Both the position numbers and the translations under genes were made by a program. This document shows, piece after piece, positions 1 through 64,000 of a DNA stretch of 64,000 nt. How positions within the stretch are numbered: position 1 is the first letter of the stretch; each line of letters starts with the position of its first letter. The notes beneath the pieces were generated by a model, which saw only the letters and a list, made by a program, of their open reading frames with translations, was not told the origin of the DNA and did no database searches. Source of the stretch: Clostridiales bacterium CHKCI006 (GTDB lineage: Bacteria; Bacillota_I; Bacilli_A; Erysipelotrichales; Coprobacillaceae); NCBI GenBank assembly GCA_900018345.1, contig FCNA01000148.1:1-64000 (forward strand), read 5' to 3'.

Positions 1-490
1 AAATTAGAAACTGTCTCCTTTCACCATGTATTATCCATTACAGATAATCGTTGGGCTACTGTAGAGACTCTCTACCCGTGATAGTTTAAATAAAGAAAAC
101 CAGAGCACTAGGGTATATCACGGTAACGCTTAACATAGTCACTCCATACTTAGGTATCCAATTGGTCTTTTGGGCTGACGATGTCAGCTGTGCTAAAGAG
201 CCTGCTTCTATTCAACCCTTTGCATATTGAATATACTGTTTAGAGACAGGAGTGGGTACTTGAATGCTACACTGGAACCACAAGACTTGGATTCAGCTCT
301 AGAAGCTTTACCATATATGGCCTAGCTAGTCAAGCTATTCGTCCTGAGAAGGACTAATCTTGGCTTTACCGACATGCTATGGTCCCCGTTGGGTTATCTC
401 CTTGAGGTAAGTCGGTTGCTTTACATCGCAATGCAGGAGCGATGATTTCTAAAGAAATATATATTAAGCGCATGAACGTGCGCACGAAAG
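1..490 (+). ncRNA. Candidate large structured non-coding RNA, 5' end outside the window
   Basis: No open reading frame of note lies in this stretch, but it is dense in complementary segments. Visible helices: GTAGAG 61-66 with CTCTAC 70-75; CCGTGATA 76-83 with TATCACGG 116-123; GCTGAC 174-179 with GTCAGC 183-188; TAGCT 323-327 with AGCTA 333-337; GTCC 341-344 with GGAC 351-354; ACCGAC 368-373 with GTCGGT 411-416; CATCGC 424-429 with GCGATG 439-444; GCGCA 468-472 with TGCGC 479-483. Conserved cores of RNase P RNA, tmRNA and SRP RNA were sought on both strands and not found. Size and position suit an ornate large RNA class such as ROOL, or a long 5' leader of nadK, but the class is not recognised. 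Strand is inferred from the downstream gene. Confidence 0.5.
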
Positions 491-502
491 GAAGTGAGTG
501 CC

Positions 503-1291
503 ATGAAAACTTTTGCCCTGGTCAGTCGTCAGGATGCTACCAGCGAGAAGCTGGCAAAGCATATTCGCACGGTTCTGAGTGAACATATGCAATATGATGC
601 CAATCGACCGGATCTAGTCATCAGCATCGGCGGTGACGGAACGATGCTGGAAGCCTGTCATCGTCATGCCGCCAGTCTCGATCATACCTGTTTTGTTGGT
701 CTGCATACCGGGACGCTGGGCTTTTATACCAATTATGCTGCCGATGAATGCGATCTTTTATTGGAAGATATCTTAACCAAGACACCCGAACAGACGGAGC
801 GTTCGCTCTTAGATGTCTATTTGAATGAGCGCTGGGTGGATATTGCGCTCAATGAGATGCGCGTCGAGGAAAATCGCTTTACCATGGTCCTGGATGTCTA
901 TTTAAAGGATTATTTTTTTGAACGTTTTCGCGGCAACGGTATCTGTGTCTGTACGCCGGCCGGGTCGACCGGATATAATCGCTCACTGGGCGGAAGCATC
1001 GTGTGTGCCGGTCTGAAAAGCATGCAGCTCTCCGAAGTTGCCGGGATCCATCATAATCAGTTCCGCAGCCTGCAGTCCAGTCTGGTTCTGGATGATTCGT
1101 TTACAGTGACCCTGATCCCTCGTGCCAGCCGGCATGCCATCCTGGGGATCGACCGGGATGTCTATGAGATCTCACAGGGGGATACAGTGAAAGTCTCGAT
1201 TTCTAATCGCAGCATGAAGTTCGCGAATTATCGTCCGATCCCGCTGAGTCAGCGTTTAAGGAGGTCCTTCATTAATGACGACCAATGGTGA
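503..1291 (+). CDS. nadK: NAD kinase
   Basis: ATP-dependent NAD kinase, which phosphorylates NAD to NADP in the cytoplasm. The GGDGTML motif sits about 50 residues in, and a glycine-rich substrate loop, TPAGSTGYN, lies near residue 155. The 262-residue length is normal for the short Firmicutes form. ATG 503 is preferred over an in-frame GTG at 494 because the AAAGGA ribosome site at 487-492 is correctly spaced only for the ATG. The gene overlaps the following pseudouridine synthase by 17 bp, so the two are probably cotranscribed and translationally coupled. Confidence 0.93.
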   Translation: MKTFALVSRQDATSEKLAKHIRTVLSEHMQYDANRPDLVISIGGDGTMLEACHRHAASLDHTCFVGLHTGTLGFYTNYAADECDLLLEDILTKTPEQTERSLLDVYLNERWVDIALNEMRVEENRFTMVLDVYLKDYFFERFRGNGICVCTPAGSTGYNRSLGGSIVCAGLKSMQLSEVAGIHHNQFRSLQSSLVLDDSFTVTLIPRASRHAILGIDRDVYEISQGDTVKVSISNRSMKFANYRPIPLSQRLRRSFINDDQW

Positions 1292-2135
1292 TTATCAGCG
1301 TTTGGTTGCTGATCGGGAGGAACTTTTACGCAGTTTGCTTTTGCGGGTATTGTCCAAACGTGCCTTGAAGACGGTCAAGATGCGCGGCAGGATCCTGGTG
1401 AATCAAATCGAGCGCACGGTACGCCACCCTTTGCGGGTGGGGGATGTCGTCGAACTCTATTATCCGGATGAAAGGGCGGAATCACAGGTCGAGCCATGGT
1501 ATTTTCCATTGCATATCGTGTATGAGGATGAGGCCTTTTTAGTGGTCAATAAGCCTGCCGGGATGGCAAGCATCCCTAACCGGCGCTATCCGAATTATAC
1601 GTTGGCGAATGCGCTGACCGGTTATTACGAGATGCAGGGCATTCCATCCAAGGTCCATCTGGTCAGTCGTCTGGATAAGCAGACCAGCGGCCTTTTACTG
1701 GTCGCTAAGAATCGGCGGATGCATCATCTGGTGATGGGGCAGGTCTCGCGCCGGTATGTCTTTTTGGTGGAGGGGCAGATGGAAGGACAAGGCACCCTGA
1801 TGCTGCCAATTGCTTCGGTCGCCGGGACGACCCAACGCATCATTGATTGCGCTGGAAAACAGGCCATTACCCATTACCGTGTTCTTTCTCAACAGGGCCC
1901 CCATACGCTGGTGGAAGCGTCTTTGGAAACGGGCAGGACCCATCAGATCCGGGTTCATTTTGCCCATTTAGGTCATCCCCTGGTAGGGGATCGTCTTTAT
2001 GGAAAAGCCCATCCCTATTTTCAGGGACAGGCTTTACATAGTTATTATTTATGTTTTAAACACCCTTTGACCCAAAAAACACTCCGCTTTGAGGCTTGGC
2101 CTTACTGGTTAAAGGGAGATAAGCCATCAAGATAA
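1275..2135 (+). CDS. RluD-family RNA pseudouridine synthase
   Basis: Pseudouridine synthase of the RluA/RluC/RluD family, 286 residues, acting on rRNA or tRNA uridines. An N-terminal S4-like region covers roughly residues 15-70. The catalytic motif RLDKQTSG, with its aspartate, is near residue 135, and the family segment GRTHQIRVH is near residue 220. The ribosome site AAGGAGGT (1258-1265) lies inside nadK. The target uridine cannot be read from sequence. The last 80 bp overlap, tail to tail, the end of the rodA-like gene on the other strand. Confidence 0.9.
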   Translation: MTTNGDYQRLVADREELLRSLLLRVLSKRALKTVKMRGRILVNQIERTVRHPLRVGDVVELYYPDERAESQVEPWYFPLHIVYEDEAFLVVNKPAGMASIPNRRYPNYTLANALTGYYEMQGIPSKVHLVSRLDKQTSGLLLVAKNRRMHHLVMGQVSRRYVFLVEGQMEGQGTLMLPIASVAGTTQRIIDCAGKQAITHYRVLSQQGPHTLVEASLETGRTHQIRVHFAHLGHPLVGDRLYGKAHPYFQGQALHSYYLCFKHPLTQKTLRFEAWPYWLKGDKPSR

Positions 2136-3219
2136 AATAAGAGAGCAGTGAGGAACCGCCATAGGATATAAAAGGCAGGGTGATCCCGGTAATCGGTAAG
2201 ACCTGCAGGACCATGCCGATGTTCCAGAACTGCGAAAACAGCAGCAGTCCAAGCATGCCCGTTGCCAGATAACGATGGAAGGGGCGGACTGCTTTTTTGG
2301 CGAGCGAGAAAAGGTTCCAGTCAAAAAAAGTGATAACAGCCAGGACGACAAGACCACCCACAAAACCAGCGTCCTGCAAGATGATGGCATAGATAAAATC
2401 AGTCTGAGGTTCAGGGATGGGCATGATCACGGACTGAAAGCCATGTCCCAACCAGCCAGAACCGCCATAACTCAGGATCGAATTATAGAGCTGATAACCA
2501 TAGGTCTCATAATAGCCTTCCGGATCGAGCCAGCCGGCAATACGACCGCCGCGATAGCTGTGCAGGAGCTGTTGAAACCAGCCCGGCTGGACCACAAGCA
2601 ATAAGAGCACCAGGCCGCCAAGCAGGACCAAAAGAGCCAGTCCGACCAGCGCAAAGCGGCGATGGAGGGGACAGCTGACTAGCAGGAACAGGGCACCGGT
2701 CATCATCATCATGGTCACACCGGTATCGTTTTGTAATAGGGTGACTAGACAAGCCGGTATGATCAAAGCAAAAGCCTGCAGGATCAGGCGCCACTGATTC
2801 GACCAGGAAGCCTTCAGCCGGCGACTGAAAAGATCGGCTAATACAATGAGCAGGGCTACTTTCAAAAATTCACTAGGCTGGATGGTTCCAATGCCGGGAA
2901 TCTCATACCAGGCGGTTGAACCGTTGATGCGTCTAGTCAAAGGCAGATTCAGATCAAAGAAATGGCTGAATGCCAGGATGGCGCTGGCAAAAAGTAAGAT
3001 GCCATAGGCCACGTAGGCCAGCTTGATGCGCAGCTGTTCAGGGATCTTCCAAAGGACGTAGAACGCGATGATTGCCACGAGATACCATTGAATCTGTTTC
3101 ATGAAGTATTCCAGCGGATAGCTGGGAACATTGATGAGTGGGTCGGCACCGGCAATCGCATATAAGCTAATGGCAAAAAAAGCCAGCAGGCTAATAATCA
3201 GTCTTTGACTTGTGGACAT
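2056..3219 (-). CDS. rodA: RodA/FtsW-family peptidoglycan glycosyltransferase
   Basis: Polytopic SEDS protein of 387 residues. SEDS proteins polymerise glycan strands of peptidoglycan together with a class B penicillin-binding protein. About ten hydrophobic segments are visible. Family signatures include the TDFIYAI segment near residue 275 and GITLPFISYGGSS near residue 345. The sequence looks closer to RodA (elongation) than to FtsW (division), but that choice is uncertain because no PBP or MreBCD gene is adjacent. The start overlaps the acetyltransferase gene by 22 bp, so the pair forms a minus-strand operon. Confidence 0.88.
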   Translation of the reverse strand: MSTSQRLIISLLAFFAISLYAIAGADPLINVPSYPLEYFMKQIQWYLVAIIAFYVLWKIPEQLRIKLAYVAYGILLFASAILAFSHFFDLNLPLTRRINGSTAWYEIPGIGTIQPSEFLKVALLIVLADLFSRRLKASWSNQWRLILQAFALIIPACLVTLLQNDTGVTMMMMTGALFLLVSCPLHRRFALVGLALLVLLGGLVLLLLVVQPGWFQQLLHSYRGGRIAGWLDPEGYYETYGYQLYNSILSYGGSGWLGHGFQSVIMPIPEPQTDFIYAIILQDAGFVGGLVVLAVITFFDWNLFSLAKKAVRPFHRYLATGMLGLLLFSQFWNIGMVLQVLPITGITLPFISYGGSSLLSYFILMAYLPLTSKAKPQSGVFFGSKGV

Positions 3220-3641
3220 GTCTGTTTAGACACCGTCTGATGCAGGATGCCGGCTTCCTCGAAGACGTCCCCTTCGATACGGTAACCTAATTTTTGATAG
3301 AAGGAAAGCGCGCTGAGCTGAGCGTCGAGATAGATCTGTTCTTTGGCCTGAACCTCCGGCAGTGTTTCGATATGTAACATCAACGCCTTCGCCAGACCCT
3401 GTCCGCGAAATTTTGGCAATGTGGCCACGCGACCGATCTTGACTTTAGTGTCTTTAAAGACTAAGCGCAGACAGCTGGCAGGTTCTCCTTGATCTGTATA
3501 GGCGACAAAATGACTGGCGGTTCGATCATCCGGATCGATCTCGATGGCGGAAGGGACTTTTTGTTCATCGACAAAGACGCTTCCGCGAATCATCATTTCA
3601 TCAAAAAATGCTTGCTGGGTTGTTGCTTGAATTATTTTCAA
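3198..3641 (-). CDS. GNAT family N-acetyltransferase (ElaA/YjcF-like)
   Basis: A 147-residue acetyl-CoA-dependent N-acetyltransferase. The acetyl-CoA-binding segment GRVATLPKFRGQGLAKAL lies near residues 68-85, followed by the usual YQKLGY motif. The N-terminal MMIRGSVFVDEQKVP region resembles YjcF/ElaA proteins, whose substrates are poorly known. The start codon is TTG, supported by GAGGTG about 7 nt upstream; no ATG is suitably placed. It overlaps the rodA-like gene and is probably its upstream operon partner. Confidence 0.85.
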   Translation of the reverse strand: MKIIQATTQQAFFDEMMIRGSVFVDEQKVPSAIEIDPDDRTASHFVAYTDQGEPASCLRLVFKDTKVKIGRVATLPKFRGQGLAKALMLHIETLPEVQAKEQIYLDAQLSALSFYQKLGYRIEGDVFEEAGILHQTVSKQTCPQVKD

Positions 3642-3707
3642 TTGAAATCACCTCTGAAATATTATACTATTAGAGAGGATAAAAGTAAAATATTGTGAGG
3701 TGAGAAC

Positions 3708-4061
3708 ATGGATCATCATTTATTGTATATCGGGATTGCCGTGGCCGTCATTGTGCTGCTTATTGCCGTCTATTGCTTTTTGCGCTTTGGTCATATCAAA
3801 CGTAAACCTAAGTTGAAAAGTGGTCTTGATCTGGATAAGCTTGTGGCAGGACTAGGCGGCAGGGACAATATTTCTCATCTGGAAGCGGATGGGTCCAAAG
3901 TCGTCTTTCAGTTAGGGGATGCACGACAGATTCGGGCAGAGGAGATCAAAGCGCTCGGAGCCAGCGGCATCGTTTCAAGCAAAGATAAAGTAAGCATCAT
4001 CTTTGGCAAGGTCAGTGAGCCCTTAGCAGTGGAACTGACAGACTATTTGAAAAACCGATAG
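3708..4061 (+). CDS. Membrane-anchored EIIB-like protein lacking the phospho-cysteine
   Basis: A 117-residue protein with one N-terminal membrane segment (about residues 6-27), then a basic stretch and a domain resembling the EIIB domain of glucose-type PTS permeases. The GLGGRDNISHLEA start and the IKALGASGIVSSKDKVSIIFG end match that fold. In true EIIB domains a cysteine follows the first strand (CxTRLR). Here the matching region reads ADGSKVVF, with no cysteine. It therefore cannot relay phosphate by the usual route, and a sensory or structural role is an inference. It stands alone upstream of the pyruvate formate-lyase locus and has its own terminator. Confidence 0.75.
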   Translation: MDHHLLYIGIAVAVIVLLIAVYCFLRFGHIKRKPKLKSGLDLDKLVAGLGGRDNISHLEADGSKVVFQLGDARQIRAEEIKALGASGIVSSKDKVSIIFGKVSEPLAVELTDYLKNR

Positions 4062-4088
4062 GGAGTTTGTCTCCCTTTTTGTTTTTTT
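4061..4088 (+). terminator. Rho-independent terminator after the EIIB-like gene
   Basis: GGGAG 4061-4065 pairs with CTCCC 4071-4075 around a 5-nt loop and is followed by a long T-rich run. It separates the EIIB-like gene from the pyruvate formate-lyase promoter. Confidence 0.85.
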
Positions 4089-4191
4089 CATTTCAAACTC
4101 TTTCATGTGCAAAAATGGTCGAGAGGCCTTGTTCGATAAGAAAAAATTATGGATTTCTAATGTAAAAAATCAAAAGGATGGTGCATTTCTA

Positions 4192-4220
4192 TGGATAGTT
4201 GGCAGGTCTTTTGGTATAAT
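4192..4220 (+). promoter_or_regulatory. Probable promoter of the split pflB operon
   Basis: TATAAT at 4215-4220 is a perfect -10 hexamer, about 60 bp upstream of pflB. Only a weak -35 (TGGATA, 4192-4197) lies 17 bp upstream. The leader ends in a strong AGGAGG ribosome site before ATG 4283. Confidence 0.5.
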
Positions 4221-4282
4221 AGAATTGCAAGTTCAGACTATGGCTGTCTTGACAATATATTATTCTTACAGGAGGATAAAAC

Positions 4283-6358
4283 ATGACATTTAAAGAAAAA
4301 TGGAATGATGCCTGGGATGGCTTCCAGGCAGGCAAATGGAACAAAGAAGTAAACTTAAGAGACTTCATCCAGTTAAACTACACTCCATATGATGGAGATG
4401 ACTCCTTCTTAGCTGGTCCTACTGAAAACACCAAAGCTTTATGGGCTCAGGTCATGGACTTAACAAAGAAAGAAAGAGAAGCCGGCGGCGTATTAGATAT
4501 GGATACAAAAGTCGTTTCTACTTTAACGAGTCATGATGCAGGTTACTTAGATCGTTCAAAAGAAAAGATCGTTGGTATTCAGACAGACAAACCTTTCAAA
4601 AGATCTTTACAGCCATTCGGCGGTATTCGTATTGCTGAACAGGCATGTGAAACCAATGGTTACAAAGTAGATCCTGAAATTTCTTACATTTTCAGAGAAT
4701 ATCGTAAGACACACAACCAGGGTGTATTCGATGTTTACACTCCAGAGATCAGAGCTTGCCGTTCCGCTCATATCATCACTGGTTTACCAGATGGTTATGG
4801 TCGTGGACGTATCATCGGTGACTATCGCCGTGTTGCTTTATATGGGGTAGACAAACTGATTGAAGATAAGAAACAGCAGTTCGCAACCACACAGACAAGA
4901 ATGACTTCTCGCGTTATCCAGTTACGTGAAGAGTTAAGCGAACAGATCCGTGCTTTAGGCGAATTAAAAGAAATGGCTGCGAAATATGGTTTCGATATTT
5001 CAAAACCTGCTACCAACTGCCAGGAAGCCATTCAGTGGTTATACTTCGGTTACTTAGGAGCTGTTAAAGAACAGAACGGTGCCGCTATGTCTTTAGGACG
5101 TACTTCTACTTTCATCGACATCTATGTAGAAAGAGACTTAAAGAGAGGTTTATTCACCGAAGAAGAAATTCAGGAATTCATCGACCACTTCATCATGAAA
5201 TTAAGAATCGTGAAGTTCGCAAGAACACCTGAATACAACTCGATCTTCGCTGGTGACCCTACTTGGGTAACTGAATCTATCGGTGGTGTTGGTGTTGACG
5301 GAAGACATATGGTTACAAAGACTTCATTCCGTTACTTACACACATTATCTAACTTAGGTACTGCACCTGAACCAAACATGACTGTTTTATGGTCAACACG
5401 TTTACCAGCTAACTTCAAAGCATTCTGTGCAAAGACTTCTATTGCGACTTCATCTATTCAGTACGAAAACGATGACTTAATGAGAGTAACGCATGGTGAT
5501 GACTATGCAATCGCATGTTGCGTATCCAGCATGGTTGTTGGTAAGGAAATGCAGTTCTTCGGTGCACGTGCGAACCTGGCTAAATGTTTATTATACGCTA
5601 TCAACGGTGGTGTGGATGAAAAGAGCAAGAAACAGGTTGGTCCTAAATACCGTCCAGTTGTTGGCGATTACTTAGATTACGAAGATGTTAAAGCAAAATA
5701 CGTTGACATGATGAGCTGGTTAGCTGGTGTTTATGTCAATGCCTTAAATATCATCCATTACATGCATGATAAATATGCTTACGAAAGAATCCAGATGGCT
5801 TTACATGATCGTGAAGTAAAACGTTACTTCGCTACAGGTATCGCTGGTCTGTCTGTTGTAGCTGACTCTTTATCTGCAATCAAATATGCAAAAGTAAAAT
5901 GTATCCGTGACGAAGATGGTGTTGTTGTGGATTACGAAGTAGAAGGCGATTTCCCTAAATATGGTAACGATGATGATCGTGTAGACGAAATTGCAACTTG
6001 GTTAGTTGAAACTTTCATGAACATGGTACGTCAGCACCATACTTACAGAGATTCTATCCCTACCACTTCTATCTTAACAATCACTTCTAACGTTGTTTAT
6101 GGTAAAGCAACGGGTAATACGCCAGACGGACGTAAAGGTGGTCAGCCATTCGCTCCAGGTGCTAACCCAATGCATGGTCGTGACTCTCATGGTGCGATCT
6201 CATCCTTATCATCTGTAGCAAAATTACCATTCAAAGATGCACAGGATGGTATCTCCAATACCTTCACTGTCATCCCAGGTGCTTTAGGTAAGGATGATCA
6301 GATCTTTGCAGGCGACTTAAACATCGAATCTATTACGGATGGTAACATCGAAGAATAG
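4283..6358 (+). CDS. pflB: Pyruvate formate-lyase catalytic subunit lacking the glycyl-radical domain
   Basis: Converts pyruvate and CoA to formate and acetyl-CoA in anaerobic mixed-acid fermentation. The catalytic pair Cys412-Cys413 (IACCVSS) is present and the body aligns with ordinary PflB to the segment GALGKDD near the end. The protein then stops at residue 691 after an acidic tail. Usual PflB has about 740-760 residues and ends in the domain carrying the radical glycine (RVSGYA). Here that domain is a separate gene at 6599. There is no sign of a frameshift: a stop codon, a spacer and new ribosome sites follow. Codon use is strongly biased (leucine mostly TTA), as expected for high expression. 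Confidence 0.93.
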
Positions 6359-6369
6359 GAGAGAACTCG

Positions 6370-6576
6370 ATGCCTACGCAAAAGGAAATTGAAGAATTAG
6401 TAAAAATGCTTGATGGACGTATGACCTCAGGATCCGGACATATCAATGTCAAAGTGAATGAGGATGCGCATATTAATATTGAGGAAGTCGACGTCGTTTC
6501 AAAGATGGACTGCGACAGTGGCGACACTGCCTGCAAGATTCCTAATCTGCCAATGGAAGACGATGACTTATACTAA
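6370..6576 (+). CDS. 68-residue partial paralogue of the glycyl-radical domain
   Basis: Small acidic protein between the truncated pflB and the separate glycyl-radical gene, with ribosome site TAGGAGAG. Its first 40 residues align with the start of the radical-domain protein: EIEELVKMLDG matches [11 protein letters not shown], and GSGHINVKVNED matches [14 protein letters not shown]. The second half, which should carry the radical glycine loop, is replaced by an acidic tail with two cysteines (MDCDSGDTACK). It cannot carry the radical. Its codon use is less biased than that of its neighbours. A role in assembly, regulation or protection of the split enzyme is inference only; no named family was recognised. 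Confidence 0.7.
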   Translation: MPTQKEIEELVKMLDGRMTSGSGHINVKVNEDAHINIEEVDVVSKMDCDSGDTACKIPNLPMEDDDLY

Positions 6577-6598
6577 ATCGTGAAAGGAGAAATGAAAA

Positions 6599-6841
6599 AT
6601 GCCAGTAAGTGAACAGCAGGTTGAAAATTTAGTTGGTATGTTAGATGCATATGCCGAAAAAGGTGGACATCATTTAAATGTTAACGTATTAAACAGAGAT
6701 ACTTTACTTGATGCTCAGAAACATCCTGAAAAATATCCTCAGTTAACGATCCGTGTATCCGGATATGCGGTTAACTTCGTTAAATTAACGAAAGAACAGC
6801 AGGATGATGTTATTGCACGTACATTCCACGAATCAATGTAA
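6599..6841 (+). CDS. Stand-alone glycyl-radical domain of pyruvate formate-lyase
   Basis: An 80-residue protein equal to the C-terminal domain of ordinary PflB. The radical site is Gly55 in RVSGYAV, followed by the conserved [18 protein letters not shown] and the terminal HESM. It has its own ribosome site (AAAGGAG) and the same highly expressed codon use as pflB. It resembles GrcA/YfiD, the spare domain that repairs oxygen-cleaved PFL in enterobacteria. Here it must supply the only radical glycine, because PflB lacks one. It presumably docks on PflB and is activated by PflA encoded at 7351. Confidence 0.92.
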
Positions 6842-6851
6842 ACAAGGTTAT

Positions 6852-6871
6852 GGCTGTTGGTGACAACAGCC
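6852..6871 (+). other. RNA hairpin between the glycyl-radical gene and the EIIB gene
   Basis: GGCTGTTG 6852-6859 pairs perfectly with CAACAGCC 6864-6871 around a GTGA loop. A second, imperfect stem follows (CCCTTTAC near 6873 with GTAAGGGG near 6890). No T-run follows the first stem, so it is more likely an mRNA stabiliser, processing site or weak attenuator than a full terminator. Confidence 0.5.
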
Positions 6872-6928
6872 TCCCTTTACACCATGAATGTAAGGGGTTA
6901 ACTTACGATATACAGGAGGTCAATTACC

Positions 6929-7228
6929 ATGAAAATTTTATTATGTTGTGTAGCTGGAGTTACATCCACTCTCTTCGCATCTAAATTAAAAGATGCTGCT
7001 TTAAGAAAAGTGAGCGATGTCACTGTTTGGTCTGCATCAGAACATGCCGTTGAGTATTCAATCGATTTAGCGGATGTTGTTTTAGTTGAACCACAGTTAA
7101 AGAGTTCATACGAGAAAATTAAAGCTTTAGCACCAGAAAAGAAAGTGATGCTGTTAAGCGATGAAGATTTCAAGAACTTCAACGCAATCAAGATCTTCAA
7201 TGATATTCAGGAAGAATTGAAAAAATAA
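6929..7228 (+). CDS. Small PTS EIIB protein (lactose/cellobiose type) in the pfl operon
   Basis: A 99-residue single-domain protein of the EIIB lactose/cellobiose family. The active-site loop C7-VAGVTST has the phospho-accepting cysteine followed by the glycine/serine/threonine pattern of CelA-like EIIB, and a DVVLVEPQ segment follows the second strand. The ribosome site CAGGAGG is strong and codon use is biased like pflB. EIIB normally passes phosphate from EIIA to the sugar via EIIC, but no EIIA or EIIC gene is adjacent. It could serve the lone EIIC at 23143 or act as a regulatory partner of the fermentation enzymes. Both ideas are inference. Confidence 0.72.
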   Translation: MKILLCCVAGVTSTLFASKLKDAALRKVSDVTVWSASEHAVEYSIDLADVVLVEPQLKSSYEKIKALAPEKKVMLLSDEDFKNFNAIKIFNDIQEELKK

Positions 7229-7239
7229 GAATTCATAGA

Positions 7240-7278
7240 GACTGGTAATTCAGAAGAATGGATTGCCGGTCTTTTTTT
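7240..7278 (+). terminator. Terminator of the split pflB operon
   Basis: GACTGGTAATTC (7240-7251) pairs with GGATTGCCGGTC (7260-7271), with some G-T pairs, followed by seven T residues. Confidence 0.85.
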
Positions 7279-7317
7279 GTTCTGTGAAACAAATTGAATG
7301 CTATTTGGGGAGAGTTG

Positions 7318-7326
7318 TGTTAGAAT
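7318..7326 (+). promoter_or_regulatory. Extended -10 promoter of pflA
   Basis: TGTTAGAAT has the TGn extension before a TAGAAT hexamer, 25 bp upstream of the pflA start, after the operon terminator. This suggests pflA has its own transcript. Confidence 0.5.
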
Positions 7327-7350
7327 AGAGAGGAGAGGAAGGTGTTAACA

Positions 7351-8136
7351 ATGATGGAAGGATATATTCATTCGACCGAGAGCTGCGGTACCGTCGATGG
7401 TCCTGGGATTCGTTTCGTTGTCTTTTTTCAGGGCTGCCCAATGCGCTGCAGATACTGTCATAATCCAGATACCTGGCAGCCAAATGTCGGCAAAACAATG
7501 ACGGTGGATGAAATATTGACTGAAATGGAATCAAAGAAGGAATTCTATACGCATGGTGGAATTACTTGTACAGGTGGTGAACCTCTTTTACAAATTGATT
7601 TTCTGACGGAATTATTCACTCGTTGTAAAGAATTAGGAATCCATACTTGTCTGGATACTTCAGGAATTACTTATAATGAAAAACCGGAGACACTTGCTAA
7701 GATGGATAAGTTAATGGCAGTGACAGATCTAATCATGCTGGATATCAAACATATTGATCCTAAGACACATCAGTGGCTGGTGGCCCAACCTAACGAGATG
7801 ATCTTGAAGTTTGCGGAATATACAGCACGGAAAAAAGTACCATTATGGATTCGTCATGTGCTCGTTCCGGGTATCACAGACAAGCAAGAAGATCTTCGTA
7901 ATCTGGGTCGTTTCATTGGGCGCTTATCGAATTTACAGGCCTTGGATGTCCTGCCTTATCATACGATGGGTGTGGTAAAATATAAGAATTTAGGTCTTGA
8001 TTACCCATTAAAAGATGTGCCTGCTGCCACAAAGGATGAAGCCATCAAGGCGCGTGAAATCATTCTTGAAGGGGCCAGAGAAGGACGTCACGAATTGGTT
8101 GAAGAACTGAAAGCAAAACAAAAACAGGCTGAATAA
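7351..8136 (+). CDS. pflA: Pyruvate formate-lyase-activating enzyme (radical SAM)
   Basis: Radical SAM activase that abstracts hydrogen from the radical glycine of PFL using a 4Fe-4S cluster. The cluster motif CPMRCRYCHNPDTW lies near residue 30, preceded by the typical SCGTVDGPGIRF. The CTGGEPLLQ segment and later SAM-contact motifs are present. ATG 7351 is chosen over an in-frame GTG at 7342 because of the GGAAGG ribosome site. The partner glycine must be Gly55 of the separate domain encoded at 6599. The gene is transcribed separately from the pflB operon and ends in its own terminator. Confidence 0.95.
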   Translation: MMEGYIHSTESCGTVDGPGIRFVVFFQGCPMRCRYCHNPDTWQPNVGKTMTVDEILTEMESKKEFYTHGGITCTGGEPLLQIDFLTELFTRCKELGIHTCLDTSGITYNEKPETLAKMDKLMAVTDLIMLDIKHIDPKTHQWLVAQPNEMILKFAEYTARKKVPLWIRHVLVPGITDKQEDLRNLGRFIGRLSNLQALDVLPYHTMGVVKYKNLGLDYPLKDVPAATKDEAIKAREIILEGAREGRHELVEELKAKQKQAE

Positions 8137-8150
8137 CAGCCTGTTTTAAT
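8123..8150 (+). terminator. Terminator of pflA
   Basis: AACAGGCTG 8123-8131 pairs with CAGCCTGTT 8137-8145, followed by a short T-run. The stem includes the pflA stop codon. Confidence 0.75.
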
Positions 8151-8245
8151 TACTGCTAACAATGTAATTGAACGGATATGGTCATTGATTAACCAGCGAA
8201 TAAAAGGGAAAGGATCGGAATTGACCTAACCCTTTTCTTTCTATT

Positions 8246-9109
8246 CTAGTTTGAAGCATCACTGCTTGAGACGGTGGCATTGGTCCGTTTAGAAAGCGTC
8301 AATACATAGGCATCCGGACGGGCATTGAAACGGTATTGCTGCTGATGTCCTAAGCCGATCCCATTAGAGACGATGAGGGTTTTATTGTTTTGCTCATAGC
8401 GGCCAGAAACATAGGTTTCACCGCCTTCTAATTTGACGAGCGGTCCAACGAATGGAATCTGAATAAAGCCACCGCCCGTATGTCCGGATAATTGCAGATC
8501 CATGGAGGTGTTGGCTAGATTCGTAAAGTAATCCGGCTGATGGATGGCTGCAATCACAAAACCGCTTTGCTGGTCTAGGGTAAGCAAACTATCCAGGTTA
8601 CTGCTGGATTCCATCCCCACCAGGGTAATGGTGCTTGATTCATAATAGATGGTACGCACCTCATTGCGCAGTACTTCGAATCCTCCGCTCTCTAAGAGAT
8701 TAATGGAATCTTCCAAATTGGTCATAAATTCATTTTCACCTAAGACAGCAAACTTTCCATAAGGAACTTGAATGCTGTCTAAAAGGGAAATTAAACGTTC
8801 CTGATCAAACGCATTACCGTTTTCATAAATATCTCCACCGAAAATGATCATATCGCATTGTTCATTATTGATACTGTTGATGCAAGATTCCAGATAGTCG
8901 AGATCCTCGCTAGTAGATATATCCAGATCTGAAAAGAAACCAATCTTAAACCCAATGAATTCTTCAGGAATTAGTGAATTGCTGACATCCTGTGAAATGA
9001 TATGAAAATGATATGGTGAAACTCTTAATACATAATACCCACTGGCAAAGATCACACAGACGATGACAAAAAGTAGGCAGATACCTTTAATTTTTCGCTT
9101 GATTCTCAT
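8246..9109 (-). CDS. Membrane-anchored metallophosphoesterase-fold protein with degraded metal site
   Basis: A 287-residue protein with an N-terminal membrane anchor (residues 8-28) and a calcineurin-like phosphoesterase fold of the YaeI/YkuE type. Normal metal ligands are altered. SDLH is SDLD (60-63), GNHD is GENE (124-127), and GHTH is GHTG (209-212). GGD at 91-93 and a histidine at 190 remain. Loss of three motif positions suggests it is not an ordinary phosphoesterase. It may be a binding or regulatory protein, or use another metal arrangement. It overlaps the RNase J gene by 23 bp and is probably cotranscribed with it. Confidence 0.75.
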   Translation of the reverse strand: MRIKRKIKGICLLFVIVCVIFASGYYVLRVSPYHFHIISQDVSNSLIPEEFIGFKIGFFSDLDISTSEDLDYLESCINSINNEQCDMIIFGGDIYENGNAFDQERLISLLDSIQVPYGKFAVLGENEFMTNLEDSINLLESGGFEVLRNEVRTIYYESSTITLVGMESSSNLDSLLTLDQQSGFVIAAIHQPDYFTNLANTSMDLQLSGHTGGGFIQIPFVGPLVKLEGGETYVSGRYEQNNKTLIVSNGIGLGHQQQYRFNARPDAYVLTLSKRTNATVSSSDASN

Positions 9110-10880
9110 TGGTTACTAATTTATTCATGACCACGGGGATGATCATTGGATTACGATTGGTCTTAGATGAGAAATATGGTGTTAAGGTTTCGCGAATCGT
9201 ATTCTTGATTTCTGCAAAAGTAGTCTTACGGCTTAACAGTTTTGTTAATACATCCTGTACCAGTCTTTCTGCTTCACGAATCATGGCCTGTGAGTCTTTC
9301 ATATAGACAAAGCCACGTGAGATGATGACCGGTTTGCATAAGAGCTTGCCTGCGCGCGAATCCATGCTGACCATAATAGAAACCATCCCATCTTCAGAAA
9401 GGATCTGACGGTCGCGCAATACGGCAGTCGAAAGACCGGTAATATCGTTGCCGTCGACATAAATGTCATCAACATGAACCCGTGGTCCACGGAAGGCTTC
9501 ACCATTGCGTAAAATAATCGTATCACCATTATTCATGACAAAGGCATGACCGGGTTTGACACCGACCTGATGGGATAATTCTGCATGAATCTTCAGCATG
9601 CGATATTCTCCATGCATCGGCATAAAATATTTGGGTTTCATTAAAAGTAACATCAGTTTCTGTTCTTCCTGACCGGCATGGCCTGAAGTGTGTAAAGAGT
9701 TCAATGCCGAATGGGTAAGTACATTTGCACCGGAGCGGAACAGCTGGTTGACCACATGATTAACACTGGTGGCATTGCCTGGGATCGTACTGGATGAGAA
9801 AATAACGGTATCACCCGGTTTGATGGAGACATTGCGATGCGTACCGGCAGCGATCCGGGAAAGTGCTGCTAAAGGCTCACCCTGGCTACCTGTACATAGG
9901 ATTAGTATCTGGTTATCTTTTAAACGTTTAGCTTCATCATTTTTAATGAAATAGCGATCCGGGCATTTGATATAGCCCATGCGTCTGGAAGTATTGATTA
10001 CATTTTCCATGGAACGACCATAAACCAGGATCCGTCGGTCGAATTTAACGGCTCCTTCAATGATCTGCTGAACGCGATGCACGTTGCTGGCAAAGGTGGC
10101 GACGATCAGACGACCCTCTGTTTTACGGAAGATGTCCAGGATCGAATTAGCCACCTGTTTTTCCGAAATGGAGAAGGTCGGGATTTCCGAGTTGGTGGAG
10201 TCAGCCATCAGAAGTGTTACACCGGTATAACCCAGAAAGGACATTTTCTGGAAGTCAGCAGGATCTCCTACCGGGGTCAGATCGAATTTATAGTCTCCAG
10301 TCGAGACGATCCTGCCGTTGGATGTGTTGATGACAATTCCCATCGATTCAGGAATGGAATGATTCGTTTTAAAGAAGCCGATATTGAAATTTTCGGTTCG
10401 AATCTGATAATCATCATCAATCTGAATAAATGAAGTTGCATGGGTCAAATGATGTTCATCCAGTTTTCGCTTGATCAAAGCACAAGCCAGTGGTGTGGCG
10501 TAGATGACTGGAATATTGACGAGTCTTAAGAGAAATGGAATGCCTCCGATATGATCTTCGTGTCCATGAGTAATCAGCAACCCTTTGATCTTACGCTGAT
10601 TTTTCACTAGATAGGAGCAATCCGGAATGATATAGTCGATGCCTGGCAAACCTTCTTCGGCAAAACGAACGCCGGCATCAATAATGATGATTTCGTTTCC
10701 CTGTTCGATGCAGTACATATTTTTCCCAATTTCGTTCAAACCACCCAAAGCAAATACCTTTGTATCCGTCGGTTCTACCTGAATATTGTTGTAATGATGC
10801 GCATTAGTGCGATGTGAATGTTGTGTCGCTGGATGATGGGGGCGCTTATGAGTGGGCTGTTTTTTTGGTAAATTCTGCAT
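9087..10880 (-). CDS. rnj: Ribonuclease J
   Basis: Metallo-beta-lactamase/beta-CASP ribonuclease with 5'-3' exonuclease and endonuclease activity, central to mRNA decay and rRNA maturation in Firmicutes. The metal motif HGHEDHIGG lies near residue 100, the beta-CASP region follows, and a C-terminal domain completes the 597 residues. The first 35 residues are rich in histidine and lysine and precede the conserved FALGGLNEIGKNMY start, so they form an unusual extension. The ribosome site AGAGGTG supports the distal start. Whether it is the J1 or J2 type cannot be decided from one copy. Confidence 0.93.
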   Translation of the reverse strand: MQNLPKKQPTHKRPHHPATQHSHRTNAHHYNNIQVEPTDTKVFALGGLNEIGKNMYCIEQGNEIIIIDAGVRFAEEGLPGIDYIIPDCSYLVKNQRKIKGLLITHGHEDHIGGIPFLLRLVNIPVIYATPLACALIKRKLDEHHLTHATSFIQIDDDYQIRTENFNIGFFKTNHSIPESMGIVINTSNGRIVSTGDYKFDLTPVGDPADFQKMSFLGYTGVTLLMADSTNSEIPTFSISEKQVANSILDIFRKTEGRLIVATFASNVHRVQQIIEGAVKFDRRILVYGRSMENVINTSRRMGYIKCPDRYFIKNDEAKRLKDNQILILCTGSQGEPLAALSRIAAGTHRNVSIKPGDTVIFSSSTIPGNATSVNHVVNQLFRSGANVLTHSALNSLHTSGHAGQEEQKLMLLLMKPKYFMPMHGEYRMLKIHAELSHQVGVKPGHAFVMNNGDTIILRNGEAFRGPRVHVDDIYVDGNDITGLSTAVLRDRQILSEDGMVSIMVSMDSRAGKLLCKPVIISRGFVYMKDSQAMIREAERLVQDVLTKLLSRKTTFAEIKNTIRETLTPYFSSKTNRNPMIIPVVMNKLVTNENQAKN

Positions 10881-10956
10881 ATCTTCACCTCTTTCATTGT
10901 TTTTATGTCGATATTATTATAGCACATATTTGGCGCTTTAAAGGAAAAAAAGAATG

Positions 10957-11838
10957 CTAAGCATCCTTTTTGTTGAAAACTTTCTTAATGCATCCTGCTC
11001 CGATCGCGCCCGGCCCCGTATGACAAGCAATGGCTAGAGCCAGTGGGACGATCCGGACTTCGTGTCCAGGCCAGCGCTTCTCCATTTTTTCCTTTAGCTT
11101 TTCAGCGACTTCCGGACAGTTTGTATGCGCAATACAGAGATAAACATTGTCTCCCTTGCCTTCGATATCGATGCGCGTTTCAATATCGTGAGCAATGGCA
11201 TCGATCATGATGCTTTCAGCCTTATTTAAGGTACGTGCAATCGCAAATTTATCCAGCTTTTCACCATAGATATTAAGAATAGGTTTGATTTTCAGCAGGG
11301 AACCGATTGCTGCTACAGCTGGTGTGATCCGTCCACCCTTTTTAAGATACTCAAGGGTATCCACTGTGATATAGATAGTACAGTTAAAACGATTATCTTC
11401 TAAAAGCTGTTTAATTTCGCGGGCGCTCTTCCCCTGCCTGACATATTCAATGGCATCATAAACATCCTGCTCAAGAGTTGCGGAGATACGCTGATTGTTG
11501 ACAACATAAACCTGTTCATCATAATCTTCAGACAGCATTTTCGCACTTTGATAGGCGCCGGAAAGGCCGCTGGACATCGGTAAATAGACAATTTCATCAT
11601 ATGATTTTAAAGTTTCATCAAAAATACTCGCCAGTGTGCCCAATGATGGTTGACTGGTCGCCACCTCTGCACCCTGACCGAGCATTTCATAAAAAGCATC
11701 CTGTGTTAAATTAATATCTTCTAAGTATTCTTTTTTATTGATTGTGAAAGGCATTGGAACAACTTGGATCCCTAATTCCTTTGCCTGCTGCTGTGTGATC
11801 CCGCTACAGCTATCCGTAATAATGGCAGTTTTAGGCAT
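10957..11838 (-). CDS. DegV family fatty-acid-binding protein
   Basis: A 293-residue DegV-fold protein. Family members bind a fatty acid and include FakB, which presents it to the kinase FakA. The N-terminal TDSCSGI segment, the TSQPS motif near residue 62 and the SSGLSGAYQSA segment near residue 92 are typical. ATG 11838 follows the ribosome site AAGGAGG. It is a separate minus-strand unit upstream of RNase J. No fakA gene is in the window, so its part in lipid metabolism is inferred from the family. Confidence 0.88.
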   Translation of the reverse strand: MPKTAIITDSCSGITQQQAKELGIQVVPMPFTINKKEYLEDINLTQDAFYEMLGQGAEVATSQPSLGTLASIFDETLKSYDEIVYLPMSSGLSGAYQSAKMLSEDYDEQVYVVNNQRISATLEQDVYDAIEYVRQGKSAREIKQLLEDNRFNCTIYITVDTLEYLKKGGRITPAVAAIGSLLKIKPILNIYGEKLDKFAIARTLNKAESIMIDAIAHDIETRIDIEGKGDNVYLCIAHTNCPEVAEKLKEKMEKRWPGHEVRIVPLALAIACHTGPGAIGAGCIKKVFNKKDA

Positions 11839-12780
11839 ACAATTCCGCCTCCTTTTCCTTTACATCTTAACATTTTTTCAGGCATAACTCAACCCTTAGT
11901 ATGCACGCTTTTGAACCTTCGGATACATCCAGTGCTTAAAATGTAAAAATCAATGCATTTATCGCGACGATGAAAAATGGCTGAACCTGTCTTATGAGAA
12001 GGTTGATCATCGTTAAATGCAAATGCTTTATTGATCATTATTTTTCAAAAATAGGCTTCCTAAAATGGGTTACATTTTCTTTTCTGTTATTGGCGATTTT
12101 TTTATTTCTTATGATTAGCAAAAAGGCGAATGCGCAACCGATCGATGTCATTATTTCTAATACGTCTTTCAGAGTGAGTTCCCTGTTTTTTCTTATTGCA
12201 TCTGATCTGGATTTTTACTGTGATCTCTTTTTGAATAGATTCAATCGGTATTCTCTTAAGCTTTTTCGTATTTACATGCTTCCTTTTTTGATTTCTTTAT
12301 GACGCGTTTATATTTTTTAGGGTATTTCTTTGCTCGTATCCTGTTATTACGATTTCCTGATTATGCTGCACGATCTCTCATCATCATTCTGATCCGTGAT
12401 GATAAGAGATAAAACCTTATTTCATTGACTACTCACATTCTGTTTAAGCAGGTTTACTATTTGCACGTAAAACGGCAAAAATGGAATACTTTTCCTAGCT
12501 ATCGCAATCCCTTTGTTAATATCACCTTTTTGAAAGAAATATTTTGTTCTTTTTTGGCTATAGGACAAAATGATTGCCGATCTATCCTGTGAGTTATAAG
12601 CAAGCCCAGTAAAATAAAGTTTCTTGATTGCGCGTGCGGAATATCAGTTAAGATCGTATTTTTCAATTCCCGTCTTCTATGGAATTTAACTTTTCACTTA
12701 ACAGGATATACTTTTTTAAGAATATGATTTTCCAATTGCTGTCTTCTATGTTATAATAGGGATATTCAGGAGGTACTATC
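11839..12780. other. Gene-poor 0.94-kb intergenic region
   Basis: AT-rich stretch between divergent genes. A 102-codon frame at 11994-12302 (plus) encodes a hydrophobic segment but lacks a convincing ribosome site and resembles nothing recognised; it may be a remnant. An inverted repeat lies at 12374-12386 and 12397-12409 (12 of 13 pairs) with no T-run. An imperfect direct repeat of about 22 bp, ending in GTCTTCTATG, occurs at 12659-12681 and 12727-12750. The second copy runs directly into the TATAAT box of the next gene. Confidence 0.5.
12728..12757 (+). promoter_or_regulatory. Promoter of the DUF975-like gene
   Basis: TATAAT at 12752-12757 with a weak TTTTCC -35 at 12728-12733, 18 bp apart. 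The promoter overlaps the second copy of the GTCTTCTATG-ending direct repeat. Confidence 0.5.
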
Positions 12781-13650
12781 ATGAAGAGTGTGAAAGAAAT
12801 TCGAAGTGAAGCGAATATGCTATATACAAAAAGCAGTCACTATATTGTGGCAACATTCATTGTTGTTGGTGTGATCATGGCTTTTGCTTCATCTCTGATG
12901 TCTGTATTGGGTGTTCAATTTAACCTTCCGTTGCTGTTCTTAGCTGCGGTCTTATTTGGACCCGTACAATATGGAACGATCAAAGCGAGCCTTTTGGCCT
13001 ATAACCGCCAGGCGCGACAAGTGACGACTGCAAAATTCAGTTTACTGGGATTCCGTCACTATTTTAAAATTTTCCTGCCTTTTGTGGGGCGCAGTGTCTT
13101 TATTTATGCTATTGAGGCATTGCTGATTGTAGGCTTCTGTTTGATAGCTAGTCAGGCCGATCATCTGATGATGTTTTTAGAAGCTGTTTTAGGTGGCCAG
13201 TTTGATTTGCTGTTATCGGATGGTCATTTGATTGTGAATGCTGCAGCGATTGTCATGATTGTGATCACAGTTGTTGTCGGTTTTGTATTGGAGTCTTATC
13301 TGGCTTTATCTTACTATTTTGCAGTGGATCATGAAGTCGGTTTGATTCGTTCAATGCGCATGTCCTTCCGTTCAATGCGGGGCTTCTTTTGGGATTATAT
13401 CTGGTTAAGAATTACCTATTTACCTTATGCGCTGGCAACAGCGATCATTGCCGGTGTTGTTTCACGTGCTTTTACTACCATGTTCCAGCAGCTGATCAGT
13501 ATGATGCCAGGGGTGCCGATCCTTTTCTTCAATATTCTCCTGGTTGCAATCGTGGCATTTATTAATACGCTGGTTTCAGTCATGATCTACCGCGTGAAGG
13601 AAGATCTGGCAATTACAGTCTTCTATAAAGAATTAGATGTTTTAGAGTAA
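12781..13650 (+). CDS. DUF975-like polytopic membrane protein
   Basis: A 289-residue integral membrane protein with about six hydrophobic segments. The start (MKSVKEIRSEANMLY) and overall pattern resemble the DUF975 family of Firmicutes, whose function is unknown. ATG 12781 follows a strong CAGGAGG ribosome site. A terminator directly follows. No catalytic motif or transport signature is visible. Confidence 0.7.
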   Translation: MKSVKEIRSEANMLYTKSSHYIVATFIVVGVIMAFASSLMSVLGVQFNLPLLFLAAVLFGPVQYGTIKASLLAYNRQARQVTTAKFSLLGFRHYFKIFLPFVGRSVFIYAIEALLIVGFCLIASQADHLMMFLEAVLGGQFDLLLSDGHLIVNAAAIVMIVITVVVGFVLESYLALSYYFAVDHEVGLIRSMRMSFRSMRGFFWDYIWLRITYLPYALATAIIAGVVSRAFTTMFQQLISMMPGVPILFFNILLVAIVAFINTLVSVMIYRVKEDLAITVFYKELDVLE

Positions 13651-13676
13651 GAGATAGGGAAACTTATCTCTTTTTT
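13651..13676 (+). terminator. Terminator after the DUF975-like gene
   Basis: GAGATA 13651-13656 pairs with TATCTC 13665-13670, followed by six T residues, immediately before the Nudix gene's ribosome site. Confidence 0.7.
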
Positions 13677-13692
13677 GAGGAGGGATGAAGAG

Positions 13693-14184
13693 ATGGATCA
13701 GGATTGTGGATTTCAAAAAGGAGAAACCTGGTTCTATTATCGTGTAGCTGCTTTTATCATCGAAGAACAATGTCTGTTGATGGCATGGGACCCTCAAAAA
13801 GCGATGTATGTTCCTCTTGGGGGCGGTGTTCATTTGCATGAGAGTGGGACAGATGCCCTGCGTCGACAGGTATATGAAGAGACGGGGATCCATTATGAGG
13901 TCAAACGTCTGGCGGAGGTTCATGAACATTTTTATGAGGGCAAAACAGCTTCGCTGACAGGGTTGACGTGTCATGAGATGACATTGTATTACCTGATGAA
14001 ATCGAAGGGGAAGCAGTTCTGGCTTGATCCGATGACTTCCCAGGAAAGACATCTATCTTTGGAGTGGCTGAAGCTAGAAAAGATCCATCAGTATCCATTG
14101 GATCCTTCGTTCCCGCTTGCCTGGTTTGATCGGATGCCTCGTGAGGTACAGTATCAGGTCTTTGATGAGCGGGACTCAAAATAA
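13693..14184 (+). CDS. Nudix hydrolase
   Basis: A 163-residue Nudix protein; the family hydrolyses nucleoside diphosphates linked to another group. The Nudix box lies near residues 38-60 (GGGVHLHESG then RRQVYEETG). The usual REVxEE is RQVYEE here, so one glutamate is glutamine while the metal-binding EE pair is kept. ATG 13693 is chosen over an upstream TTG because GAGGAGG at 13677 is spaced correctly for it. The substrate is unknown. It sits just behind the DUF975 terminator. Confidence 0.82.
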   Translation: MDQDCGFQKGETWFYYRVAAFIIEEQCLLMAWDPQKAMYVPLGGGVHLHESGTDALRRQVYEETGIHYEVKRLAEVHEHFYEGKTASLTGLTCHEMTLYYLMKSKGKQFWLDPMTSQERHLSLEWLKLEKIHQYPLDPSFPLAWFDRMPREVQYQVFDERDSK

Positions 14185-14246
14185 TCAAGCCTTTTATTTG
14201 TCTAAATTAAAAAAATGTGCAATACTATAGGTGTGAGGTGAGTTTG

Positions 14247-14555
14247 ATGAAAATTGTAAATGAAAAAAGTTTTGATGAAACTATTGCTAATGGTGTGGTT
14301 TTAGTGGATTTCTTTGCCACCTGGTGTGGGCCATGCCGTATGGTCGCGCCGGTTTTGGAAGAGTTAGCTGAAAAGTATGCCGGAAGAATGGAAATCGTGA
14401 AGGTCGATGTCGATCAGTCTCAGTCTTTAGCGATGCGCTTTGGTGTTCAGTCTATTCCGACGTTATTGTTATTCAAAAATGGGGCATTACAGGAAACTCA
14501 GATCGGATTTGCTGGTGGTCCTCAGATTGAAGCCATGATCAATAAATATCTATAA
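14247..14555 (+). CDS. trxA: Thioredoxin
   Basis: A 102-residue thioredoxin with the redox motif WCGPC near residue 28 and the cis-proline segment SIPTLLLF near residue 72. It reduces protein disulfides and is recharged by thioredoxin reductase, which is not in this window. ATG 14247 follows a GAGGTGA ribosome site; longer upstream frames have none. It is a single-gene unit. Confidence 0.95.
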   Translation: MKIVNEKSFDETIANGVVLVDFFATWCGPCRMVAPVLEELAEKYAGRMEIVKVDVDQSQSLAMRFGVQSIPTLLLFKNGALQETQIGFAGGPQIEAMINKYL

Positions 14556-14578
14556 GCAGGAGGGTCTCCTGCTTTTTT
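14555..14578 (+). terminator. Terminator of trxA
   Basis: AGCAGGA 14555-14561 pairs with TCCTGCT 14567-14573, followed by a T-run. Confidence 0.85.
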
Positions 14579-14638
14579 GATGGCTGAAAGACGGGACGAG
14601 TGGGGAAGACAGCTGCTTGCAATGCGAAAAAAGCAGCC

Positions 14639-15202
14639 TTAATCTGCTTTGACTGCTTCGTGTTTGAGATGAATCTGCTGGTTTTGAAGTAAGTTCTCGG
14701 CAAGCTGGCTGTCAAATAACCAGTCCTTAAACTGACTTGTTTCGATCATGACAGGCATGCGATGATGGACTGCTTTCACGGGTTCTTTGGCTGCGGTGGT
14801 GGTGATCAGCACTTCCTGATTGGGAGTATAGATGCCGGCAAAATAGAGGGTCGGTTCGGTCTGGCTCTCAAAACGATATGCCATCTTCTGTTTGGTCCAT
14901 TCATAAAAACCAGTTGCCGGAATCAAACAGCGACGAAGCCTAAAATGATCCTGGAAAAAAGGTTTTTGAACAATGGTCTCACTACGGGCATTGATCAGGC
15001 GCTTTTTTTGGAAAGGGATTCCCCAACGCATATAGCAGGCATAGATCCGACCACGCTCACCAAAAAGGACCGGTACCATTTCACCTGGATAAAAATCGCC
15101 CTCATGACCCTGAATCTCAGGCTGTCGGCGACTGGCTTTGGTAAAGATTTCCTGGATCTTAGGGTCTTGACGATTGAGGTAAATATAAAATCGACCACAC
15201 AT
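14639..15202 (-). CDS. SOS response-associated peptidase family protein (YedK/HMCES)
   Basis: A 187-residue SRAP-domain protein. Family members cross-link through the N-terminal cysteine to abasic sites in single-stranded DNA and shield them. Cys2 (MCGRFY), the NARSET segment near residue 75, GFYEW near residue 97 and the HHRMPVM histidine near residue 145 are all present, so the active site looks intact. Its start lies within 2 bp of the end of the lipid kinase gene, indicating one minus-strand operon. Confidence 0.92.
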   Translation of the reverse strand: MCGRFYIYLNRQDPKIQEIFTKASRRQPEIQGHEGDFYPGEMVPVLFGERGRIYACYMRWGIPFQKKRLINARSETIVQKPFFQDHFRLRRCLIPATGFYEWTKQKMAYRFESQTEPTLYFAGIYTPNQEVLITTTAAKEPVKAVHHRMPVMIETSQFKDWLFDSQLAENLLQNQQIHLKHEAVKAD

Positions 15203-15203
15203 C

Positions 15204-16112
15204 TTAGTTTTTCTTTCGCGCTGGAATCACGATACGCAGCACTTGTTGGATGTTTTCGATGGTCACAGGAAAATGAGGTCCGATCTCGCCATCGACATCC
15301 AGTTTTAAATCTTTATTAGGCGAATCAATCGTAATGGACCTGGCCTGGAACGAATTGACAAAAGGACTTTCCAGGTGTTTGTTGAGCAGGATATCCTTCG
15401 ATAATGCAATCATATCTGTGAGTTCACATTTGCGAACGACCATGACATCGAAGAGTCCGTCACTGACATGTGCGCGTGGATTGATTTGTTTGAATCCACC
15501 TACACTTTTGGTATTCGAAACCAGTATCATGATGGCCTCCTCTTCCATTTTTTGTCCATCAGCTTCTATTTTCAGGGGGATGCTGTTAAAAAGTTCAGGC
15601 AGTGCGCCAACGCCTTCCAGATAATAGGCAAAAGCACCTAAGCGTGCTTTTTTGTCTTTAGGTACCTTAAAACTGATATCGGTAAAAGCACCGGCTGCAA
15701 CCACATTGGCAAAATAAGCATCACCGATCCGCCCCACGTCTACGTATCTGGTTTGAAAATCATCAATCATCCGACAAAAGGCTTCCGGCGTTTTCGGAAG
15801 GTGTAAGTAATTGGCAAAATCATTGACAGTTCCTCCGGCAATGATCGCCAGTGGGATATCGCAGCCACTGGTAATGATCCCACCGATGACTTCATTGACA
15901 GTGCCATCGCCCCCTACGGCTACGACAAAGTCATAATCTCTGGGCTGTAATATTTTGGCTCGTAAAAAAGCATCATCCTTTTTCTGCGTATAAAAAACAT
16001 CCACTTCTTTCAGTTTTTGCATCAAAGACAAGCGACCAATGATCTTCTCTAGCTGAGGGCGCATATTTTGTCTTCCTGATGAAGGATTGATAATAAATAG
16101 TGCACGCATCAT
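15204..16112 (-). CDS. dagK: Diacylglycerol/lipid kinase family protein
   Basis: A 302-residue kinase of the DagK/YegS family, which phosphorylates diacylglycerol or a related lipid at the membrane. The nucleotide motif VAVGGDGTVNEVI is near residue 62 and the AGGTVNDFA segment near residue 92. The start is one of two adjacent ATG codons (16112 or 16109) behind TAGGTGA. It is the first gene of a pair with the SRAP gene. The lipid substrate is assumed from the family. Confidence 0.88.
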   Translation of the reverse strand: MMRALFIINPSSGRQNMRPQLEKIIGRLSLMQKLKEVDVFYTQKKDDAFLRAKILQPRDYDFVVAVGGDGTVNEVIGGIITSGCDIPLAIIAGGTVNDFANYLHLPKTPEAFCRMIDDFQTRYVDVGRIGDAYFANVVAAGAFTDISFKVPKDKKARLGAFAYYLEGVGALPELFNSIPLKIEADGQKMEEEAIMILVSNTKSVGGFKQINPRAHVSDGLFDVMVVRKCELTDMIALSKDILLNKHLESPFVNSFQARSITIDSPNKDLKLDVDGEIGPHFPVTIENIQQVLRIVIPARKKN

Positions 16113-16241
16113 TTTTCACCTACTTTTCCTATCCTTTATCATAACATGAAATGACAGAATGTACAATCAACATCATCTATCGAAAAAATATCTCTCAAGA
16201 ATAAATATGCCTGGTTAAAGACTGAACTTGGATACATTGGA

Positions 16242-16270
16242 TTGACAATTGCAGATGGAAAAGATAGAAT
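16242..16270 (+). promoter_or_regulatory. Sigma-A-type promoter of the aro operon
   Basis: TTGACA 16242-16247 and TAGAAT 16265-16270 are separated by exactly 17 bp, 31 bp upstream of aroA. Confidence 0.8.
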
Positions 16271-16300
16271 GGGTTAAGCATAGAAGAGAGGTGAAAAAGC

Positions 16301-17494
16301 ATGAAGTTACGAATTGAACCCGTTTTTTTGAAAGGGAATTGCTATTTGCCCGCCAGCAAAAGTCTCTCCCATCGCGCTTTGATCATCGCCATGCTCAGTC
16401 GCGGGATCAATCAGCTGAGGGGGATCCTTGATTGTGACGATACGCAGGCGACCCTCCAGGTCATTGAGGCTTTAGGTGGACACTATCACTGGCAGGAAGA
16501 TCAGCTGTTTTTGGATTCACGTCAGATTCATTTAGAATCTGCGAGAACGCTGGAGGTCAATGCATCGGGGTCGACCTTGCGTTTCATGCTGCCCATCCTG
16601 CAGACTGTTGGCGGCGTGCATCGTTATCATATGCATCCCAGTTTAGCGCGGCGGACCTTAGCTGCTTATGAACCTTATTTTGAGATGTCGCGCCAGCAGG
16701 AGCGGCTTTGGGTCGATGGGAGGCTCAAGGCCGGTGAGATCATGATTGAAGCCAGTCAGAGCTCTCAGTTTGTCAGCGGCATGCTTTTTGCTTTACCATT
16801 GCTTGATGCCCCTTCACGTCTTGTGCTGCAGGGAGAATGTGTTTCGGTACCCTATTATGAAATGACTTATCAGCTGCTGAAAGAAGCAGGGGTATCGCTC
16901 ACCCGCCAAGATGCACGTACTTTTTTGATCGATCCTTCCAACTATCATTTTCATGATGGCATGCTGGAGGGGGACTGGTCTGCCGCTGCTTTTATAGAGG
17001 CTGCCAATTTTCTGGGGATGTCGATCGATATTTTGAATCGTCCGACTTCCCTGCTGCAGGGGGATCGCGAGATCGTTCGTTTACTGCAACAGATCAGGCA
17101 GGGCTCTTGTCAGATGGATGTACGCGATGTTCCTGATCTCGTTCCGGCTTTGGCGCTGGCAATGGCACTGACACCCGGTCATTTTGAATTGAATCATGCA
17201 GCGCGCCTGAAAGACAAAGAAAGTAATCGTTTAGAGAGTGTCGCACATGAACTGAATGCCATGGGGGCAAAGATCACGGTTGCCCCTGACGGCTTAAGCA
17301 TTGAGGGAGTGGATCATCTGCATGGGGCGCAGGTCGATGCCCATCAGGATCATCGTATCGCCATGATGCTCAGTATAGCTGCGTGTTTAGCCCAGGGTGA
17401 GACGATCCTGAACGGGGCTGAATGTGTGGCCAAGTCGTGGCCGCAGTATTTTACTGTTTTTAGACAGTTAGGAGGGAAATGTGATGAGTGCTAA
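16301..17494 (+). CDS. aroA: 3-phosphoshikimate 1-carboxyvinyltransferase (EPSP synthase)
   Basis: Joins shikimate-3-phosphate and PEP in the shikimate pathway. The PASKSLSHRALI start (residues 15-27) is the shikimate-3-phosphate-binding SKS motif. The NASGSTLRFMLP segment near residue 90 and KDKESNR near residue 305 are typical. The 397 residues are slightly shorter than the usual 420-430. It leads the aroA-aroC-aroQ-aroK operon and overlaps aroC by 11 bp. Confidence 0.93.
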   Translation: MKLRIEPVFLKGNCYLPASKSLSHRALIIAMLSRGINQLRGILDCDDTQATLQVIEALGGHYHWQEDQLFLDSRQIHLESARTLEVNASGSTLRFMLPILQTVGGVHRYHMHPSLARRTLAAYEPYFEMSRQQERLWVDGRLKAGEIMIEASQSSQFVSGMLFALPLLDAPSRLVLQGECVSVPYYEMTYQLLKEAGVSLTRQDARTFLIDPSNYHFHDGMLEGDWSAAAFIEAANFLGMSIDILNRPTSLLQGDREIVRLLQQIRQGSCQMDVRDVPDLVPALALAMALTPGHFELNHAARLKDKESNRLESVAHELNAMGAKITVAPDGLSIEGVDHLHGAQVDAHQDHRIAMMLSIAACLAQGETILNGAECVAKSWPQYFTVFRQLGGKCDEC

Positions 17495-18581
17495 CTGGGG
17501 CAAGCATCTACAATTATCTATTTTTGGGGAAAGTCATCAGAGTGCTGTTGGCATCAATATTGCCGGACTGCCGGCCGGTTTTCGCCTGGATGAGGCCTAT
17601 CTGCAAGCCTTTTTAGCGGCGCGCAGGCCCGGACGAGAAGGCACGAGCCAGCGAAGGGAGAGTGACCAATATCATATCTTATCAGGGCTTTATGAAGGTA
17701 GGCTGACCGGCGCGCCTTTGTGTGTGATCTTTACAAACAATGATACGCATTCTGGCGATTATCGTCAATTAGCCAACCTGATGCGCCCGAGTCACAGTGA
17801 TTATCCGGCATATGTGAGGTATCACGGCGCCAATGATGTGCGGGGTGGAGGGCATTTTTCGGCACGGTTAACGGCACCGATCTGTTTTGCCGGTGCTTTA
17901 GTGATGTCCATTTTGAATACATATGGCATCCGTGTCGATGCGCATATTTTAAATATTGGAAAGATCCAGGATCTGCGCTTTGAAGAAGCAAAAATGGCAG
18001 CTTATGACGATCTTTATACTAAACCTTACCCGGTCTTAGATGATCAGCGTTTAGCGGACATGCTGGAAACGGTCAAGCAGGCGGCATCGTCTCAGGATTC
18101 GGTGGGGGGCAGTATTGAAGCCATGGTCAGCGGGCTGTCCGTAGGTCTGGGGGAACCTTTCTTTGATTCTGTGGAGAGTACGCTTTCGCATCTGCTGTTC
18201 AGTATTCCAGCCTGCAAAGGGGTTATTTTTGGAGACGGACTGGCGATGAGCAGCGGTTATGGTTCAGCTTATAATGATCCTTATCAGTATCAGGAGGGAC
18301 AAGTGGTCACCTTAAGCAATCATAATGGGGGGATCTTAGGCGGCTTGACCAATGGAATGCCGCTGAGACTCACTGCGCTATTTAAACCGACCCCATCCAT
18401 TGCCCGGCCTCAGTCCACCATCAATGTCAAGACACATGAGAATGCAAGGCTCGCTTTAACTGGTCGACATGATCCCTGTGTCGTTTTACGGGCAGTTCCG
18501 ATTGTGCGTGCCATGCTGAGTATTGGGATCTATGATCTATTATTAGAAAGATATGGAGGCGAATTTCATGGATTTAAATGA
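17484..18581 (+). CDS. aroC: Chorismate synthase
   Basis: Makes chorismate from EPSP using reduced FMN. The GESHQSAVG segment near residue 15, the RRPG loop near residue 48 and the RPSHSDYPA segment are family signatures. ATG 17484 is chosen over GTG 17481 because of its spacing from GGAGGG (17471-17476). The 365 residues match the family. It overlaps aroA upstream and the chorismate mutase gene downstream, so translation is coupled. Confidence 0.94.
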   Translation: MSANWGKHLQLSIFGESHQSAVGINIAGLPAGFRLDEAYLQAFLAARRPGREGTSQRRESDQYHILSGLYEGRLTGAPLCVIFTNNDTHSGDYRQLANLMRPSHSDYPAYVRYHGANDVRGGGHFSARLTAPICFAGALVMSILNTYGIRVDAHILNIGKIQDLRFEEAKMAAYDDLYTKPYPVLDDQRLADMLETVKQAASSQDSVGGSIEAMVSGLSVGLGEPFFDSVESTLSHLLFSIPACKGVIFGDGLAMSSGYGSAYNDPYQYQEGQVVTLSNHNGGILGGLTNGMPLRLTALFKPTPSIARPQSTINVKTHENARLALTGRHDPCVVLRAVPIVRAMLSIGIYDLLLERYGGEFHGFK

Positions 18582-18837
18582 AGCAAGAAAAGCCATCGAT
18601 GCGATCGACCAAGACATCGTGCGTTTATTTGAACAGCGCCTAGCCGTGAGTGAACAGATTGCGATATATAAAAAAGCGCATCATCTGGCGATCGAACAGC
18701 CTGCAAGAGAAGCGGTGGTCATCCAAAAAGCCATTGATCGACTGGATAACAAAGCTTATCGTGAAGATATCAAGGCTTTATTTGAAGCGATGATGACGAT
18801 TGGAAAAAAACGACAGAAGGAGATTATTGATTCATGA
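18568..18837 (+). CDS. aroQ: Chorismate mutase, AroQ type
   Basis: An 89-residue single-domain helical chorismate mutase that converts chorismate to prephenate. The start MDLNEARKAIDAID and the RLAVSEQIAIYK helix carry the arginine and lysine expected for AroQ. ATG 18568 is selected over ATG 18553 because ATGGAGG supplies its ribosome site. The gene overlaps the end of aroC and its stop codon overlaps the aroK start (ATGA). Confidence 0.88.
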   Translation: MDLNEARKAIDAIDQDIVRLFEQRLAVSEQIAIYKKAHHLAIEQPAREAVVIQKAIDRLDNKAYREDIKALFEAMMTIGKKRQKEIIDS

Positions 18838-19340
18838 TCAATCTTGTTTTGATCGGCATGCCCGGCTGCGGGAAGACAACGATCTCCCGCCGTCTCCATG
18901 AAACGCTGAAGATCCCGCTGATAGATATCGATGCGTATCTGGAAGATAACTGCATGGAGACCATCGAAGAAATGTTTTTAAAAGGCGAAGCTTACTTTCG
19001 CGATCAGGAAACTCGGATGACCCGTCGTTTGGCTACTGTTCATGGAACCATCCTGTCGTGCGGCGGAGGGATTGTCTTACGTGAAGAAAATATGCGTCTT
19101 CTTTCTCGCAACGGCCGTATTTATTATTTAAAAAGAGATATCGAGAAGATCATGGAGGAGGTGGACACTTCCCATCGACCGCTTCTCAAGCAGGGAAAAC
19201 AGGCGCTGTATCGTCTGGAAAAAGAGCGAAGTCACCTTTATGAGCGCTATGCCGATGTGATTGTCGATAATAATGACAGCATCGAAACGACCGTCCGGAC
19301 CATCCAGGAAGATTATCAGGCTTGGTGTCAACGGGTATAA
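18834..19340 (+). CDS. aroK: Shikimate kinase
   Basis: A 168-residue kinase that phosphorylates shikimate with ATP. The P-loop GMPGCGKTT is at residues 8-16, the substrate-binding DIDAYLE follows near residue 32, and a CGGGIV segment lies near residue 78. It is the last gene of the aro operon, translationally coupled to aroQ. Genes for the early shikimate steps (aroB, aroD, aroE, DAHP synthase) are not in the window. Confidence 0.92.
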   Translation: MINLVLIGMPGCGKTTISRRLHETLKIPLIDIDAYLEDNCMETIEEMFLKGEAYFRDQETRMTRRLATVHGTILSCGGGIVLREENMRLLSRNGRIYYLKRDIEKIMEEVDTSHRPLLKQGKQALYRLEKERSHLYERYADVIVDNNDSIETTVRTIQEDYQAWCQRV

Positions 19341-19362
19341 AAAAAGGCAGACGCCTTTTTTT
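19339..19362. terminator. Bidirectional terminator between aroK and dut
   Basis: A GGC/GCC stem extended by A and T runs on both sides lies between two convergent genes and can serve both strands. Confidence 0.6.
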
Positions 19363-19846
19363 ATTTGGTCGTACTGCCAAATCCACCGTTGCGGATCGTG
19401 TTGACTTCATCATCTTCAGTGATGCCAAAAGGCAAAAAGATGCCTTGCATAAAGCCTTGTCCCTGTTTGAGTTCCAGGACCTTATTTTCACGGCTATCAT
19501 TGGTGATCTTTGCCTGGATATGTCCCTCGTTATCTGAATGATAATAGTCCGCATCGATGATACCGACAGTGTTATTGAGCTGCATGCGGAATTTGAAGCC
19601 GAGACCACTGCGCGGAAATAAGCAGAGTACCCAGCCATCCTGCATACGGGCCCGAATGCCGGTAGGAATCAATGCCGTCTGGCCAGGTGCGAGCGTCAGA
19701 TCATAAGGCATATAGAAGTCATAGCCGGCAGAACCTGAAGTCGCGCGTTGGGGCAGTTTGAGCTTCTCATAGGCTTCTTTGCCCTCTGGACAGGTGGATA
19801 AAAACTGTTCAAGCGACACTTTTTCAAATTGTGCGATACGTTGCAT
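19361..19846 (-). CDS. dut: dUTP diphosphatase
   Basis: Trimeric-type dUTPase of 161 residues that converts dUTP to dUMP. The SAGYDFY motif near residue 38, FPRSGLGFKF near residue 77, the GIIDADYY substrate loop near residue 95 and the C-terminal GGFGSTTK are all recognisable. It has an N-terminal extension of about 30 residues compared with minimal dUTPases. It stands alone on the minus strand. Confidence 0.92.
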   Translation of the reverse strand: MQRIAQFEKVSLEQFLSTCPEGKEAYEKLKLPQRATSGSAGYDFYMPYDLTLAPGQTALIPTGIRARMQDGWVLCLFPRSGLGFKFRMQLNNTVGIIDADYYHSDNEGHIQAKITNDSRENKVLELKQGQGFMQGIFLPFGITEDDEVNTIRNGGFGSTTK

Positions 19847-20014
19847 GATGGATCATCCTTTCTTTTTTCCCTACTACCTTATCAGATTTTGATAGCCAAT
19901 GCAAATGAAAGCCGCCAAAACGATGCGATTATGGTATACTGGATAAAAAGAGAAGCGCCTGCAGCGGTGAAATCGTCACGGTTGCCAGGCCTTGGATAGA
20001 AAGGAGAAAGACGA

Positions 20015-20524
20015 ATGCGTTTATTATTTGAAATGGTGCCTGATGAAAAACTTGCAGGTCCGGTCTATACCCGTCCTTCGGTACGTGGGATCATCCTCAA
20101 GGGAGAATGTGTGGCGATGGTGCATAGTCTGGTCTATGATTACTATAAATTTCCCGGAGGTGGTATCGAGGGGGATGAGGATCAGCTGGCGACACTTTAT
20201 CGGGAAGTCGCTGAAGAAGCCGGACTGAAAGTCATCGAAGGGTCAGCCAAACCGTATGGTCATGTGCACCGAGTTGAAAAAAGTGATCAGGGCGGTATCT
20301 TTGTTCAGGATAATTATTACTATTTATGCCAGGTTGCCGATCAATGCATTCATCAGCAGCTAGATGACTATGAAGCCAAGGAACAATTCACACTGGAATG
20401 GGTGGCATGGCGTGAAGCGGTTCGTGTCAATCGACAGTCTGATCACGGACCAAAGAATCAGAACATGCTGGAAAGGGAAGCCAGGGTCCTGGAATATTTA
20501 CATGCAGAAGGATATCTTAGTTAA
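20015..20524 (+). CDS. Nudix hydrolase
   Basis: A 169-residue Nudix protein with an intact box near residues 50-72 (GGGIEGDEDQ then YREVAEEAG). The substrate is unknown. ATG 20015 follows AAAGGAG. The gene stands alone and ends in a bidirectional terminator shared with the convergent glucosidase gene. Confidence 0.86.
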   Translation: MRLLFEMVPDEKLAGPVYTRPSVRGIILKGECVAMVHSLVYDYYKFPGGGIEGDEDQLATLYREVAEEAGLKVIEGSAKPYGHVHRVEKSDQGGIFVQDNYYYLCQVADQCIHQQLDDYEAKEQFTLEWVAWREAVRVNRQSDHGPKNQNMLEREARVLEYLHAEGYLS

Positions 20525-20546
20525 AAAAAGCGCCGAAGCGCTTTTT

Positions 20547-20549
<3 letters not shown>
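20522..20549. terminator. Bidirectional terminator
   Basis: AGCGC 20529-20533 pairs with GCGCT 20538-20542 inside A and T runs, between convergent genes. Confidence 0.75.
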
Positions 20550-22085
<1,536 letters not shown>

Positions 22086-22099
22086 TTATCGCCTTTTTA

Positions 22100-22114
22100 T
22101 GAAACATTGTTTCA
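22100..22114 (-). promoter_or_regulatory. Putative RpiR operator upstream of the glucosidase gene
   Basis: TGAAAC-ATT-GTTTCA is a perfect 6-bp inverted repeat at the end of the rpiR gene, about 100 bp upstream of the glucosidase start. A near-identical site is at 23016-23030. Confidence 0.6.
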
Positions 22115-22960
22115 TTCAGAATGATTTTCAAAAGCTTGGATAAAGGCATTCAACTGTGCATTTTTTTCTTCAAATTGCTCATCGTTGGTCGTATAAAGCA
22201 AGACAAAAAGATAGTCCAGAAAGCCTTTTAGATTAAAATTAAACATAATATTGGTAATGGTCTTGGAGATGTTCTGACCTTTGATGGCGATGCTTTCATG
22301 CGTCAGGCGCATCAGTGGGCTGTAGCGGTTTTCTGAAATACCGATGCAGTAAACATGGTTTTGCCGCAAGGTTTGGGTAATGTCGTGGTACTTTTTAGTG
22401 TAGCCGCTCTGATTGATGATGAAGGCTACATGGGTTTGATCAGCCATGACGGCCTGGGCATAACGCTGGTTGGTGGAAGTGTAGATCAGCGCGTTGATAC
22501 CAAGTGTACGCAGATAATAAGCGAATTCTTTGGCAATATACATATGTTCGCTGGAAGCAAAGATATCGATCTGAGAAGCGGTACTGATTTTGTCGAGGAT
22601 ACGTTTGAGCTGGCCGTAATCGAGGTTTTCCGTCATTTCCTGCAAAGCCATGATCTTGAGGATGGTCATTTTATTGACTGTTGTGAAGGCCGAATCCTCG
22701 GCACTGAAAACAGGTGTGAGATAAGTATATTGATTGAAGCGCAGATCGTCTAAAAACTTCTTTTTGAATTCACTGAAGCCACTGGTGTTGAGTTTTTTAC
22801 ACATGCGGGTAATACTGGCAGGACTGGAATAGGTCACGAGTGCCAGGGTACTGGCATTCAGGTTGACCAGTTCTTCGGGATTTTTGAGAATGTAGTCAAC
22901 GATCTGTTGCTCGGTACTGGTAAAGCGAGCACTTTGACGCATTTCTTTGATGATGGACAT
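22112..22960 (-). CDS. RpiR family transcriptional regulator
   Basis: A 282-residue regulator with an N-terminal RpiR helix-turn-helix (residues 1-75, including YSSPASITRMCKKL) and a C-terminal SIS sugar-phosphate-binding domain. ATG 22960 is chosen because GAGGTGAG precedes it; the longer frame to 23041 has no ribosome site. It lies between the GH1 gene and the divergent PTS permease gene, and matching palindromes lie at both promoters. Control of beta-glucoside use, with a sugar phosphate as ligand, is a reasonable inference. Confidence 0.88.
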   Translation of the reverse strand: MSIIKEMRQSARFTSTEQQIVDYILKNPEELVNLNASTLALVTYSSPASITRMCKKLNTSGFSEFKKKFLDDLRFNQYTYLTPVFSAEDSAFTTVNKMTILKIMALQEMTENLDYGQLKRILDKISTASQIDIFASSEHMYIAKEFAYYLRTLGINALIYTSTNQRYAQAVMADQTHVAFIINQSGYTKKYHDITQTLRQNHVYCIGISENRYSPLMRLTHESIAIKGQNISKTITNIMFNFNLKGFLDYLFVLLYTTNDEQFEEKNAQLNAFIQAFENHSE

Positions 22961-23015
22961 GTTTCTCACCTCAGCCTTATTATGACATGGTTGTTCCAAA
23001 ATAAAAAGGTTTGAT

Positions 23016-23030
23016 TGAAACATTGTTACA
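23016..23030 (+). promoter_or_regulatory. Putative RpiR operator between rpiR and the PTS gene
   Basis: TGAAACATTGTTACA matches the 22100 palindrome at 14 of 15 positions. It sits between the divergent rpiR and PTS EIIC genes. Confidence 0.55.
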
Positions 23031-23142
23031 AAAAATGGCAAAATGATCCAAAATCCCTGAAAACCCTTTCCAAAATCACTGTTCCTAGTTTTATCGGCTT
23101 ATTTTCTATGAGATAATGACACCAACAAAGGAGTGATGTTCA

Positions 23143-24423
23143 ATGCGATTTCTTGAAGAAAAATTTGTTCCGATAGCAGCGAAGATCGGACAAGAAAAAC
23201 ATCTGGTTGCGATTCGTGATTCATTCATGACAACCATGCCACTGACCATCCTTGGTGCGCTTGCTGTCCTGGTTAATAATATCGGCGGCGTATTCAGCGA
23301 CACTGGTCTAGACATCCCGGCAATCGCGAATGGCTGGGATAGCTTTATTACTTCGACAGGTATCAAGACAGTTTGTACCAATATCAATAATGGTACGGTC
23401 AACACCTTAGCTGTTCTGATCGTCGTTTGTGTGGCTTACAATTTATCCAAGATCAAAGAAGCGAATCCGTTACCTGCCGGGGTGACGGCAATTGCGATCT
23501 ATTTTGCCCTGGCACCTCGTACAGAAGGGATCCAGGCGGCTCAGCTGGATGCTAAAGGACTTTTCGTTGCGATGATCGTCGGTCTTTTAGTCGGTGAGTT
23601 ATTCCCTCTGTTCGCAAAAAATGAAAAGTTGCGGATCAGTATGCCTGAAGGTGTTCCTCCAGCTGTATCCTCAGCTTTCAATACGATGATTCCAGCGATG
23701 CTGACAGCCACCATCTGGATTGCTGTAGGGACTGCCATCGAAACGGTTGCCCATGCCAATATCTGGGATCTGATCACACAGTTCGTCTCTGCGCCATTAT
23801 CCAATGTGGCCGATACCCTGGCAACAACGATGATCGAGAACCTCTTTGTCACTGTGCTTTGGGTGTTCGGTATTCACGGTGCAAGTATTGCCGGTTCTAT
23901 CACACAGCCAATCCTCTATCCATTATTACAGGCGAACACGGCATCCTTTGCAGCGAATGAAGAGCCAGCATATACCGTTGTTTATCTGTTCAGAAACGTT
24001 TGGGGTCAGACTGGTGGATCCGGTGCGACTTTAGGTTTAGTCATTGCCATCCTGCTTTTCTCAAAACTGCAGTCTGAAAGAACCATTGCGAAACTGGGAA
24101 TTGCCTGTGGTATCTTTGAAATTAACGAACCGATCACTTTCGGTATTCCAATTGTCATGAACCCTGTTTATGCGATTCCATTTATTATTGGTCCAGTTCT
24201 CTGTGTGACGCTTTCTTACTTCTTAACAGAGATGGGCTTGATTGGACATATCGTGCTTGAGATTCCGTGGGTAACACCACCAATCCTCAATGCTTTCCTG
24301 GCCACTGGCGGTAACTTCCCGGCTGCTATCTGGTCAGCTGTTGAAATCGTGCTCTTGACTGTACTGTGGACACCATTTGTTATTATGAGTGGTCGTGTCA
24401 GTGCAAAAGAAGCTGAAGGTTAA
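23143..24423 (+). CDS. PTS EIIC permease, lactose/cellobiose family
   Basis: A 426-residue membrane permease of the CelB type with about ten hydrophobic segments. It carries sugar across the membrane while EIIB phosphorylates it. The MRFLEEKFVPIAAKIG start and the central FGIHGAS and INEPITFGIP motifs are family signatures. No EIIA or EIIB gene is next to it; the only cysteine-containing EIIB in the window is at 6929. A beta-glucoside substrate is inferred from the neighbouring GH1 gene. Confidence 0.9.
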   Translation: MRFLEEKFVPIAAKIGQEKHLVAIRDSFMTTMPLTILGALAVLVNNIGGVFSDTGLDIPAIANGWDSFITSTGIKTVCTNINNGTVNTLAVLIVVCVAYNLSKIKEANPLPAGVTAIAIYFALAPRTEGIQAAQLDAKGLFVAMIVGLLVGELFPLFAKNEKLRISMPEGVPPAVSSAFNTMIPAMLTATIWIAVGTAIETVAHANIWDLITQFVSAPLSNVADTLATTMIENLFVTVLWVFGIHGASIAGSITQPILYPLLQANTASFAANEEPAYTVVYLFRNVWGQTGGSGATLGLVIAILLFSKLQSERTIAKLGIACGIFEINEPITFGIPIVMNPVYAIPFIIGPVLCVTLSYFLTEMGLIGHIVLEIPWVTPPILNAFLATGGNFPAAIWSAVEIVLLTVLWTPFVIMSGRVSAKEAEG

Positions 24424-24451
24424 GAATCAGTCATCGACTGATTCTTTTTTT
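24424..24451 (+). terminator. Terminator after the PTS gene
   Basis: GAATCAGT 24424-24431 pairs perfectly with ACTGATTC 24437-24444, followed by seven T residues. It may allow partial read-through into the reductase gene. Confidence 0.85.
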
Positions 24452-24468
24452 AGAGAAGAGAAGAAGTG

Positions 24469-25233
24469 ATGCATCCTTTATTTGATATACATGGTAAGAA
24501 AGCGCTAGTGACAGGCGGAACAAGAGGACTTGGCTATAAAATGGCTGAAGGTCTGATGGAGGCAGGCTGTGAAGTGGTCATTGTAGGCACAAGTGCGCGG
24601 GTCGAGCAGGTTGCCGCAGACTTTAGAGCACGCGGTTTTTCCTGTTGGGGTGTACAGGGCAATCTAGGGCAAAGAGAAGAAGTAGAACGGGTCTTTGCCA
24701 GAAGTTTGGAAAAACTAGGAGGAGATATCGATATCCTGTTGACATCTCATGGGATTCAGCGCCGACATATGGCTGAAGACTTTCCTTTGGAAGAGTGGGA
24801 TGAGGTGCTGTCAGTCAATTTGACCTCTGTCTTTATTTTATGTCAGAAAGCCGCCAGGATCATGCTTAAGAAAGGGTATGGCAAGATCATCACGGTCGCT
24901 TCCATGAATTCTTTTTTTGGCGGCCAGATGATTCCTGCATATGCTGCTTCCAAAGGCGGGATTGCCCAGCTGACGCGTGAATTAAGCAATGACTGGGCTG
25001 GCAGAGGGATCAATGTCAATGCGATCGCCCCCGGTTACATGGCAACGGAAATGAATGCGGCCCTCTTGGATCCTCAAAATCCCAGATATGCGACCATCAG
25101 CGAAAGGATCCCAGCGGGGCGTTGGGGCACAGGTGATGACTTAAAAGGCGTCGCAATCTTTTTAGCTTCTGGCGCCAGCGATTATGTCAGTGGAGCGATC
25201 ATTCCTGTGGATGGAGGCTATTTAGGTAAATAA
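24469..25233 (+). CDS. Short-chain dehydrogenase, KduD/gluconate 5-dehydrogenase-like
   Basis: A 254-residue SDR oxidoreductase. The cofactor motif TGGTRGLG, the catalytic serine region (VASMNSFFGG) and YAASKGG (Tyr and Lys) are present. The SHGIQRR segment and overall pattern resemble 2-deoxy-D-gluconate 3-dehydrogenase (KduD) or gluconate 5-dehydrogenase. The exact sugar acid is uncertain. The start is taken as ATG 24469; a GTG immediately upstream is possible. The ribosome site is weak. It lies between the PTS permease and a second RpiR regulator. Confidence 0.85.
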   Translation: MHPLFDIHGKKALVTGGTRGLGYKMAEGLMEAGCEVVIVGTSARVEQVAADFRARGFSCWGVQGNLGQREEVERVFARSLEKLGGDIDILLTSHGIQRRHMAEDFPLEEWDEVLSVNLTSVFILCQKAARIMLKKGYGKIITVASMNSFFGGQMIPAYAASKGGIAQLTRELSNDWAGRGINVNAIAPGYMATEMNAALLDPQNPRYATISERIPAGRWGTGDDLKGVAIFLASGASDYVSGAIIPVDGGYLGK

Positions 25234-25299
25234 AACGACGAAGTCTCTATGCGAAAGCGCTGGACTTTGCTACAATAAAAGCAGAGAGAGGGGATCATC

Positions 25300-26130
25300 A
25301 TGAATCTGTGGCATCGCATCAAAGAACAGAAGCATATGACAAGCAGTGATCGCAAACTGAGTGCTTATTTATTGCATCATCCCGATACCATTCGTGGCTT
25401 ATCCAGCCGGGAACTGGCTAGACGTTCCGGAGTCTCGGCTGCCAGTGTGATTCGTTTTTGTCATAGGCTGGGCTATGAAAGTTACCAGGAATTTAAGGTG
25501 GCACTATTGGTTGCTTTAGAGTCTCAGCATACAGTTTCGCCTTTGAAACCATCAACAACGACTTATGGACTGATGCAGCAGGTTGCGGAACTCTCAAGGC
25601 AGGTAATCGAAAAGACGCAAGCCACGATTTCTTATCAACAGATGGATCGCGCGGTCGAGTATATCTTAAAAGCCAGTCAGGTTGATCTTTATGGCCGCGG
25701 CATGAATCGCCAGCTTCTAGAGATGGAGAAATATCATTTTGTCCGCATCGGTATCCAGGCCAGTCAGGAGGAATTTCGGAATGCCCGTTTTTCTCAGGCA
25801 CTGAATGCAGATGCCAGTCATGTCGCTTTAATGATCTCTCATCGAGGTCATACACCGGAGTATCTGCATATCGCACATGAACTCAAACGTAAAGGGGTCC
25901 CACTGATTCTATTATGCGGGATGAAAGATTCTCCTTTAGCGGAGCTCGCGGATATCCTGTTTGAAATCGATATCGGATCTTATTTTGAAGAAATGTCCAC
26001 GATTGTTTTTAAGATGTCTGCCGGCTATGTTTTAGACACCTTATTTGCGATTGCTCTAGCGAAAAAGGGAAATCAGCTGCAGGAAAAGTTGACGGCTTTT
26101 GAAAATCTGGCCCATTATTTAGATCATTAA
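25300..26130 (+). CDS. RpiR family transcriptional regulator (second)
   Basis: A 276-residue RpiR-type regulator with an N-terminal helix-turn-helix (residues 30-60, SRELARRSGVSAASVIRF) and a C-terminal SIS domain. It is about the same length as the regulator at 22112 but clearly divergent. ATG 25300 follows AGAGGGG. The TGAAAC palindrome of the first regulator is not seen at its promoter. Its target may be the reductase or a distant operon. Confidence 0.88.
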   Translation: MNLWHRIKEQKHMTSSDRKLSAYLLHHPDTIRGLSSRELARRSGVSAASVIRFCHRLGYESYQEFKVALLVALESQHTVSPLKPSTTTYGLMQQVAELSRQVIEKTQATISYQQMDRAVEYILKASQVDLYGRGMNRQLLEMEKYHFVRIGIQASQEEFRNARFSQALNADASHVALMISHRGHTPEYLHIAHELKRKGVPLILLCGMKDSPLAELADILFEIDIGSYFEEMSTIVFKMSAGYVLDTLFAIALAKKGNQLQEKLTAFENLAHYLDH

Positions 26131-26164
26131 CATTTCCCGGGAAAAGTCGAAAGGAGGCAAAAGC

Positions 26165-26422
26165 ATGATCACATCGACATTATCCACTTATCCAGGTAAA
26201 CGCGTTGTCCGCGATCTAGGAATTATCTTTGCCTATGATGATGCCTATCGTGCTGTCCGATTAGCTTATAATATGGAAAAATATTTAAACTGGGCTTTAG
26301 ACAGTCTTGCTCAAAAAGCCGAAAAGCTCGGGGCCAATGCTGTTTTAGGAATCTGTTTTGATCTCAGAGATTCGATGAAACCCATGTTGATGGGGACCGC
26401 GGTCATTCTTGAGGATATTTAA
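26165..26422 (+). CDS. YbjQ/UPF0145-like small protein
   Basis: An 85-residue protein resembling the YbjQ (DUF74) family, with LGANAVLGICFD near residue 58 and a terminal GTAVILE strand. Typical family members have about 105 residues, so this one is short at the N-terminus. Members form oligomeric beta-barrels of unknown function. AAAGGAGG supports ATG 26165. It follows the second RpiR gene by 34 bp and may share its transcript. Confidence 0.7.
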   Translation: MITSTLSTYPGKRVVRDLGIIFAYDDAYRAVRLAYNMEKYLNWALDSLAQKAEKLGANAVLGICFDLRDSMKPMLMGTAVILEDI

Positions 26423-26513
26423 AATGATCAAACGGGAAAGCCATCTTCAAAAATGAGGTATCCAAGTAAATACTTTTCATTGTGTTCAAATGGTCTTTAT
26501 CACAAATAAAGGT

Positions 26514-26548
26514 GAAAAAAGTAGATGATTTGTTTTCATCTACTTTTT
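26514..26548. terminator. Bidirectional terminator
   Basis: GTAGATGA 26521-26528 pairs with TCATCTAC 26536-26543, flanked by A and T runs, between the convergent YbjQ-like and Nudix genes. Confidence 0.8.
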
Positions 26549-27013
26549 ATATCGCTTTGCTAAAATGTATTCCTGATAATCTTTCAAGGCTAAAGCATTG
26601 GCTTGAGAGATGGGCGAAGGCAGATGACTCACATCGAAGAATTGTAATTGCTCCACTTCTCCCTGCTGACAGGTTAGTTCACCATGGTATTGGCGACAAA
26701 GAAAGACAATATCAATATTGGAGACTTCATCCTGATTGGGATAGATGTAATGCATCTCCGGTCCCGAGTAAATCTTCCAGAGGGTCAGCTTATCAGCCAC
26801 GAGTCCTGTTTCTTCGAATAGTTCACGTTTAGCAGCGTCTTCTACCTTCTCATCCAGTTCGACAGAACCACCGCAATAGCCCCAGCAGTGATTATCCGTT
26901 CTCAGCTGCAGTAAGATCTCATCCCTATTATTCACAACGATGACACTTGCACCGACTTGTAATAGTGGGCGGTGCCCAACGATTTTTCTGAGATCTAAGA
27001 TATAGTTAGACAT
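26540..27013 (-). CDS. Nudix hydrolase
   Basis: A 157-residue Nudix protein with an intact box near residues 48-70 (GGSVELDEKVED then RELFEETG). The preceding GYCGGSVE pattern resembles ADP-ribose or nucleotide-sugar Nudix enzymes, but the substrate is not determined. It overlaps the MATE gene by 1 bp and is probably translated with it. Confidence 0.86.
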   Translation of the reverse strand: MSNYILDLRKIVGHRPLLQVGASVIVVNNRDEILLQLRTDNHCWGYCGGSVELDEKVEDAAKRELFEETGLVADKLTLWKIYSGPEMHYIYPNQDEVSNIDIVFLCRQYHGELTCQQGEVEQLQFFDVSHLPSPISQANALALKDYQEYILAKRYKK

Positions 27014-28377
27014 TATTGCTGATCCTCCTTATCAATTTTACGATAAATTGTCCAGTACATAGTTCCGAAGCTGGCCAGACCGCCTAGAAAGTTGGAGATT
27101 GGTTCGGCCAAAAAGACCCCATTGACCCCAAGCCCAAAGCAATGCGGCAGGATGAGCGTCAAAGGAACGACGATGATGATCTTGCGGAAGATGGAAAAGA
27201 AGACAGCTTGTTTGGCTTGGCCGAGTGCGACGAACACAGACTGAGCCACAAATTGCAGGCTCATCATGAAAAAACCAAAGAAGTAGATCTTTAAGGCCGG
27301 CTCGGCAGCCTGACGCAACGCATCGTCATTATTGAAGATAGAGATGAAGAAGTGCGGGAAGAAATAGAGGATTCCCCAGGCAACTAGCGTGTAGAGGATT
27401 CCAATCAGTGTTAGAAAACGAATACCCTGTTTGACGCGATCGGGACGTTTGGCGCCATAATTATAGCCAAGCACGGGCTGTGCACCGCTGGTAATCCCAT
27501 TGGCAGGCATTTGTACGATCTCACGGATGGAATTAAGAACGGTCATGACACCCACATACAGATCACCGCCAAAGGTAGCCAGGGTGCTGTTGGCAAAGAT
27601 CTGAACCACACTATTGGTTACACCCATGACAAAGCCAGTTGTTCCCAGGGCAATGATCGACCGGATGATCTTCCAGTCCGGTTTGAGATGTTCAAGGCGC
27701 AGCTTAAGAATGGCTTTGCGGCTGGTTAAGAATTGTAAGATCCACAAGGCACTCAATCCCTGTGAAATGACGGTGGCTATTGCGGCACCTTTCACACCCA
27801 TGCCGAGTCCGAAAATCAGGATTGGATCTAAAATAATATTTGAGACAGCACCTAGTAGGACGCTCAGCATACCAATCGAAGCAAAACCCTGGGCGTTGAT
27901 AAAGTTGTTCATACCAGTGCCAACCATTACAAAGAAAGTCCCAATCAGATAGATGGTTATGTAGTCATTGGCATAACCGATGGTCTCTGAACTAGCTCCA
28001 AAGGCGTAAAGCAAGGGGGTTTTGGTTAAAAAGAAGAAAAGAAAGAGAGTGATGGAAAAGACCAGACACAGCCAAAAGGAGTTTCCCATGATCTTTTCGG
28101 CGCGTTTGAGGTTGCCTGAACCACGTTCGATAGAAGTCAAAGGCGCACCACCCATCCCAAAGAAATTCGCAAATGCACTGATCATGGTGATGATAGGGAA
28201 TGTCAGCCCGACACCAGTCAAAGCCAGCGTAGCCGTTCCCGGGATCTGTCCGATATATATACGATCGACGATGTTATAAAGTAAATTGATCAACTGAGCA
28301 AGCGTCATCGGTAAGGCAATCTTTAGGATATTGATGGACATCTTGCCCTCAGCAAAATTGTTTTGTTTTGTAGCCAT
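27013..28377 (-). CDS. MATE family efflux transporter
   Basis: A 454-residue polytopic protein of the multidrug and toxin extrusion family, exporting cationic compounds with sodium or proton exchange. About twelve membrane segments are visible, with the MTLAQLINLLYNIVDRIYIG start typical of DinF/NorM-like Firmicutes members. ATG 28377 follows GGAGGG. It is the first gene of a pair with the Nudix gene and diverges from the cydD-like gene. Confidence 0.9.
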   Translation of the reverse strand: MATKQNNFAEGKMSINILKIALPMTLAQLINLLYNIVDRIYIGQIPGTATLALTGVGLTFPIITMISAFANFFGMGGAPLTSIERGSGNLKRAEKIMGNSFWLCLVFSITLFLFFFLTKTPLLYAFGASSETIGYANDYITIYLIGTFFVMVGTGMNNFINAQGFASIGMLSVLLGAVSNIILDPILIFGLGMGVKGAAIATVISQGLSALWILQFLTSRKAILKLRLEHLKPDWKIIRSIIALGTTGFVMGVTNSVVQIFANSTLATFGGDLYVGVMTVLNSIREIVQMPANGITSGAQPVLGYNYGAKRPDRVKQGIRFLTLIGILYTLVAWGILYFFPHFFISIFNNDDALRQAAEPALKIYFFGFFMMSLQFVAQSVFVALGQAKQAVFFSIFRKIIIVVPLTLILPHCFGLGVNGVFLAEPISNFLGGLASFGTMYWTIYRKIDKEDQQ

Positions 28378-28436
28378 ATGCTTTCCTCCCTAATATCTCC
28401 ATTGTACTACAAATACAGAGGATATTCCAGGGGGTC

Positions 28437-28485
28437 TTGACAGATGAACGGGCTTTGATTAGAATAGAGTTAGTTAGGACTAACT
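28437..28485 (+). promoter_or_regulatory. Promoter and operator-like palindrome of the cydDC-like operon
   Basis: TTGACA 28437-28442 and TAGAAT 28460-28465 are 17 bp apart. Immediately downstream, GTTAG 28469-28473 is inverted as CTAAC 28480-28484 across 6 bp, covering the expected transcription start. This is an arrangement typical of a repressor site. No MarR- or TetR-type gene is adjacent to explain it. Confidence 0.65.
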
Positions 28486-28501
28486 GGAAAGGAGTGAGAG
28501 T

Positions 28502-30247
28502 ATGTTACTTATTAATCGTACATTGTTGAAGATGGCAAAAGGATTATGGCGTTGGATCTTTCTGATCACGGCATTAAAGATGGTTTCTTTAGTTGGTGTG
28601 GCCATCTTCGCTAAAACAATCTCGCGTCTGGTGGGCGAGATCGATCATCTGAGCCTGACGATGCAAGGTGCGATGCAGGCTTTAGGCTATGCCCTTTTGG
28701 TCGCTTTACTTGTTCTTGTGAGTGATCTGTTGATCGGGGAAGCCGAATATCGTTGCACGGCCAAAGCGAGACGGGGATTAAGAAATGGTATTATGCAGAA
28801 AATACTGGAACTGGATGTGGGTCAGATTGAACGTATTGGTCCATCTTCGGCGATTACATCTGCCGTGGATGGAGTGGAAGCGATGCAGGTCTATTATAGC
28901 AAATATCTACCCGGCTTGCTTTATTGCTTATTGGCGCCGATCTATTTGTTTTATCAGCTACAGTCGATTTCTTTACCGATTGCAGGAATGTTACTGGCTA
29001 TTGGTTGGGTTTTGTTGCCCATCAATAATCTGTTTCGTTCGCATATTGAACGTCTGAAGGGAGAATACTGGGATTCATTAGAGGATCTGACGCAGTACTA
29101 TCTGGAAAGCGTTCAGGGACTGGTGACTTTTAAACTGTTCTTACAGGATCACGAGAGAGAAAAGAAGCTCGCTGAGAAATCCCACCAGTTTAATTTGAAG
29201 ATCATGGATGTCATGAAGGTCAATTTCTCAAGTTTTTTAGTGACCGACGGGCTCATCTATACCGGGGTGACCTTGGCCGGGATCCTGTCTTATATTGGGC
29301 TTCAGCATGGTATCTACACTTTTGCGGATGCGTTGATGATCTTTATGCTTTCCAGTGGTTTCTTTACCTCTTATCGTCAGTTGATGAATACGACACATAC
29401 CGCATTGGCAGGTGTTGCTGCTACTAGTAAGGTCGATGCCATCCTATCCCTTGACGCTTCGCGTCGGCAAGGTGAGGCTGGTTGTCTTAGCGCTGAACAG
29501 GGCATCATCTTAAAAGAAGTAGACTATGCTTATCCGGGACGGCAGCGGACGCTATCCGGGATCAATCTACATATTCCAAAAGGAAAGGTGACAGCTATCG
29601 TTGGGTTATCCGGTTGTGGCAAGAGTACACTGGCAGGACTGTTGATGCGTTTTTTTGATCCGCAGAGCGGATCGATGCAGATGGACGGCAGGGATTATTT
29701 TGCCTTATCACCACAAACCTTACGTGAGCATCTGGTCATGGTTCCACAAAGTGTCAGTCTCTTTAGTGGGACGATGAGAGAAAATTTATGTCTGGCACGT
29801 CCTGATGCGACAGATGAAGAGTTGTGGGAAGCTTTGCGTCTTGTGCGCCTGGATGATTGGGTCTCTTCTCTTCCCGAAGGCCTTGATGAAAGTGTTGGGG
29901 ATGCCGGTGCTAAGCTTTCCGGTGGACAGAAGCAAAAAATCGGTATTGCACGGGCATTGTTGTGTGAGGCCGAATACATCATCTTTGATGAAGCTACCAG
30001 CAGTGTCGATCTGAGAAGTGAAAATGAGATCTGGCAATGCATCAATGATCTTGCGAAGATACGTACTCTGATTATTATTTCGCATCGCTTGTCGACGATT
30101 GCCAAAGCGGACCAGATCGTTGTCATGCAGGATGGAAGGATTGTAGATTGCGCTGATCATGTCACATTGATGCAGCATGGCGGCCTCTATTGGCGTCTTG
30201 TTAATGAGCAGGCAGCATTGGAAAAACGAGGAGGATTACAGGTATGA
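28502..30247 (+). CDS. ABC exporter half-transporter, CydD-like
   Basis: A 581-residue half-transporter with six membrane segments (about residues 15-310) and a nucleotide-binding domain. Walker A is GLSGCGKST, the signature LSGGQKQKIG, and Walker B IIFDEATSS. It resembles CydD, which with CydC exports glutathione or cysteine in bacteria with cytochrome bd. No cydAB is in the window, so a general heterodimeric exporter is equally possible. Its stop overlaps the next start by 4 bp. Confidence 0.85.
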   Translation: MLLINRTLLKMAKGLWRWIFLITALKMVSLVGVAIFAKTISRLVGEIDHLSLTMQGAMQALGYALLVALLVLVSDLLIGEAEYRCTAKARRGLRNGIMQKILELDVGQIERIGPSSAITSAVDGVEAMQVYYSKYLPGLLYCLLAPIYLFYQLQSISLPIAGMLLAIGWVLLPINNLFRSHIERLKGEYWDSLEDLTQYYLESVQGLVTFKLFLQDHEREKKLAEKSHQFNLKIMDVMKVNFSSFLVTDGLIYTGVTLAGILSYIGLQHGIYTFADALMIFMLSSGFFTSYRQLMNTTHTALAGVAATSKVDAILSLDASRRQGEAGCLSAEQGIILKEVDYAYPGRQRTLSGINLHIPKGKVTAIVGLSGCGKSTLAGLLMRFFDPQSGSMQMDGRDYFALSPQTLREHLVMVPQSVSLFSGTMRENLCLARPDATDEELWEALRLVRLDDWVSSLPEGLDESVGDAGAKLSGGQKQKIGIARALLCEAEYIIFDEATSSVDLRSENEIWQCINDLAKIRTLIIISHRLSTIAKADQIVVMQDGRIVDCADHVTLMQHGGLYWRLVNEQAALEKRGGLQV

Positions 30248-31926
30248 AATGTTTTCAATACACCCTCTGGGATATGACACGCCGTTTGTTTCGTAAGGCA
30301 ATTCCTATCAAAAAAGAACTTATCATCTCAACCTTAGCCAGTTTGGTCGGTAATCTCGCACAGATGGGACTGGTTGGATTTGGAGCTCTCCTGCTTTTGG
30401 GCCAGTCGGTGGTGCTGGCCATCATCGGAATGGTGAGCAGTGCACTGGCTATTGTGATCTGTCGCTATCTCGAAGGTGTGATCAGCCATGCCGGTGCTTA
30501 TCGGCTGCTCTCCAGTATGCGTGTGGATCTGTTTTCCAAGATCGATGCGCTGGCGCCTTCCAGATTGTTGGACCGGGAGAAGGGGGATATTTTGAATATT
30601 GCTGTCTCAGATATCGAAACAGTTGAGTTTTTCTTTGCACATACCATCGGTCCCATGCTGACGGTCATCCTTTTACCATGTCTGACCTTAGGAATTGCCT
30701 TCTGTTATGATCCTTTATTCGCCTTATGTCTGGTGCCGATCTATCTTTTTGTGGGTGTGCTCTTTCCTTTGCTGGCAATTCGGGCGGGCCGTCAAATTGG
30801 GATGACTTATCGTGAACGATTAGGGAAGTTAAAATCACTCGTATTAGAAAGTGTCTATGGTTTGAAAGATATTCAGATTTTTGGTTATGGTCAAAAACGT
30901 ATGGCTATCATTGATGAAAAGACTCAACAAATCAATCAGGCGGCGCACGGATTGACACTGCATCGTCAGATTGTCCAGGCGGCGCCAACCTTCTTTGTTT
31001 ATCTTGCCCGCATTTTGATCATGCTGGTGGCCAGTTATTTGGTCAGTCAGGGAAAGAGTCCGCTTCAGGGCACTGTAGTCCTCTCTTTGATTGTGATGGC
31101 CTCACTCTCTTCGACACAGTCATTGACGACCGTCGTTTCGAGCCTTTTAGAAACTTATGGAGCTGCTGAGCGTTTATTTCTCATCGAAGATGCTGAGCCT
31201 GCTATCAAAGAAGATCCTTTAGCGAAGGACTGTGGACCTATTGAATCCATTCGCTTTGAGGATGTCTCTTTTCAGTATGCGTCTGATCGGGCTAAAGTTC
31301 TTGATCATTTTTCTTTACAAATTACCCAAGGTGAGCGGCTGGGCATCATGGGCGAGAGTGGGATGGGCAAATCCACGATTCTTCATCTGCTCTTACATTT
31401 TTATGAGCCTGATCGGGGCTGTATACTGATCAATGGACTTCCTTTGAGCAAGATCTCTATGAATAGCCTGCGACAGCGGTTGCTCTTAGTCAGTCAGGAA
31501 ACATTTTTGTGCAATGATACCATTGCCCATAATATTGCTTTAGGGAAGCCTGAGGCAACGTTAAAAAAGATACAGATAGCGGCTCAAAAAGCGGGCATTC
31601 ATGACTGGATCATGACTTTAGAAAAGGGTTATGAAACATCGCTAGGAGAAATGGCAAGTCGTCTTTCCGGTGGAGAAAGGCAACGTCTGGGCATCGCACG
31701 CGCTTTATTGATGGAACCGGACGTTTTGATCATGGATGAGCCAACCAGCAGTTTGGATGTCTTTCACGAGATGGAATTACTCGGCACGTTGGATCAATTA
31801 GGTGAAAAGATGACCGTTATCATTGTCTCCCATCGTCCTTCCACCCTGACGCATTGTGATCGTATCGTTCAGTTGAAAGATGGTAAGCAGCAGAAAACAT
31901 CAAAAAAGCAGGTTTCCCTGCTTTAA
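30244..31926 (+). CDS. ABC exporter half-transporter, CydC-like
   Basis: A 560-residue partner of the preceding gene with six membrane segments and a nucleotide-binding domain: Walker A GESGMGKST, signature LSGGERQRLG, Walker B LIMDEPTSS. The 4-bp ATGA overlap with the upstream gene supports a heterodimer made in equal amounts. The 3' end meets the convergent permease gene with a 4-bp overlap. Confidence 0.85.
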   Translation: MKCFQYTLWDMTRRLFRKAIPIKKELIISTLASLVGNLAQMGLVGFGALLLLGQSVVLAIIGMVSSALAIVICRYLEGVISHAGAYRLLSSMRVDLFSKIDALAPSRLLDREKGDILNIAVSDIETVEFFFAHTIGPMLTVILLPCLTLGIAFCYDPLFALCLVPIYLFVGVLFPLLAIRAGRQIGMTYRERLGKLKSLVLESVYGLKDIQIFGYGQKRMAIIDEKTQQINQAAHGLTLHRQIVQAAPTFFVYLARILIMLVASYLVSQGKSPLQGTVVLSLIVMASLSSTQSLTTVVSSLLETYGAAERLFLIEDAEPAIKEDPLAKDCGPIESIRFEDVSFQYASDRAKVLDHFSLQITQGERLGIMGESGMGKSTILHLLLHFYEPDRGCILINGLPLSKISMNSLRQRLLLVSQETFLCNDTIAHNIALGKPEATLKKIQIAAQKAGIHDWIMTLEKGYETSLGEMASRLSGGERQRLGIARALLMEPDVLIMDEPTSSLDVFHEMELLGTLDQLGEKMTVIIVSHRPSTLTHCDRIVQLKDGKQQKTSKKQVSLL

Positions 31927-33170
31927 TGCGCCTGTAAAAGCTGTTTTCTAGCCAGCTTCGATAGATAGAGATATCCCACCAGCATACTGATGAGTGTCAT
32001 CCCGATCAGGACAAATACGAGCTGCCAGGAGAACTGAAAGGCCACACACATTTTCACTGCCAACAGCAAAGGATAGTAGAGTGCCAGCAGATTTAAGATG
32101 ATCAGTGTCTTCCCTATTTCCTGATGCAATGTTTTTAGAAGTGCCTCATGCGTGTAACCTAGATGTTTGAGTTGGCGGCATTCATCGATATGATAAGAGA
32201 GCACTTTATTCAGATTAAAGCATACTGCCAGAACGGTACAGAAGATGCCGGTAATAATGATCGTGTAGAGCACGACCTGATTGAGTGAACTGGTCCCAAA
32301 GAAATCATATAGGACCAGACAGCCTAGATCCAGAAACGTTAACAGCTGGATGAAATAAATGCTGTTTCGAAGAAAATTATCGATATGACTGTTACTGACT
32401 AGATGCAGACGATGCTTGTAGCCTTTGCGACGTTTGCCTCTTTCCAAAAGGGCGTGGCAGGAGGATTTAATGGTCTTGATAATGAAAAGGTAGGAGCCGG
32501 CAACGCCTATTAATAAATAGAGCATTGCAGAGGAAGCATTTCCTAATAAGATCAATAAACCAAAGGCCAGATAGAAGAATAAAGCGGTGATGCGCGGCAG
32601 GGTAAAGCCAAGAATACGATTCTTTTTGACTTGATGGCTGAGGCTGGTTTGATAATCGAGAAGCGCAACGACCTCGTAGCGATAGAGAAAGCCGGTCATG
32701 ACGATCATCAGGATCAGCACTTCCATGGCGCAGGCAAATAATTGAGTGAAGATCACGCTAAGACTAAAGCTGAAGATCATATCGGTAAGAATATACTCAC
32801 TGAAGATCAGAAGTAAGACCTGACCGATCAGAGTGCCCGCCAAAAAGGCGATGCCGATGATAAAAATGAGCTGCAGGCTGATAAAGTGCATCATGCCCGA
32901 TAGGCTGACACCACAAAGTTTAAAGATGCCTAGTAAAGGAACCTCAGTTTCAATGTAGCGTTTGGCAGCATAAAAGCTCAGAGCCAGAACATAGAGGGCA
33001 ATGGCCAGGCAGATCGTGGCAAATGCCACATCGAAGGAGAGCCGGTACGCAGGATTGAGAGCTAGGTTGAGATAGAAGGCCATGGCTGTCTGACTCAGGA
33101 TGAGAAAGACGAGATAAAAGAGTGTATTTTGTTTTTCCTTGTTCAGGAATTTTAAGCTGATCTTCAACAT
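31923..33170 (-). CDS. FtsX-like ABC transporter permease
   Basis: A 415-residue integral membrane protein with about eight to ten hydrophobic segments, resembling FtsX/MacB-type permeases but shorter than BceB permeases (about 650 residues) and without a visible large extracellular domain. The ribosome site AAAGGAGG lies in the end of the upstream ATPase gene, giving a 7-bp overlap. It follows two ATPase genes in one operon. Export or resistance is inferred. Confidence 0.75.
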   Translation of the reverse strand: MLKISLKFLNKEKQNTLFYLVFLILSQTAMAFYLNLALNPAYRLSFDVAFATICLAIALYVLALSFYAAKRYIETEVPLLGIFKLCGVSLSGMMHFISLQLIFIIGIAFLAGTLIGQVLLLIFSEYILTDMIFSFSLSVIFTQLFACAMEVLILMIVMTGFLYRYEVVALLDYQTSLSHQVKKNRILGFTLPRITALFFYLAFGLLILLGNASSAMLYLLIGVAGSYLFIIKTIKSSCHALLERGKRRKGYKHRLHLVSNSHIDNFLRNSIYFIQLLTFLDLGCLVLYDFFGTSSLNQVVLYTIIITGIFCTVLAVCFNLNKVLSYHIDECRQLKHLGYTHEALLKTLHQEIGKTLIILNLLALYYPLLLAVKMCVAFQFSWQLVFVLIGMTLISMLVGYLYLSKLARKQLLQAH

Positions 33171-33877
33171 GCTTGAAGCCTCCTTTCACGCAGTGATAGA
33201 CGCTCTTCTTCGATTTCTGGGCTGGTCGATAAGACCCCATCCTGAAGGTAGATCAAGCGACTGGCATAGCTGGCGACATAGAGATCATGGGTCACGATCA
33301 AGATCGTTAGACCGGTTTCGTTGAGTTGACTGAGCTGTTCCATGACCAACCGGGTTTGTCTCGAATCCAGATTGCCAGTAGGTTCATCGGCCAATAATAA
33401 GCCTGGTTTTTGGGCAAGTGCTCGTGCGATCGCCACGCGCTGTTTTTGACCACCGGAACATTCAGAGGGATAGTGATCGATGGTCTCTTTGATCCCCAGT
33501 GATACAGCCAGCGCCTCAATATTTCTGTTGATGACCTGACGGTCCGTTAAGCTTTCACTGAGCCCTAGCATGATATTTTCTTTATTGGTGAGACTGTCTA
33601 ATAAATGATAATCCTGATAGATATAAGCCAGCTTGTCTTTACGCAGCTTGGCACGTTGGTTTTCAGAAAGCATGGACAGAGAGGTGTCTTCCAAAGCGAC
33701 TGTTCCTGCAGTCGGGATGAGCTGTCCGCATAGGATGTTCAGCAGCGTCGTTTTTCCTGAACCGCTCGGACCCATGATGGCAATCATTTCGCCTTTGTCG
33801 ATAGTCAGGTTGATATCGTGTAAGACTTCACGCCCTTTTTCATAAGCGTGAGAGATATGGGATAATTCTAATAGCAT
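33164..33877 (-). CDS. ABC transporter ATP-binding protein
   Basis: A 237-residue MacB/LolD-type ATPase. Walker A is GPSGSGKTT, the signature SGGQKQRVAIARAL, and Walker B LLADEPTGNLD. ATG 33877 is chosen over an in-frame GTG at 33889 because AAAGGAG leaves no spacing for the GTG. It is the second of two ATPases in the same operon, so a heterodimeric ATPase pair with the single permease is likely. Confidence 0.88.
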   Translation of the reverse strand: MLLELSHISHAYEKGREVLHDINLTIDKGEMIAIMGPSGSGKTTLLNILCGQLIPTAGTVALEDTSLSMLSENQRAKLRKDKLAYIYQDYHLLDSLTNKENIMLGLSESLTDRQVINRNIEALAVSLGIKETIDHYPSECSGGQKQRVAIARALAQKPGLLLADEPTGNLDSRQTRLVMEQLSQLNETGLTILIVTHDLYVASYASRLIYLQDGVLSTSPEIEEERLSLRERRLQAC

Positions 33878-33885
33878 AAACCATG

Positions 33886-34644
33886 TCACTCCTTTGTGAA
33901 TTCATCGAGCAGATTGATCGTGAGAATTTGCTGATAAAAAGCATCTCTAGCCAGATTGGCACGATTGAGCTCATGTGTGATACAGCCGTCGTGCAGATAG
34001 AGTACTTTCTTGGCATAACTTGCCATCTCGCAGGAATGGGTGACCATCAGAATGGTGGTGCCCATTGCATTGAGTTTTTGGAAAAGCAGCATCAGCTCTT
34101 TGGATGTCTGAGAATCCAGATTCCCGGTGGGTTCATCGGCAAATAAGAGATCCGGTTGATTGACGAGGGCTCTAGCCAAGGCAATACGCTGCTGCTGACC
34201 ACCGGAACATTGGGAAGGATACTGATTCAGGATGTCTTCGATCCCGAGCTTGGCGGCGCTATCCAGGACGTAGCGCTGTCTTTTTTTGATTTCCACATGG
34301 TGCATCAGCAGAGGAATCTCGATATTTTCATGATTGGTCAGGTTGTCCATCAGATGATAATCCTGAAATAAATAACCTAGATGCTGATAGCGGAATTCAT
34401 TGAGACGATACTGGCTGGTCATGACTAAATTCTTTCCTAAAATATGTAAACTGCCGGTTGTTGGCGCATCCATGGTGGACAAACAGTTTAAGAGGGTCGT
34501 CTTACCTGAGCCACTTGGTCCCATGATTGCGATAAAGTCTCCCTGATAGGCTTCAAAATCGATGTGATCCAGGGCTAACAGCGTATTTAAACCGCCTAAT
34601 GGATATTTTTTAACGAGATGTTTGGCTTGTATGATCGGTTGCAT
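33886..34644 (-). CDS. ABC transporter ATP-binding protein
   Basis: A 252-residue MacB/LolD-type ATPase. Walker A is GPSGSGKTT, the signature SGGQQQRIALARAL, and Walker B LFADEPTGNLD. ATG 34644 has AAGGAGG upstream; the longer frame to 34782 runs back through the tetR terminator and is rejected. It is the first gene of the three-gene ABC operon and may respond to the TetR regulator encoded upstream. Confidence 0.88.
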   Translation of the reverse strand: MQPIIQAKHLVKKYPLGGLNTLLALDHIDFEAYQGDFIAIMGPSGSGKTTLLNCLSTMDAPTTGSLHILGKNLVMTSQYRLNEFRYQHLGYLFQDYHLMDNLTNHENIEIPLLMHHVEIKKRQRYVLDSAAKLGIEDILNQYPSQCSGGQQQRIALARALVNQPDLLFADEPTGNLDSQTSKELMLLFQKLNAMGTTILMVTHSCEMASYAKKVLYLHDGCITHELNRANLARDAFYQQILTINLLDEFTKE

Positions 34645-34731
34645 ATGGTAACCTCCTTTGCTTACCTTCATTATAGCTGTAAGCCCTGTAAGAAACAATG
34701 AACCTGTCATCAAAGTCTTTTTTTTGGCACG

Positions 34732-34755
34732 AAAAAAACTACCTTGCGGTAGTTT
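34732..34755 (-). terminator. Terminator of the tetR gene
   Basis: AAACTACC 34736-34743 pairs with GGTAGTTT 34748-34755 around a 4-nt loop. On the minus strand it is followed by a U-run. Confidence 0.8.
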
Positions 34756-35443
34756 AAAGTGAGAGTGAGAAGGGTGTCTCACTTGTCTGATAACCCATGT
34801 TTTCTAATTCCCTGCCTAGACCTTCCATTAGCCAGCTGACTTGCTTGAACAGGAGCGTTTTGGCACTGATGCTGTATTTCACTTGCAGCGCTTCATCCTG
34901 ACGCAGGATTGCCTGCATGAGATAGGAGATGGCATAGACGAAGGCCACCATGGTCTGTTTTAATTGAAGGTCCTGATCTAGATCGACCACATCTCCAAAG
35001 AGATGGGTGATCGTTCGACCGGGACGAAAATGATAAATATTGGTTTCCTGTTCTTCCCAACGATAATTCGCATCTTCACTGGCTTTCACATAGAGCGAGA
35101 GGAAGATATCATTATAAATAATGAAATGATCGTTTTGAAGCTGAAATTCAATCATGCCTTGAGCGACCTTGCAGGCCCGCAGATACAGATCGTCCTCACT
35201 GGAAAAACGAGCGGCGATATGCTGCTCCATCTTATGCGCTTCCTGAAAGAAGATGACCCACAGGATATCTTCTTTGGTCTTGAAATATCGATAGATCGTG
35301 GGCCTGGAAAGATGACAGGCCTTGGCGATACTTGTGATGTTGATTCCGTCGATTCCTTTCTCTAACGCCAGCTCTGCAGTGGTTTCCATGATCCGCTCGA
35401 TTTGTTTCATATAATGTTGTTCGTAATTCTTTTTGTTATCCAT
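34754..35443 (-). CDS. TetR family transcriptional regulator
   Basis: A 229-residue TetR-type regulator with an N-terminal helix-turn-helix (residues 28-55, ITSIAKACHLSRPTIYRYF) and a variable C-terminal ligand domain. It lies between the two-ATPase ABC operon, in the same direction, and the divergent phosphonate-type ABC operon. Two palindromes between it and the latter (35493-35545) are natural candidates for its binding sites. Confidence 0.87.
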   Translation of the reverse strand: MDNKKNYEQHYMKQIERIMETTAELALEKGIDGINITSIAKACHLSRPTIYRYFKTKEDILWVIFFQEAHKMEQHIAARFSSEDDLYLRACKVAQGMIEFQLQNDHFIIYNDIFLSLYVKASEDANYRWEEQETNIYHFRPGRTITHLFGDVVDLDQDLQLKQTMVAFVYAISYLMQAILRQDEALQVKYSISAKTLLFKQVSWLMEGLGRELENMGYQTSETPFSLSL

Positions 35444-35492
35444 GGTTTAAGTATAACATATATAAATCAGAAAGTTGAACAGAAAAATTAAA

Positions 35493-35553
35493 ATTTTACA
35501 TTGTGTAAAATCCTTAACAAACAGTTTACCTTTACACTGTGTAAAATTTTACA
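35493..35553 (+). promoter_or_regulatory. Tandem palindromic operators upstream of the phn-type operon
   Basis: ATTTTACA-TTG-TGTAAAAT (35493-35511) is a perfect inverted repeat. TTTACA-CTG-TGTAAA (35531-35545) is a second copy, and a third half-site ATTTTACA is at 35546-35553. They lie in the intergenic region between tetR and the importer operon. Confidence 0.65.
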
Positions 35554-35599
35554 TTCCTCTGATAGAATAATGGCGAACTTTGAAGGAGGATATGAAAAA

Positions 35600-36508
35600 A
35601 TGAAAATCAAGAAAGTTCTTGCGAGTTTAGCGTTAGTCATGAGTTTAAGTATCACTGGATGCTCCAGTAACGAAAATAGTGATCGTCCGGAAGGGTGGCC
35701 GGAAACATTTGTTGTCACCACTTCAGTCGATGAAAACAATCCTGATGCCGATGCGATGAACCAGCAGTTTGCCAGTGATCTGGAAGCAGCTCTGGGAATT
35801 CCTGTTGAAGTTTATTCTTCATCTGATTATACCACCATGATCGAAGGGATGGCAGCCGGTAATGTTCAGGCGTCAATGGTGTCACCAATGAGTTATTTCC
35901 AGACCAAGGAAAGAGCGAATGCCGAATTAGTCGCTTCAGCCAAGATGGCCTATGAATATCGTTCTGTTTTCATCACTCAGGGTGATAACGATGAAATTAA
36001 TTCTTTAGAAGATTTAAGAGGAAAAACGTTTGCCTTTGTGGATCAGGCCAGCTCCAGCGGATACCTTTATCCAAAAGCCCATTTAGTTCAGACATTGAAT
36101 CTAGATCCAGATCAGTTAGAAAACTCCGGTTATTTCTTTGATACCGTTGCTTTCAGCGGTGGTCATAACACGTCTTTAGTGGGGGTTGCGATGGGAGACT
36201 ATGATGCCGCCTGTGTTTCTTTGCAGGTTATCGAAATGATGCAGCAGGCTGGACAGATTCAGGAAGGGGACATTAAGGTCATTGGTCAGACAGACATCAT
36301 CCCTAACCCTGCTTATGTCGTAGCCGGCGATCTGCCTCAGGATCTGAAAGATAAGTTTAAAGATTTCTTATTGAATTATGATAATGCAGATTTCTTTGAA
36401 GCTGCTTTAGGTAGTGCCGATATGCGCTTTGGTGAAGCATCTGAAGCAGATTATGAACCTGCACGCCAAGTGATGGAATTATTACATCTCGATATTGGGG
36501 GAGAATAA
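35600..36508 (+). CDS. phnD: Phosphonate-type ABC transporter substrate-binding lipoprotein
   Basis: A 302-residue lipoprotein. The signal peptide ends in a LSITGC lipobox (cysteine near residue 21), then a PhnD-type periplasmic-binding fold with SMVSPMSYF and the FVDQASSSGYLYP ligand loop. The family binds phosphonate, phosphite or phosphate esters outside the membrane. ATG 35600 is supported by GAAGGAGG and the signal peptide; the upstream frame extension is spurious. It is the first gene of an operon with PhnC, two PhnE proteins and a phosphatase. Confidence 0.9.
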   Translation: MKIKKVLASLALVMSLSITGCSSNENSDRPEGWPETFVVTTSVDENNPDADAMNQQFASDLEAALGIPVEVYSSSDYTTMIEGMAAGNVQASMVSPMSYFQTKERANAELVASAKMAYEYRSVFITQGDNDEINSLEDLRGKTFAFVDQASSSGYLYPKAHLVQTLNLDPDQLENSGYFFDTVAFSGGHNTSLVGVAMGDYDAACVSLQVIEMMQQAGQIQEGDIKVIGQTDIIPNPAYVVAGDLPQDLKDKFKDFLLNYDNADFFEAALGSADMRFGEASEADYEPARQVMELLHLDIGGE

Positions 36509-36509
36509 G

Positions 36510-37301
36510 ATGAGTGATTTATTACAGATTTCACATTTAGGAAAATCTTATGACGGAAAAAACTTTGCCTTAAAAGATGTTTCGGCATCTTTTAAGGCAG
36601 GCGAATTCGTCGTTGTCATCGGGCCAAGCGGTGCCGGTAAGAGTACCTTTATTCGCTGTATCAACCATATGATCGTCCCTAGTGAAGGTGAGATCGTGAT
36701 GGAAGGTGTTCATTTAGAGAAACTGAAAGGAAGAGCCTTAAGAGAGCAGCAGGCGCATATCGGTATGGTCTTCCAGAACTATAATCTGATTGGCCGAACT
36801 TCTGTTATCAAAAATGTCCTGTTTGGCCGTTTAGGTCAGATGAGTGCCTTTGATTCCATTTTTGGGCGTTATTCCCAAAAAGATATTAAAAGAGCGATGG
36901 AACTCTTACAAGAAGTTGGGCTTGGAGATCAAATGGACAAGCGTGCAGATGCCTTAAGCGGTGGTCAGCAGCAACGTGTAGGAATTTGCCGGGCTGTCAT
37001 TCAAAATCCAAAGTTGCTTTTAGCGGATGAACCGATTGCCTCTTTGGACCCACAGTCAGCCAAGATCGTCATGGATACATTAGCTAATTTAACACAACAG
37101 TATGGATTGACCTGCATTGTCAATTTACATCAGGTTGATTTCGCCAAAAAATATGCAACACGGATCATTGGTATCAAAGGAGGACATTTGGTATACGATG
37201 GTAAACCTGAGGCATTAAGTGATGCTTTGATAGCGGATATTTATAAAGGCAAAGAAGATCAGATGACACTGAAATCGGCTCAGGAGGTTGCATATGCCTA
37301 A
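36510..37301 (+). CDS. phnC: Phosphonate-type ABC transporter ATP-binding protein
   Basis: A 263-residue ATPase of the PhnC type. Walker A is GPSGAGKST, the signature SGGQQQRVGICRA, and Walker B LLADEPIASLDP. ATG 36510 follows GGGGGAG; the frame upstream overlaps phnD without reason. Its 3' end overlaps the first permease gene by 8 bp. It powers uptake of the ligand bound by PhnD. Confidence 0.92.
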   Translation: MSDLLQISHLGKSYDGKNFALKDVSASFKAGEFVVVIGPSGAGKSTFIRCINHMIVPSEGEIVMEGVHLEKLKGRALREQQAHIGMVFQNYNLIGRTSVIKNVLFGRLGQMSAFDSIFGRYSQKDIKRAMELLQEVGLGDQMDKRADALSGGQQQRVGICRAVIQNPKLLLADEPIASLDPQSAKIVMDTLANLTQQYGLTCIVNLHQVDFAKKYATRIIGIKGGHLVYDGKPEALSDALIADIYKGKEDQMTLKSAQEVAYA

Positions 37302-38070
37302 GACGCTGAAACGCAGCCATCAGATTGGTTTTACTGTGGCAGGCATTGGTCTGGCCCTGGTGTTTTTTTCCTGCTGGTATCTGGAAATTTCACCAATGGA
37401 TCTCCTATTGTCTTTTCCGGACTTTATTTCTTTCTTTACAGCCAATTTTTTACCACCGAACTTTTCTGATTGGCAGGAATTCTTGCCTTCTGTTTTAGAT
37501 ACGATTTTCTTTGCCATTGTAGCTACCTATATTTCAACATTCTTTGCAATGTTTTTTGGTTTGATGATGTCCGAGCTCGTCAATCCTTTTAAACCATTGC
37601 GTGTTGTTTTTCGAGGAATCGTTTCTTTTTTCAGAAACATTCCTGTGATGATCTGGGCCAGCTTACTGGTATATGCCTTTGGGGTAGGCGAACTGGTCGG
37701 CTTGATTGCCCTGGTCATTGCGACAATTGGCTTTCTTTCCCGCAGTTACGCGGATTCGATCAATGAATTAGATAAAAGTAATCTGGAGGCGTTGAAGGCT
37801 TGCGGTGCCAGTCCTTTACAGGTATTATGGCATGGTACATTAGTCCTTTTCAAACCATCTTTCATCAACTGGACACTGTATTGTTTTGAATTGAACATTC
37901 GTTCTTCTACTATTTTAGGCATGGTCGGCGCCGGTGGGATCGGTGTGCTGATTCAGACCAATATCAAACTATTCCGTTATGAAACGGCCTTTGGGATCAT
38001 CCTGATCGTTATTGTGATGGTGCTTTGCAGTGAACTGCTAACCAATAAAATTAGAGAAAGGATCCATTAA
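37294..38070 (+). CDS. phnE: Phosphonate-type ABC transporter permease
   Basis: A 258-residue PhnE-type permease with about six membrane segments and an EAA-like loop (LEALKACGASPLQVLWHG) that docks the ATPase. ATG 37294 has AGGAGG six bases upstream. A second PhnE follows 2 bp later, a common arrangement in which two permeases form a heterodimer. Confidence 0.9.
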   Translation: MPKTLKRSHQIGFTVAGIGLALVFFSCWYLEISPMDLLLSFPDFISFFTANFLPPNFSDWQEFLPSVLDTIFFAIVATYISTFFAMFFGLMMSELVNPFKPLRVVFRGIVSFFRNIPVMIWASLLVYAFGVGELVGLIALVIATIGFLSRSYADSINELDKSNLEALKACGASPLQVLWHGTLVLFKPSFINWTLYCFELNIRSSTILGMVGAGGIGVLIQTNIKLFRYETAFGIILIVIVMVLCSELLTNKIRERIH

Positions 38071-38072
38071 TT

Positions 38073-38861
38073 ATGAAAAAGTATCGTATTCATCCACGCG
38101 GATATGCTTTGCGTTATATTCTGGGAGGCGCTGCTCTGATCCTTCTCTTTGTTTTCAGCTGTGTCTACCTGGATCTGGATTTTGCCAAATTTGCCCAGCG
38201 TTTAAGCAATGTGCCAGAGATTGTGAGTCGTATGATGCACTTAGATCTCTCCATGCTGCCTGAAATTATTTTTCAGCTCTTTGTTTCGATTACCCTGGCT
38301 TTATTAGCGCTTGTCATCGGGATTGTGATTTCCTTTGTACTGGCAGCCTTTGGTGCAAGTAACCTGGCTCCTCATCATTGGATCAGCCAGCTGATCAAAG
38401 GCGTGGTCGCTGTGATTCGGGCTGTCCCAAGTCTGGTTTGGATCCTGATGGTCGTTGCTTCGGTCGGCTTTGGAAACAGCGGCGCACTGCTTGGTTTAGT
38501 CATCATGAGTGTCGGCTTTTTAACGAAGGCCTTTTGCAGTGTCTTTGAGGAAAACGGTTATGGTCGTATTGAAGCGCTGCGTTCAGTAGGCGCACGCTGG
38601 ATCAACGTTGTGATTCAGGGAGTCGCAAATGATGCGCTGCCGGGTTTATTGACCTGGATTGCCTTAACGATCGAGACCAATATTGCCACATCTATTTCTT
38701 TAGGTGTATTGGGCATTTCGGGTGTAGGAAATTTACTGAACAGACAGATTATGAAATTTAATTATCCTGGTATTTCAACGATCATCCTGGTTATCTTCAT
38801 TGCCCTGATCATTGTCGAATTATCAGTAGGGAAACTAAAGGAGCGTATTCATGAAAAATAG
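38073..38861 (+). CDS. phnE: Phosphonate-type ABC transporter permease (second)
   Basis: A 262-residue PhnE paralogue with the same layout and EAA loop (IEALRSVGARWINVVIQG). It overlaps the phosphatase gene by 11 bp. With the preceding gene it should form the membrane channel of the importer. Confidence 0.9.
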   Translation: MKKYRIHPRGYALRYILGGAALILLFVFSCVYLDLDFAKFAQRLSNVPEIVSRMMHLDLSMLPEIIFQLFVSITLALLALVIGIVISFVLAAFGASNLAPHHWISQLIKGVVAVIRAVPSLVWILMVVASVGFGNSGALLGLVIMSVGFLTKAFCSVFEENGYGRIEALRSVGARWINVVIQGVANDALPGLLTWIALTIETNIATSISLGVLGISGVGNLLNRQIMKFNYPGISTIILVIFIALIIVELSVGKLKERIHEK

Positions 38862-40305
38862 TATTCAACGTCTCAACTTAGAGGGAACTTATAATACACG
38901 TGAGCTTGGCGGATACCCATGTGAGAAGGGTCGACAGATGACACGTTATGGGCAGTTTCTGCGTTCGGACCGTTTAGACGCTCTGACTGCAAAAGACATT
39001 GAAGTTTTAAAGGCATATGGTGTCACGACGGTCATTGATCTGCGCAGTCAAAAGGAGATTAGCGAGGCACCGGACACCCCGGTGATCGAAGCAGGATTCC
39101 ATTACTATCACTGTCCTTTGATGTCTGAACTCATGTACGAAAATGCCGTCAACGGAACGTTTGATCAAACGACACTATCCGGCGGGTATGCCAGGATGGT
39201 CATGCAGTATGAGCGCATCAAGGCTTTCTTTGAAATTGTTTTAAACAGCGAAGGAACCATTCTGTTCCACTGCACGGGCGGTCAGGATCGCACCGGGATC
39301 ATGAGCATGCTGCTGCTGATGGTGGCACATGTGGATTATTGTGATATCATCAATGACTATTTGATTACATCTACTTATACCTCACAGGATACCCGTTTAC
39401 AGGCTTTTTTTCCGGAAGGGATGGCGTTAAGTGAATTGCGTACGGAGCCGGCCTGTTTGAAAGCGGCATACGATGCAGTGCTGAATCGCTATGGCACGAT
39501 TGAAGCCTATTTAGAGGCCTGTGGTCTTACGAAAGAAGCCATTCAGGCTTTACATGACCGTCTGGTTGGGCCTGCCGGGGATTACCGTCATCTGCCTTTG
39601 GAAGGCGCCTATAACTATCGTGACCTTGGTGGTTATCCTTGTGTGCAGGGGTATACGAAATTCCATCGCCTGATGCGCAGTGACGATATCGGACAGTTGA
39701 CGCAGGCGGACCTGGATCGCTTATATGCTTACGGCTTAAGGACGATTGTGGACCTGCGCTTTGAAAACGAAGCCGCAGTCAGTCCGGATGCTACGCAAAA
39801 AGATGGTCGCTTTCGCAATCTGTCCATGCCATTTGTGACCTCCACGATGCAAAGGCTGGGAACAGATGCGACGACCATCAATATGAATGAAGCCAAACAG
39901 ATCACACTGGCAGATCTTTATGTCGACCTCGTTAAGGATCATGCCCTGGTTAAAAAGACGCTGGAAGCGATTGCCGAGGCAGAGGGCGGCATTCTATTCC
40001 ACTGTTCGGCTGGTAAAGACCGCACAGGGGTCATTGCGATGCTGCTCTTAATGATTGCGCAAGTCGGACAGGCTGATATCTATGCCAACTACCAGCAGAC
40101 ATTCTACTATCTGATTCAAAAACCTGAAATACGCGAACGTTTGAATCCGGAATGGATGGAAATGATGGAGTCAAAAGTCGAAAGTATCGCGAAACCTTAT
40201 ACATATATCATAGATCACTATCAAAATATTGAAGGCTATCTGAAGGCAATCGGATTATCAGAGTCAAGTCGCATGGCTTTGCAAAATAAACTCGTACAGG
40301 ACTAG
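38851..40305 (+). CDS. Tandem tyrosine-phosphatase-fold protein
   Basis: A 484-residue protein made of two similar halves of the Y_phosphatase3 (PF13350) type. Each begins with an LEGxYNxRxLGGYPC motif (residues 10 and 250). Each has a CX5R active-site loop: HCTGGQDRTG with Cys141/Arg147, and HCSAGKDRTG with Cys385/Arg391. Both halves keep catalytic Cys and Arg, so both may be active. No signal peptide is seen, so it is cytoplasmic. Its overlap with the importer genes suggests it processes an imported phosphate ester or phosphonate. Most relatives have a single domain of about 240 residues. Confidence 0.85.
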   Translation: MKNSIQRLNLEGTYNTRELGGYPCEKGRQMTRYGQFLRSDRLDALTAKDIEVLKAYGVTTVIDLRSQKEISEAPDTPVIEAGFHYYHCPLMSELMYENAVNGTFDQTTLSGGYARMVMQYERIKAFFEIVLNSEGTILFHCTGGQDRTGIMSMLLLMVAHVDYCDIINDYLITSTYTSQDTRLQAFFPEGMALSELRTEPACLKAAYDAVLNRYGTIEAYLEACGLTKEAIQALHDRLVGPAGDYRHLPLEGAYNYRDLGGYPCVQGYTKFHRLMRSDDIGQLTQADLDRLYAYGLRTIVDLRFENEAAVSPDATQKDGRFRNLSMPFVTSTMQRLGTDATTINMNEAKQITLADLYVDLVKDHALVKKTLEAIAEAEGGILFHCSAGKDRTGVIAMLLLMIAQVGQADIYANYQQTFYYLIQKPEIRERLNPEWMEMMESKVESIAKPYTYIIDHYQNIEGYLKAIGLSESSRMALQNKLVQD

Positions 40306-40333
40306 AGAATTCCACGTGAATTCTCTTTTTTTG
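40304..40333 (+). terminator. Terminator of the phn-type operon
   Basis: AGAGAATTC 40304-40312 pairs perfectly with GAATTCTCT 40318-40326, followed by seven T residues. Confidence 0.88.
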
Positions 40334-40386
40334 TGTCCCTGGATCAACATATCAAAATCAGTCTATGGGGCAAAGAACTTACCGGT

Positions 40387-40866
40387 CTATTTCGCAAGGT
40401 CATTTAGCGTTTTGCCGGTAATTCGATAGGTTGTCCAGTCGGACATCGGTTCTGCTCCTAAGGATAAATAGAAATCGATGCTTGGTTGATTCCAGTCAAG
40501 GCAGCACCATTCCAGACGACCGCATTGACGTTCGATTGCAATTGCAGCAAGTTTCTTTAAAAGAGCCTTCCCATAGCCATTGCCCCGATATTCGGGCAAA
40601 ACATATAGATCTTCCAGATAGAGACCTGCTCTGCCTAAGAATGTAGAAAAGTTATGAAAGAATAGTGCAAATCCAATTTCTTTATCATCGAGACAAGCGA
40701 AGATCACTTCTGCTTTCTCCTTATCAAAGAGCCATTCTTCAAGCATGGCTTCATCCGCCACGACTTCATCTAACATTTTTTCATACTCTGCCAGTTCGCG
40801 AATAAACTTCAAGATCAATGGGACATCCTGTCGCTTGGCAAATCGAAAATTGACTTGTGTATCCAT
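40387..40866 (-). CDS. GNAT family N-acetyltransferase (SSAT-like)
   Basis: A 159-residue acetyltransferase. The GLYLEDLYVLPEYRGNGYG segment near residues 81-99 carries the acetyl-CoA motif and resembles spermidine/spermine N1-acetyltransferases. ATG 40866 is 23 bp inside the left end of the insertion sequence at 40889, so the element probably displaced the native promoter. The substrate is inferred and may be another amine. Confidence 0.85.
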   Translation of the reverse strand: MDTQVNFRFAKRQDVPLILKFIRELAEYEKMLDEVVADEAMLEEWLFDKEKAEVIFACLDDKEIGFALFFHNFSTFLGRAGLYLEDLYVLPEYRGNGYGKALLKKLAAIAIERQCGRLEWCCLDWNQPSIDFYLSLGAEPMSDWTTYRITGKTLNDLAK

Positions 40867-41027
40867 TTTTATCTCCCTCTTTCTATCTTGGTAGTGTCAA
40901 AAACAGTTAGTTTATTTTATGCATAAATTAACTAAAAACCTCATTCTACCTTGGGTTTTATACATATTCTGGTTGATTTCCACTGGAAATTAACCGATAA
41001 ACTTGACCATTTCCTCTGTACAAAAAA

Positions 41028-41082
41028 GGTAATAACATCCTATAATGAAGTCGCGACACCACAATAATAGGAGGTTATTACC
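41028..41082 (+). promoter_or_regulatory. Hairpin that can mask the transposase ribosome site, with internal promoter
   Basis: GGTAATAACATCCT (41028-41041) is complementary at 13 of 14 positions to AGGAGGTTATTACC (41069-41082), which contains the transposase ribosome site. A TATAAT box lies at 41041-41046. A transcript started there would lack the left arm, while read-through transcripts from outside would fold and block translation, as described for IS10. Confidence 0.6.
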
Positions 41083-41364
41083 ATGGTCAAGATTATATCA
41101 TGTTTGATTCATTTTTTACATACTTTTAGAAAACTTTTATATAAATTTGAATGTTTCCTTTTAAGATTTCTTCCAAGCGATCCTAATCCTTCTTCTTCAA
41201 GTGAGGCCTACAGAAGATTCAAGGTTCATTCTCTTCCTGTCCTTGAACCTGAACATCTTCCCATTCCTTTTGATCAGGCCAAGGCTGCCTATGAACTTAA
41301 ACACAATAAACCACTTAAGCCTGTCTTCAGGCATGCCGGCAAGACTTATCCCCCTCAAGGAACC
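41083..41364 (+). pseudogene. Transposase, N-terminal fragment (interrupted)
   Basis: The first 94 codons of a transposase, from ATG 41083 behind AGGAGG. The sequence ends in KTYPPQGT, where an inserted element begins. Joined at the GT of 41365-41366 to the sequence from 45236, the frame continues as VCPHCGASHEY, a zinc-ribbon motif. The remaining open frame to 41463 is junction sequence and not real coding. Confidence 0.75.
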
Positions 41365-41456
41365 GTGGGGCCGGTCGGTCCGGTGGGGGCGACGTCAAAA
41401 GGAAATCACCTCATTTTAATAGTATACTTCTCTTGCATTTTTCTATTAAATGTATT

Positions 41457-41492
41457 AAAATAAAAACGAAAATTATATTTTGTTTTTATTTT
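41457..41492 (+). promoter_or_regulatory. 36-bp palindrome upstream of tetR in the element
   Basis: AAAATAAAAAC (41457-41467) is inverted as GTTTTTATTTT (41482-41492) across a 14-bp AT-rich centre. The same 36-bp design recurs at 42201-42236, so it is probably the autoregulatory operator of the element's TetR protein. Confidence 0.65.
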
Positions 41493-41507
41493 GCGCGAGG
41501 TGATGTA

Positions 41508-42128
41508 ATGCCACGGGTAGCTTATTCTGAGAAAGATAAGGAGCGTATCAGAACAGCACTTATTACAGTTGGGCTTGAACTCATGGCAAAACAGGGCATA
41601 CAGCATACAACAGTGGAACAGGTTTATAAAAAGGTCGGTATTTCGCGAACATTCTTTTATTCGTTTTTCTCAACAAAAGAAGATCTGGTGCTTGAAACAT
41701 TATATTGGCAGCAGCCTAGAATTGTTGAGTATGTTCAAAAACTGATGGCTGATCCTGCATTAACATGGCGCGACACTGTGAAAAAATTTCTCTATGATTG
41801 CTGTTATGGAGAGAAAAGTGGAATCGCTGTTTTAACAATTGAGGAGCAGCAGCTGATTTTTAAACGTCTGTCAAAGGAAAGCTATCAGGTGTTTCGGCAA
41901 AAGCAGCGGCAGCTTTTTGGGAAAATTTTGGAAACCTTTGGGATAGAGGCAGACGCAAGAAGAATCAATCTGTTTACAAATTTAAGTCTGACAGTGATGG
42001 TCATTCGCAGAGCGCTTCCGGATACTCTTCCTTTGTTTGTCCCTGAGGCTGCGGATGAAACAATCGATGTTCAGATTGATGCGATCGTGGATGTCCTGGA
42101 GAAGCTGAAAACGGCTTCTAGTTCATGA
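41508..42128 (+). CDS. TetR family transcriptional regulator of the element
   Basis: A 206-residue TetR-type regulator. The helix-turn-helix lies near residues 30-55 (TVEQVYKKVGISRTFFYSFF). ATG 41508 follows GAGGTG. The palindrome 15 bp upstream and its copy before the next gene suggest it represses itself and that gene. The inducing ligand is unknown. Confidence 0.88.
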   Translation: MPRVAYSEKDKERIRTALITVGLELMAKQGIQHTTVEQVYKKVGISRTFFYSFFSTKEDLVLETLYWQQPRIVEYVQKLMADPALTWRDTVKKFLYDCCYGEKSGIAVLTIEEQQLIFKRLSKESYQVFRQKQRQLFGKILETFGIEADARRINLFTNLSLTVMVIRRALPDTLPLFVPEAADETIDVQIDAIVDVLEKLKTASSS

Positions 42129-42200
42129 ATGGTAGAAAATAGGTAAATCCGTCCGAATATTGTGCTGCGGACTAATATTCAGGCGGAATTTACTTTAAGG

Positions 42201-42236
42201 AAAATAAAAACAAATTTTAATATTTGTATTTATTTT
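42201..42236 (+). promoter_or_regulatory. Second 36-bp palindrome, upstream of the 161-residue cargo gene
   Basis: AAAATAAAAAC (42201-42211) with GTATTTATTTT (42226-42236) gives the same 11-14-11 layout as at 41457, with one mismatch in the right arm. Confidence 0.65.
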
Positions 42237-42295
42237 GTGATGCTATGGCTGGCATCCATACGCTTTCAAAATAAAGATTATAGGAGGAGAACGTT

Positions 42296-42781
42296 ATGGG
42301 ATTTTTTAGCAAATTGTTTAAGGGACCGGAAATCGACATGGAAAAGAGCAATGCAAATGCAAAGAAAATGCGTGTTTTATTTAATCATGTTGTAACAGAT
42401 GGGGACAATTATAGGCTGATTTTCGGCTATACCGAGGATGTCAGTCGTTTCAATTATGGATTTGTTCATGGAAGCAAAACAAAAATCGGAAATTTAATTG
42501 TTGGCTGGAATGAGGCCAGCAAAACAATCGTGGTCGTTCCCACAGTTCCCGATCTTTCTGGCTGTGGTGACCCGACCTACTACCGCCGCTCTGAAATTTT
42601 AAAAGCTTACCGTAATAAGTACCCTACAGATGCTTTTATCATTTATCCGGACAGAAAGGGGTATATTGGCATCAATGCCTATGATTGGCTGGAAGATGAA
42701 AAGCTATACGTCTATGTGTCTCAGGACGATGAGCTGGCTGCTTTTACTGACTTCTTTATGAATACATTTGCAACAAAGTGA
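42296..42781 (+). CDS. Unrecognised 161-residue protein, element cargo
   Basis: A soluble-looking protein without membrane segments or a signal peptide. It starts MGFFSKLFKGPEID and is rich in aromatic residues and glycine, with a GCGDPTYYRR segment near residue 92. ATG 42296 follows AGGAGGAG. It is likely controlled by the element's TetR through the palindrome at 42201 and precedes a small membrane protein by 8 bp. No family was recognised and no function is proposed. Confidence 0.7.
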   Translation: MGFFSKLFKGPEIDMEKSNANAKKMRVLFNHVVTDGDNYRLIFGYTEDVSRFNYGFVHGSKTKIGNLIVGWNEASKTIVVVPTVPDLSGCGDPTYYRRSEILKAYRNKYPTDAFIIYPDRKGYIGINAYDWLEDEKLYVYVSQDDELAAFTDFFMNTFATK

Positions 42782-42789
42782 GGTGAAAA

Positions 42790-42966
42790 ATGCCTTTGGG
42801 AGAAATGGGAGCATTCTTATTGTTTCTTGCAGTAATATTTGTATTTGGTAATCTGTGGTTCCATTTTGTAGAAACAATATTAAGGTGGATCAAAAAGCTA
42901 TTTATGGGTCATAAAAATCCTCCGATGTGGCATAGATTCCCCGTATATAAGGATGAGAATGATTGA
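42790..42966 (+). CDS. Small membrane protein, element cargo
   Basis: A 58-residue protein with one long hydrophobic segment (about residues 7-27) followed by a basic stretch with tryptophan. ATG 42790 follows AGGTGA and is 8 bp after the preceding stop, so the two are likely cotranscribed. No family was recognised. Confidence 0.6.
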   Translation: MPLGEMGAFLLFLAVIFVFGNLWFHFVETILRWIKKLFMGHKNPPMWHRFPVYKDEND

Positions 42967-43031
42967 TACAAACGAAATCAGGACCTTGATGGGCCAATAG
43001 TAACATTCAGGCATTTTATTAAGAGATATAT

Positions 43032-43076
43032 AAAAGCGCAAAGTCAGCTCTGTTGCAATACTGGCCTTGCGCTTTT
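43032..43076. terminator. Possible terminator after the cargo genes
   Basis: AAAAGCGCAA 43032-43041 is inverted as TTGCGCTTTT 43067-43076 with a 25-nt loop. The T-run is short, so efficiency is uncertain. Confidence 0.4.
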
Positions 43077-43131
43077 CTCATAGGACAACCTGAAACTTGC
43101 ATAGAAATATGTGGAAGGAGGTGTATGTTCT

Positions 43132-43392
43132 GTGAGCAGTCTAAATGTTGCGGCGCTTTCGAGCGTGGATATTCAAAAGATAAAAAAAGAAGAGTTGACT
43201 GATATAAGAAGCATAAAGCTTGATCCCAGCGTTCCCCAGGAGCTCCGGGCAGGCTACATCTTGAAAACAACGGGCAATCCCTATTGTTTCCGCGTGGGCG
43301 ACTTGGGCGTAAAGCTGGAGTTTTTGGACAGCGCCCCATCTTTGCAGGATGCCCTTTCCGATTTCTTTCAGCGCAAAAAGAGCGGCCTATAA
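43132..43392 (+). CDS. DUF6870-like small protein of integrative elements
   Basis: An 86-residue protein starting at GTG 43132 (ribosome site AAGGAGG). The SSVDIQKIKKEELTDI start and NPYCFRVGDLGVKLEF core resemble the DUF6870 proteins found beside recombinases in clostridial integrative elements. Function is unknown. It lies about 110 bp upstream of the recombinase gene. Confidence 0.65.
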   Translation: MSSLNVAALSSVDIQKIKKEELTDIRSIKLDPSVPQELRAGYILKTTGNPYCFRVGDLGVKLEFLDSAPSLQDALSDFFQRKKSGL

Positions 43393-43500
43393 CTTCCTAC
43401 CCTATCTTCTGGACACTTTGTCCAGAGGCGGAGGCATCCTTGATGGGGCCCCTGAACAAAGTTACAATATAGGTGTAATGTGATAGGGAAGGAGGCTATC

Positions 43501-45182
43501 ATGGCACGGAGAAGCCGGGCTGTTGTTGAAACTGTTAAAGCAAAATTCCGGGTATGGAGAATTGTAATCTATATCCGACTTTCTAAAGAGGATGCGCGTT
43601 GTCTTGACGAGTCCGAAAGCGTAACAAACCAGCGGCAGATTATTGAAGATCATATTGCCGGGTTTAATGACGGTGACGAGTATATTATTGTTGACGAGTA
43701 TGTGGACGACGGTATTTCCGGCACAACGGATGACGAGCGGGATGATTTCCAGCGGATGCTGGCTGACATTAAGCGGGGGCGTGTAAACTGTGTGATCGTG
43801 AAAGACCTTGAACGTTCTTTCCGAAACTACAGTGATCAGGGCTATTATCTGGACGACTGGTTCCCCGGTACAATGTCCGCTTTATCTCTCTGTATCACCA
43901 GCCGCTGGACAGCTACAGAGAACCCCAAAATATGCGGAGCATCGCCGTTCCAATCCAGGGTGTTCTCAACGAAAACCACTGTGCGGAAACCTCTGACAAG
44001 GTACGCGAGGTGTTTGATATGAAGCGCCGGAACGGTGAGCACATCGGCTCCTTTGCCGCTTATGGATATATCAAAGACCCCAACGACAAAAACGCGCTTG
44101 TGGTTGACGAAGAAGCCGCCGCCGTTGTCCGGGATATTTTCAATAAGTTCCTGGACGGCATGAGCAAAAACGCCATTGTCCACTATCTGAACGATCACGG
44201 GATATTAAGCCCCGCCGCTTACAAGCGGGAGCGCCTGGGGCTGAAATACCAAAATCCCAGTGTTGATCCTGCTAAACCGTCTTTATGGTGTGCACAGTCC
44301 ATCACTACCATATTGAAAAACCGTATGTATTGCGGAGATATGGTGCAGGGGCGCTATCGCATGAAAAGCTACAAGGTACACGTTCAAGAAGTTGTCCCGG
44401 AGGACGAGTGGTATATCGTAGAAAATACCCATGAGGCAATCATTGACCGGGAAACCTTTGAAAAGGTACAGCGGCTCCTGCTCCGGGACACTCGTACGGG
44501 CCCCCAGCAGAAAAAGCTGTATCTATTCAGCGGCTTTTTAAAATGTGCTGACTGTGGCAAGGCTATGACCCGGAGCAAAGTCGGAAATGTGGTGTACTAT
44601 TACTGCCGTACTTATAAAGACCAGTCGAAAACGGCTTGTACCAAACACACCATCAAGCATGACCGTTTGGAAGCTGCTGTCCTCTACGCAATTCAACAAC
44701 AGGTCTATCTGGCTGTCGATTACACAAAGACCATTGAACGGATCAACCGGGCCCCGCTGGTAAAAAGCCAGTCCAAAAAGCTGATGGATGCCATTGAACA
44801 AAAGGAACGGGAACTTGCTAAAATTACCCGTTACAAGCAGGCTATTTACCAGGACTGGAAAGACGGCGAGATTTCTCATTCTGACTATCGTCACATGAAA
44901 GAGGACTATGAGCGGCAGGCAGAGGCCCTGGATGAAGTCATTGGAAAGCTCCGGGCGGAGCAGGCGGAACTGGAAAACGGCATTGACACCGAAAACCCGT
45001 TCTTGACTGCGTTCCGGCAGTATCAGAACATCGACAAGCTGACGCGGGACATTTTGATTGAATTAGTAGACCATATCAAGATACACGAGGGCGGCTATAT
45101 CAGCATTGTATTCCGCTTTGCTGACGAGCTCCGCCGTATTCAAGAATTTATCGAGGTCAATACCCATAACGAGGCGGTTTGA
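43501..45182 (+). pseudogene. Large serine recombinase, frameshifted
   Basis: Site-specific recombinase of the TndX/TnpX type. The resolvase domain has the catalytic serine Ser28 in YIRLSKED, then a recombinase domain (MKRRNGEHIGSFAAYGY), a zinc ribbon (CADCG with later cysteines) and a coiled-coil C-terminus. Frames 43501-43870 and 43870-45182 are joined by a one-base deletion in the C run at 43863-43866. Adding one C restores FPRYNVRFIS. Corrected length is about 560 residues. It could be a real inactivating mutation or a base-calling error in the homopolymer. Its 3' end is 51 bp from the right element boundary. Confidence 0.85.
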
Positions 45183-45233
45183 AAAGAAGCCGCATTTTTA
45201 CAGATAGTCGCCTTTCCTAAATAAACCGCCCCA

Positions 45234-45989
45234 GTCTGCCCGCATTGCGGGGCTTCTCATGAATATCTTTCCTACAATAATGGCAAAAAAAGAACTCAGA
45301 TCAGATGCAATGTCTGTGAAAAAACGTTCTCTACCCAAAAGAACTATTCTCAGAAGATTGTTCGAAAATGTCCTCATTGCGGTTCCAAACTTTCTCTCAT
45401 CAAGTCCAGACAACATTTTGATATCTATAAGTGCATGAACCCCAAGTGTCCTCACTATCGGTCTGAATTACATAAGTTATCCAAGGAAGATAAGAAAAAG
45501 TATAGGCTCAATCCTTCTGCTTTCTCTCTTCACTATATCACTCGTGTCTTCAATGCCTCTCTGGACGCACTCGAAAGCCTTCAGTTCAAGGTGTGATCCC
45601 TTCTCGTATTGATTTGTCCCACATACGCCATTCTAAACACGTTCTGGGGCTTGCTTTGACTTACTACATCAATTACGGCCTCTCCTTAAGAAAAACTGCG
45701 CTCGTTCTCTATGAGGTCCATGATATCAAGATCTCTCATCAAACGATTGAATAGAACATTCAAATATTCTTATGCGGTCAAGAATGGCTATAACACATTG
45801 GAAGGTGCTAATGACTTTATGTGTCTTTTCACTACTTACTTTAACTTCTTAAGGAATCATACCAGCCTTGGTTACAAGCCTCCTGTTGAATTGGACTGTC
45901 TTAAGAAGACACATAACATGCCTAACAAATGGAACATTCTCCTCGATGAAGCGTTGAATTTTTATCTAAAATCGACTATGGAATTCTAA
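45234..45989 (+). pseudogene. Transposase, C-terminal fragment with frameshift and internal deletion
   Basis: Continuation of the gene begun at 41083. It opens with two zinc-ribbon-like CPHC motifs (VCPHCG at 45234; CPHCG and CMNPKCPHY later). A one-base shift occurs near 45590 (FK then GVIPSRIDLSHIRHSKH). Near 45745 the frame jumps from ISHQTI to RLNRTFKYSYAVKNGY, so the catalytic centre of the DDE domain is missing. The final HTSLGYKPPVE is typical of DDE transposases. Confidence 0.75.
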
Positions 45990-46067
45990 ATATGAATCTT
46001 TTGTTTTTTTCATAGCTTTTTTGACACTACCATTTAGGTACCTTACTAATAAAAGCGAAAAAAACTG

Positions 46068-47105
46068 TCATTGACAGCTTTCTTCCAGGAGCTTGAATGT
46101 TTTTTGCTCGCAATCGATCTCATAAGGCAGACCAAGCGCAAGAATGCCGGTAGGGTAGGCATGACCGATATTGACATTGCCGAGCACGACAAGGTCCTGA
46201 TGTGCATTTTCGACTTGTAAGATCTGGCGCAGGACTTGATGATAGGGTTCGATCTTATTTTTGAAAGCCGGCTTTCCGAACACGATGCCGGCAATGACAT
46301 CTAAGATGCCCTGGGCTTCCAGGTTGCGCAGAATCTCGGCGAAAAGATAGAGCGGCATATCCATCTCGCTGGTCTCCATCAATAATAATTTTCCTTTCCA
46401 TTGATCGAGTGTTGGCCACAAGGGCGTTCCCATCAAAGATACAAAGACATCCACGCAGCCACCCAAGAGCTCACCGGTCACTTTGCCATGTCCCTGCACG
46501 ACCACATAGCCTTCATTTGGGTAACGCGGAGTAGAAAGATGCTGATTTTCGTTTGCCCAGTCGATGCGATCTGTTTCATAGCTGGCAAAAGGACTGGCCG
46601 GAATCGTGTTGGGTGCTTGAGGTTGCATCAGCATGGTATCGATGGCCTTGCGGGTATAGGGATTGATTTCGACATATTCTGCCAGCTGATTCATGACGGA
46701 CAAGCCATAATAAGAGACGATACCGGCCTGATACATCATGAAGTGGTTGACGGTCGTATCTGAAAACCCGGTAAAGATCTTTGGATTTTGGGCGATGATC
46801 TTGTCATCAATATAAGGCAGCAGGCGGATCGCATCATCTCCACCGATGGCATTAAAGATGGCTTTGATCTCAGGATCGGCAAATGCCTGCATCCAATCAG
46901 CGGCCCGTGCCTCAGGATGCTGATAAAGATATGCCTGACCTTTGAGGGCGTTGGGCATGGTGACGACTTCCAAACCATAATCCTGTTCCAGTCTTTGTTT
47001 AGCGAGTGTGTACTTGTGCAAAAAGGCCTCTTCTCCCATCATTCCGCTGGATAAGGAGACGATGGCAACTTTGTCTTTGGGTCTTAAACGCTGTGGTTTT
47101 TTCAT
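46068..47105 (-). CDS. S66 peptidase, MccF-like (LD-carboxypeptidase family)
   Basis: A 345-residue serine peptidase of family S66. The proposed triad is Ser115 (TGFSDTT), Glu244 (LLMETSE) and His315 (IGHAYPTG). The length and the NLEAQGILDVIAGIVFGKP segment place it nearer MccF/YocD than LdcA (about 300 residues). MccF cleaves aminoacyl-nucleotide inhibitors of aminoacyl-tRNA synthetases; LdcA recycles murein peptides. The gene is directly preceded by a T-box leader, so expression should rise when a tRNA is uncharged. That supports an MccF-like detoxifying role, though the inhibitor is unknown. Confidence 0.85.
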   Translation of the reverse strand: MKKPQRLRPKDKVAIVSLSSGMMGEEAFLHKYTLAKQRLEQDYGLEVVTMPNALKGQAYLYQHPEARAADWMQAFADPEIKAIFNAIGGDDAIRLLPYIDDKIIAQNPKIFTGFSDTTVNHFMMYQAGIVSYYGLSVMNQLAEYVEINPYTRKAIDTMLMQPQAPNTIPASPFASYETDRIDWANENQHLSTPRYPNEGYVVVQGHGKVTGELLGGCVDVFVSLMGTPLWPTLDQWKGKLLLMETSEMDMPLYLFAEILRNLEAQGILDVIAGIVFGKPAFKNKIEPYHQVLRQILQVENAHQDLVVLGNVNIGHAYPTGILALGLPYEIDCEQKTFKLLEESCQ

Positions 47106-47130
47106 TTTCTTTTCCTCCTCAAAATCACCT

Positions 47131-47425
47131 CAGGTAAAAAAGAAAAGCTCCCGTCCCGGTTAGTTTCCTAACCAGAGGACGAGAGCATTGCTACCGTGGT
47201 TCCACCTCTTTTTATGATTGCCTCACGACAATCACCTCTTCGCGTACAATCATACGCTAGTACGATAACGGGTACAGGGTTCCGGAATAGACTACTCTTC
47301 TTTCGCCTAGTCAGCTCCAAGGTGTGTTCGACCAATCTTGTATGATCCCTCTCACCAAAACGGGATTTCTCTGGCATACGCAACTGATGTACTCTTCCTT
47401 TTCTAAGCCTTTTCTTTTTTACTTG
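47131..47425 (-). promoter_or_regulatory. T-box leader, probably threonine-specific
   Basis: Read on the minus strand. A Stem I with AGAGTA and AG-bulge-type elements has the specifier region GAACACACCTTGGAGC, with the ACC codon at 47321-47323. The T-box AGGTGGAACCACGG is at 47194-47207. A terminator is formed by 47147-47186 plus a U-run. The TGGA bulge pairs with a tRNA ending UCCA, that is discriminator U. This fits tRNA-Thr and not tRNA-His or tRNA-Asn, whose codons (CAC, AAC) also occur in the loop. Antitermination turns on the S66 peptidase gene. Confidence 0.85.
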
Positions 47426-47430
47426 TGTTT

Positions 47431-47459
47431 AGTATAGTTCATTCCCTAGACAAAGTCAA
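47431..47459 (-). promoter_or_regulatory. Promoter of the T-box leader
   Basis: On the minus strand, TTGACT (47454-47459) and TATACT (47431-47436) are exactly 17 bp apart, just upstream of the T-box. Confidence 0.8.
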
Positions 47460-47535
47460 TGCTTTTGATGGATCAACCTTTTCGCATGTCTTGTTTTTGC
47501 GATAGCGTGAGTATCCAATGGTGCGTCTAGATAAT

Positions 47536-47561
47536 GAAAAACTCATGCCGAGCATGAGTTT
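47536..47561 (-). terminator. Terminator of the nrdDG operon
   Basis: AAACTCATGC 47539-47548 pairs perfectly with GCATGAGTTT 47552-47561. A U-run follows on the minus strand. Confidence 0.85.
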
Positions 47562-48051
47562 AAAGATCGTATAAGACAATTTGACCAAGTTGTCTGGTTT
47601 TAGGAACATCGATCGTTCGTTGATTGGAACTGCCCTTCCAGTGTAGCTGTTTATCCAGCAGCTTTAAGATGAAAGGTCCATCGATCAGGACATCCAGGTA
47701 GTTCATGATCTCTAAGTCTTTAATGTCTTCATAGAGATAGCCGGTATACAGCCAGATGGTCTGATGAGGGAAGCGCGCTTTCACTTCTTTGGCTAAAGCG
47801 GTGACGTCAGGAATGTTTTGCGGGTGCAAAGGATCTCCGCCCGAAAAGGTGATGCCGCTGATGAAATCACGATCCAGTGCTTCCATGAGTTCTTCGTGCG
47901 CCGTCTCATCAAAAGGCAGACCGCCGCAAAGATCCCAGGTAACCGGGTTCTGACAGCCTTCACAGGCATGAGTACAACCAGAGACCCAAAGGACGACACG
48001 CAGGCCGTCCCCGTTAAGCATATCTTCTTTCGTAATATTATGATAACGCAT
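47560..48051 (-). CDS. nrdG: Anaerobic ribonucleotide reductase-activating protein
   Basis: A 163-residue radical SAM activase that places the glycyl radical on NrdD. The cluster motif CTHACEGCQNPVTW is near residue 26 and the GGDPLHPQN segment near residue 72. Its start overlaps the nrdD stop by one base (TAATG), so both are made together. It ends in its own terminator. Confidence 0.94.
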   Translation of the reverse strand: MRYHNITKEDMLNGDGLRVVLWVSGCTHACEGCQNPVTWDLCGGLPFDETAHEELMEALDRDFISGITFSGGDPLHPQNIPDVTALAKEVKARFPHQTIWLYTGYLYEDIKDLEIMNYLDVLIDGPFILKLLDKQLHWKGSSNQRTIDVPKTRQLGQIVLYDL

Positions 48052-50168
48052 TACATGGATTTCCTTTCCGCAATTTCTGCCATCTTTGCTGCATTGAGAC
48101 GTGTGTCGCCTTTGACACGAGAGTAGGACAGGTAACCGTTCATGCGTTCGATCTTGGTCAGATTGCGGCTGCCGCAGACTGGGCAGACATCCATATCCAG
48201 TTCTTCATGACCGCAGTCATCACAGTAGGATAAAGACAGATTGACCCCTTCATAGAAGCCCATCTTCATGGCACGTTTGATCAGCGTACGTAAAGCGCCT
48301 AAATTGTAGTCGATTGGATATTTGACATACTGAATCTTACCGCCGTTGCATAAGTTCCAGAAGCGATTTTCCAGATCCTGTTTTTGGATCGGCGTGATGT
48401 CTTCTGTAACGTGGCAATGGAAAGAGTTAGAAACGTATGGACGATCACTGACACCGGCGATGATACCGTATTTTTTGCGGAACTGTTCGATCTGCAGACC
48501 GCATAAGCTTTCGGCTGGAGTTCCATAGATGGCATAGAGACGATGGTCATCTTTTTTGAATTCGTTGACCCGATCATTGATGTACTGAAGGGTCTGGAGC
48601 GCAAATTCACCATCTTCAACCAGTGATTTTTTATTGTATAATTCCTGCAATTCATTAAGTGCCGTGATACCAAAAGAGGCCGTTGCACTCTCTAAAACAG
48701 GTTTGATCTTATCGTGCAGTCCTAAATGGCCGCCATAGAAACCACCTTCGCAGAAGCCTAATGGGTTGATGGATGCTTTCATTTCACCCAGGTAGTCGTA
48801 GGTTCTTAAATGCAGCTGACGGATCAGATTCAGATAGTAGTCGAGCACTTCGAAGAAATCACGGTTTTCTTGTCTGGCTTTAGCAAGGATCATTGGCAGA
48901 TGCAAAGAGATGGCACCGACATTGAAACGTCCGACAAAGACAGGACGGTCATGTTCATCGGCAGGTTCCATACCGCCTCTTTCAAACCAAGGGCTTAAAA
49001 AGGCACGGCAACCCATTGGTGAAATGATCTCACCGTATTTTTTATAGATGGATGGCACATAGCCTTCTCCGGTCAGGCTCAGCCAATCCGGATACATGGT
49101 CTTGCTGGAGCAAAGTAAGCCCGCTTCGAAGACATCTTCTAATGGTTTGCCTTCACCATGCAGGTTTTCATCATAGAGGAAGACGATCTTAGGGAAAAGC
49201 ACAGGTTTTTTATTGCCTTTTTTACCCTGACCGCCTTTGCGCACATTTAACATGGCAATGGATGCCATTTTGGCAAATTTGCCGGTTCCCGTACCCATGG
49301 TCATGGTAATGAATGGATAGTCCCCACGGCTGCTGGCGACAGTATTGAACTTGTATTCCCATCCCTGGAAGCCCTGATTGAAATCATTTTCGACATCTTT
49401 CATTGATTCGCGGTCGGCAACCTCTTCACTGACACCCAGGGCCAGATAACGGGCAAAGTATTTGTCATAGGATTTTTGTGCATAAGGTTCCAGGATCAGA
49501 TCGACACTAGGAACGGTAAATCCCCCGTACTGCTGGCTGGCTGCGCTCAAAACGATATCCCCGATCACATCGAAAGCTACATCCAGTGTCTTTGGTTCGT
49601 TATACCAGAGATTGCCCATCTCGAAGCCGCCTTCCAGGACATGCTTGACATCAAAAAGACAGCAGTTCATCGTATCGCGGCGGGCAGACATATCATGTAC
49701 ATAGACGTAGCCATCCCGACAGGCCTGTAATTCTTCGGTCGTTAAAAAGAATTTCTGATAGAGTTCTTTGTTGAGCTGATTAAAAATGAGAGAACGTTTA
49801 GTAGAGACCAGCGCACTGTCGGTGTTGGAGTTTTCTTTATCTCCGATGTACATGATGCTTTGTGATTTTTTATAGACTTCATCAAGCATATGCACGAAGT
49901 CCTGTTTATAGTTACGATAGTCCCGATAGCTTTTGGCTACAGCTGGATTCACCGTTTCCAGAGCACTTTCAACGATATTATGCATCTGCGCAATTTGAAT
50001 GCCTTCCTGATTCAGTTCTTTGGCTTTATATTCCACAATGTCACAGATCGTGTCGATGTCTTCAGGTGTGAAGCGAACCATCACACGGGTCGCTGACTTG
50101 TTGACGGCGGTGATGACCTTCTGGACATTGAATTCTTCTCTTGTTAGATCTTTCTTGATGACATACAT
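48051..50168 (-). CDS. nrdD: Anaerobic ribonucleoside-triphosphate reductase
   Basis: Class III reductase of 705 residues that makes deoxynucleotides without oxygen. An ATP-cone covers residues 1-95. A catalytic cysteine lies in DTMNCCLF near residue 168. A zinc site (CDDCG and CPVCG) precedes the radical glycine in RMNGYLSYS near the C-terminus. In contrast to PflB here, its radical domain is fused as usual. It forms an operon with nrdG. No convincing NrdR box was seen upstream. Confidence 0.95.
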   Translation of the reverse strand: MYVIKKDLTREEFNVQKVITAVNKSATRVMVRFTPEDIDTICDIVEYKAKELNQEGIQIAQMHNIVESALETVNPAVAKSYRDYRNYKQDFVHMLDEVYKKSQSIMYIGDKENSNTDSALVSTKRSLIFNQLNKELYQKFFLTTEELQACRDGYVYVHDMSARRDTMNCCLFDVKHVLEGGFEMGNLWYNEPKTLDVAFDVIGDIVLSAASQQYGGFTVPSVDLILEPYAQKSYDKYFARYLALGVSEEVADRESMKDVENDFNQGFQGWEYKFNTVASSRGDYPFITMTMGTGTGKFAKMASIAMLNVRKGGQGKKGNKKPVLFPKIVFLYDENLHGEGKPLEDVFEAGLLCSSKTMYPDWLSLTGEGYVPSIYKKYGEIISPMGCRAFLSPWFERGGMEPADEHDRPVFVGRFNVGAISLHLPMILAKARQENRDFFEVLDYYLNLIRQLHLRTYDYLGEMKASINPLGFCEGGFYGGHLGLHDKIKPVLESATASFGITALNELQELYNKKSLVEDGEFALQTLQYINDRVNEFKKDDHRLYAIYGTPAESLCGLQIEQFRKKYGIIAGVSDRPYVSNSFHCHVTEDITPIQKQDLENRFWNLCNGGKIQYVKYPIDYNLGALRTLIKRAMKMGFYEGVNLSLSYCDDCGHEELDMDVCPVCGSRNLTKIERMNGYLSYSRVKGDTRLNAAKMAEIAERKSM

Positions 50169-50356
50169 GTTTTTTCCTCCCCCTTTTTTTCGTGTACACC
50201 TATCTTAGCAAATCCCTCTTGGTTTTGTAAAATCTTATACACCTTTACTTGAGATAAAATTTTTTGGATGGTGAAGGGAAGGAAAATCGCTGTTTGAGGA
50301 GGTTTGCTAAGGTAAAGTCAAGGGGATTCTGTTATAATGAGTGAGAGGTGAGACAC

Positions 50357-50749
50357 ATGCATTTTGAAGTCAAACTAGAAAAGACATTGCAGGATCGCTT
50401 ATGGTCCTACGATTTATTTGATATTCTTGTCGATGGCATCGAGGTCGGCAACATTGTTTTTCGCCGTGCGCCCAGCCATTTAGTCAGGATCTGTGGACAT
50501 ATCGGCTATCATATCGATTCCCCCTTTCAGGGTCATCGTTATGCCTATCGGGCCTTGCAGGCGATTATGGGGCATATTCAGCAGCTGGGCTACACTTCGA
50601 TCCTGGTAACCTGTGATCCGCAAAATCTGCCTTCTAAAAAGACGATCGAACACTTCCATATCCTAAACTATGAAGAAGTAGCCATCGCTGATCCCGAATA
50701 TCCTAACCAGGATCGCATGGCTATCTATGAAATTGAGGTGAAACCATGA
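50357..50749 (+). CDS. GNAT family N-acetyltransferase
   Basis: A 130-residue acetyltransferase with the segment GYHIDSPFQGHRYAYRALQ near residues 52-70 as its acetyl-CoA motif and a NLPSKKTIEHF motif later. ATG 50357 follows GAGGTGAG. It overlaps sbcD by 4 bp (ATGA), so it is translated with the nuclease genes. Its substrate is unknown. Confidence 0.82.
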   Translation: MHFEVKLEKTLQDRLWSYDLFDILVDGIEVGNIVFRRAPSHLVRICGHIGYHIDSPFQGHRYAYRALQAIMGHIQQLGYTSILVTCDPQNLPSKKTIEHFHILNYEEVAIADPEYPNQDRMAIYEIEVKP

Positions 50750-51840
50750 GATTCTTACACTTGGCTGATCTGCATCTGGGCAAGATGCTTTACGGCTATT
50801 CCCTGATTGAAGATCAGCGCTACTTTTTGAAGCAGATTCTGGATGGCCTGGAGGCGCATCGCATTGATGCGATCATTCTTGCCGGTGATATTTATGATCG
50901 GGCGATCCCCAGTCAGGAAGCCATCGATCTTTTCGATGCCTTTGTTGATGCATTGATCAATGAAAAACACTGTCCGATCTTTTGTATCAGCGGGAATCAC
51001 GACAGTGCCAGTCGGCTGAATTTTGCCAGCCGGATCTTAGCAAAGCGTCAATTGTATATTCAGACCCATCTTTATCCAAAGCTGCAGCCGATTACTGTGC
51101 AGGATACAGATGGTGAACTGGATATCTATCTTTTACCTTTTTTCAAACGTTCGGATCTAAGGGGACTGCTTGGGGTGGATGAACATTTAAGCATGGCTGA
51201 ACTTTTTCATCTCTATATGGAAAAGCAGACCATCGATCCCCAGCGACGTTCCCTGTTGGTCGCCCATGGTTTTGTGCAAAATGGCGCCAGTGATCCGGCT
51301 GCTGAGGTTGGCGGCGTAGAGTGGATGGACAGCCATGATCTTGCTGCTTTTGGTTATGTTGCCCTCGGTCATCTGCATGAAACACATCAAGTCAAAGAAA
51401 AGATTCATTATGGCGGCAGTCCGCTGGTCTATGCTTTGGATGAAGCTGCTCAGCATAAAGCGCTGCTGATTGTCGATTATCAAAAAGAAGCCATGATTGA
51501 AGAGTGGACCATTGAACCTTTACGCAAGGTGTACAGTCTGGAAAATCACTTTGCTTACTTTTTAAAACAGCCACCCAATGAGGATTATGTCTTTATTTAT
51601 CTGAACGATGAGCATATGTATCCCAATGCAGCCAGTCAGATCAGGCAGATCTATTCGCATCTGTTAGGACTGACCTATACTTTCTCGCTGCGTCCGGCCG
51701 ATAGTGCCTTGCCGGTTCGGGAAGTGCGTTCGCACTCGACCAGTGCTCTTTTTAATCTGTTTTACGAGGAACTCAATGAAGTCAAACCGAGTGAAAAACA
51801 GTTGGCCATCATTGAGAAGATGCTGGGAGGTGACCACTGA
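50746..51840 (+). CDS. sbcD: Exonuclease subunit SbcD
   Basis: A 364-residue Mre11-type nuclease subunit. Metal motifs ADLHLG (residues 7-12), GDIYDR near residue 46 and GNHDS near residue 84 are intact, with a GHLH motif later. With SbcC it cuts DNA hairpins and processes double-strand breaks. The stop overlaps the sbcC start (TGATG). Confidence 0.94.
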   Translation: MRFLHLADLHLGKMLYGYSLIEDQRYFLKQILDGLEAHRIDAIILAGDIYDRAIPSQEAIDLFDAFVDALINEKHCPIFCISGNHDSASRLNFASRILAKRQLYIQTHLYPKLQPITVQDTDGELDIYLLPFFKRSDLRGLLGVDEHLSMAELFHLYMEKQTIDPQRRSLLVAHGFVQNGASDPAAEVGGVEWMDSHDLAAFGYVALGHLHETHQVKEKIHYGGSPLVYALDEAAQHKALLIVDYQKEAMIEEWTIEPLRKVYSLENHFAYFLKQPPNEDYVFIYLNDEHMYPNAASQIRQIYSHLLGLTYTFSLRPADSALPVREVRSHSTSALFNLFYEELNEVKPSEKQLAIIEKMLGGDH

Positions 51841-54800
51841 TGAAGATCTTAAAACTGGAACTGAATGCTTTTGGTCCTTATGTCCGGCATACCGTACTGG
51901 ACTTTGAACCATTGAATCAGGCGGAGATCTTTTTGGTGACCGGGGATACCGGGGCAGGCAAGACGATGCTTTTTGATGCCATTGCCTTTTGTTTATACGG
52001 GGATTCCAGCGGCGGGGTGCGCCAGATCTCTCAGTTTCGTTCGCAAAATGCCGATCCTAAAGAAGAAACTTATGCCATGTTGACTTTTGCCCTGGATGAA
52101 AAAGTCTATACGATCAAACGTTATCCCAACTATTTGAGAGAGGGCTATAAGACTGAAAATAAACATAAGGCCTATCTGACCTTGCCAAATGGAAGTATCA
52201 TTGAAGGGGTCAATGAGGTCAATACCCGTATCAAGCAGATCCTGGGAATTGATTTTCATCAATTTCGACAGGTGGCGATGATCGCTCAGGGGCAGTTCAC
52301 CAGTCTGATCCATGCTTCCAGCAAGGAGCGTCAAGCCATTTTACGTGAGTTGTTCAGGACGCATGCCATTGATGAATTACAGACCCGTTTAAAAGACGAA
52401 AGTGCCCGGCTGAAACAGGACTGCGAGGTCATGCATAAACAGCTTGTTTTTATGGCGCAAAGCCATGGCTATCAGGAGGAAGATCTGACGCGGGGAGACC
52501 TGCTCTCATCGATTCAAAAAGATTTGAGAGATCTGGTATCTGAACAAACCTCACTGGACGGGCGCCGGCGGGCTTACCAGATCCTGATGGATAAGGCCAG
52601 AAGCGATGATGAACTCGCCAAACAACGTGCCAGCAGTCTGGTGGAAAAGGCGCGTTATCAACGGATCCAAAAGGAACTAACGGGGCAAAAGACTTTGGTC
52701 GAAAAAGCCAAACAGCGTCTGGCACGCTATCAGCTGGCTAGAAAAGACGCACCCCTCTATGAGCGAGTCAAGCTCTTAGAAAAAGAATGGCAAACGACGA
52801 CCCGACAGCTCGAAGAGACCCGGATCAATCAGCAAAACGCTGCGATGCATGCCGCGAAGGCCAAAGAAGCCCTACAGGTGTACGAGGGCAAGACATCTTT
52901 GTATCAGCAGTATTTATTAAAAACCAAGGAATTGCAGGAGACGCTGACACGCTTAGAACGCTATTATGCGTTAGTTCAACAAGCCCAAAAGACATCCGAA
53001 CAAATAGCGCATCTACAGACTGCAATCAAACAGAATCTCGCTGAAGCAGAACAAGTGGCTTTACGGATGAACCGTAACCAGGAGGCCATCAGTCAGCTGG
53101 AAAATGTGGAAGAGGCGAAATGGCAGGCCAGCCAACTAGCCGAAAAACGCGATCAGGCAAAGCAGCAGCTCGATGATCATATCAGACAGAAAACAGCGCA
53201 TGAAGCCCTGCTAAGGCGTTTACAGGAAAGTCAGCAGCGCTGGAGCCAGGCAGCCAAAGACCAGGAAGCGGGCCATCAGCTTTATTTATCCCGCCTCCAT
53301 CAATTCCAGGCTCAGCAGGCAGGAATCTTAGCCAGGACGCTGGTCGATGGAATGCCTTGTCCGGTCTGTGGATCACTGGAACACCCTCATCCTGCCTCTC
53401 TGACAGAAGAAACATTAAGCGAACAGGAATTAGAGACCCTTCGTCAACAAACAGATGATCTTCAGAAAAAATCCAATGACCGCTATGCTTCGTTGATGGA
53501 TCTAAAGGCCAAGGTTCAGCTGAGTGAAAGCCAACTGCAGGCTGAAGCGCTTGTTTCATTGCCTGAACAGTATGAAAACCTGAAAACACAGGCCAAACAG
53601 GCTGCAGATCGTTATCAGCAGCTGCTTACCAGCAAAGAGAAGCTGGAAAAAGAGGCTGCTGGTTTAAAAGTGGATAGCGACAGGCTCGCGCAACAAAAAG
53701 AAAAGCTAAGTACGGATCTGGAGACTTGGCAAAAAGAAGCGGCGCGTTTAAATGGTCAGCTGGAAGCCAGCCAGCCAGAGAGTACCGATGCCGCCTCTTT
53801 GAAAGAGAAGATCCAACAGCTGACTGACTGGACGGGACGTTATGAGAAGAATCTGAAAAAAGCGCAAGCTGATCTAGACAAAGCCAGCTCCTCTCTCCAC
53901 CATTTGGACGGGACGATGCAAAGTTTAAAAGCCAATCATGATCATTTAGAAAAACAATACAAACAAGAATTGGCAGCCCTTGAGCAGGCTTATCTTGAAA
54001 ACTTTGCTTCCTTGCATGACTATGAACAGGCGCTCTTGCTTGCAAATCAGGCTGAACAGGATGAAAAGCAAATTCAGGTATATGAAAAAAAGGCTCAGGA
54101 GACCACGCGTGAATGCCAACGTCTGGATCTGATCCTCTCCCGCTTGCCGCGTCTTGAGACGGTATGGACCCAGGCCCGCTTACAGGAAGTGGAAAAAGGG
54201 CAGGCTGAAGTCATTGCAGCCCAAAAAGAAGGGCTGTTAAGGATACAATCGTTAAGAGAATTGAAAGCGCAGCTCGCTGAGGCATTGATCCAGTATGACC
54301 GATTAGCTTGGCAGTACGGTGAGATGAATGCCCTCTCCCTGCTTGTCAACGGACAAAATCGTTATCGTATGACCTTTGAGAGTTATGTGCTCTCGACGTA
54401 CTTCGATGAGATCCTGAATCTCGCCAATTTGCGTTTTAAGGTCATGACCCGTCAGCGCTATGAACTGGTGCGTCGCAAGGAACATCAGGGAGGACGTGCC
54501 CTGCAGGGATTGGATATCGATGTGATCGATTATGAGAGCGGTAAGGTACGTGACATCAAGACGCTCTCAGGTGGTGAAACCTTCAAAGCAGCCCTATCCC
54601 TCTCTTTGGGAATGGCCGATATGATGAGCCAGCAAAGCGGTAATATTGTCTTAGACACGCTCTTTATTGATGAGGGCTTTGGCTCCCTGGATGAGAAGTC
54701 CTTGGACTCTGCCATTGATACACTGGTCGATCTGCGTAAGTCCGGAAAGGTCATCGGCATTATTTCCCATGTTCAGGAATTAAAAGAAAGAATCGAAGCC

Positions 54801-54857
54801 AAGATCCTCGTGACCCATACCAGTGATGGTTCAGAAGCCACCATTGCCATCGAATAA
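51840..54857 (+). CDS. sbcC: Exonuclease subunit SbcC
   Basis: A 1005-residue Rad50-type ATPase. Walker A GDTGAGKT is near residue 37. Two long coiled coils flank the zinc hook CPVC near residue 508. The signature SGGETFKAALSLSLG and Walker B LFIDEGFGSLDE are near the C-terminus. It tethers and remodels DNA for SbcD. Coupled to sbcD by a one-base overlap. Confidence 0.94.
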   Translation: MKILKLELNAFGPYVRHTVLDFEPLNQAEIFLVTGDTGAGKTMLFDAIAFCLYGDSSGGVRQISQFRSQNADPKEETYAMLTFALDEKVYTIKRYPNYLREGYKTENKHKAYLTLPNGSIIEGVNEVNTRIKQILGIDFHQFRQVAMIAQGQFTSLIHASSKERQAILRELFRTHAIDELQTRLKDESARLKQDCEVMHKQLVFMAQSHGYQEEDLTRGDLLSSIQKDLRDLVSEQTSLDGRRRAYQILMDKARSDDELAKQRASSLVEKARYQRIQKELTGQKTLVEKAKQRLARYQLARKDAPLYERVKLLEKEWQTTTRQLEETRINQQNAAMHAAKAKEALQVYEGKTSLYQQYLLKTKELQETLTRLERYYALVQQAQKTSEQIAHLQTAIKQNLAEAEQVALRMNRNQEAISQLENVEEAKWQASQLAEKRDQAKQQLDDHIRQKTAHEALLRRLQESQQRWSQAAKDQEAGHQLYLSRLHQFQAQQAGILARTLVDGMPCPVCGSLEHPHPASLTEETLSEQELETLRQQTDDLQKKSNDRYASLMDLKAKVQLSESQLQAEALVSLPEQYENLKTQAKQAADRYQQLLTSKEKLEKEAAGLKVDSDRLAQQKEKLSTDLETWQKEAARLNGQLEASQPESTDAASLKEKIQQLTDWTGRYEKNLKKAQADLDKASSSLHHLDGTMQSLKANHDHLEKQYKQELAALEQAYLENFASLHDYEQALLLANQAEQDEKQIQVYEKKAQETTRECQRLDLILSRLPRLETVWTQARLQEVEKGQAEVIAAQKEGLLRIQSLRELKAQLAEALIQYDRLAWQYGEMNALSLLVNGQNRYRMTFESYVLSTYFDEILNLANLRFKVMTRQRYELVRRKEHQGGRALQGLDIDVIDYESGKVRDIKTLSGGETFKAALSLSLGMADMMSQQSGNIVLDTLFIDEGFGSLDEKSLDSAIDTLVDLRKSGKVIGIISHVQELKERIEAKILVTHTSDGSEATIAIE

Positions 54858-54893
54858 AAAACATCTCTGGACTATTCTCCAGAGATGTTTTCT
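54857..54893 (+). terminator. Terminator of the sbcDC operon
   Basis: A stem of AACATCTCTGG and CCAGAGATGTT around a short loop is followed by T residues. Confidence 0.85.
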
Positions 54894-55027
54894 TACTATC
54901 TTAGCGTGTCAGGATCGTCTCACGATTCGTCTAGCTAAAGAAGACCTCGAACATCCAAACGTCCTCAATGTCTCTTATGACAAGACGATCATGTATGTCA
55001 TCAAGGTGATAAATGAAGATGTCCACA

Positions 55028-55052
55028 CAAAAAGATCAGCTGGGCTGATCTT
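55028..55052 (-). terminator. Terminator of the MerR-type gene
   Basis: AAGATCAGC 55032-55040 pairs with GCTGATCTT 55044-55052. A U-run follows on the minus strand. Confidence 0.75.
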
Positions 55053-55785
55053 CTTTGTTTAAATGGGCAAGACTGTCTTTGTGTGATTTGACTTTACCAA
55101 ATTCTTCCATCCACCCCCACTGATGACAGTGCGGACAGCGGGTATACTTGCCTTTTTTAGGATCGTGCAGACTGAACAGATCCCGATACCAGGGCAGTTC
55201 AAATAAACGCTGGCAGTGTGGACAAAGATAGCGATACCTTGAGGCATGATAAAAGACTAACAGCAATAATCCGGCCGCTGCCAAAAACAGGGCAAGTTCA
55301 GGTAAATGAAATGAAAGGCAGATAGGAAACGAAAGAAACAGAAAGCCTAGATAGCCTGCAAGAAGTCGCATGGTTCGGTGATCGGCTCTTTTGGTTTCCA
55401 AAAGCATGACTAATTGCTGGTGGTTGGAGATGGCAAGACTGCCCTCCTTTTTCAGCTTTTTTTGCATCAGTTCGATCTTGTCAAGCTGCTCCTGTTTATG
55501 ACGGATGTCTTCACTGAGGTGATGATGGTAGCTAGAGAGCATTTCAGATAACAACGTATCGGGGCTTTCACTATACATGATGTTGCGAATATCCTTTAAG
55601 GCAAAGCCGAGTTCACGGTAAAGGATAGCCAGCTCCAGTTTTTTGAGATCCTCTTCTGTATAGATGCGGCGATCCTTTTCACTTTTAAAGGATGGACTGA
55701 CAATTTGCTGGCGATCGTAATATTGAACGGTACGCAGTGAGACACCTAAATGCCTGGCTGCTTCGCCGCTGGAATAGGTTTTCAT
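55036..55785 (-). CDS. MerR family regulator with membrane segments and zinc ribbon
   Basis: A 249-residue protein. Residues 1-70 are a MerR helix-turn-helix (SSGEAARHLGVSLRTVQYY). A coiled coil covers about 85-115. Two hydrophobic segments follow at 141-159 and 161-179. A C-terminal domain has CPHC pairs at 188-191 and 217-220, suggesting a zinc ribbon. MerR proteins usually are soluble and sense ligands with the C-terminus; here the regulator would be anchored in the membrane. It is a single-gene unit and its promoter carries a palindrome at 55821-55837. Confidence 0.82.
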   Translation of the reverse strand: MKTYSSGEAARHLGVSLRTVQYYDRQQIVSPSFKSEKDRRIYTEEDLKKLELAILYRELGFALKDIRNIMYSESPDTLLSEMLSSYHHHLSEDIRHKQEQLDKIELMQKKLKKEGSLAISNHQQLVMLLETKRADHRTMRLLAGYLGFLFLSFPICLSFHLPELALFLAAAGLLLLVFYHASRYRYLCPHCQRLFELPWYRDLFSLHDPKKGKYTRCPHCHQWGWMEEFGKVKSHKDSLAHLNKEDQPS

Positions 55786-56254
55786 AGAGTTGATTCCTCC
55801 TTTTCATGGTTAGGATAACACATGACCCCACGTCATGAACAAGCAAAAAATAAAGAATCAGTGAAAAAAGACATCTTCACTTATTATGTTCTACGAATTT
55901 TTATTTGAAAGAGCTGACTGATGAAATATCGGCATGGCGCAGCCTGAACGATTTTATCGTGAAACCAATGTGTTTTGTTGGAAATCTTTTAACTGTGTTT
56001 TTCTGGAAAACCAATTTCAGTCAGTCAACGCGTATGCTTTTTTTGGAGGTTCATTTTTATGGATGAAATCTGTGAGGCAAATGGCGCAGCCATCCTATCT
56101 GTTTTGAGTCATTGGGATCATGGATGATTTGTAAGGTGATCGACAACTATCGATCCCTTTTTGGACTTTAAAATATCTCTAGAAAAACAGGGGAAAGGGA
56201 TGATTTTTAGCTGACTTTATGGTAACATAGGTCAGGAAAGGAAGTGTGGGGTCG
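55786..56254. other. Intergenic region of 0.47 kb
   Basis: Divergent spacer. The left end holds the MerR promoter and palindrome. The rest is AT-rich with short interrupted frames and no recognisable gene, RNA or repeat. The promoter of the 56255 gene is presumably near 56200 but no clear -10/-35 pair was found. Confidence 0.5.
55821..55837 (-). promoter_or_regulatory. Palindrome in the MerR-type gene promoter
   Basis: CATGAC 55821-55826 is inverted as GTCATG 55832-55837 across 5 bp, 35 bp upstream of the gene. MerR proteins bind such dyads between the -35 and -10 elements. Confidence 0.55.
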
Positions 56255-56911
56255 ATGAAAAATAATCGAAAATGGTTAAAGATACTCGGAATCGTGATTC
56301 TGTTCATTGCGGCGATTGGGATTATTCTAGCCCCTGGTAATATGAAATGGGTGGTGCTTATCGTTGGCTATTTATGTTTAGTTGTCGATGGGTTATTGTT
56401 GAAAAAAGCAACCAAGCAGGTTATGAATCATATCAAGATGCTGGATCAGGAAAAAAAATATATAGAACTGATTGCCTATTTGGATGAAGTCGCTCCTTTA
56501 GGGTACACGGGCTTCGTTGTCGATTCTTACCGCCTTTATGCCAATTACTGGTTGGGCGATTTTGCGGCCTATCGTGTGACGGCTGGTCGGATGGCCGCTA
56601 CCCGTGCCTGGGGACGACCGAAATTCCAGGATTACAGGAAGAAGGTTGAAATGAACCTCGCCTGTATGGATCTGGTTGATACGTATTATCAGAATGGCAC
56701 TGTCAGTTATCAGGGAAATGAATTTATGATCATGGAGGCCGTCGGATACTACCAGAAAGAGCAACCGGAAAAGATCCAGGAATTACTCAACCAAAACCCA
56801 AAGCTGCCGAAGCTCAAAAAATTTGTGCTGTATATGCTTTTGGGAAATAAAGAAGAACAATTAAGAATTTATCCGAAGGGATATATTACACAATTATTAG
56901 GAGAGGAATAA
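56255..56911 (+). CDS. Membrane protein of unknown function
   Basis: A 218-residue protein with two adjacent N-terminal membrane segments (about residues 6-24 and 27-45) and a soluble, helix-rich remainder resembling TPR-like packing. ATG 56255 is chosen over an in-frame GTG at 56246, which is too near the AAAGGAAG ribosome site. The gene ends 4 bp before proS and shares its transcript. No family was recognised. Confidence 0.65.
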
Positions 56912-56915
56912 ACAA

Positions 56916-58355
56916 ATGGCAAATCAAAAGAAATTAGATGCGATCACGAGTCGCGATGTCGACTTTGCCCAATGGTACACAGATGTCTGCCGCAAAGCCG
57001 AGCTGATGGATTATTCAAGTATCAAAGGATTTATTATTTATCGTCCTTATGGGTATGCCATCTGGGAAAGGATCCAGAACTATCTGGATCAGCGCTTTAA
57101 AGAAACCGGTCATGAAAATGTCTATATGCCAATGCTGATCCCGGAATCATTATTACAAAAAGAAGCAGATCATGTGGAGGGCTTTGCCCCTGAATGTGCC
57201 GTTGTGACACGCGGTGGTTTAAATGAACTGGAAGAAAAACTGGTCATTCGTCCAACTTCTGAAACGCTGTTCTGTGAGCATTATGCGAAGGTTGTCAACA
57301 GCTATCGTGATCTGCCTAAAAAGTATAATCAGTGGTGTTCAGTGGTGCGTTGGGAGAAAACGACCCGACCATTCTTACGCGGTTCTGAGTTCTTGTGGCA
57401 GGAAGGACATACGATCCATGCGACGGAAGAAGAAGCACGTGAAGAAACGCTGCAGATGCTGCACATTTATGAAGAAATGAGCCGTGAACTGTTAGCCATT
57501 CCAATGGTAACGGGTAAGAAGACCGACAAGGAAAAATTTGCAGGAGCGGAAGAAACCTATACGATCGAAGCACTGATGCATGATGGAAAGGCCCTGCAGT
57601 CAGGAACGAGCCATTATTTCGGTCAGGGCTTTGCCAAGGCTTTTGATATGAAGTTTTTGGATAAAGACGGTCGTCAGAAATATGTCTATCAGACTTCCTG
57701 GGGTGCTTCCACACGTTTACTGGGTGCCATCATTATGGTACATGGCGATGACAATGGTTTAGTCTTACCACCACGTGTGGCACCAACCCAGTTGATGATC
57801 ATTCCTATTCAGCAGAAAAAACCAGGTGTGCTTGAAAAAGCCGAAGCCATCATGGCTGACTTGAAAGCTCAGGGCATCCGGGTGAAATTAGATGATGCGG
57901 ATAAGTCACCGGGCTGGAAATTCTCTGAGCAGGAGATGCGCGGCATCCCACTGCGTTTAGAGATCGGCCCTAAGGATATCGAGAACAATCAATGTGTGCT
58001 CGTTAAACGAAATGACGGAACCAAGATGACGGTAGCCATTGATGAGAATTTAGGTAAGATGGTCAGTGAACTTTTAGAGCAGATGCATGAAGAAATGCTG
58101 CTGAAAGCGACGCAGCACCGCGATGCTTCAACGCATGAAGTCAAGACCTATGAGGAGTTTAAAGAAACCCTTGAGAAAAAAGGTGGCTACATCAAAGCCA
58201 TGTGGTGTGGCGATCCTGAATGTGAGGCCAAGATCAAAGAAGAAACCGGTGCAACGACGCGCTGTATGAAAGATGAGCTGACACCACATAGCGATACCTG
58301 TGTTTATTGTGGTAAAAAAGCCAAACATATCGTTTACTTTGCCAAGGCTTATTAG
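56916..58355 (+). CDS. proS: Prolyl-tRNA synthetase, archaeal/eukaryote-like type
   Basis: A 479-residue class II synthetase of the short ProS3 type without the inserted editing domain. Motif 2 ([24 protein letters not shown]) is near residue 145, within two blocks, and a C-terminal zinc-binding region with four cysteines lies after residue 425. It charges tRNA-Pro. No T-box was seen upstream, in contrast to the S66 gene. It follows the membrane-protein gene by 4 bp. Confidence 0.94.
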
Positions 58356-58357
58356 TG

Positions 58358-58387
58358 GAGGCCCTCTTGCAAGAGGACCTCTTTTCT
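58358..58387 (+). terminator. Terminator of proS
   Basis: GAGGCCCTCTT 58358-58368 pairs with AAGAGGACCTC 58371-58381 with one mismatch, followed by TTTT. Confidence 0.8.
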
Positions 58388-58489
58388 TGTATAAGCTTAT
58401 TTCCGGGGGCGCTAGCTTTGTTGTTTTATCCAATAAGGAGATATGATAAAATGGTGGTACAGGAATGAAACAGAAAGAGCGGAAATACC

Positions 58490-58690
58490 ATATGTTTTTA
58501 GATGTAGACTAGATGCATATGATCCGAATACATCCCTGTTTGACAACAATGATTTTGCCCAGATGGTCATTTAGGAAATCCACCATTGTAAAGATCTTCA
58601 TTCCATAGAAATCAGAATAGGCAACCGCCTTTACTTGGTGGATTTATATGCACATGGATCAAAAAGAAATGGATGAATGCACGACATTTA
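58490..58690 (+). pseudogene. Possible remnant of a coding region
   Basis: In one frame the translation FDNNDFAQMVI, a stop, then EIHHCKDLHSIEIRIGNRLY and VDLYAHGSKRNG reads like protein, but it is broken by stops at both ends. There is no ribosome site. It may be a decayed gene in the 0.6-kb gap between proS and the methyltransferase genes; the rest of that gap (to 58989) shows nothing else recognisable. Confidence 0.3.
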
Positions 58691-58989
58691 AAGAATCTGG
58701 CAGTGGATGAGAATTTGATGTTATTCATGTCATTGTTCCTAAAAACAGTCATCCTTCTACTCAATTAAAGCAATGGTAGTGGCTGATGCAGATAGGACAT
58801 GTTGGAAATATCCTGGACAGGAGCGCGGATCATTCTCATCTGGCGTCCATTTTTAGATCGATCTTTTTTATTCATCTGATCCATGTCTAGCGTAAAGTAG
58901 ATTCAACAATGACGCATTTTTTGGCTCTAGTTAGCTATATATTTTTGAGAAAAGAACAGGTATAATAAGAAGCAGCTGGGAGGGATATC

Positions 58990-59682
58990 ATGAAGGAAGA
59001 AACGAAAAAAAGTTTACAGGCATGGCAGACAAATGCCAAGTTCTGGGATGAGGCGATGGGCGATCGGTCCAATGAGTTTCATCGCGAGGTGGTCAGACCC
59101 TATGTTACGCAGTTGTTGGAGCCTAAAAAAGGCGACTTCATTTTAGATGTGGCCTGCGGGAACGGGAATTATGCAGCGTATCTGGCATGCAAGGGGGTCA
59201 GAGTGGTCGCTTTCGATTATGCCAGTGAATTGCTGACGCTGGCCAAAAAACGCCAGCATGCCTATTTGGACCAGATTGAATTTGTGCAGGCGGATGCGAC
59301 GGATCTGGATAGTTTGCTGACGTTGAAGCGGGATCGTCCTTATCATAAGGCGGTCTCTAATATGGCCATCATGGATATCAGTGAGATCGAGCCATTGTTT
59401 CAGGCGCTGTATCAGTTGCTGGATGATGAAGGCATCTTTGTTTTTGCTACTCAGCATCCTTGCTTTGTGACCTTGACGGATCGTTATATGACTGCTCATC
59501 AGTATCAGGGAGAGGCCATTGCGGGACAGCCGGTCCTGCAAACCTATTATCATCGTTCCTTACAGGATATTTTCCAGACCATCTTCAAGTATGGTTTTGT
59601 GGTGGATGGTTTTAGGGAATCCTGTTTCAGGGATCCTGAGCATCCGGAGATCATTGTCGTCAGAGCGAGGAAAAGGGGGTGA
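58990..59682 (+). CDS. Class I SAM-dependent methyltransferase
   Basis: A 230-residue methyltransferase. Motif I (ILDVACGNGNYAAYLA) is near residue 54, with the acidic FDYASE following. ATG 58990 follows GGGAGGG. The substrate is unknown. It is the first of two unrelated-looking methyltransferases followed by an NTF2-like gene; the close spacing suggests an operon. Confidence 0.85.
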   Translation: MKEETKKSLQAWQTNAKFWDEAMGDRSNEFHREVVRPYVTQLLEPKKGDFILDVACGNGNYAAYLACKGVRVVAFDYASELLTLAKKRQHAYLDQIEFVQADATDLDSLLTLKRDRPYHKAVSNMAIMDISEIEPLFQALYQLLDDEGIFVFATQHPCFVTLTDRYMTAHQYQGEAIAGQPVLQTYYHRSLQDIFQTIFKYGFVVDGFRESCFRDPEHPEIIVVRARKRG

Positions 59683-59687
59683 GGGCA

Positions 59688-60398
59688 ATGGAACGCATCA
59701 TTATTGATCATGAAGATGTATTGAAAATGCTGGATGAATGGATGGAAAAACGTGATGGGGAATGGTGGGATCACTTTTATCATGACCACGCACGTCCGAT
59801 CCCTTTCTTTTCGAATGTGCCCGATATCAGTCTGGCCAAATGGTTGGATGTATCCAAGATAACACCGGGACGATCTTTAGATATCGGCTGCGGGAACGGC
59901 AGAAATACGCTCTATCTGGCGATGCAGGGCTGGCAGGCTACAGGAATCGATATCTCAAATGAGGCTATCGCCTGGGCCAAACAGCTAGATAGTCATCAGC
60001 AAGCTCATTATCAGTGCACATCACTGGAAAAATATGAGGATCATCCCCATACTTATGATTTGATTTTGGATAGCGGCTGTTTTCATCATATCAAGCCCCA
60101 TCGCCGCCAGGACTATTTAACGCGTATTCAAACGCTTCTTAAACCTGATGGCTATTTCCTAATGACCTGCTTTAACATGAAGGAAGGTGCACCCATCACG
60201 GATGAACAGGTCTATCTCGATCGTTCGATGCATGGTGGGATGGGCTTTACGCGCTTAAAATTAGAAACGATCCTGACCCATTATTTTACGATTTTAGATA
60301 TTCATGAAATGGAAGCAACAGATGACCCGGCTTATTTTGGTCAGGATTTTTTGTGGGTCATTTTAATGAAACAAAAGGAGGAAACAACACATGAATGA
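59688..60398 (+). CDS. Class I SAM-dependent methyltransferase (second)
   Basis: A 236-residue methyltransferase with motif [17 protein letters not shown] near residue 62 and GIDISNEAI following. ATG 59688 is preferred over GTG 59679 because GGGGGTGAG precedes it. It overlaps the next gene by 8 bp. The substrate is unknown; the pattern resembles thiopurine- or tellurite-type methyltransferases only loosely. Confidence 0.83.
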
Positions 60399-60783
60399 AA
60401 CCATTGTTCAACAGATTGCCAAGGCAGATCAAGCTATTAAAGAAGAACGCTTTGATGATCTGATGGAATTTTATACAGAGGATGCGGTACTGGTGGTCCG
60501 TCCGGGGGTTGAAGCCCATGGCAAAGAAGCCATCAAAGCAGCCTTTGTGAAGATTGCGGCTTATTTTCAAAACAGCATTGTGCCTACTCAAGGGAAGATG
60601 GTCATGCTGGAAGGGGGAGATACGGTTCTTGTTCTCTCACAGACCTTATTAGACGCAGACAATAAAGAGACCTCTGAATACAGCATGGATCGACGGGCAA
60701 CCTATGTTTTCCGTTTAGTCGATGGACAGTGGAAATGCGCCATTGACAATTCCTATGGCACCACACTTCTAGATGAAGAATAG
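60391..60783 (+). CDS. NTF2-like (SnoaL/DUF4440-type) protein
   Basis: A 130-residue protein with the DUF4440 pattern: [19 protein letters not shown] near residue 21, then HGKEAI, and a terminal [14 protein letters not shown] strand. NTF2-like folds bind small molecules or act as isomerases. AAAAGGAGG supports ATG 60391. It overlaps the upstream methyltransferase and the downstream membrane-protein frame. Confidence 0.8.
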
Positions 60784-61174
60784 ACATGGGACGCTCCTTT
60801 TAGGAATCCTGCTCTTTCTGGGTGTTTTTTGCATCCTTGCGATCCTGAGTGGCGGGATCATGCGCCTTTTTGGCTTTACTTATGATCATGTTGGGTCGAT
60901 CATCCTCTTGATGCTGGGTGGAGCAATTCTCTCTTATCCATGTGAGATCCTGACGCAAGTGATTTGCAAGCTTCTGGTTAAAAGCAAATCACTTCCAATC
61001 AATGGGGTGCTTATCCTTTATGTGATCTTGGATACACTAGGTACCATGATCGGGTTAGGGATCGTTGATCTGATGATGGATTCAGTTAAGACAAATCAGT
61101 TATCCCTGTTAGTGATCGGTCTTGTTTTTGCCCTGCTTGGCTATAAGGATATGCGTCAGCAGCTGACAATGTGA
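60773..61174 (+). CDS. YrvL-like membrane protein
   Basis: A 133-residue protein with four hydrophobic segments, resembling the YrvL family (a membrane regulator in Bacillus). It overlaps the NTF2-like gene by 11 bp. No clear ribosome site precedes ATG 60773, so the start is uncertain and coupling to the upstream gene is assumed. Confidence 0.6.
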
Positions 61175-61242
61175 ACATTTTCTCATTGTCAGCGCTTTAA
61201 ATTGGGTGTACAATAAAAACATATGAGAAGGGAGACAGAAAA

Positions 61243-62139
61243 ATGAAGATCATCAAATGGTTATTATTATTCGGTTTGGTGCTTAGTGGATGTACCTCCA
61301 CGCCGGCCGAACCTGAGGACACTTCGCTCAATGTGCTTTGTCCAAGCGGCGCTCCTACACTTGCGTTTTTATCCAGCTATGAAGAGATCACTGCCAATGG
61401 CAAATTTGATGTCGTTGATGGTAGTGATTTACTTGTATCTGAATTATCCAAGGCGGATAGTGAGTATGATGTCATCGTCGCACCAATCAATGTCGGTGCA
61501 CAGCTTTTAGCCAAAGGGGCGACAACCTATCGTTTAGATAGCGTGTTGACCTGGGGCAATTTATATGTTGTTGGTACGGAAGGTGCACTGAGCGGGGAAG
61601 GGACGATCGATCTCTTCGGTGAAGGGGCTGTGCCTCAGAAGATCTATGAGACCGTCGGACTAGAAACCAGCTTAACACCCACTTACTTAAGCAGCGGACA
61701 GCTTGTTCAGGCTGACCTCTTATCCGGACAGGTGCAGGCAGGTCTATTAGCAGAGCCATTAGTGACCGCGACCATTCAAAAAGCGCAAAGCCAGGGGTTG
61801 ACCTTAACGGTCTTAGCCGATCTGCAGGAATTATACAGTGAAAAAACAGGGACAACAGGTGGTTATCCACAGGCGGCCATCTTCGTGAAAGAAGGCACGG
61901 ACATTTCCAGTCTGACGGAAAAGATCAATGATTTCACCAGTAACGGTTATCCAGATGCCCAGACTTATCTGGAAACAATCGGTACGGATACCTTAGGTTT
62001 ACCTGCAGCTGGTGTGGTCGTTCAATCCATGGAACGTCAGAATGTGCGTTATGTGAAAGCCAGTGAAGTGACTGATCAGATCAGCGCTTTCTTGGAATTA
62101 TTCAATATTACCTTTGAGGACTCTTTCTTAAATGCGTGA
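61243..62139 (+). CDS. ABC transporter substrate-binding lipoprotein, NitT/TauT-like
   Basis: A 298-residue lipoprotein. The signal peptide ends in LVLSGC (cysteine near residue 17). The remainder is a periplasmic-binding fold of the NMT1/SsuA kind. The family binds nitrate, sulfonates or thiamine precursors; the ligand here is not determined. GAAGGGAG supports ATG 61243. It overlaps the permease gene by 8 bp. Confidence 0.85.
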   Translation: MKIIKWLLLFGLVLSGCTSTPAEPEDTSLNVLCPSGAPTLAFLSSYEEITANGKFDVVDGSDLLVSELSKADSEYDVIVAPINVGAQLLAKGATTYRLDSVLTWGNLYVVGTEGALSGEGTIDLFGEGAVPQKIYETVGLETSLTPTYLSSGQLVQADLLSGQVQAGLLAEPLVTATIQKAQSQGLTLTVLADLQELYSEKTGTTGGYPQAAIFVKEGTDISSLTEKINDFTSNGYPDAQTYLETIGTDTLGLPAAGVVVQSMERQNVRYVKASEVTDQISAFLELFNITFEDSFLNA

Positions 62140-62863
62140 TCGTCTGTTATCACTGATTATAGGAATACTGATTTGGCAAATCGCCGCATGGAGTGTGGGA
62201 AACGACATCATCCTTCCCATGCCCTCTGCGGTTTTTTTGAAAGTCATTTCCTTATTATCTGATAGTGCCTTCTATCAGTCATTAGGGGCGACGTTTTTGA
62301 GAGCACATCTCGGTTTTTTGATCAGTCTAGTCAGTGGGATTGCCTTAGCCATACTGAGCTTTCGCATCTTGATGGTCGAACGCTTTCTGTCACTATGGGT
62401 CCGCTTCCTGCAGACCATTCCTCAGATTTCTTTTATCATTTTGCTTCTGTTCTGGTTTGATCGGGAAACAAGCATCCTGATCGTCATCTTTCTGATGTCC
62501 TTTCCTTTGATTTATGTTCAGGAACTCGAGGGTTTGAAGGGCATTGATCAGGATTATATGGATATCATCGAGCTCTATCACCATCGATGGTGGTATAATT
62601 TAAAAAAGGCCTATTTGCCATTAACTGCTGTGCAGATTGAAGGGGCCATCTTGGCCGGACTTCCTTTAGCCTTAAAGGTGACTGTCATGTCAGAAGTTCT
62701 CAATCAGGCGCGAGATGGAATCGGCCGTGCTTTAAGTCTAGCTCGAGTTAACATCGATATGACCAGTGTCTTTGCCTGGACCATTTTGTTAGTGGTGTTT
62801 GTCAGTGTTGAAACTGAGCTTATTCAATATTTATTTCGGAAAAGAAAACAAAGACAACAATAA
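62132..62863 (+). CDS. ABC transporter permease, NitT/TauT-like
   Basis: A 243-residue permease with six membrane segments and an EAA-like loop (IIELYHHRWWYNLKKAYLP). It partners the preceding binding protein. No ATPase gene follows; the transcript ends at a terminator and the next gene is on the other strand. The ATPase must be encoded elsewhere or be shared. Confidence 0.85.
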   Translation: MRDRLLSLIIGILIWQIAAWSVGNDIILPMPSAVFLKVISLLSDSAFYQSLGATFLRAHLGFLISLVSGIALAILSFRILMVERFLSLWVRFLQTIPQISFIILLLFWFDRETSILIVIFLMSFPLIYVQELEGLKGIDQDYMDIIELYHHRWWYNLKKAYLPLTAVQIEGAILAGLPLALKVTVMSEVLNQARDGIGRALSLARVNIDMTSVFAWTILLVVFVSVETELIQYLFRKRKQRQQ

Positions 62864-62901
62864 AAGGAAGAACCTACGTCATCAAGTTCTTCCTTATTTT
62901 T
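62864..62901. terminator. Terminator between the ABC operon and the TPR gene
   Basis: AAGGAAGAAC 62864-62873 pairs with GTTCTTCCTT 62886-62895, followed by a T-rich run; it can serve the convergent gene as well. Confidence 0.8.
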
Positions 62902-64000
62902 GTATGGGCACGATCAGATGATCCAGCTGGATCATCTTTTTGTATTGTTCGGCTAGAATGGCATTCTGTGTGTGCTCATAGTAGTCGACCATTAAAGCGA
63001 AAATATTCTGACTGCTTTCTAAATTCAACTCGTCATGATATTGGGTATAAATTTTCTCTAATACCTGAATACACTTCTTTTGGTAGGGCTGTGTGATCAT
63101 CAGTCCCAGCCATTCAACCAATAAATCATAATAAGGGACAGACATCGGTGTATCCATGGCTTTTCTGACATACATCTCGGCTAATGACTGATCACCAAGC
63201 TGGTAGTAACAAAAGCCATACATGAAATACGTTAATCGATTATCATAATAAGGCATACATTTATCAAGATAAACAATCACTTTTTCATAATCCTGTAACT
63301 GCAAATAACTACAGGCCAGATTGTGTTGGATGGTGTATTTCCATGAAGGCTCATCATCTTCTTTAAGCATGGTTAGTGTCTCCAAATCTTTTTCAATCGA
63401 TTCCTTTATTCGGTTCAAGGCACTATACGCATTTGCGATGACAATATTCAGCATCATCAATCGTCTATGATTATGATCTTTTTCAAGCTGGCTACGACAT
63501 TCAGTATAATGCGTTAAGATCTCAAACATATCACTGTGATTTGGAGAGATATAAATTTGAGAATAATGATATAACGCCAGAATTCTTTGATTCACGATCT
63601 TAGATGAGATGATTTTATTTGTGCTTAATTCGAACTCTTTGATATGTCTTAAGTCTACATAGTAGAGCATAGAAAATATGTAGAATAAAGCTTTTAGGTC
63701 ATGGGTGAACATGTCAATTGTTTTTGTTAAAGATAGAAAATATCGGCTCGCTTCCTTTATTTTCCCTTTACTTGCGTAATGGCAAAAGCAAAGAAGGCAA
63801 TAATAAGGATAATAATGCGTTTTATCGATCTGATTAGCGATACTGAGCACAATTTGTTCGCGAGAATTAAAATCCTTTACATAATAAATCGCTTCAAATA
63901 GATCATTCAGTATATTCTCAACATTTTCATCTTCTCTAAAAAAGGTTTCAGGATCTGTGCTATAGAAAGCCAGAAGCTTTTGAGTCTGCTTGTCTGTAGG
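62894..64000 (-). CDS. TPR-repeat protein, 5' part outside the window
   Basis: At least 368 residues without a stop, running off the right edge. A GTG at 63850 is not the true start, because the frame continues without interruption to 64000. The sequence is helix-rich and TPR-like (NLACSYLQLQDYEKVIVYLDKC; GFCYYQLGDQSLAEMYVRKA), as in the C-terminal domains of Rgg/PlcR-type peptide-sensing regulators. A DNA-binding domain, if any, would lie beyond the window. Confidence 0.65.
   Translation of the reverse strand, partial: PTDKQTQKLLAFYSTDPETFFREDENVENILNDLFEAIYYVKDFNSREQIVLSIANQIDKTHYYPYYCLLCFCHYASKGKIKEASRYFLSLTKTIDMFTHDLKALFYIFSMLYYVDLRHIKEFELSTNKIISSKIVNQRILALYHYSQIYISPNHSDMFEILTHYTECRSQLEKDHNHRRLMMLNIVIANAYSALNRIKESIEKDLETLTMLKEDDEPSWKYTIQHNLACSYLQLQDYEKVIVYLDKCMPYYDNRLTYFMYGFCYYQLGDQSLAEMYVRKAMDTPMSVPYYDLLVEWLGLMITQPYQKKCIQVLEKIYTQYHDELNLESSQNIFALMVDYYEHTQNAILAEQYKKMIQLDHLIVPIQK

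Follow-up and report, generated by a model that had tools for sequence, protein, structure and literature searches.

An S66 peptidase gene of the MccF clade stands behind a probable histidine-type T-box leader in Clostridiales bacterium CHKCI006

T-box leaders have long been known to permit transcriptional read-through in response to uncharged tRNA. Histidine T-boxes have been surveyed on his operons and on hisXYZ in Firmicutes, including Erysipelotrichales (PMC9413887), and duplication of a T-box with insertion before another gene is a described route (route iii in PMC2494555). MccF, a hydrolase of the S66 family, cleaves peptidyl- and aminoacyl-nucleotides (PMC9239234). Here we describe a locus that touches on all three. 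Its leader resembles those on hisXYZ and the his operons in its CAC specifier and leader type, but the target is an S66 hydrolase rather than a gene for biosynthesis or transport. As in route iii, a nearly unchanged leader module precedes an unrelated gene; in the published cases the link between gene and specified amino acid is plain to see, whereas a relation of the peptidase to histidine is not evident. The peptidase has the fold and the Ser-Glu-His triad of MccF and of Ba3275. Unlike MccF, it lies outside any microcin cluster within the window (the whole 64,000-nt stretch of DNA that was analyzed), and unlike both enzymes, it is under T-box control.

The unit lies on the minus strand and runs from promoter through T-box, terminator, and ribosome binding site to the S66 gene, spanning positions 46057 to 47459. 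Consensus matches mark a putative promoter with a −35 element, TTGACT (47454 to 47459), and a −10 element, TATACT (47431 to 47436), separated by a spacer of 17. The leader (47172 to 47414) scored 112.9 bits with the Rfam covariance model RF00230 (gathering score 93; E = 3.7e-24), which it matched over the complete length of the model (positions 1 to 219), and was the sole T-box found by the Rfam scan of the window. Its T-box core is AGGUGGAACCACGG. An antiterminator with a UGGN bulge, here UGGA (47201 to 47204), competes with an intrinsic terminator, GCTCTCGTCC...GGGACGGGAGC followed by T-runs (47136 to 47186), whose hairpin is predicted at −28.5 kcal/mol. Beyond the terminator come a ribosome binding site, GAGGAGG (47114 to 47120), and the ATG of the S66 gene (46068 to 47105; 345 amino acids). 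No gene intervenes between the T-box and this open reading frame, which rules out the possibility that the leader serves another downstream gene. A reading of the sequence alone had already proposed a T-box with promoter, Stem I, antiterminator, and terminator directly ahead of an S66 peptidase gene, and in these respects it was borne out. Terminator-like hairpins were found after the upstream gene, nrdG, and after the peptidase gene itself (46057 to 46085, a consensus match). Since they flank the unit, transcription from the T-box promoter probably covers the peptidase gene and no other.

The sequence-only reading had placed an ACC specifier in this leader and had assigned it to threonine. 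Conservation of the codon by itself does not separate CAC from an ACN codon in a shifted frame, because every ACN codon is a threonine codon. We therefore relied on the downstream genes and on a calibration of the specifier frame within the host genome (3.33 Mb, 164 contigs), which holds 23 T-boxes. The rule, under which the specifier triplet lies upstream of the 3′ arm of the basal Stem I helix with one base between them, was calibrated on 12 T-boxes ahead of recognizable aminoacyl-tRNA synthetase genes, named from their protein starts and agreement with the codon rather than by family search. It gave UCC for serS, CUC for leuS, AUG for metG, GUA for valS (where a short gene lies between the T-box and valS), UAC for tyrS, AAA for lysS, UGC for cysS, AUC for ileS, UUC for pheS, ACU for thrS, UGG for trpS, and GCU for alaS. 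In the peptidase leader, the basal helix is AAGG/CCUU and the specifier loop ends in GAA-CAC-A before CCUU, so that the calibrated frame reads CAC, a histidine codon, at 47324 to 47326. The last two bases of the supposed ACC instead pair in the basal helix. No ACN codon stands at the calibrated position, and the thrS leader of the same genome combines ACU with UGGU. On the basis of the frame, and of comparison with the leaders described below, the assignment of the peptidase leader to the histidine type is well supported.

A near-identical copy of this leader lies on another contig of the genome. A 340-bp module (47098 to 47437), which starts at the −10 box and reaches ATGAAAAA at the start codon, recurs on contig C95 (6425 to 6764) with 335 of 340 positions identical (98.5%). 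The C95 copy precedes genes for a substrate-binding protein, a permease, and an ATPase of the polar amino-acid ABC family; its T-box and its orthologues suggest that this importer is of the histidine type. These were the two CAC leaders found in the host genome, one controlling the importer and one the peptidase. The hisS gene is present but is not among the genes with a T-box. In other genomes of the order, we found CAC leaders of the same type ahead of like importers (L090, L091, L093, L094, L095, L099, and L104) and, in five genomes, ahead of hisZ-hisG operons (L097, L098, L100, L101, and L102), with HisZ of L098 and L100 confirmed by TIGR00443. Homologous leaders thus precede histidine genes, which is a further point against threonine.

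It had also been argued that the UGGA bulge fits a discriminator U and hence tRNA-Thr. We gathered the tRNA genes across the host genome and found A73 in all three tRNA-Thr species; U73 was limited to tRNAs for Cys and Gly. UGGA therefore cannot support threonine; the calibrated frame, the discriminators, and the leaders of other genomes together led us to drop that specificity. Nor does the bulge pair with tRNA-His, whose C73 would stand opposite A. UGGA was nevertheless present in 11 of the 12 CAC leaders of other genomes, and TBDB applies no discriminator matching to histidine T-boxes, because in tRNA-His this base can be paired within the tRNA itself (PMC7778990). UGGA also occurred in T-boxes of other specificities. 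A pair of leaders in the host genome (L008/L011; C119, 6746 to 6996, and C103, 141091 to 141341), 90% identical over 301 bp and ahead of OppA-like and TrpX-like binding proteins, combines a UAC (Tyr) specifier with UGGA, though tRNA-Tyr has A73. Two CUC (Leu) T-boxes ahead of a leuA-like gene in two related genomes (L106 and L107) likewise carry UGGA; tRNA-Leu of the host genome has A73, with which such a bulge would again not pair.

The gene product contains both S66 domains (Pfam PF02016 and PF17676) and a Ser115/Glu244/His315 triad that is invariant in the alignment and aligns with the residues mutated in Ba3275. Its structure was predicted with a pLDDT of 93. The best structural match was Ba3275 (TM 0.96, 40% identity), an S66 enzyme crystallized with AMP as its S116A mutant; MccF proteins followed at a TM of about 0.86, and murein LdcA was clearly more distant (0.65 to 0.70), so a murein LdcA function was set aside. 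Trp183 of the peptidase aligns with a Trp of Ba3275. The protein keeps 107 of the 116 conserved columns and departs at 9. Describing it as MccF-like in predicted fold and in clade is therefore justified, as had been proposed. By analogy with MccF, activity on aminoacyl-nucleotides is possible.

We looked at 96 S66 relatives to determine if the pairing of leader and peptidase is conserved. Sixteen of them belong to the family and order; the other 80, returned by an alignment query after a single-protein query had given none, are the nearest relatives in GTDB. With Rfam and a T-box core pattern that recovers 19 of the 23 known T-boxes, no T-box was detected at any of the 96, some of which end at contig edges, so that a few leaders could be missed; the further T-box/S66 pairs that had been suggested as a check thus did not appear. 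As far as these relatives go, the pairing looks peculiar to the host lineage. We also found no T-boxes with peptidase targets in the open-access literature, which is no proof of absence. In the S66 tree, the window protein falls amid Clostridia sequences, largely from gut metagenomes, at an exact place that is weakly supported, and apart from two family members whose S66 proteins are identical to those of Longibaculum muris and Faecalibacillus intestinalis, identities that put the host probably within Coprobacillaceae. It forms the longest end branch among the 97 S66 relatives (0.71, against a median of 0.1), with the triad kept.

The promoter hexamers are the same in the two CAC leaders; the spacers differ. 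Within the module, the five differences are found towards its ends, and the 237 bp between them are identical. This likeness fits a recent copy, or older copies homogenized by recombination. Several other features of the genome were observed alongside. A serine recombinase gene beside the peptidase gene is split over two overlapping frames (43480 to 44022 and 43932 to 45182), and the remnant of an IS3/IS481-like transposase gene (45711 to 45989) adjoins the peptidase gene. In another pair of leaders (L014/L015; C119, 3543 to 3791, and C163, 46989 to 47237), 308 bp are 93% identical and the promoter spacers are unlike. Both members have an AUC specifier, but one carries UGGU and the other UGGC; the genes behind them encode an OppA-like binding protein and an MFS-type transporter. 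On the 18-kb contig C119, a stretch of 11 kb holds four T-boxes: one before pheS and three, with differing specifiers, before OppA-like binding proteins.

Neither hisG nor hisD was found in the host genome. B. subtilis, used as a control, has both genes. They were missed there too in both searches, so the absence is probable rather than certain, and the host is a probable histidine auxotroph.

Taken together, we consider it quite likely that a transcriptional T-box responding to tRNA-His controls this MccF-clade S66 hydrolase, and that a lineage-specific capture of the importer leader joined the gene to the histidine-starvation response. While tRNA-His is charged, the leader terminator would stop transcription. 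A shortage of histidine, or a block of HisRS, would leave uncharged tRNA-His to pair with the CAC specifier; the 3′ end of the tRNA would contact the antiterminator, and read-through would yield the peptidase together with the histidine-type importer. Induction of the peptidase by uncharged tRNA-His is in this sense inferred from the leader. The leader itself would be a copy, specific to this lineage, of the one on the importer, or one of a pair homogenized by recombination, and the peptidase would thereby have entered the starvation response of a bacterium probably unable to make histidine. Most plausibly, the benefit would lie in freeing amino acids from peptides or conjugates, if there is a benefit at all. 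Counting against this proposal are the UGGA that does not pair with C73 of tRNA-His and the draft assembly, with two near-identical leaders on different contigs.

The original proposal, that a threonine T-box induces a peptidase destroying a ThrRS-directed aminoacyl-nucleotide, drew on the MccF clade of the enzyme and on the ACA or ACC that appears in GAACACACC when the frame is shifted. The unusual target, a T-box on an MccF-like S66 gene, stands. The circuit of resistance to a ThrRS inhibitor finds no support: with CAC in the calibrated frame, a copy of the same leader on the importer, A73 in the threonine tRNAs, a thrS leader of another kind, and the same leader type ahead of hisZ-hisG in five genomes, it is the least probable of the readings considered here. 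Transferred to histidine, the idea would be that an aminoacyl-nucleotide directed at HisRS makes uncharged tRNA-His accumulate, which induces the importer along with an MccF-like enzyme that destroys the inhibitor. The CAC specifier, the cleavage of peptidyl- and aminoacyl-nucleotides by MccF (PMC9239234), and the structural ranking, in which the AMP-bound Ba3275 comes closest, agree with it. The pairing is not conserved at the 96 homologues, the locus has no resistance gene context, and on balance we regard this reading as unlikely. To our knowledge, there is no HisRS-directed compound of the aminoacyl-nucleotide class.

The leader might instead have been set before the peptidase gene by recombination without functional benefit. 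That this is a single known case, that the peptidase sits on a long branch, that similar leader pairs exist elsewhere in the genome, and that recombinase and transposase remains adjoin the gene all speak for such an accident, which we rate as a real possibility, somewhat short of even. The intact leader, with its specifier, bulge, and terminator, and an enzyme that retains its triad and most conserved columns speak against it. An assembly artefact, in which the 340-bp repeat led the assembler to fuse the S66 gene to the importer leader, is very unlikely. The assembly is a draft and the leaders have 237 identical bp between their differences, but both copies are complete with distinct flanks, the five differences reach towards both ends, and the start codon and N-terminus of the S66 protein are intact at the junction; a simple swap would still put the S66 gene behind one T-box. 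Because the pairing is absent at the 96 homologues and histidine biosynthesis is seemingly missing, a nutritional role or plain capture is at least as likely as resistance, and we prefer a capture confined to this lineage, whether of nutritional use or of none, to a resistance circuit.

The specificity of the proposed circuit is thus corrected to histidine, and the locus offers a clean example of a near-unchanged T-box module before a gene that does not belong to the synthesis, charging, or transport of amino acids. As T-box specificity is used for predicting gene function, the histidine leader suggests a substrate class for the uncharacterized Ba3275 subgroup. If the enzyme does remove an inhibitor of HisRS, the unit would be a tRNA-sensing resistance switch; if it does not, the locus would be a warning not to infer function from a T-box by itself.
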